A model generated the notes under the pieces. That model saw only the letters and a program-made list of their open reading frames with translations, was not told the origin of the DNA and made no database searches. From Antennarius striatus (taxonomy: Eukaryota > Chordata > Actinopteri > Lophiiformes > Antennariidae): a stretch of 64,000 bases of DNA. The position numbers and the translations under genes are program-made. The DNA is taken from positions 6,200,982-6,264,981 of the forward strand of contig NC_090781.1 of the NCBI RefSeq assembly GCF_040054535.1, read 5' to 3'. Of this stretch, positions 1 through 64,000 are shown one piece after another (the first letter of the stretch is position 1; each line of letters opens with the position of its first letter).

Positions 1-2350
1 GTGATTGTGTGTGGGAGAGACGGACTTACAAACAAGGCAGGGAGGTGGAGGGCAGGGAGGTGGGGATAAAGTAACTAAAGGGTGTTTCCTTCTGAAACCA
101 AGAGCTACTCATCGTCAGATGTTGAACTTCAGACACCAGGAACACTTTCCTCAAGCATTTTCTGACATGAAGTGAAGAAACTTAACAGGTGAGGAAGAGT
201 TCAGTGGTACTTGAGATAAAAACTCCAAATTTTGTATGATCAGGAAGATGTTTGATATAGGCGTTTTTAAATTGGTGCTTTGCAGTTCTTTGCCAAATAA
301 CAGGATTTAAAGTCAAGGTTTGAAGGATTCTTTCTGTTTCTATATTACAAAGATTGAGCTCTCGTGACCTAATAAGCTGATTTGCAATGAAGAGAAAGAC
401 TCCCACTGTTGATCACAATATTGTTTTATTCAAAACTGATCTTAAAATCAGATGAAGTTCTTCTGAATATTTAAAGATCTCACAGGAAGATCTATGGTGG
501 GTTCTATGGTGGTTTTATTTAAGTTTGTCGCTACACTGTTTTTTAAAGATGCCTGTGCGAAATAAGTAATACAGCTGCTCATAAATGGTACATATTAAAT
601 GGTATATACTATATATATAAAAAATGGTATACTGTATATTATTATAATGATGTTGGATACAGAAATCAAAGAAACAGCATTCCGCTAATGTGTATAAAAT
701 GTAACTCATCTGGACTATAAAGTGTCCAGTAAGTAGCTGTGCATAGGCATCCCCCTCTTCTAAAGCAAACAACTTTTTGGTGCGCTACAAATGAGTAGCT
801 TGTTAGGGGGGTGTCTCAAGGGCACCTCGGCAGTGCTCCGAAGTGACCTGACACCTCCCACTGTCAGCTCACACTCCGGGTGTTTTTGGGCGGGGGAGGG
901 AATCAAACTGCCAATCTTGCAACATTGGAGGACCCGCTCTACCACCTGCTCTACCACTGAGTCACTGCCACCCAAGATTGCACTAAATGTTTTTGATATT
1001 CATATTTTCAGAGAATGCTTGTGATTTTGTTGATTCTCTGATTTATTACAGAGACATTCTTTATGTAAAAAAAATTAACTTTATTGTCACATACGATTAT
1101 ACATAGTAAAATTGCATACAATGTTGTGAAATTTGTTCTCTGCATTCAATCCATACGTGAAGCTTGTTGGGCATCCCTTCTAACACCCAGGGAACAAGTT
1201 GGGATTAAGTATCTTATTCACGGATTCCAATGTAGGATTGAATTCCTACCACTGAAGCCGTTTTTATTTAAATGCAGCAATTGCCATAGTGAAGCAATTG
1301 CCCTCGCAATTAATTTGAATTCACAATTATCGTGTCGATTTTTAATTTGTCAAACACAATTTGGATCATGACTGAAATCCCACATCACTAACATCCATTT
1401 TATCTGTTGCACTTTGACATAAGTGTTATTTAAAAGCATTCTAACATGCTGAAATACAAGTTAAACATAACTACTTCTAAGCATCTGCATATAAACATTG
1501 CCATTGTTTGAATGTGCTTACATATCACCAGGTGTTTATCTGTAACGAAAGTGCTGATGCATCACTATTGAACAGGATCACCTGCCTGACTGCAACTGCC
1601 TTCTGCCCCAACTGTTAAAACAGGAGACTCACCTTTGCCTCAGGGCATCTTACTGCACACATACTTCACTGCTAATGTGTTTCTGTCTTCTCTGTGTTTA
1701 AGTGTGTGTCTGCCTACTTATTCACAAAAAGTCCTGTTTCTACATGTAGTTCAAAAGTATTGCCAAATTTGAGAGGCTATAACCCCTGTAGGGAAACTGA
1801 TGAATGAGATGACAAAAATAGGGGCAAAAAAAAAGACGGTATGTAAGTTTAGAGTGGGAGGGATGTGTGGGAGGAGGGACAAAACTGGAAAGTGCACGCA
1901 GGTAAGAAGAGATAGAAAATAACAGCGAAAAGGCGAGGGCAGGGTTCAAGCGTCAGTTTCCTGGTTTACTTTTGTTTTGTCAGCAGGGCTTGGTCATTTA
2001 AAAACAAGTCTCTGAACAAGCAGGGGTTTGGAACACAAAGCTAAAGACCAGAAGTCTTCATTACAGCCGTGAGTTTTCAAACAAGGGGCAAGACAGCACC
2101 CCCTTCAAAAAGGATTCAGTTACACAGCCAGAGAAAGAAAAGAACAAGTGAGCACAAGAGACAATCAGACCAGAGTTTGTAGTTGAAGCAAGAGGAAAGG
2201 GAAGGTCGAGAGGAATAGGACAAAGAACAGGCGCTAGACAGCGGGTTACTTTAGAGTCGCCCCTCCGGGAAGAAAAAGTAGTGTGTGGTCCGTGTTGGAT
2301 GAGGCACGTCTGGGCCTTACCAGAAAACACACAATAAAGACGACTACATC
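1..2350. other. upstream region of tmprss4, no gene recognised
   Basis: I see no coding exon with conserved content here. The stretch contains a SINE-like copy at 782-975 (listed separately) and otherwise AT-rich unique-looking sequence. The last ~300 bases before position 2351 may be promoter and 5'UTR of tmprss4, inferred only from position: the ATG at 2351 is followed directly by a good donor site. Short open frames here lack family resemblance and I do not call them. Confidence 0.4.
782..975 (-). repeat. tRNA-headed SINE-like element
   Basis: Read on the minus strand, the element starts near 975 with GGTGGCAGTGACTCAGTGG, resembling an RNA polymerase III A box. About 55 bases further on comes a B-box-like run, TTTGATTCCCTCC. 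This is the head structure of tRNA-derived SINEs. The body runs to about 782. Family name not assigned. Confidence 0.5.
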
Positions 2351-9768
<7,418 letters not shown>

Positions 9769-11686
9769 TTTCCTACATTACGATGAGCAGCAATTAAAAG
9801 ACTGTAGTCCACTCTAGTGTAGACCATCTGGGAAACTACAAGAAGACTTGAGTTCTGATGTGGTTGATTGGAGATTTCAGACAGAGAAGAATTCTGAAGA
9901 ATCAACCTCAGCTGCAGTACAGACAATTTTTAAATTCCCTAGGTAAAAACACCACACATGTGCAAACAAACTCTTTCAGGTGCTTATTTCAGGAGACAAA
10001 TGTCTTTGTGTGTGTGTCAAGTTTTAGAATTTATAGAAATGAAGTGGGGAAATTTAAAGCTTCAAAACTATCAATGGAAAGAGATTATTTAACCAGCAGC
10101 ACTGAAATGATGTAGTAATGTGTTCAAATTGTTGTAAGACCAGAATGACTGGTAAACTCTATTTGATATGATATCCCTTTTCATTGTGAAATGTGAGGGA
10201 TCATATGAAGCTGACAGACATGATAAACCTGTGCTATTTTAAAGTAGGTAGATGTCTGGAGTCCAAAGGTTAAATCTTTTATAGTTCTCAGTCAGTCAAT
10301 CTGGTATCTTTCCATATCAAAGGGCAAATGTACCTTTTTACAGTGTATTGTCTACATGCCATAGACTAACTTGCATGAGCACTTTAAGTAGAATGTGAGA
10401 AGTACTTGAGTTAACTGTCCAACGATTCAAGTTCTAAGTCTCAAAAGCACTTTGGAGTCTAAGTCAAATCATGCTGTTGTGTTTATGTTAGCTCCACAGT
10501 TTCAAAGTAATATCATAAATCCAGTGTGTTCAGGAAACCCAATCATTGTCAAACATTTTACGTTATGATTAACTAAGCGTTACACTAGAGAGCAGAGGAT
10601 GTAAATGTGTGCCAAAAAGATGTAATGAATCTACTTGTAACTAAAGAAAGTGCTTTCCAAAGTGCTTTCTAACTTCAACCTGTTATTTTTATTTTCACTC
10701 TCTGCTCTATAGAGACCTAGACTATGTCAGCATATGTAAGCTGACAGTTTTATTAAATAATATTGATTTTACTGTATGGTACTGTAAAATAGTCAGACAC
10801 TGAAATGTCTCTTAAGGTTTATGTGTTACTGTAAATGCTACAGTGGCTGATATAGTGTCAATATTGTTCATTGTATAGACTTGTTATATATCAATAATTG
10901 TAAATATATAAAGACATTCTTCTTTGACTTTGACAAGTGTTATTTTCTTTTCATTTTGTATTTTGTAAGTTTGTTCTGAAAACTAAATTTGTTCTTGTCT
11001 GAGCCAATGTTATCGTTGTAACCACAACAACCCAGAGAAAACAACAGAGTAAACGATGTTACTTTTTACAATATGTTTTAAGAACTATCTAAAGGATGAT
11101 TTTCATCACCTTACATCATTGAGGTTCAACTTAAGCATATTCAACTAGAAAGTTGAGGAAATAACATTTTCTTCAAGAAAAATTAGCTGTTTAGTGACAG
11201 CAAATCAGAATATTTTACTGTGAGAATCAGAAAGGCAGTGTTATGATGTTGTGCTGCAACTTCTTCTGCGAGGTTAATTTCATGACTTAGCAACCACAGC
11301 AGGATACTAGCAATAACTGAACAAAGGGAACACAAAGAGACGGATGATTTTATATGAAAACACATTTAATACTTCTTGCATAACAGAGTACAAAAGCCAC
11401 TGATAGAACCCAACATGGATCAATACTATCCATCATTTGACATGTTCAGGTGGAAGCTTCCATGTGTGGTTGAAAAAACAGGTTCCTTTCCTCAAAACCA
11501 TACGGATAGATTTATCTTAATCAGTCACCTATTACCCAAAAATTGGAACTGTTGAGTTTTGAGAAAGCAGATGCATAATTTAAAGTCCTTCAGAACATTG
11601 TTGAAGAAGCTTATTTAGTTTAATATTTACAGGATGTTTTGGAAAATGAAAGTTAACATTACATTACATACATGCATAATAATCAA
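9769..11686. other. tail-to-tail 3' region between tmprss4 and mre11
   Basis: About 1.9 kb separates the tmprss4 stop codon from the mre11 stop codon on the other strand. It is AT-rich and should hold both 3'UTRs. A TTTATT (AATAAA on the minus strand) occurs at 10749-10754. I see no additional exon and no clear retroelement. Confidence 0.5.
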
Positions 11687-14476
11687 TTATCTCCGTGATG
11701 TTCTTCCGGGGCCTTTGAATGGGTTATCCTGTATGAAACAGATAAAACATTGTTCAGGAAAATCTTAAATTACGATCATAAAGATTTTGGAAAGCAATTA
11801 CAAAAAAAACATGTGAGACAGACTGTAGTAATCCCTCGTTACTTGCGGTTAAAGCAAGTCCCGCCTCTCACTGACCTGCTGTCTGACGGCTGAACAGCCT
11901 GCTGAGACCGGCTACGAAAACATAACAAAACAGGGAATTTTCAATGATTCTATTAATAAAGTTTGACTGACTGACTAATCTCAGTATTTCCTAACCGCTG
12001 TGGCGCTGGAAATAACCCACTTTAAACTTAATTGGTCTAAAAAATGCTTTTGTCGAGTGTCAGTGCTGTAATCTTGATTCTAGTGACGGTCCATTTTATT
12101 GGTTTGCGGAAACACACAGAGAAACTGGCATAAAGGTGAATGAAAGACCCTTAAAGCGGAACTTCCAGCCTTTTCTGAAATTTCAAGAGCAGAGTCACTG
12201 CTAGACAAAGGTGTCTACTGTGCTGCAATTAATTTGGAAATGTAGTTGATACCTGAAACAACACGTTACGGGGGGACAGGGGGGTGCATTTAGGCTTGTG
12301 TATTCTGTCTGGCAGTGACGTGCTGTGAGATTCACAGAGGTGAGACACCGACGTTAAAGTCAGTTCTATGAGTAAAACAGCGTCACATTTGCCAGTTAAT
12401 TAGCATCCTGACATTAAAAACTGGATAAAAAATTGTTTAGGACACACAGGAGCAAATAACTGCCTCTCACCTCCAACTGGACTACCAATCGATCGAAACA
12501 ATAATTAATAAACGAAGGCGAATGTCGGAGCTTAAATATCTGCTTGGAACTTCAGATCAGGAAATAATTGTCCCTGTTCCCACTGACTGACTGTTGATGA
12601 GATTCTCCTGGAAATAATGAAGGCTCTGGGTGTTGAGGGGCTGTCGTGGATGACACGCCTCTTTAACATTGCGTGGAAGTCTGGGACAGTGCCGAAAGAG
12701 TGGCAGACTCGGGTGGTGGTTCCTCTTTTTAAAAAGGGGGACCAGAGGGTGTGTGCATCACACTCCTCAGCCTCCCTGGGAAAGTTTACTCCAAGGTGCT
12801 GGAAAGGAGGGTCCGGCCGATTGTCGAGCCTCAGATTGAGGAGGAACAATGTGGGTTCCGTCCTGGTCGTGGAACAACGGACCAGCTTTTTACCCTCACA
12901 GGGATCCTAGAGGGGGCTTGGGAGTATGCCCATCCAGTCTACATGTGTTTTGTGGACTTGGAGAAGGCATATGATCGTGTCCCCAGGGATATACTGTGGG
13001 AAGTACTGCGGGAGTATGGGGTGAGGGGGCCTCTCCTCAGGGCCATCCAATCCCTGTACGCCCAAAGTGAGAGCTGCGTTTGGGTTCTCGGCAGTAAGTC
13101 AAACTTGTTCCGAGTAGCTGTTGGCCTTCGCCAAGGCTGCGCTTTATCACCAATTCTGTTTGTGATTTTCATGGACAGGATATCGAGGCGTAGTCGTGGT
13201 GAGGAGGCTTTACAGTTTGGTGGCCTGAGGATTGCATCGCTGCTTTTTGCAGATCATGTGATCCTGTTTGCGTCATCAGCCTGTGACCTGCAGCTCTCAC
13301 TGGTCCGGTTTGCAGCCGAGTGGGAAGCGGCGGGGATGAGGATTAGCACCTCCAAATCTGAGGCCATGGTCCTCAGCAGGAAACTGGTGGAATGCCTTCT
13401 CCAAGTGGGGAATGAGGTCCTTCAACAAGTGAAGGAGTTTAAGTATCTCGGGGTCCTGTTCACGAGTGAGGGAACAATGAAGTGTGAGATTGGACGGAGA
13501 ATTGGGGCAGCAGGAGCGGTATTGCAGTCGCTTTACCGCACTGTTTTCACAAAGAGGGAGCTAAGCCGAGAGGCAAAGCTCTCTATCTGCCATTCAATCT
13601 TCGTTCCTACCCTCACCTATGGTCATGAGCGATGGGTCATGACCGAAAGAACGAGATCGAGGATACAAGCGGCTGAAATGGGCTTTCTCAGGTGGATAGC
13701 TGGTGTCTCCCTTAGAGATAAGGTGAGAAACACTGCTGTTCGCGAGGGGCTCAGAGTAGAGCCACTGCTCCTTCGCGTGGAAAGGAGTCAGTTGAGGTGG
13801 TTTGGGCATCTGGAGCGGATGCCTCCGGGACGCCTCCCTAGGGAGGTGTTTCTGGCACGTCCAGCTGGGAGGAGATCTCGGAAAAGACCCAGGACCAGGT
13901 GGAGGGATTATATCTCAACACTGGCCTGGGAACGCCTTGGGATCCCCCAGTCAGAGCTGGTGGATGTGGCCGGGGAAAGGGAAGTTTGGGGCTCCCTGTT
14001 GAAGCTGCTGCCCCCGTGACCCGATTCCGGATAAGCGGTGGAAGATGGATGGATGGATGGACAATTCATTAAAGGTGCGCCTTACAATCCAGTGTGCCTT
14101 ATTGTGCGGAAAATACTGTATTTCATTATTTACGGCAATTTAAACATTTATGAACCCTCCCCATACTTAATATATATTAATTATTATTAATTAATTAATT
14201 AATTATTAATATATTAAACCACCTTAATGTATATCTGTATTACCTTTCCCCACACTCTTGTAGACGTGTATATATATCAATAATTGTGTTTCTTATAGTG
14301 GGCAAGGATGACGCACACAATATTCCCTGAACAGTCTTTACTTGGCGCCCAGCCTTAACAAGGAACAAACAAGAAATGACAACGATATCCCACTCGCACT
14401 CTCATCCTCGCTCTCACACCCCCTTCTCAGTCTCGCGAACACATGCTGAACACACAGACCTAGGCCAACTCAGGGC

Positions 14477-14542
<66 letters not shown>

Positions 14543-17500
14543 GGAACAACACGGGTTATCATAGACTGTTGAAAAACACTTTTGTATTAAAGAAAAGCTG
14601 CAGGAGGAACCGTGAGTCTCGCTGTCAGCCAATAGCATCTATCTATCTATCTAAGCCCCTCGCTCCCCCTGGAGCATAGGCCATCGACAACAGTACGCCA
14701 GATTACTCTGTCCTGTGCGACTCTTTCAAGCTGATTCCAGGTCTTTCCCATCCTCTTCATGTCAGCATTGAGTTCACGGTGCCAGGTGTTTCTTTGCATT
14801 TCTCTCTTTTGTTTCCCTTGTGGATTAAACTTCAGTGCCTGCCTTGTGATGGTGTTGGGCGGCTTCCTCAGAGTGCGCCCAATCCATCTCCATCTTCTGT
14901 GCCTGATCTCCTCGTCAGCTGGCCGCTGGTTGGTTTGCTGCCACAGGTCTGCGTTGCTGATGGTGTCAGGCCAGTGTATCTGGAGGATCCTTCTCAGGCA
15001 GCTATAGATGAAGGTCTGCACTTTCTTGATGGTGGTTATTGTAATTCTCCATGTCTCTGCTCCATAAAGTACTGACTTGGCGTTGGAGTTGAACAGCCTG
15101 ATTTTTGTGCGAGTTCACACTACTATGGAATTCCAGATGTTTTTAAGCTGCAAGTATGCTGTCCTCGCTTTGCCCATTCTTGCTCTGACGTCTACATCTG
15201 TGCCGCCCCGTCTGTTAATGATGCTGTCAAAGTATATGAAAATTTCTACCTCTTCCAGCTCGCTCCCATGAAGCATGACTGGGTCCTCGCTTGTTGTATT
15301 GATCTTAAAGATCTTGGTCTTGTCTTCATGAATCTTGATTGCAACTTCTGATGACGTGGCTGCCAGCTCTGTTGTCTTATCCTGCATCTGCTGGTGATTG
15401 TGGGAAAACAGGGCCAAGTCGTCAGCAAAGTCTAACAGCTGGTCAAACAGTGTCCACTGAATCCCGTTTCTTCTGTCTGCTGTTGTCTTCATGGTTCAGT
15501 CAATCATCAGAAGGAAGAGGAAAGGTGACAAAAGGCAGCCTTGTCTGACTCCCGTCTTCACGCTGAAGCTGTCTGTCAGTTGACCTCCATGGACCACTCG
15601 GCACGTCATTCCCCGTTTGGAATTCCTAATTAGGGTGACCACCTTGGATGGCACTCCGTAATGATGTAGCATCTTCCAGAGAGTAATGCGATCCACTCTA
15701 TCGAAATCCTTCTCATAGTCAACAAAGTTGATGTACAGCGTGTCACGGTTCGGCGTGGCAGTGCTGGTGTGTGGAAGGGGGAGACCAAGCTTGTGGGTGG
15801 AGCCACGGCTCCACACCTGTTGGTCCTCTCCACACCTGAGACTCATCCACACAGCCTGTCTGATTATCACACCTGAACTTGCTTTGGTGCTAATGACGAT
15901 AAGGCTTTTTAAGCCTGGCTCCATGAGAGCTCAGTGCTGGTTCGTTTGCTCATGTTTGGTTCCTGGTAGTCTTTCCTGATTTTGAGTTTCTTGTCTGTCT
16001 GGAGAATTTTTCAAGTTTGTTAATAAATCATGGATGGAAGATTTGCTTTTGGTGTCCTGCACTTGGGTCCATATGCCGCCTCATGTGACAGTACGAACCA
16101 GCCTACTCTGGACCCAGCGGGCACTGACCTTCGTGCTGTCCTGGCGAGGAAGGAGCCTTTGGATCCGGAACGGGCTGCAGAGTTGAAGCAGCGGGGAATT
16201 GCCGCCTTAAAGTGGTTGTCAGCTCGCACTGGAATTCCAGTTCCACCTGCATTGCTGGTCCCCGAGCCTTTTCCAGAGCCAGTTCCCGTCCCCGCACCCC
16301 GACCTCAGCCTGTTCCCGTCCCCACGCTCGAGTCTGTTCCTGCATCTGAGTCTGCTCCTGTTCCTGAACCCTGCCTCGAGTCTGCTCCTGTTCCTGAACC
16401 CCGCCTCGAGTCTGATCCTGCTCCTGAACCCCGCCTCGAGTCTGATCCTGCTCCTGCTCCCCGCCTCGAGTCTGATCCTGCTCCTGCTCCCCACCTCGAG
16501 TCTGCTCCTGCTCCCTGCCTCGAGTCTGATCCTGTTCCTGAACCCCGCCTCGAGTCTGCTCCTGTTCCGGCACCCGAGTCTGCTCCTGTTCCGGCACCCG
16601 AGTCTGCTCCTGTTCCGGCACCCGAGTCTGCTCCTGTTCCGGCACCCGAGCCTGCCCCTGTTCCGGCACCCGAGCCTGCCCCTGTTCCGGCACCCGAGCC
16701 TGCCCCTGTTCCGGCACCCGAGGCTGCCCCTGTTCCGGCACCCGAGCCTGCCCCTGTTCCGGCACCCGAGCCTGCTCCTGTTCCTGCACCCAAGTCTGCT
16801 CCTGCTCCTGTTCCTGACCCTCCCTGGGACCAGTTATGGGACGTCGGGGGCCGTCCCTTGAGGGGGGGGTACTGTCACGGTTCGGCGTGGCAGTGCTGGT
16901 GTGTGGCAGGGGGAGGCCAAGCTTGTGGGTGGAGCCACGGCTCCACACCTGTTGGTCCTCTCCACACCTGAGACTCATCCACACAGCCTGTCTGATTATC
17001 ACACCTGAACTTGCTTTGGTGCTCATGACCATAAGGCTTTTTAAGCCTGGCTCCGTGAGAGCTCAGTGCTGGTTTGTTTGGTTCCTGGTAGTCTTTCCTG
17101 ATTTTGAGTTTCTTGTCTGTTTGGATAATTTTTTAAGTTTGTTAATAAATCATGGATGGAAGATTTGCTTTTGGTGTCCTGCACTTGGGTCCATATTCCG
17201 CCTCACGTGACACAGCGAGGTGTTCCACTCTAAAGATTGCTCAACAATAATATGCAAAGTGGCGATCTGGTCAATGCATGATCTGTTCTGGCGAAATCCA
17301 GCTAGCTGGTCTCCGAGGTCCACGGCAGCTTTTATTCTCTCAAGAAGGATCCTATTGAAGATTTTTCCAGGCACTGACAGAAGCGTTATTCCTCTGTAGT
17401 TGGAGCAGTTGCTGAGGTCTCTTTTCTTGGGTAGCTTGATGACGTAGCCCTCCTAATCTCTTCCCTGGTTGGTTTTTCACAGTTGATATCTAGGTCTGTG

Positions 17501-20500
17501 TCTGCTGGTACGATGTCTGGTGGATTTGGGGAGACAGGTCTGTTTAGGAGCTCTTCAAAGTGCTCTGCCCATCTATGTGGTTGCCGCTCTGTTCCCTCGA
17601 TGATTGCGCCTCCTTGTCTCTGACTGGTTGTTCAGGCCTGCTATACTTCCCTGACAGTTTCTTGGTGTGTCGTACAGCTGCTTCATATTGTTACTGGCTG
17701 CTGCTTCTTCTGCCTCCTCTGCCAGACTATTAATGTACTTGCAGTTGTCTGTTCTAGCGCTCTTTTTCACTTCTTTGTTTGCTTTTGTGAAGTCTTCTTG
17801 TGCTTTGGCCTTTGCTGCTCTTGTCCTACTGTTGTTCACTGCTGCCTTCTTCTGCTTCCTCTCTTGGGTCTTGCGTAGTGTGTCAGCCAATATCCATTCC
17901 ATTTGTTGGTGCTTCTTGTAGCCTACTACTCCTTGGCAAGTAGATGTAAGTGTCTCTTTCACCCTCTGCCACTGGTTCTCAATGGCATTTTCAAGAAGTT
18001 CCTGTAGCACTTGGTACTTACTTGTGAGAGACAATTTGAATTCTCTGATCTTAAAATCTTTCAGCAGGCTGACGTACTTCTGTCTCTTTGTTGTTGTTTC
18101 CATCCAGTTCTTCTTCAGCTTCTGCCTGGTTACTAGCAGGTGGTGATCAGATGTGACGTCTGCTCCTCTTTTAACCCTTACATCCTGTAGGGACCTCCTG
18201 AATTTCTTGGCCATGCAGATGTGGTCAATCTGGTTCTCAGTAACTAGGTTCGGTGATACCCAGGTAACTTTGTGTATTCTTCTGTGGGGGAAAATGCTGC
18301 CACCAATGACCAGGTTGTTCACTGCGCAGAAGTCTGCAAATCTCTCGCCGTACTCATTCATCACACCCAGTCTTCCCATAACTTCTTCATATCTGGTGTT
18401 GTTTTGTCCGATCATGGCATTAAGATTGCCCATGAGGATATTGACCTCTTTCTCTGGAAAGAGGTCAATATCCTCATGGGCCATGACACTTTTTAGTGGC
18501 CATGACACTTTTTAGTCTGTCCCAGAACTGGTTCTTATTTATCTTGATCTTTTTCTGAGGGATGCTGTAATGATTCTTCTGTAATGATTCCAAGCAGTGT
18601 GAGGTTGTAGCTCTTCATCTCTGCGGCTACTTGACATGTTTTTCCCGTCTTGTACATGGTCCTCACACTCCATGTTCCGATGTTTATGGTCTTTGTCGAT
18701 AGAAGGGGGGTTGGCTTTGTAGCTTCCATAGATTCACTGTTTTTTGCCCTGTACCCAACCCTCCTTAGTTGCCTTTTACAACTTGCATGGTAAGGAAACG
18801 GCAGTCCTATTCTGTGCTTGCCTGGCAAGCTTACCCCGGGTACCACAGAACACACAGACGTAGGCCAATTCAGCTAGGCTTGCGCTAGCCATTCGCCACG
18901 TCGCCATAGGCGTGTGAATTCCAGATTGGCTACAAGGTTTTTAGCTTGTGTAGCCACAGTGGCGTTCTTATTTTTAGGAGAAGGCCGAAACTTACAACGT
19001 TTTTTTGACTCGCAAAATCCCCGAGCAATAACAAACTTTTTCTCTCGATAGCGCCGCTATTTCCGTCAGCGCATGCCGGCGGAAATAGCCGACGGAAATA
19101 GCCGAAGCATGCCGACGGAAATAGCCGAAGCATGGCGACGGAAATAGCCGACGGAAATAGCCAAAGCATGGCGACGGAAATAGCCGAAGCATGCCAACAA
19201 ACATAGCCGAAGTGACCCAAACGCTCCCGGTTATTAAATATTCACTCGTCATGACCGCCTCTCGTCCAATGAAAAACAAAAAGATTCTATTTTTACAAGC
19301 TAAACCCGGGAATTGGTGTACGAGAGGGCAAGGATGATCAATCGAAAGAAATTAAGAATCCAGTGTTATATAATAGAGTTTGTGTTAAAATTCTAATTGA
19401 ACAACAAATGGTGAATGCTGAGAGGGGGTAGGAGTGGTGACAGACCGATCAGAAGGTCAATGAAAGATATTATCAATACTTTTTTATAGTCTTAGACTTT
19501 TGATCCCTATGACCAGCAGGAACAACAAGTGAAGCATGTAAATGTGTATTCACCTTATCAAATTTAAAAAAAACCAACTAAACTATGACATACCAATGGT
19601 GTTGGTGGTCAAAGTTAAATATGTCTTCTAGTCCAAGTAAAACTTACAAGTAAACATTGAGTAACATTTTGTATGAGTGTATCTTCACATAGTGAATGCA
19701 AGTTTTCAGTTGTTGAATCTCACATTTATACCTGAATAAAGTAGGATAGAGATAAAGATAGTTAAGCTTGAACTGTTGACTTTAGTGTATTTTTGTAGGT
19801 AAACTGAACGGAAGATTTTGCCCTCAGAATGCACCAGAATGCAGGAAAACAATCGCATTTTCTAAAAAATTTCCTGGGGAAGGCCCCCCAGACCCCCCAT
19901 GAGGGGTAACTCCCTAACGCCCCCTCGCGACGAGCGTTGGCCGTCCGTGCACTGCACCACTATATTCACATATCAATACACATAGCTTTGCTAATTCCTT
20001 TTACAAAGAGCCACAGTGGCTTCGTCAACTACCCTAAGCCCTAGCTCTAGCCCAGCTCACAGGCATATACACACATACTACAGAACAACACGAGTTATCA
20101 CAGACTGTTTAAAACACTTTTGTATAAAAGAAAAGTTGCAGGAGAAACCGTGAGTCTCACTGTCAGCCAATAGCATGCGCTTACGGTATCATGTGAATAC
20201 AAACTAAAAATCCACGATGCAGTGAAGCCACGCATCTTGAAGCGCAAATAAGCGATGGATTAATGTACTGTCAGAAATGCAGCATTAACTATCAGTATAT
20301 TGCACCAATTTATCTCTTTACCTCATCATCACCATCACTGTCATCAAAAGCAACTCCTCTGGATGACTGACTCTGGCTCTGTGAGCTGTATTTATTGAAG
20401 GATGAAGACGATGTTGCTCTGTGGTAAACAAGGGAAAAAACTCACGATTGTAAAATGTAAATCATTATTACGATGTGAACGCTCTATATTTGCACAGTGC

Positions 20501-23500
20501 AAACATCCACTTGGCATTGTTCCTTTTACTACATTTTATTTCTACTATACCTGGGGGGGGCTCTGGTAGATTTGCTTACAGGTACATCTTCATCAGAGTC
20601 ATCAATGGTCACCTGGAGATTGACCAGGATGAAGTAAGGTTGAAGAAAGTACAACTCAAATGTTTAATGTAACTGTTTGAATGTTTTTCGACATTTGACT
20701 TACTTCATCGACATAAGATGTTGTCGCTCGAGCCCTAGACGATCTCTGAGATGCAGCTTGAAAAGCTGAGGAATAAGATGTAAGGATGAAGGGGAGGGAA
20801 AGGAGGAGCTTGACAATTTCATACCATGGTAAAATGTGTTCACACTGGACGTCTCTTGCTTCATTTTTTTGCTGTCAACTCTTTTCCATTTGCACCATTT
20901 TCTTTTTTATTAAAAAAAAAATAGAGACAGGAGAGTGAAATGTCTGCAGAAAAACTCTATAATCTATTTTTCAGAGTATTTGTTCCTGAGCTCAAATAAA
21001 AATATTGTGATTTTCAACTTGTTTCATCTTTTTGTCATTTCTCTATAAAGTGTCCAATTATGACATTTTTTTGTCACAAAATGGCTGGGACACTAACAGA
21101 TGCAAGAAAAACTGTACATCGCTTGCCTCACGAGGAGACTCCCTCTTAAAACACACACAATAACATCCAGGGACTCTCCTACCATGCATGATACTTCTGC
21201 TTTGAGCAGTTCCTGAGGATCTCTGGGAACGACCCCGCCCTGCTGACTTTGGTTCAGTGGCTGTCGCACCTGGATGGACATGTGAAGGATTCACAGAATT
21301 GATCAAGTTGAATTAAATAGCTGATTACTGGAAAATTACCATCTATATTTTTTTGTTGTTACACTTTTATGATTTTTTAGTTAAAGGATCTCACTGACAT
21401 CTAAAAAGAGCAAAGATTTGTGTGCAATTGTGGCATAAAACAAATCAATTTTGACCTGTTCCAAATTTCAATGAGACTTCAAGTAAATGCTTTATCCTGC
21501 AGGTCTTGTCTATTAAATGTCCAAAGATGCCATGGTATATGCGGTTTTAAACGGTTTACTTCCCTCTGCTCCACTATGTCACTTCATATTTGTGTCAGGG
21601 AATATGATGGCTCACCTTGCCCCCTTCCACGCCCACCTCGTCCCCTGCCACCACGTCCTCTGCCTCGGGTTGGTGGAGGCGACAGGTTTGAGCCTTCATC
21701 AGAGTCCATATTAACATCAGCAAAGCCATCAGGTATTTCCATATCTCCACCAATACCTCCACGTTCCACACGGATAGCTTTGGCTCTGTTCATAGCCTGA
21801 GAATCATAAACAAGACTCGCACAACTAGACAAAGACAGCTACCACTACGATACTACAAAACTTTTGAAACATAACTTACTTCACTGATTTCTTTCTCTTC
21901 CTCAGCTGTATTCTTCTTGGAGTCTCGAAATCGCTGGATCTGAAAATGTAACACCAACTATTAGAATAATATACAGCATCAACTTCATCCACTCTGCATT
22001 CCAAGGAGTCCCACCTCTGTGTCTATATCCTGCTCTGTACTGACACCTCTGGCCTGGAGGTGGCGCTGTGTCTTCTCTAACTGGTAATTGATGAGCTCCT
22101 CAATGGCTTCTTTCTCATCTTTGTCAACAAACTCCTGAATGGCCTTTCCCATACCCTGTTCACTCAGAAGAGACAACTGCACCGTCTGTGAAGACAAGAA
22201 TGCAAATAGTAGAAAATTAGTGTTACTTACTCAGTACTTATTTTTAGTATATGAATCAGCCTGTGTCATACCTGCTCGGCTGCCTCAAAGTACTGTTTAA
22301 CCAGGTGTTCCACTCTCAATCCCTCAACTGCTGTGGTTTTCACCAATTTGCTGTAGTCAACATTAACCTCATCTGAAAGGCCCAAAGACAAACACACACA
22401 ACAGACTGTGAGCCAATCTACAGTATATCTGGTACTGTAGACCCATAGCTTAGCATTTGGTTCATCTCAGACCTTTGACGTTCGCATTTTGCTCACGCCG
22501 TCTCAGAAAGTGAATGATATCTTTTGGATTGGCCACAAGGTTCACATACGTCTGGCAGAAACGAGAGGTGTTGAACGTCTCAAAACCTCCACTGTAGTCC
22601 ACCTGGGAGAGGCAGTGAAGGGGATGTGTTTGTCTGTGGATTAATTCTGGGACCGTACTGTATGTAGCTGCAGTGTGTGTTTAAGCCTTACCCTCAGGCG
22701 AATAAGAGGCTTCTCCGGGGTCTCTGGACAGCCAAGTCTTTCTCTTTCAGCCTCTTCTATCATCTCTGTGACCTACAGAATGACAAAAGGAAAGATATAA
22801 GGAAATTTAGATTCTGGAGCAGAAGGTGAATGATCAATGGTGGCTTTAGGTGTTACCTTCGCGTGGCAGAAGTTCTCCACTTTCTTTATGAATTGTGGTG
22901 TCCCAGGTGTGAAGAGGTCTTGGTGGTCAGCCAGAACCACATCCTGGATGAAGAACTGACGTACACTCTTTAAGGGGATTTTTTGCAGGTTCATTTTACG
23001 ACCTTTCACCTTCAGCAGGCCTATGTGCCTGGATACACACACAAAATTGGCTAAGTCATCATTTTGCAACATACTGAAAGTGGAGACCATCATTAAGCTG
23101 TGTGAACGTCTGCTTGTACTTTTTGGTGGCTTCTCCAGGGGACAGGGAGGTGGCAATAGAGCTGCCTGGCTGTGTCACGTAAAAGAGCCGTTGTTCATTT
23201 CTGGTTGGTGTTATCAAACACTCATGTTCATGACCCCACACCACAAGGTCAAGAAATTCATCAAGGAACTGCTCAGGGATGTAGTTAGTGGGTCCATGCT
23301 TACTCCTACAAGGAAATAATAAGAGACATAAAATACATGACAATGAAACAAACAGGATGTAAACTAAGAAAACATAGCAGTTTAATTCCTCAATGACAAA
23401 ATGGGATTGACTTTGTAAAATAACAAATAAAATGTATTTTGGGTCAAACGTTCAAAGGCTAGGAACATACAACGGCCCACTCTTCTTCACAGAGGCCTAT

Positions 23501-26500
23501 GAAGGCTCTTACACATTCATATAAAAGCTTGATAAGGCCAGAATCACCGCACAACTGGACTGCATGAGTCTCCATCTCCCAGGTGGCAATGCTGCAGTTA
23601 CACCTATGGTCATACATTTTTCTCCTACAATTGGAGGAGAACCACTGGACACTCCAGTGGTCACTTTTCTTTCAACCACTACACCTCTCCACTGAAGATC
23701 AGCCGCCATTTACTCGCAATAGAACAAGGCAAACTTCATCAGAAACAGCAACTCAAGTAACTGAGTTAGAACAAACATTTTAACAGAAGTTGATGTTTGA
23801 TTCCAGTGTGGTATGTCGTATTTATTCACCTTATTTATTTACTTTACTTTCAACAATTATATTAATTAATTTAAGCATTATTTTGCTCGGACCCACAGTT
23901 TAACATGTTAGCCCAAAAATTATTAAATATAACAATCTTAAATTTCTAATGGACTTTTTTTACTCATTAAGAATCTCCCCATGTGTATATTTGAATAAGC
24001 TCACTTGAAAATCACGTTGTCACACAGTCACCAACTCCACCCACTACCTGTCAAGCAAGCGCCCAACCAATCACGGCGCATCTGCCAGAAGGAATCACGA
24101 TATGAACGATATGGTGTAAGGCATCTGCTATGTTAGGAGAAAAATAACTATACAAGGACCTCATAATTTTAGAGTGTCATAACTGTTCCAACAATTTCCA
24201 TGTTTTTGAGCAAAGAGTCCAAACAGCAGGAACGAGACAGACAACGGCAACGAATTCTGAGTGAAACTCCGACTGAAAGAGAGGAAAGGATTGCGTCACA
24301 AAAAGAGAAGTACTATTTAGCCAGAGCCAATGAATGCCAAGCACAAAAGGAAAATCGCCACGAAAAAGAAAGGTGGGGTGTACAAAAAGTATGCTATACA
24401 TTCAGTGTGTTAAAGCCTATCAACCAAAGGTGTCTATCATTAGTTATCAAATAAATAGACGAATGCCGTTCCCAGTGATTATTAACTATCTATCTTGCTC
24501 CATAGAACAAGGTAGCTATTTATTCTTTTTATATATTTAGTATTAAGTCTGATATTATTGTTTTATTGTGGAATTTCCACGGGTTCCCGCTAGTAATTTT
24601 ATTATCAAAATTGCTCACGATAGACCCAACATGTATTAATCATTATTAATAGGTGTCAATTAGTTATTTACTCTGCTAATAAATCACTGCTTCAGTCTGA
24701 GATACAGAATCACACACTATAACAGTCCAAACATTACACACGTTTAAATTAGACCAACTTTCCCTTAATAATACATGATCTTCCAACAACAAGCACATGC
24801 ATGCACACACCTGTTTTGGTGAATGGCAAAGAGGTTAAACCACTCATCCTGGTCTTCTTTGGGACGAAGCATCATCACCTGATTATTGACAAACATCCTG
24901 TACAATCGTTCATCTGGAATTGAGCCTTAAACACACAGAAACAAACAGTGATCACTGTTTCCATTGGTCCGAGAACAATGTAGACAATTATCACACAGAA
25001 TACACACACTTACCGAGGCCATATAAAGCCAGTTTGGTATTGCCTTTCTGCATGAGAATGGGACTGATCTCAATCCTCTCTACTGAGTGTGAGTGGCCGA
25101 AGTGATTGACCAATCCAGAGGCACTTAGTAAATCCAAAGCACACAAACCTTCAGCCTGAATAAAGAATGCATGCCATGAAGATAAATTATTTCATAAGAG
25201 TGATTAAACAGGCACACACAGAAACAAATAGTTCCGTATAATGTTATAATTTTGCCTCCTCTAATTTTGGATTACAGTACAGTACTTATTCACACTTCAA
25301 GATGCACTGCTTTACTACATTACGGATTTTTAGTAGATAGTCATGTGATACCATACGCACATTCTATTGGCTAACAGCCTCTGTGTGTATGCTGCGTTTT
25401 GAGACTCGCTGAACACAGCGCACTTCCGTTTATTAAAGTAACACTTTAATTAAAGTGTAATAAAAGTAATTTCTTTCAAGTGTTTTAAACAGTCGATAAG
25501 AGAGTGGGAAAAGGTAATACAGATAGACGGTGGTTTAATATCAGTATGAGAAGGGTTCATGAACATTTAAATTACCGTAAACAATCAAATCAATAGTTCA
25601 TCGTTATATTGTGGAATTTCATTTTTCAGGGTGGTCCTGCAACATTAATTAACCACGAGTAACTGGGACAACTCACCCCAGTTGGGTCATCGTGGTTACC
25701 ATGGATACTGAACACAGGAATCGATATGTTCAGATTTTCATCCTGATAATTAACCCAGGGGAACCTATAATACAAATCAGCATTGACGTAACATTTATTC
25801 AGCATCATTTTACAAGATTGGCCACATTAAAACAGCAGGACTGACTGGGTAGTGTTGAAGTTGACAGTCTGATCACTGAGGATATTGAAATGTATGGGCG
25901 AGTCGCCCATGCAGTATTGCCGTAACATGGTTGTGCAGGTGTGAAGGGACCGACGTGATGGCTTGTTGTCGTGGAACAAGTCACCACCCAGCAGAATGAA
26001 ATCGACCTGCAAGAAAATAAATAGAAGAAGAAAAAAAAGATTAGGTGGAAACTGGTGATGCTATTCAAGAAGACAGATATAAATAAATCTGATCAACAGC
26101 CAAAATAAACATATGATCCTCATGCACATTCATGTTTAATAATATGCTCATACCTGCTGTGTCTTGGCGATATTCAGGATCTCATTTAGCGTGTTGTACG
26201 AGTCATTTCCACGAATAGCATCCCTCTCAAGGTAGCCAAGGTGAATATCTGTAGCGATCAGAATCCTGAAAGTGTCATCATCATCCCTGACAAATAAACA
26301 AAAACAAAAAAAGACAAAATTTATTGAAAATGTAACACAAGTATTATGTTATACTGTATTATTCTAAACCTGAATCCACCTTAATGTTAGACTGTATTTT
26401 GGTTTATCTAGAAGAATGTTATTTATTATTTATTATAAATGCAGGAACTATCTTAATAACAAAAGACACAGCTGCAGCATATTCAGCTTTAAAATAAAAA

Positions 26501-26533
26501 TTTGAAAACTTACAAGGCTTTCGCTGAGGACAT
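11687..26533 (-). CDS. mre11: MRE11 double-strand-break repair nuclease, 19 coding exons, 696 aa
   Basis: Mn2+-dependent exo/endonuclease of the nuclear MRE11-RAD50-NBS1 complex. Exons 5' to 3' (plus coordinates): 26514-26533, 26154-26286, 25846-26006, 25677-25764, 25014-25155, 24811-24925, 23120-23305, 22857-23028, 22692-22772, 22473-22602, 22272-22372, 22015-22185, 21880-21939, 21616-21796, 21183-21269, 20704-20765, 20551-20612, 20322-20418, 11687-11728. Phases all agree. Phosphoesterase motifs are intact: [24 protein letters not shown]. The capping and RAD50-binding regions follow, then a Gly-Arg-rich tract ([13 protein letters not shown]) and an acidic tail (DDSDGDDE). The last exon encodes [13 protein letters not shown], matching the end of vertebrate MRE11. 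Human is 708 aa. The gene lies head-to-head with cep57. Reading past the exon-18 donor would instead end after Val-Lys-Arg. Confidence 0.95.
12314..12480 (+). mobile_element. hAT-like DNA transposon end
   Basis: CAGTGACGTGCTGTGAG starting near 12314 resembles the terminal repeat seen inverted at 5453-5463. The following GGTGAGACACCG is also shared in outline. No transposase is visible and the right boundary is unclear. Confidence 0.3.
12532..14065 (+). mobile_element. 5'-truncated non-LTR retrotransposon (Rex/RTE-like), inactive
   Basis: The 3' part of a reverse transcriptase is open from 12751 to 14019 ([46 protein letters not shown]), followed by the conserved C-terminal segment ending [10 protein letters not shown]. 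The upstream part ([16 protein letters not shown], from 12617) is in a different frame, so a frameshift or small deletion lies near 12750; stops occur still further 5'. The active-site motif reads FADH instead of FADD, which removes a catalytic Asp. The tail is GGATAAGCGGTGGAAG followed by (ATGG)n. The element is dead and 5'-truncated. The clade is uncertain: fish Rex3/RTE or Rex1-like elements share this C-terminus and tail. Confidence 0.85.
14478..14541. repeat. (CA)n microsatellite
   Basis: An uninterrupted CA dinucleotide run of about 64 bases. It lies inside a sequence block whose flanks recur near 18849 and 20085. Confidence 0.95.
14541..14637 (+). repeat. direct-repeat block D, copy 1
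   Basis: The sequence from CGGAACAACACGGGTTATC to CAGCCAATAGCAT recurs in the same orientation at 20085-20177 with a few substitutions. It ends exactly where the antisense retroelement tail (TATC)n begins. Confidence 0.75.
14638..15740 (-). mobile_element. antisense non-LTR retrotransposon, 3' part (RT end and tail)
   Basis: On the minus strand this carries the catalytic half of a reverse transcriptase: [29 protein letters not shown], and an intact [13 protein letters not shown]-terminal segment follows ([23 protein letters not shown]), ending in a (TAGA)n tail at 14638-14653. Stops and frame changes break it, for example near 15492 and 15115. It is continuous in the protein with 17213-18855, from which the inserted LTR element separates it. 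I cannot fix the clade; it is of the APE-endonuclease/RT type seen in RTE-like elements. Confidence 0.8.
15741..16090 (+). repeat. 5' LTR (350 bp)
   Basis: TGTCAC at the start and GTGACA at the end form the short inverted ends. A GGCTTTTTAAGCC box (possible TATA-like element) and TTAATAAATC (possible poly(A) signal) lie inside. It contains ten bases (GCTCATGTTT region) absent from the 3' LTR. Confidence 0.9.
16030..16971 (+). CDS. proline-rich tandem-repeat ORF of the LTR element
   Basis: An open frame of 313 codons starts within the 5' LTR and ends inside the 3' LTR; the element-specific part starts near 16108. The N-terminal ~60 interior residues are charged and non-repetitive ([19 protein letters not shown]), placed where gag normally starts. 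From about 16258 to 16812 the protein is a degenerate array of PESAPVPA / PEPAPVPA units encoded by a ~24-base tandem repeat. No zinc knuckle or enzyme motif is seen. It may be a gag remnant expanded by repeat slippage, or a low-complexity by-product; the frame stays open through the repeat because its unit is a multiple of three. Translation is not shown. Confidence 0.5.
   Translation: MDGRFAFGVLHLGPYAASCDSTNQPTLDPAGTDLRAVLARKEPLDPERAAELKQRGIAALKWLSARTGIPVPPALLVPEPFPEPVPVPAPRPQPVPVPTLESVPASESAPVPEPCLESAPVPEPRLESDPAPEPRLESDPAPAPRLESDPAPAPHLESAPAPCLESDPVPEPRLESAPVPAPESAPVPAPESAPVPAPESAPVPAPEPAPVPAPEPAPVPAPEPAPVPAPEAAPVPAPEPAPVPAPEPAPVPAPKSAPAPVPDPPWDQLWDVGGRPLRGGYCHGSAWQCWCVAGGGQACGWSHGSTPVGPLHT
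16258..16812 (+). repeat. coding minisatellite, ~24-bp unit
   Basis: Repeats of CCCGAGTCTGCTCCTGTTCC-GGCA type are nearly perfect in the right part (16560-16790) and diverged in the left part (CGCCTCGAGTCTGATCC-type units). The gradient suggests recent expansion at the right end. Confidence 0.9.
16873..17212 (+). repeat. 3' LTR (340 bp)
   Basis: Near-identical to 15741-16090, in the same orientation. It is preceded by the purine tract at 16860-16870 and followed by the target duplication CAGCG. Confidence 0.9.
17213..18855 (-). mobile_element. antisense non-LTR retrotransposon, 5' part (endonuclease and RT N-terminus)
   Basis: Minus-strand pieces: an AP-endonuclease start ([16 protein letters not shown], about 18760), a second endonuclease part ([39 protein letters not shown]) from about 18440 down, a Lys-rich linker, and the N-terminal RT ([20 protein letters not shown]) ending at the LTR insertion. 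About 90 residues of endonuclease between the two pieces are missing, replaced by a short foldback at 18428-18481. The usual GDFNA metal-binding motif reads GNLNA. The element is inactive. Confidence 0.8.
18428..18481. repeat. perfect 25-bp inverted repeat with 4-nt loop
   Basis: The left arm 18428-18452 (GCCCATGAGGATATTGACCT..) is the exact reverse complement of 18457-18481, with loop TCTG. It is followed by a tandem duplication of about 19 bases (GGCCATGACACTTTTTAGT) at 18479-18516. It sits at the junction of an internal deletion in the retroelement endonuclease. Confidence 0.95.
18873..20055 (+). repeat. dispersed repeat family R2, copy A
   Basis: About 1.2 kb, beginning GCTAGGCTTGCGCTAGCC and ending near the GAGCCACAGTGGCTTCGTC block. 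It matches, in order and in opposite orientation, 56960-58244. Shared blocks include TGGCTACAAGGTTTTTAGC, ATTGGTGTACGA, AATTGAACAACAAATGGTGA and TAGGATAGAGATAAAGATAG. No coding frame spans it. Class unknown. Confidence 0.85.
19072..19200. repeat. minisatellite inside R2 copy A
   Basis: Units of GACGGAAATAGCC plus GAAGCATGCC/GGC, combined as 12- and 24-base steps, are repeated about six times. The R2 copy near 58040-58070 has only one or two such units, so the array expanded in copy A. Confidence 0.9.
20085..20177 (+). repeat. direct-repeat block D, copy 2
   Basis: Matches 14541-14637 (GAACAACACGAGTTATCACAG to CAGCCAATAGCAT). A related piece (AGCCAATAGAATGTGCGTATGG on the minus strand) is also seen at 25345-25385, so the block belongs to a dispersed family. 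Confidence 0.75.
23461..24560 (+). other. insertion-like segment in mre11 intron 6 with a charged ORF
   Basis: The intron between exons 24811-24925 and 23120-23305 is about 1.5 kb, far longer than its neighbours. On the plus strand, 24200-24397 encodes an Arg/Glu/Gln-rich segment ([20 protein letters not shown]), a style found near the N-terminus of some Helitron and other transposon proteins. No helicase or transposase motif is seen, so the identity is open. Confidence 0.35.
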
Positions 26534-27520
26534 TTTGGCGTGGGGAGATGACAACTTTGTTCACAGCTCTCAGGTAGGCTCTCAACGCTTTCCTGCAGAA
26601 AAAAAGTTATTTTATCAAACCTCTCCGTCTCAGAGATGCTACGGAAATATAAAAAAAAATACAATAAGGGATTACAGATGTTGCCAACGAATTTCTGAAA
26701 ATAACGCAAAAATACACTAAATCTAATGACCTCCAAATTATTGCATTTAGCGTGTCCTGGAATCATTATATATACATTTAACCAATTTAACTATTTAGCA
26801 AATAGCATGTTAAGTAAAAGTCAATTGCAATATTTTACTGCATAATACATTATTAGAACAGTGTGATGATTTAACTTTCATTTTAGCAAGAAACCCTATG
26901 GGTGCGTGTAATTAATTAACTAACAGGAAGTAATACTAAGACACCGATTCGGTCAAACGTTCCTTCATGTGTACAGAAAAGGTTTATTTACTTATTTAGT
27001 TAGTCTAGTAAGTATTAGTCGTGTACGATATAAACATGTCGCGAATTGCTAGCAAACCCACCTCTATAGACTTGGAACGTTTGCTAAAACTCCCGGCAAG
27101 TCTTGCAAAGGTTTTCCCCGCCCCTTTCTGATGGCTAGTGGTTATTGTAGTTCCACATTGAATATTTGGCGTTCTAAATATAGAGTATACGCAGAAGAAA
27201 AACTACATTTCCGCTAACCCAGTTATAAGCGTTCCTTTTGGTTACAGAGGCACACCGATCTTACATTCATACACGTCTCGTCTGTTTGCACGGCGCCTGA
27301 CGGGCTAGACAGGTCTGCATTTCATACGTATCCCTGTGAAACCCTGCTTTATTTGAGCAATGTCTGCTTTTCACAATCCATGATAGAATTGACAGCTCCA
27401 AAAACGACGCTTAGCTAGAAAACTGTCGTACGTAATACTGTTGTACGTGGCGTTAACTTTAAATTTTAACTTGTAATTGAGCGCAAGTCAGGAAGTAGGA
27501 TCGGCTGCCATTCAGTGGAG
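26534..27520. promoter_or_regulatory. candidate bidirectional promoter region, mre11 / cep57
   Basis: The ATG codons of mre11 (26533, minus) and cep57 (27521, plus) face away from each other across 987 bases. The stretch has no repeat I recognise. It holds a GC box (CCCCGCCCC, near 27116) and ETS-type GGAAGT cores at 26926 and 27491. No TATA box is obvious near either start. Shared promoter use is inferred from geometry, not shown. Confidence 0.5.
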
Positions 27521-28499
27521 ATGTCAAAAACACCCATTACTGATCCCACGCCAGAGAAGGTAATTCCGTTAGATGTTGCTTGGTTGTACTCAAAAGTTGG
27601 AATCCAGGCTTTCTATCACTGTATATGTTACTCGTTATGTTATTGAGGGTATATGGAAACCTACCGAGCAGCAGCTGCTACACCTCAGACCTGGTAGTGT
27701 TGCACACCTTGAAATTACACTGAAAATTCAAATGAATGTGTTGCATTTGTGTATTTTTAGACAATCAGATCACGTCGTAACGTCAAGTCGTGTTAAGGCA
27801 TGAATTTATGAATTTAATACATGAATTTAATACGTTTACAGTATTTCAGTTTCTGTCATTTGCCAATTATTGCATAAGATGAGTTGGTAAACGGTACTAC
27901 ATCATGAAAATGAAGTTATTTTTAAATTGTGCATTATTATCAAGACTGTAAATGTATGCAATGTTTCTCAGATAAATTTGACTCTGTGTCTCTTAAGGAG
28001 CTCCTTCCACCAGCAGCACCCAGCGGCGTAATGTCTGACAGCGTCTCCCTCCCATCTTATAAAGAATACCCTGCTCACCGTCCTCTCATTAAAACACTTG
28101 TACATCACACCCCTCACACGCGCACACATCAGTCCTGTTATCCATCTAAACCTAGGAAGGCATTCCCAGAGACCAGCATCGAAGGTAACTTTCAACTGTG
28201 TGAGGGAGTTTTCCCTTTACAATGTTTCCATTCGGGTATGATGGTGTTAGAAAGCTCCATGGTTACTTGTGCAACATGATGCCACACTACTTGAGTGTCT
28301 CAGCTACACCATCACCTATTCATTGGGTTCTCATCCATTCCTCCTATTCATCTGTCTAAATTTAAAAGTAAACGTTATTACATTAGATTATGATCACACC
28401 GCTCAATCTGTTCACCAGAATCCATCACAACATCTCCATATGATTCTCATTCTTTACACAGTTAATCTTGTATGTGTGTGCGTGTGTGTGTGTGTGTGT

Positions 28500-28531
<32 letters not shown>

Positions 28532-31500
28532 AGCAATCCTTTCTGCTTTGAGGAACCTCCAGGAGAAGATCAGGAGGTTGGAGTTTGATAGAGAACCTAC
28601 AGAGTTCAGACCGCACACGATGGGAAAAGATGCATCCTGCACATTTCTGCAGAGTGATAAAGTAGCTGATGGGCAGAATGATCAGACAGGAAAAGGCACA
28701 AGAAGGGAGATAAGTGGAAAATCTAACTGCAATCGAGGTAAGTGTGAAACAACAAGTTTTATTGTTCCTTTTTATCTCTGTATCTCATTGTCTGAGATAT
28801 AGTGGGGATAGAGACAGGGCAAGGAAAAGAGAGAGAGAGAGTGGCAGATAGGCCAGATAGAATTTCCAGTCCAGATTGTGCTGTAGTTACTGAAGTGGAG
28901 GCGGAATTTCCAGGCATTTGAATTTTCTGTCTTCCATAATTGTTCCCCACCTGTCGGGTTCTGTTGGGCTCTGCTGAGTTTCACCGCGACAAACCTATTT
29001 GGGATAGGATAGAATGGCGGCGTGTGCACACGCAGCGGCTCCTCTCTCTCCCGCTAGAGCAGTTCTTTTCGTGGTTTTTTTTTTTTTTACTGCCTGTGGG
29101 TCTGAGAGCACTGTAATTTCAGCTGTGCTGTATGTCGTGCATATATGGTACATTTGACAATGAAGTTGACTACGACTATGACTATGACTTTCAGCATTGG
29201 TCACAAACTTGGATGCTGCAGAGTCTCGCTGTGTAAAGCTGGAGCAACAACTGTATCACATGAGGAGGATGTTACACAGCACCAGAGCAGACAGGACCAG
29301 TCTGATCAAGCAACAGGTCAGCTTTGTGTTTTGTGTCATGTGCTGTAATACAGACACTGATCACATTTACTCATAAAGAAAAGTTTATGAGTAAACAAAT
29401 TTTACAAATAGATGTGACTGAGCAAAGTTTGTATGAGTGTATAAATTACAATTCTTGTTCCGGTACATATGGAGATGACCAAGTCAGCCAATCAGCAGTC
29501 TGACACAGAGTGTGAGCGTTCCCAGTTGGTTAAGCTGGAGCGACTGGAGCGGGAGTATCTTCGACTGACCCACACACAAAATCAGGCCGAGGTAGATACA
29601 AGGACTCTTTAGTTTGTTCAGGCAGCGCCTGTCCTACAGAGTACATTTCTGTACCAGTCACAGCCTGCCACAACAATCTGTCTGCAAATAGGTTGATTGC
29701 AAACAATCTATTTGCAGACAAAAGAATAATAAATATATACATATGTATATATATACATAAAAGAATATATACATATACTGTATATGTATAAAAGAAAATA
29801 TACATATTCTTTTATACATATATAATGAAAGAATATATGCATACAGTATGTATGTGTATAGATACAGGCATGTATTTCTTCTGAGTGGTTATAAATGGAA
29901 ACCTGTTTGTTGATACCCATTAAACCTCAGATCAATTTGGAAGTTACAATTTAGTTCAATGAGAAATGTTTTTAGGTTATGTTCTAATGTTTTAGAATGT
30001 TTTATTCTAAGTGGATGATGAAAAAGAACTTCAAACTCTTTTATGATTATAATCTGATTGTGATGATTATGAAAATGGCAGATGAAGATTCGGCAGCTGG
30101 AGATGAAACTGCAGGAGGAGGAAAACCAGAGGAAGCTGGTTCAGGATAAGGCCAATCAGGTGAAAACTCAGATTTTTATTTTTCTTCTTCTACTTTAACG
30201 CTCTCAACTGTGAGTTTGTGATAAAGTAACTCTGCTTACGGCGTTTTGAGTTACATTGTTTGAGATTATACTTTAGTTTTCAAAAACAGGGAAAAACAAG
30301 AATTCATTTTTTTTGACTTTCGACTCTCCACCACAAATACTGGAATCTTGGAATCACCAGTAAATTGTTGAAAGCTAATAATATAATGTTACTTTACAAT
30401 AAATAAGAGTTAAACAAATATTATTAGCCTGTAGCAACCCTCGTGACCAGCAATGTTGAAGAAGCTCCAGAAGACGAGATATCAATATTTTTATCTTTGT
30501 AAGCTTAAACTAAATCCATATTAGCCAAATATTACTGAAATGCATTCATAAAATACGGTAAAGAACTGGGAGTAGTCATTTTCAGTTTAGCCTGGAGATG
30601 ACTTAATTCGACTTATGTCGCGTCTTGTGGAACCAATCAGTGATGTAAGCCGAGTTTTACCTGTGGTACTTATTTCTGAAAGAAAGCTTATTTTGTTGTT
30701 TTACACCCTCCGTTCCTCAGCTGCAGAAAGGCTTGGAGGTCAATAGGATACTGCTGCAGTCCGTGTCACCTTGCTTGTCCAACAGACAATCTAAAGAGAA
30801 GAAGTCGGGTTCAAAGGTAAACATAGTCATGCAGATGTCTCTCCAGGCTTACTACATCTTTACATTTAACTTTAAATGTAATGAATCAAAAGAGTCACCC
30901 ACTGTTCTCCCTTTGTCTCATCATGACCTCTGTTTGTCTTTGAGGAGAATTTGGGGATATAAAAATGGTTCAACATTTTTGACAGTAAATGGGGAAATCA
31001 ATCAATTTGTCAGTTTCCCAATAAAAACAAAAACCCCATCCAACTCATGCTGCCATGCTTTCCTCTGAACTGTACTGAATGCTTGAAAGCAGTGATGTAT
31101 TGTAATTGTCAGTGTTTGTCCGTCTGTCTGTTTGTCCGTCTGTTAGTCCATCTTTGTAACTGTTGTAGATAGAAAGATGAAATAGAAAGCACATTATTCA
31201 GCCGGCAAACGGGATGAAAATAAGATGATGACCTTGACCTTTAGACAAATTTCAAATTTTTTACACTCAGGAACCGTATAAGTTAGAAAGACGAGGGAGA
31301 AGGCCAGTGTGAGTAAGATCATAGATCAAAGCTAGCTTTGAAAATAGGTCAGGGTAAAATTTTGAATTCAGGGGTGTCGCGGGGTGTTGCAGTCTCTGAC
31401 TGCCTTGGTTCTAGTTTCATTTTTGTCTTTGCAGAGATCTTCTCCACAGCAATCTCCCCCACACTACAGACTGAACCTCAGCGACGTACCTTTTGTTGCT

Positions 31501-32433
31501 GGAACGGTAATTTTGTCACATAAAGTACAATTCAAAACTCTGCACACTCCTAAGGTGTATCCAAACATTTGACTGGCATGCATTTGTGGTTTTATCATTG
31601 GAATGAAATTATATTTATATTTTCTAGTGCTCCACTTGCACTAGTTTTTCATCCCTCCCTACTTCTCCCCAACTTTCAGTCTGTAACCTGCAGCCACTCA
31701 GTCCGAGCAAACGTCCAGTCAGTTCTGTCCCTCCTGAAGCAACACCAACCACACCTTTGCAACAGCCGTGTCCTCTCAAACAATGGAAACTATGAGACAG
31801 GCAATTGCAGACATTCAGATGCTTCCTCTTCCTCCTCAGCTAGTGGGGAGGAGCTATCAGAGCTGATTCAAGCCCTACAGGGGGAGCTGCAACTCATGAG
31901 TTTGTGAGTATGGGTCCATCAGAGCTGCAAATGGAATGAATGGGTAAGGATCATGTTTAGCTTTATTTTTGTTATCATGTGTTCATTAAGAGAGCAGGAC
32001 AAGCTGATGAGACAGTCAGAGGCCAGTGTGTTTGAAGAAGAAAGAAAGGAACTTCAGAGGGAGCAGGAGAGGCTCCTGCTGAGGATGGAGAGGAAAGGAG
32101 AACAGATCAGTAAGCTCTACAAACACAAAACACAGGTGTGTTTAAACAAAAACAAAAAAAAATCACACAAAACCACACTGCAAAACCAAAAAAAATTTTT
32201 CATCTGTCCTCTCGTTCACTTTTCCTTTCCTCTCCACATAGATTAAGAAGTTGAGAAAGGAAGCCAACAGTCACAGTAGGTCAAAGAGTGGGGATGAGGT
32301 GAGAATGAATGCCACAGCGTTCACCAGAAGTTGCTCTGCTGGACAAGGCAGAGTCAGACCAGGAGCGAGAAGCCAGAGAAACCTGAGGCTTCTGAGGGAC
32401 ATGAAGGCTCTGCAGACATCTCTACGCACCTGA
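27521..32433 (+). CDS. cep57: centrosomal protein CEP57, 11 coding exons, 491 aa
   Basis: Centrosome/microtubule coiled-coil protein needed for pericentriolar material organisation. Exons: 27521-27559, 27998-28184, 28534-28737, 29195-29316, 29475-29591, 30082-30159, 30721-30816, 31435-31506, 31680-31903, 31991-32135, 32242-32433. All are in phase with GT..AG borders. An unstructured N-terminus is followed by the family helix AILSALRNLQEKIRRLEFDR and a central coiled coil (LVKLERLEREYLRLT; IRQLEMKLQEEENQRKL). The C-terminal microtubule-binding region has PHYRLNLSDVPFVAGT and a final coiled coil. Length is close to human CEP57 (500 aa). The PHYRL..PFVAG segment and the HSVRANVQSVLSLLKQH helix fit CEP57 better than CEP57L1. 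The start at 27521 is in phase with exon 2. A poly(A)-like AATAAA lies near 33137. Confidence 0.93.
28478..28531 (+). repeat. (GT)n microsatellite abutting cep57 exon 3
   Basis: A TGTG run, broken by one TATG, continues directly into the TAG acceptor at 28531-28533. It occupies the place of a polypyrimidine tract. Confidence 0.95.
28985..29192 (+). mobile_element. short retroposon-like remnant before cep57 exon 4
   Basis: The segment ends with TTTGACAATGAAGTTGAC followed by TACGAC/TATGAC hexamers, a typical fish retroposon 3' tail. The poly-T run at 29078 and the CTCTCTCTCCCGC block lie inside. Its hexamer tail runs straight into the TTTCAG acceptor of exon 4. Confidence 0.4.
29715..29870. 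repeat. AT-rich alternating purine-pyrimidine tract
   Basis: Interleaved TATATACATA, ATACTGTATATG and similar self-complementary units lie in a cep57 intron. Several short palindromes overlap. Confidence 0.8.
31085..31417 (-). repeat. dispersed repeat family R1, copy 2
   Basis: Read on the minus strand it carries the family blocks AGTCAGAGACTGCAACACCCC, a GATCTATGATC region and TTTCATCTTTCTATCTACAAC, ending near CATCACTGCTTTCAAGC. It stops about 17 bases before the acceptor of cep57 exon 8, so the element forms most of that intron. Confidence 0.7.
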
Positions 32434-34173
32434 AAGCCACCAGGAAATGAACAAGGAATGATCACAGGCGTCCAATTACTTGTTAACCACCTTTAATTCC
32501 TATACATGGACCTTAAAAAAGGTTTGAAGGCTTGGAAAATCAACTGACCTGTTTTTGTTAATGCAAAATCTGCCTGGAGTATCATCCTGATGGCACTTAA
32601 GTGTTGTAACAGCAGGGAGCGCCACAGAGACAATGAACTCAATTGTTTTATTTTTTTATTTGATTTTGACTTTTATTGTAGTTTTCTGCCCATGAAAATC
32701 AGTCAAACAGTGTTTGAACAAAACTCATAGTTTAATTTAAAAAAAACATTTCCTCTTTTTTAACTTGAAGAAGCAATGGTGCTAAAACATTCTTGGGTTC
32801 TTTATTGGTTACATTATTAAAAATTTAATAACTTTTCCGCAGAATGAATGCAGCAGCCATTAGTAATGCAAAGAAACAAAGAAACTACAGCAGTTTAATT
32901 CATAGTCTTGCAAGTTGATCGTGTTAATGGTTTGAGAAGGACCTGTGTTATTAAAGTCATTGTCCTGTCTCCTGTCACTCTGACTGAATCTGATGTGTTT
33001 TACTGTATAGGAGTCTATGTGTGTGTGAGTGCATGTGTGCTCTCATGTTGTATTCACCGATAGGTAAGTGAATTTGGGTTATTTTGTATATTTGACAATC
33101 AGACTGAACTATAAATAAGCACAACCTTATTTAAGAAATAAAAGATTGAGTTTGCATATTATGACATGACTGCTTTGGTGTGATAATACATGTACTGTAT
33201 ATGTATGCATTAGTTTTATGCATAGCCCACCAAGGATTAAAGGATATTCCTAGGATTGAGTCCATGTCTTAACCGGATAGACGTCCTTTGATTTCACAAG
33301 TTTTCTTTATCATAATTATTAATATCACCAACCCCAAATTTTAACCAAACGAGAAAAAACAAGCAAGTAATTTCTTCACAGAATATAGTATTCCATTTCA
33401 TTTCATCAAATGAGTGTCACAAATTTTTGGTATTGTGATTGCTCTTCTTAATTTGCAGCATTCTGTGTTTTGGGGATGTCTTGGTCAGCGCAGAGTAGAA
33501 AGTGTTTGTTGCATCCCCCAGTGATTAGTCTGTAAGTCAAGACAACATCAGTATTGTTCCTCACCGGTCAACTCTGTCCGCAGGACAGAAGCACTCAGTT
33601 TAAAGGTTGTCAGGGTCAGCTGAGATCATCTCAGAGTGATATGACAACAGCTTCTCAAATTTATCATATGTTTCCGCTTCCGGGTACAGAAACAAGTCCA
33701 CTGTTAAACAAAGAATGAAAATCCAGAAATTAAAAAGTACAAGTACTTCCTTTAGAGGAAAAAAGTAAAGCAATGAAAGGAACTTAAAAAAAAAGACAAA
33801 CATAAAGAGTCTATAATGTCAGGAAGTCAAGTTGTTCATTGATTTTAAAATAAATAAAATTCTTCATAACATTACATAACTACTTCAGACTGAAATGTAA
33901 CACATGTAATTGTGTCAATTGTCTTGGTGCTTTTCCGACGGTAAGTCTGCCGTTTTTACACAATTCATACAAATTTTTCACTGAATTAGTCCTGTATAAG
34001 CTCATATCTCCCGGGAGGTAGAAGGAATTGAAGAGCCATGGCCAAGGAACCATTCTGCTTCATCTTCAAGTTCAGAAATGGAGAGCAGGGGGATGGGTAC
34101 ACCAGGGAAAAAGCATCATCCAGTCATAAGAGTATAAAATGTGAGAGTAAAATGTATACATGATAGCTGAAAC

Positions 34174-34243
<70 letters not shown>

Positions 34244-34392
34244 GTGTGTTTGTGTCAGTATAGAGTCTATACTATAGACTCTTCGGGAACACTGAGAAAA
34301 CGAGTATCAAACGAGTGTCTAAGCACACACTTGAACCTCTATTTCATTTTATATTTTGATTGACAATAATTAAGTGATGAGTGTGATGTTGT
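32434..34392. other. cep57 3' flank and intergenic stretch
   Basis: It should include the cep57 3'UTR (AATAAA near 33137). A (GT)n run lies at 34176-34252. A minus-strand open frame at 33600-33700 is listed separately. I see nothing else identifiable. Confidence 0.4.
33600..33700 (-). CDS. possible terminal exon, unidentified
   Basis: On the minus strand a good acceptor (TTTAACAG) is followed by an open frame reading VDLFLYPEAETYDKFEKLL and ending ADPDNL-stop. The composition looks protein-like. To join the upstream coiled-coil gene it would need a phase-1 donor; the first exon of that gene (36435-36765) does end in phase 1. It could be an alternative last exon, an exon of another gene, or chance. 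I do not recognise the sequence. Confidence 0.25.
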
Positions 34393-34578
34393 TTATTGCA
34401 GGTAGTCGGTGATCACAGCTGTCCATAAAAGACGTGCAACCTGCACGTGCTTGTCCCTCTCCAAATCCGACACCTTAGGTTCTGAGGGGAGCCCAGACAT
34501 GTGATCCTCGCAGCAGAGGGTCCAGTGTCTCATCACTTTTGACCGGGCCTGGATCGCCATGGCCAAATGAAAACCACA
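34393..34578 (-). CDS. possible terminal exon, unidentified
   Basis: On the minus strand the acceptor TTGTTACAAG is followed by 62 open codons (CGFHLAMAIQARSKVMRH; SDLERDKHVQVARLLW) ending at a TAA that overlaps an AATAAA. It starts in phase 0. Possibly an untranslated or alternative 3' exon of the neighbouring coiled-coil gene; chance is not excluded. Confidence 0.2.
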   Translation of the reverse strand, partial: CGFHLAMAIQARSKVMRHWTLCCEDHMSGLPSEPKVSDLERDKHVQVARLLWTAVITDYLQ

Positions 34579-34751
34579 CTTGTAACAAGAGTCCGATGTT
34601 TGTGTGGTCAGGTGTGATCAAATCCGTCAGGGGGGAGGGGGGGGTCACACAGAAAATGCCCGAGCTACATCGATGTTAGTAAAGAAGGACAACCTGTTTT
34701 CTGAAGCAGGTTCTCATTTTCTGTGATTCAACCTCAGTCATGCTACTGGTC

Positions 34752-36765
34752 TCAAGACTCTGTTTCGGTTAAGGAAGCCAGTTTGACTTTAGATCCCTCC
34801 TGGTGTTTGGTCAGAACCGGTCGGTTGGTGTAGATGTCATCCACAGGTAGAAGGAATGTGACTGTTTTTACCTTGGCCCTACAGAGGTCAGTAAATCAAG
34901 AGAAACAAGAGTTAATATGGCTGCAATGCTTCATGTTGGGAGATGTCTAAACTAGTCAGAAAAAACTTGACACTATTTGTCAAATGAAAGCTAAACTTAA
35001 AGAGTATTACTAAAAGTCAGTTGCACGATTGTCTGTACCTGTTTTTGTGCACATATTCCTGCAACGAGTGCCTGTTGGAGACTCTACCCACATCTCCTCT
35101 GGCTGAATGTCCAAAGACGCTGTTCCCATGCTGGATTTCTTTCTGTAATATTCCCCACTCAGAGTGACTTTGCTGCTTCCCGTCAGTCCACCCCTCTCTC
35201 ATCGTCACACCAGACAGGTTGGAACTGATAGAGTACCTTCGGACCGTCATGATAGTGTTTTCTGTAAAATAATGTGAACAATGTGCATTGGAATGGATTT
35301 GTTGCCACCGACATGTGATGGAAATAAATCTGTGATCTAATTTTGAAATTTTGTGTTATAAAAATGCAATAATGTATTCAAACAATGTAGATACATCTCT
35401 TTTCCATTCATTACTCAAGTGGTTGTCAGTTCTTTACATGAAAGAATTTTGTTAAGCATTTTAGTAAAGGATCACTGTGTTGCTTTAAACAGGGGTGGAC
35501 AAACTTTGTACCTGGTGGGCCACACAGAGTTCGAAAATATGACAGGCGGGTCAGGCAAGGAGCAGATGGATGAAGTGTTTATTTGTACTAATGCAAATGA
35601 CAAGTAAAAACATATAACAGGTTTTGGCCTGTAACAGGCAGCAAAACGTTCATATGCGAGGCTTACCATAAAAATTATTTTACAACTGGATTTGTTTCAT
35701 AACAGTAGATGTAACGTGTTTCAGTGGGAACAGTGCTGCTGGTCTCCTATTATTTCCAGTGCATCAAAGTCAAACAAGTTTGGTGGGCCGGATTACAAAG
35801 ACTAATGGGCTGTACTGTACATTGCCAGCCGTAGTTTGTCCATGTCTGCCTAAGAGACTTTGGAAGATCCTGTGTTTTTTGGATTGAGGAAGTAAATTAG
35901 AATATCTTTCCTCTTACTCTATAAAATTGTAACTTTTCTTCCCTTTCTGATGAGGCCAGATTATTTGAGGGCTTTAATTAATAATTTTTGCCTACTACCT
36001 TATCCTTTAGCTTGAATTGATTCATTCCATCATCTTCTTATCTGTTTCTTCAAGTCATGGGGGTTGCTGGAGCCTATCCCAGTGGGCTTATGGGCAAAGA
36101 CTGGATATTCCAGGCACAATGGCAGTGCACCATGGAGCCGCATGAAAGACAAACAACCACTCAGTTGGAGAACCCAGAGAGAACCCTTGCAGACGCAGGG
36201 AGAACATAAACTCCACACAGAGCAGGACTCGAACCCTTGCCTGTGAGACAACAGCACAACCTACTGCGCTACCATGCCGCCCTTAGTTTTAATTTCGCAA
36301 AGATCAGCATAACATAAAATTTGATCTACATTTTTCCATCTGGTATGTTGTTTGCAAACTCTTTCATGTGTGACTTATAACATATAGAGTGCTGTTTGTA
36401 GAACAAAAAATTCCAAAGCAATGACCTCCCTCACCTTTGTATTGTCCCTCCAGGACTGGTGCAGATGAATTCCGCCTCAGGTTCACGTAGGGGTTTTCCT
36501 CAACCCCCGTCCACTGCTCTGCTGCTACGGATGCTGGGATGACTTTCCCAGGCACGTTCCCAAGCGACTGCTGATGGTAGTCTCTACGCAGATCCCTGTT
36601 CTCCACCTCCAACTTCTTGATTTCATCACGCATCTCCATGATGACTTCTGCCAAGCTCCGGGTGCTCTCCATGACACTTCTGCTGCGCTGCCAGAACCAC
36701 GGCTTCCCAAAAACTGGAGACTCATTCAGGAGAAGCTCGCTGTTCTGCTGCTGGGGTTTTAACAT
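34752..36765 (-). CDS. small coiled-coil protein, 3 exons, 226 aa (CCDC195-like?)
   Basis: Exons 36435-36765, 35039-35261 and 34752-34878 join in phase through GT..AG borders and end at a TGA. Near residues 35-60 an amphipathic helix (SLAEVIMEMRDEIKKLEVEN) predicts a short coiled coil. Later come NPYVNLRRNSSAPVLEG, a Ser-rich basic stretch (MTVRRYSISSNLSG) with likely phosphorylation sites, and a C-terminal block VKTVTFLLPVDDIYTNRP. No signal peptide or membrane segment is seen. The helix plus the RRYSISS and VTFLLP blocks recall my memory of CCDC195, a vertebrate protein of unknown function I believe lies beside DOCK10, as this gene does. That identification is tentative. The start is the first Met of the open frame. 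The gene lies between cep57 and dock10, on the dock10 strand. Confidence 0.65.
35492..35853 (+). mobile_element. non-autonomous hAT/Charlie-like element
   Basis: The left end CAGGGGTGGACAAACT and right end AGTTTGTCCATGTCTG are inverted repeats with two mismatches. The interior begins with the GTGGGCCACA block typical of hAT-Charlie-like elements. There is no transposase frame and no clear 8-bp target duplication. Confidence 0.65.
36047..36285 (-). mobile_element. fish SINE/LINE-tail repeat family R3, minus copy
   Basis: Read on the minus strand it begins GGGCGGCATGGTAGCGCAGT (A-box-like), then GGTTCGAGTCCTGC (B-box-like), then CTCTGTGTGGAGTTTATG, and ends with GGGATAGGCTCCAGCAACCC. The same order is seen at 38860-39228 and, decayed, at 60285-60610. 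Confidence 0.8.
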
Positions 36766-37509
36766 GTTCCTCAGAAGGTTTCAACTGTGTACTTCAATCT
36801 CAGTCAGCATCGTTCTCTGAGGAGATTACGTCGCCTTTCACCACTTATACAGCAGAAAGGCCTCCGGTGATCAGCCAGCAGCACACAGTGGATGTTTTAT
36901 TCATCTGCCCCCAGTGTCCAGTTTCAGGAACACTAAGCAGGGGTCGGAAATGAAATGTGCACAGCAACAGAGCTTGAATGGCTGGGGACCTACTAAATCT
37001 GAAGAAGCACTGAAATAAAAACTGTGTGATGACTTTCTTATAACAATGAGCTGTATTTATGTGGCAACATCATTCTTGAACTCAAGAAATTATGCAAGAA
37101 ATATTATTTCTAGCACCTCTTTTTTTTTTGGCTTCTCGCAAAGAGTCTGTCTGTTGTTATAGTAACCTCCCTTGAAATTATTTAATCTTTCAGAAAGATA
37201 ACCAAGGAAACAAACAGAGAAAGGGGCCCATTTGGGCATTTTGACAAAGAAGATTGGAGCATTCATGTCAAAATTAAATGGTTATAAAATTCAGTTTCAC
37301 TCATTTCACCCGATGACAGAGCTGGAGAGGCATGGGGGTTGGCTGTCCTCTACCTTAAAGTGACGTAACTATCTGTGTTTTTATGAAAAGTGCTCATGTT
37401 TTTGAAGGAAAAAAATAAATAACAACAAATAATTAACAAATAATTAAGATAGATTTCACTTCAAATGACTTCAAATACACACAAACTGGACAGAAAGGAA
37501 ACTAGAACC

Positions 37510-37882
37510 GAGGCAGTCACAGACTACAACACCCTGGGACACCCCTGAATAGTGCTCTCACCTACTGTCATTGATCAAAGTAGTAGCTTTGATCTGTGGT
37601 CTTACTCACACTGGCCTTCTCCCTCGTCTTTCTATTTTATCCGGTTCCTGAGTGTAAAAAAAGTTGAAATTTGACCTTGACCTAGTTTTCTCAAGGTCAA
37701 GATCATCATCTCATTTTCATCCCCTTTGCCGCCTCAGTAATGTGCTTTTTGTTTCATCTTTCTATCTGCAACGGTTGCGAGGATATTTGGTGAACATACT
37801 AATGGAAGAACGGACAAACGTACGGACGAACACACAAACACTGACACTTCCAAAACATCACCGCTTTGAAGCGGGATGTAAT
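37510..37882 (+). repeat. dispersed repeat family R1, copy 3
   Basis: Same block order as 7515-7885: AGACTACAACACC, GATCAAAG, TTGACCTTGACCTAG, TCAAGGTCAAGATCATC, TTTCATCTTTCTATCTGCAA, and the end ATCACCGCTTTGAAGCGGGA. Confidence 0.8.
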
Positions 37883-38859
37883 TACACATAATTATTCTAC
37901 ATGGGGCTCAAAAGCCACAATTGTATGGTCAGCCGCTGCTAAAGAGCTGATGTAGCCACATATTATAGCTCATTATGAATAAAACAGACAGCCTCTGACT
38001 GAACCTGTGGTTTACCTGGCCTCATTCAATAATGAAAAGACAGATAGTGTAAATCAATATAAAAAAAAAGTCAAACACTGATCTATTAGCTGTACCAGTC
38101 AGGTATGTTTGGAACATTAATCACGTGTAACCTGGACTAAACAGCCGGCTCAGAGAAACCTGACCCCACCAGAGTCTGGGTCACCGGTTTGAAGAAGCAG
38201 GCCTGTAGATGAGGGAAACCCAATCAGCCCCAAGTTTCTGGCTCAAAAAATAGGCTGCAGAGGGGGAGGGAACGTAACAATAATGATTGGCTGGTGGTGG
38301 AAAAGAGGCAGGAGGTCAGTGAAACTAAATAGGCTACTCCTCAGGTGTGCAGCCACAGAGGGAGAGTGAAGATGCTGAGATGGAAATGTATCAGCAGCCA
38401 TTCATACGGCAGAAATAAGAACGTGGACACAAGAGAGACAGAGGACTGCTTGTCTTACACCACCAGTTCTGTGTTCATGAGTTTACGAATCCTTTTATGT
38501 ACAGAGTCACAATCGTGGACTTAGCATCAATAAATAAATAACAGTGCTCTTCTCTCTGTGTGGTCTGTAATTATCCATAATGTTTGGAAGAAGCTGACAC
38601 CCGATCTCACAGAAAACATGTTCTGAGTTAGAGAACTGTCACTGTTACATTTGAACATCAATTCACTTTCAAGTGAAAGGTAACTTCAGTCTTCTCTGTT
38701 CTGAGAATGGCTCTTTTCCAACGAATTGAATATACCATATGAATGTTGCATGTTTTACAAAACTTCAGTTTTTATTGTTATGTTGGCTTATTTATTACTC
38801 ATTGAATGACATGCTTGAACTGAAAGAACCTTATTTGACCGAGACAAGATCCATACACC

Positions 38860-39228
38860 GGCGGCACGGTGGCGCAGTGGGTAGCGCTGTCGCCACACAC
38901 AACACGGCAGGTCCGGGTTCAAGTCCCCCTCTGTGCGGAGTTTGCATGCTCTCCCTGTGTCTGTGTGGGTTCTCTCCGGGTTCTCCGGCTTCCTCCCACC
39001 TCCAAAAACATGCACTTCAGGTTGATTGGCCGGTCCCAAATTGCCCGTAGGAGTGAGTGTGTGTGTGCGTGTTTGTATGTCTTTGTATGTGGCTCCGCGG
39101 TGCACTGGCGTCATGCCCGGAGTGTCCCCTGCCTCACGCCCTATGTCAGCTGGGATAGGCTCCAGCTCCCCGTGACCCGCCACAGCGGATACAGCGGCGG
39201 TACATGAAGATGAATGAATGAAGATCCA
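38860..39228 (+). mobile_element. tRNA-headed fish SINE, family R3, best copy
   Basis: GGCGGCACGGTGGCGCAGTG (A box) and GGTTCAAGTCCCC (B box) form the head. The body contains TTTGCATGCTCTCCCTGTG and TGGGATAGGCTCCAGC, and the 3' tail is GAATGAATGAA. This is the most complete of three copies in the window. Confidence 0.85.
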
Positions 39229-40737
39229 TAAACCCACAGATATTCATAAAAATATCCCAACAATTCCACTTTACCCTGGAGTCACAGATGACACCTTTCA
39301 TGGAAAGACGCACAAGCACCTTCAGTTATACTGCAGACAAAACACACAACAGACTGGGGGTCATTTGTGGTTAGTGGCTCGGACCCATAATACCGCTAAC
39401 ACAAGGTTTGTCGCTACAGTACCAAGAAAACACCTGATGGAAAATATGGCATGGCATTGATTTTAGATTATAATTACACTATTCCAATTAATATATCTTA
39501 AATATACGTATTAATATTACCATATGATCAATTTAGCTGCTGTCAAAACAACAAGAATTGAGAGGCTGCTGTGTAAAACTGAAACCAATGCATGATATTC
39601 ATGTTACTTCATTCAACATGATTGGCTATCTGGGCTCATGTGATCAACACAGAGAGAATGAGCTACTGTATAATGAGAGAGGATATGATCCAAAAGAAAG
39701 AAAAGTGCGACTGTAATCACACCAACATCATGATAGGATGAAAAAACCATAAAGAAAATGAAGTTTGGAGATAAAATTTTATTTAAATGTTATACATAAA
39801 TCTTTAGTTTTTGTTCTTTTTTTTTTTTAAATCCAGCTAAACAAATATTTATATATATATCATATATTTTATATATATATATAAAAGAAGACATTTCAAA
39901 CATTTTAAATATTAATACTTCTTATTTACAATTCAAAGCATTACATGAAATAATAACAATAACAATGCAATTTCATAAAAATGTTACAAAACTTTTTTTT
40001 TGTTTCCATTTGAAAATCGGCAAACTGATATTTCCAGAGCACATGTGGAGCTGGTCTACATTCAAACAGTAACAGGAGCTGTGCTCAGCTCTTCAGTTTC
40101 TGAACTCCTGGATGTGTAACCCAATTCATTTTTCACATTAGTCACCTTATGAGATCTATTGACATAGTTTGATGTCAAATAAAATTCTATAGAGGAAAAA
40201 AATTTAACTGTCATAAAAATGCACCAGAAAGCTGTATATTCCACATACAGCTGAATGCACCTAAAAAATCAGTATGGTCTCTGTTGTGTAAAGGGACTGA
40301 GAAGGAGCATGTTTTGTGACTGTGTGGATGTGTGCATGAACAAATACTCAGTATTTGTCAGTGAGTATGTCTGTCAGTATGTTAGCAGATAAATCAGTTG
40401 ATAGGGCAGGAAAATCCATATGACACATGGACCAATTCTCAAAACCAAAACAAACAGTAGCTAACAGTCCAGCAGCCTGGCCTCTACTGTAGATAGTCAA
40501 CGTTATCAATGACAATACTACAGACTGTCACAACCACGTTCTACACACTTTACCCTTTGTTTTCTCTACATTCCCCTCAAAGTTCCCCTGGCCTAAATTT
40601 CCCTGGAGTCAGAAACAACTCCAGTCAGAAACAACAGAAAGAGTCCGTCTGATGTCCACACTGGCATTCTCAACCCATTTATCATAAAAAAATTAAAAAT
40701 CCTGGCACAAAGAAGCTCTTAGGAGTCTATTGGATAT

Positions 40738-63452
<22,715 letters not shown>

Positions 63453-64000
63453 CTGGCAAGGAGAGAGAGGTCTATGAAAATCAGCAGTTAACAGCTGCCA
63501 AAGGAATGACTGACTGGTCTACTTTTTCCAACTGGTTAAACGTAGATTCATGGACATCACCACCTTCAAACAATTAGCCTTGTCTAAAGCAATTCAAGAA
63601 AAAAAAAAAAACAGCATGAGATAACCATCCAGTTTTTTGCGACAAGTTTTTAAGAATGCCGATGCTACTAGAGGTTAGTTTTGTTCCCGTCTTCACTGAA
63701 AAGAAGCATCAATATTTCTGAAAACCACCCAAGGCCTGTGTTTTCTCTTTAGTGCTTTGTCATGTTATTATTCTTTATTCCATTCTTTTCCTCTTCAGCC
63801 ACGTAATGTAACATCTGTTTCTCCTGATCAAGCTGCTCCAGTCAAACATCTAGTGGAAAAGGTAATCAGGCCTCTTTTATTTCCAGACTGCTGAAGAAAC
63901 ACGTAAAGGAAGCTCAAAATGGCCAATTTAATAAAGTTCTAAAACTTTCTTTTAGATTTCTTTTAGCTTTTAGGTCAAGGCTTTAAGGCTGGGTTTACAG

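Follow-up and report, generated by a model that had tools for sequence, protein, structure and literature searches.

The element at 15741-17212 of the window (the whole 64,000-nucleotide stretch of Antennarius striatus DNA that was analysed) is 1,472 bp long, and we hold with good confidence that it belongs, as one copy, to a non-autonomous family of LTR retrotransposons that appears to prime its own reverse transcription, is related to chromodomain Ty3 elements of the Tf1/sushi type in the host genome and was most likely mobilised by them. On the sequence comparisons below, its description as a putative non-autonomous, self-priming derivative of the Tf1/sushi group is well supported. A self-primer, a recurring domain ahead of the repeat and an ATG inside the LTR were found in addition to what a preliminary description of this DNA had reported.

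That description had listed LTRs of 350 and 340 bp with TGTCAC..GTGACA termini, a CAGCG duplication, a purine tract and a 782 bp interior (16091-16872), all of which were confirmed in place (Table 1). The LTR pair differed by 10 substitutions over 340 sites and one 10 bp gap (K2P 0.030). Paired LTRs, a target duplication, a primer site and a polypurine tract, by which LTR retrotransposons are recognised, were all present. The G-run GAGGGGGGGG ended 3 bp before the 3' LTR, and the 30 and 24 bp repeat units formed tandem arrays at 16348-16808. The element interrupts a LINE with an RVT_1 match on 15496-15930 (Pfam, E 7.9e-8) that probably extends past 15441-17517 in both directions. With the element and one CAGCG removed, the LINE reverse-transcriptase frame ran unbroken across the joint, and this continuity of the rejoined flanks demonstrates a real insertion. 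Rfam and tRNA scans of the whole window gave no match. Folding 5' of the polypurine tract gave z values of -0.85 and -0.73 in the window, -1.40 in L046 and -0.43 in L047, and because these values are weak we do not claim a hairpin there. A viral_contigs scan with the polypurine/LTR joint returned one match that was taken as chance; the frames of the matched contig we take to be phage-like (baseplate). Elsewhere in the window we observed a 428-codon LINE reverse-transcriptase frame at 12733-14019 on the plus strand (RVT_1, E 2.6e-33), an inverted repeat around ccatgaggatattgacctcttt at 18425-18482 adjoining a 19 bp tandem duplication, a minisatellite of CGACGGAAATAGCC-type units at 19071-19210, and frames at 22773-23451 and 40906-41406 that presumably resemble MRE11 and DOCK exons.

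Table 1. Features of the element and its insertion site, in window positions.
Feature	Position	Strand	Remark
Target-site duplication, left copy, CAGCG	15736-15740	.	
Target-site duplication, right copy, CAGCG	17213-17217	.	
5' LTR, 350 bp	15741-16090	+	
3' LTR, 340 bp	16873-17212	+	
TATA-like TTTTTAA	15906-15912	+	putative promoter
Self-primer segment GCTGGTTCGTT	15936-15946	+	putative RNA 5' end
AATAAA	16022-16027	+	putative poly(A) signal
Open frame, 313 codons	16030-16971	+	starts in 5' LTR, ends in 3' LTR
Primer binding site	16092-16102	+	complementary to 15936-15946 (10 of 11 pairs)
Recurring N-terminal domain, ~58 residues	16108-16281	+	LDPA..GIPVPP..
Proline-rich coding minisatellite	16273-16824	+	24 and 30 bp units
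Motif 5' of polypurine tract	16837-16866	+	common to enzyme-coding sushi-type elements
Polypurine tract GAGGGGGGGG	16860-16869	+	
LINE reverse-transcriptase gene interrupted by the LTR element	15441-17517	-	stretch examined

The host genome (G000; 548 Mb in 42 contigs) was searched with several parts of the element. With 40 of 624 candidates scored, at least 53 pieces aligned with the whole element at E<=0.001, and the stretch from U5 to the domain returned at least 40 matches (40 of 55 candidates scored). The domain matched 108 times at E<=10 and 90 times at E<=0.001, and the domain of an older subfamily 120 and 95 times, counts that include some places split into two rows. The suspicion that the element represents a family of its own was therefore borne out, with the domain at about 90 places at E<=0.001, and the interior start proved common to many copies where the want of any second copy had been named as grounds for abandoning the idea. 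Twenty interior-bearing copies (L010-L029) were fetched beside the window copy. Two LTRs were found in 19 of these, and L024 had one LTR within the stretch fetched. Interiors ranged from 433 to 1,247 bp, too short for pol, and much of the spread was due to the repeat array. Exact 5 bp duplications, read by eye, flanked 13 of the 21 interior-bearing copies (window copy and L010-L029) and L014 had a duplication of 6 bp, while the ends of the remainder were decayed, displaced or missing; the computed boundaries of L014, L015, L027 and L028 were displaced by partial LTR matches. LTR pairs free of substitutions were found in L014 (314 sites, 2 gaps), L017 (330 sites) and L020 (328 sites), which indicates that the family moved recently, and L016, L018 and L021 had one substitution each. 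Fifteen further loci (L030-L044) consisted of an LTR only; exact 5 bp duplications flanked nine of them and a 6 bp duplication flanked L041 (read by eye), identifying solo LTRs. At C13:13207776-13209485 and C8:14768445-14769444 copies followed one another at 811-860 bp; these are tandem arrays of the element, with LTRs probably shared between units. Two LTRs 7,499 bp apart on C8 (L035 and L036; C8:10491961-10529799, six LTR matches) were set aside as part of a tandemly duplicated genomic segment that carries a solo LTR.

Inspection of the frames and Pfam revealed no pol gene with a chromodomain-type integrase inside the window element. With 150 of 446 domain candidates scored, SH3_Tf2-1 lay downstream on the same strand within 9 kb of none of 53 primer-site junctions and within 3 kb upstream of none of 79 polypurine/LTR joints. 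The short interiors and the absence of pol-domain neighbours at the 53 junctions uphold the earlier view of a non-autonomous element without enzyme genes, and the full-length, pol-bearing copy that would have overturned it was not found among the 150 of 446 pol-domain candidates scored. When 103 of the 108 domain matches were compared with SH3_Tf2-1 positions (the omitted rows being mostly second pieces of split places), two had an SH3_Tf2-1 match within 12 kb downstream, one of them 9 kb off and the other L060, where the distance is 5 kb. L060 was considered as a pol-bearing copy and rejected, as it has an LTR to itself and forms a separate copy adjoining an enzyme-coding element. A different arrangement was seen at L057, where 3.8 kb separate the primer site from the polypurine tract and the interior holds other frames.

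Similarity to enzyme-coding elements was found at both ends of the interior. The 40-nt motif before the polypurine tract was 92.5% like that of L046 (E 2e-13), and six of the seven enzyme-coding 3' ends fetched matched this motif at E<=3e-5, L050 being the one that did not. A 30-base version, allowing 3 mismatches, occurred at 142 places in the host genome (none for the reversed control) and, among the places listed, lay in the family as well as a few hundred bases beyond SH3_Tf2-1 domains. In all seven copies compared, the start of the interior aligned with the L058 gag start over 28-38 columns (E 3e-6 to 0.006), and in four of the seven also with the L059 gag start (E<=5e-4); no homology between the domain and these two gag starts was detected past ~38 columns. 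Such matches would also be expected if the window element were one enzyme-coding element that had suffered an internal deletion, but with the domain common to about 90 places and the same build in 19 of 20 further copies, the family refutes this reading and we regard it as scarcely credible. Mobilisation of the family by relatives, as the preliminary description proposed in postulating a Ty3-like partner, is likely given the shared motif and gag-start matches, and the intact chromodomain-type elements of the same genome would be the likely enzyme donors. The search for that partner succeeded in part: chromodomain-type elements share motifs with the family, but none was found with the same primer site, and LTR likeness to the donors compared was limited to the ends and short motifs. 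An enzyme-coding element with primer site AACGAACCAGCC was not found among the 150 of 446 pol-domain candidates scored, the best differing at 2 letters, and the donor is therefore not pinned down. The primer site AACGAACTGGCC or AATGAACTGGCC followed by ATGGAC occurred at 17 places, of which 8 lay 3.4-4.1 kb before an SH3_Tf2-1 match when the lists were compared; these places may be regarded as the nearest donor candidates. AACCAGCC at 0 or 1 mismatch was not found together with ATG.

The primer site itself pointed to self-priming. GT followed by ACGAACCAGC lies directly inside the 5' LTR, and the exact complement, GCTGGTTCGT, was found at 15936, 30 nt downstream of where the TATA-like box begins (15906). 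When the 20-nt primer zone was shuffled an equally long LTR match arose in 11 of 5,000 shuffles, and none of 742 other interior 20-mers gave one. Read at a constant distance from the TATA-like box, the primer could be placed in 28 of 47 copies; 19 of these had 10-11 Watson-Crick pairs of 11 and 25 had at least 8, with 5 pairs or fewer in L022, L063 and L079. At the most variable column, 11 of these 25 copies had C-G, 10 had T-A, 3 had a T-G wobble and one, L062, was mismatched. A further position was altered on both sides in L076 (primer site AATGCACC vs GGTGCATT), and L012 and L024 combined the L076-type primer with primer site AATGAACC, giving one mismatch and no matching primer-site change. 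Partner swaps among the 18 distinct combinations reached the observed 157 of 198 pairs in 369 of 20,000 trials (mean 150.2). Across copies, primer and primer site tend to co-vary. In the window alone the primer-site 10-mer had 5 matches at one mismatch, which is not rare as 11 of 100 shuffles reached 5. In two enzyme-coding families of this genome the pairing involves different letters, AACGAACTGGC with GCCAGTTCGTT (L045/L058) and ACAATCTGGC with GCCAGATTGT (L046/L059). We infer the RNA start and the use of the primer from this complementarity, by which the element would prime as Tf1/sushi elements do, with the start of its RNA pairing to the primer site. In the Tf1/sushi group the primer is released from the end of the RNA by RNase H. 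Most LTR elements are tRNA-primed, and by this usual mode the element could be a tRNA-primed Ty3 or retrovirus-like derivative; however, none of the 40 copies whose LTR end was readable had TGG within the first 6 nt past the LTR (read by eye), and this together with the co-varying self-complementarity makes tRNA priming very unlikely.

The interior had been thought to hold one open frame, mainly a proline repeat, with a start retained at the gag position. The frame does span 313 codons and contains the minisatellite, but a domain of ~60 residues precedes the repeat, and the gag-position start was not retained: ATG was present there in 0 of 44 copies and CTG in 38 (the 44 include L056 and L074, which seem to be out of register, and the position is not reached by the 3 other copies of the 47). 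The frame begins at an ATG inside the LTR, beside AATAAA, and crosses the primer site before entering the domain and then the repeat. An ATG exactly 26 codons upstream of the gag start was followed by an open frame in 29 of 47 copies; counting frames open or not, it was present in 32, with the context AATAAATCATGG in 20 of them. Five of the six frames were long across the repeat, the third forward frame having 11 stops; a repeat unit that is a multiple of 3 leaves most frames open, so frame length is weak evidence of coding. Unit spacings were multiples of 3 in 322 of 327 cases, which a 6 bp sub-repeat would give without selection. The frame was open from the domain to the polypurine tract in 10 of 20 copies. 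L017 is frameshifted yet has identical LTRs, which shows that a copy's own protein is not needed for it to jump. Neither the whole frame nor the L016 domain had a Pfam match, to a Gag profile or otherwise. QLQ (E 0.17) and RHH_3 (E 0.27) came up for the window domain but fell short of their cut-offs; Cornifin exceeded its cut-off solely on the antisense repeat and was rejected. A PDB sequence search gave one match at E 1. The predicted structure had helices at 29-39 and 46-67 (mean pLDDT 63.3, pTM 0.34), by which the recurring domain is probably helical, and no meaning was drawn from the best Foldseek match (E 4.7).

To assess selection on the domain, nine disjoint pairs were hand-chosen from a tree of 37 copies, the other 10 of 47 having been left out for stops, frameshifts or partial domains. 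Across these pairs dN/dS was 0.35; the two remaining forward frames gave 0.80 and 0.74, and the three reverse frames 0.97, 0.54 and 1.09. Among the copies, single pairs scattered from 0.12 to 1.73. Differences by codon position in the nine pairs were 55/58/86 (p 0.012), a modest bias, and all changes on the tree were 90/96/114. Internal branches carried 29/26/45 changes, with a position-3 excess (p 0.010), and terminal branches 61/70/69. This pattern is modest evidence that fits a protein constrained while the family was active and decaying after insertion. Alternatively the frame may be a by-product, a non-coding passenger whose period is a multiple of 3 and whose domain recurs through kinship or a cis role such as packaging. 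We consider this a substantial possibility, though we lean against it. The five long frames, the 10 of 20 broken copies and the borderline internal versus terminal contrast (p 0.051) speak for it, as does the overlap of the first 26 codons with LTR and primer-site DNA that is conserved anyway. It is opposed by a dN/dS below that of all five other frames, by the position-3 excess on the internal branches, set against 61/70/69 on the terminal ones, and by the 29 of 47 copies in which an open frame follows an ATG placed at precisely -26 codons.

Under the self-priming reading, the RNA would start ~30 nt past the TATA-like box and its first 10-11 nt would fold back onto the sequence inside the 5' LTR and prime reverse transcription. 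The plus strand would begin at the G-rich tract, and borrowed reverse transcriptase and integrase would complete the copy and insert it with a 5 bp duplication. The family would meanwhile have kept an LTR-started frame encoding a helical domain and an expandable proline-rich tail. The modest signs of purifying selection suggest that the protein, or its translation, aided the spread of copies; that the protein joins the donor's Gag particle is a guess. A further proposal, which we offer tentatively and rather doubt, is that a long-lived parasitic lineage evolved its own protein, with an LTR-born ATG, reading across the primer site, and a helical head and proline tail acting in trans on the donor Gag particle for the copying of parasite RNA. 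If this is true, enzyme-less elements can be under selection for an original protein and are not mere debris. Across its copies, an element without enzymes of its own preserves a natural record of joint change in a primer and the site it binds. If the frame is used, a retroelement that lacks enzymes can keep and shape its own protein from a start codon in the LTR, and what the parasite needs from its donors, or does to them, would become testable.

No vertebrate element of the same build was found among the leading literature titles, and a Repbase or Dfam entry may exist. LARDs are non-autonomous, enzyme-less, large and non-coding; the element is likewise non-autonomous and without enzymes, but unlike them it is not large and carries a frame. 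TRIMs are very small and without coding capacity, and the element has a 782 bp interior with a frame of uncertain use. As described in PMC6934838, TRIMs are small and enzyme-less, form solo and tandem copies and have few animal reports; the element shares the small size, the lack of enzymes and both forms, and differs in its greater length, its recurring frame and a primer identified by sequence. Plant TR-GAG elements, as described in PMC8704663, are single-frame LTR elements that transpose without most proteins. The element is also an LTR element with a single frame, but it has no Gag profile match above the Pfam cut-off, has lost the gag ATG (44 of 44 copies) and starts its frame in the LTR. 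As described in PMC7175516, the Tf1 RNA start is complementary to the primer site over ~11 nt, and the putative RNA start of the element is complementary over a similar ~11 nt. The element ends, TGTCACG and, in the 3' LTR, CGTGACA, fit the Sushi-clade TGTYANR and CNTNACA given in PMC3601003, as well as the rGmr1 motifs, and AATAAA lies near the LTR 3' end as in that paper. Unlike Tf1/sushi, the element is without capsid, protease, reverse transcriptase, integrase and chromodomain, and because it has no pol with a chromodomain-type integrase we place it as a derivative of the Tf1/sushi group rather than an autonomous member.
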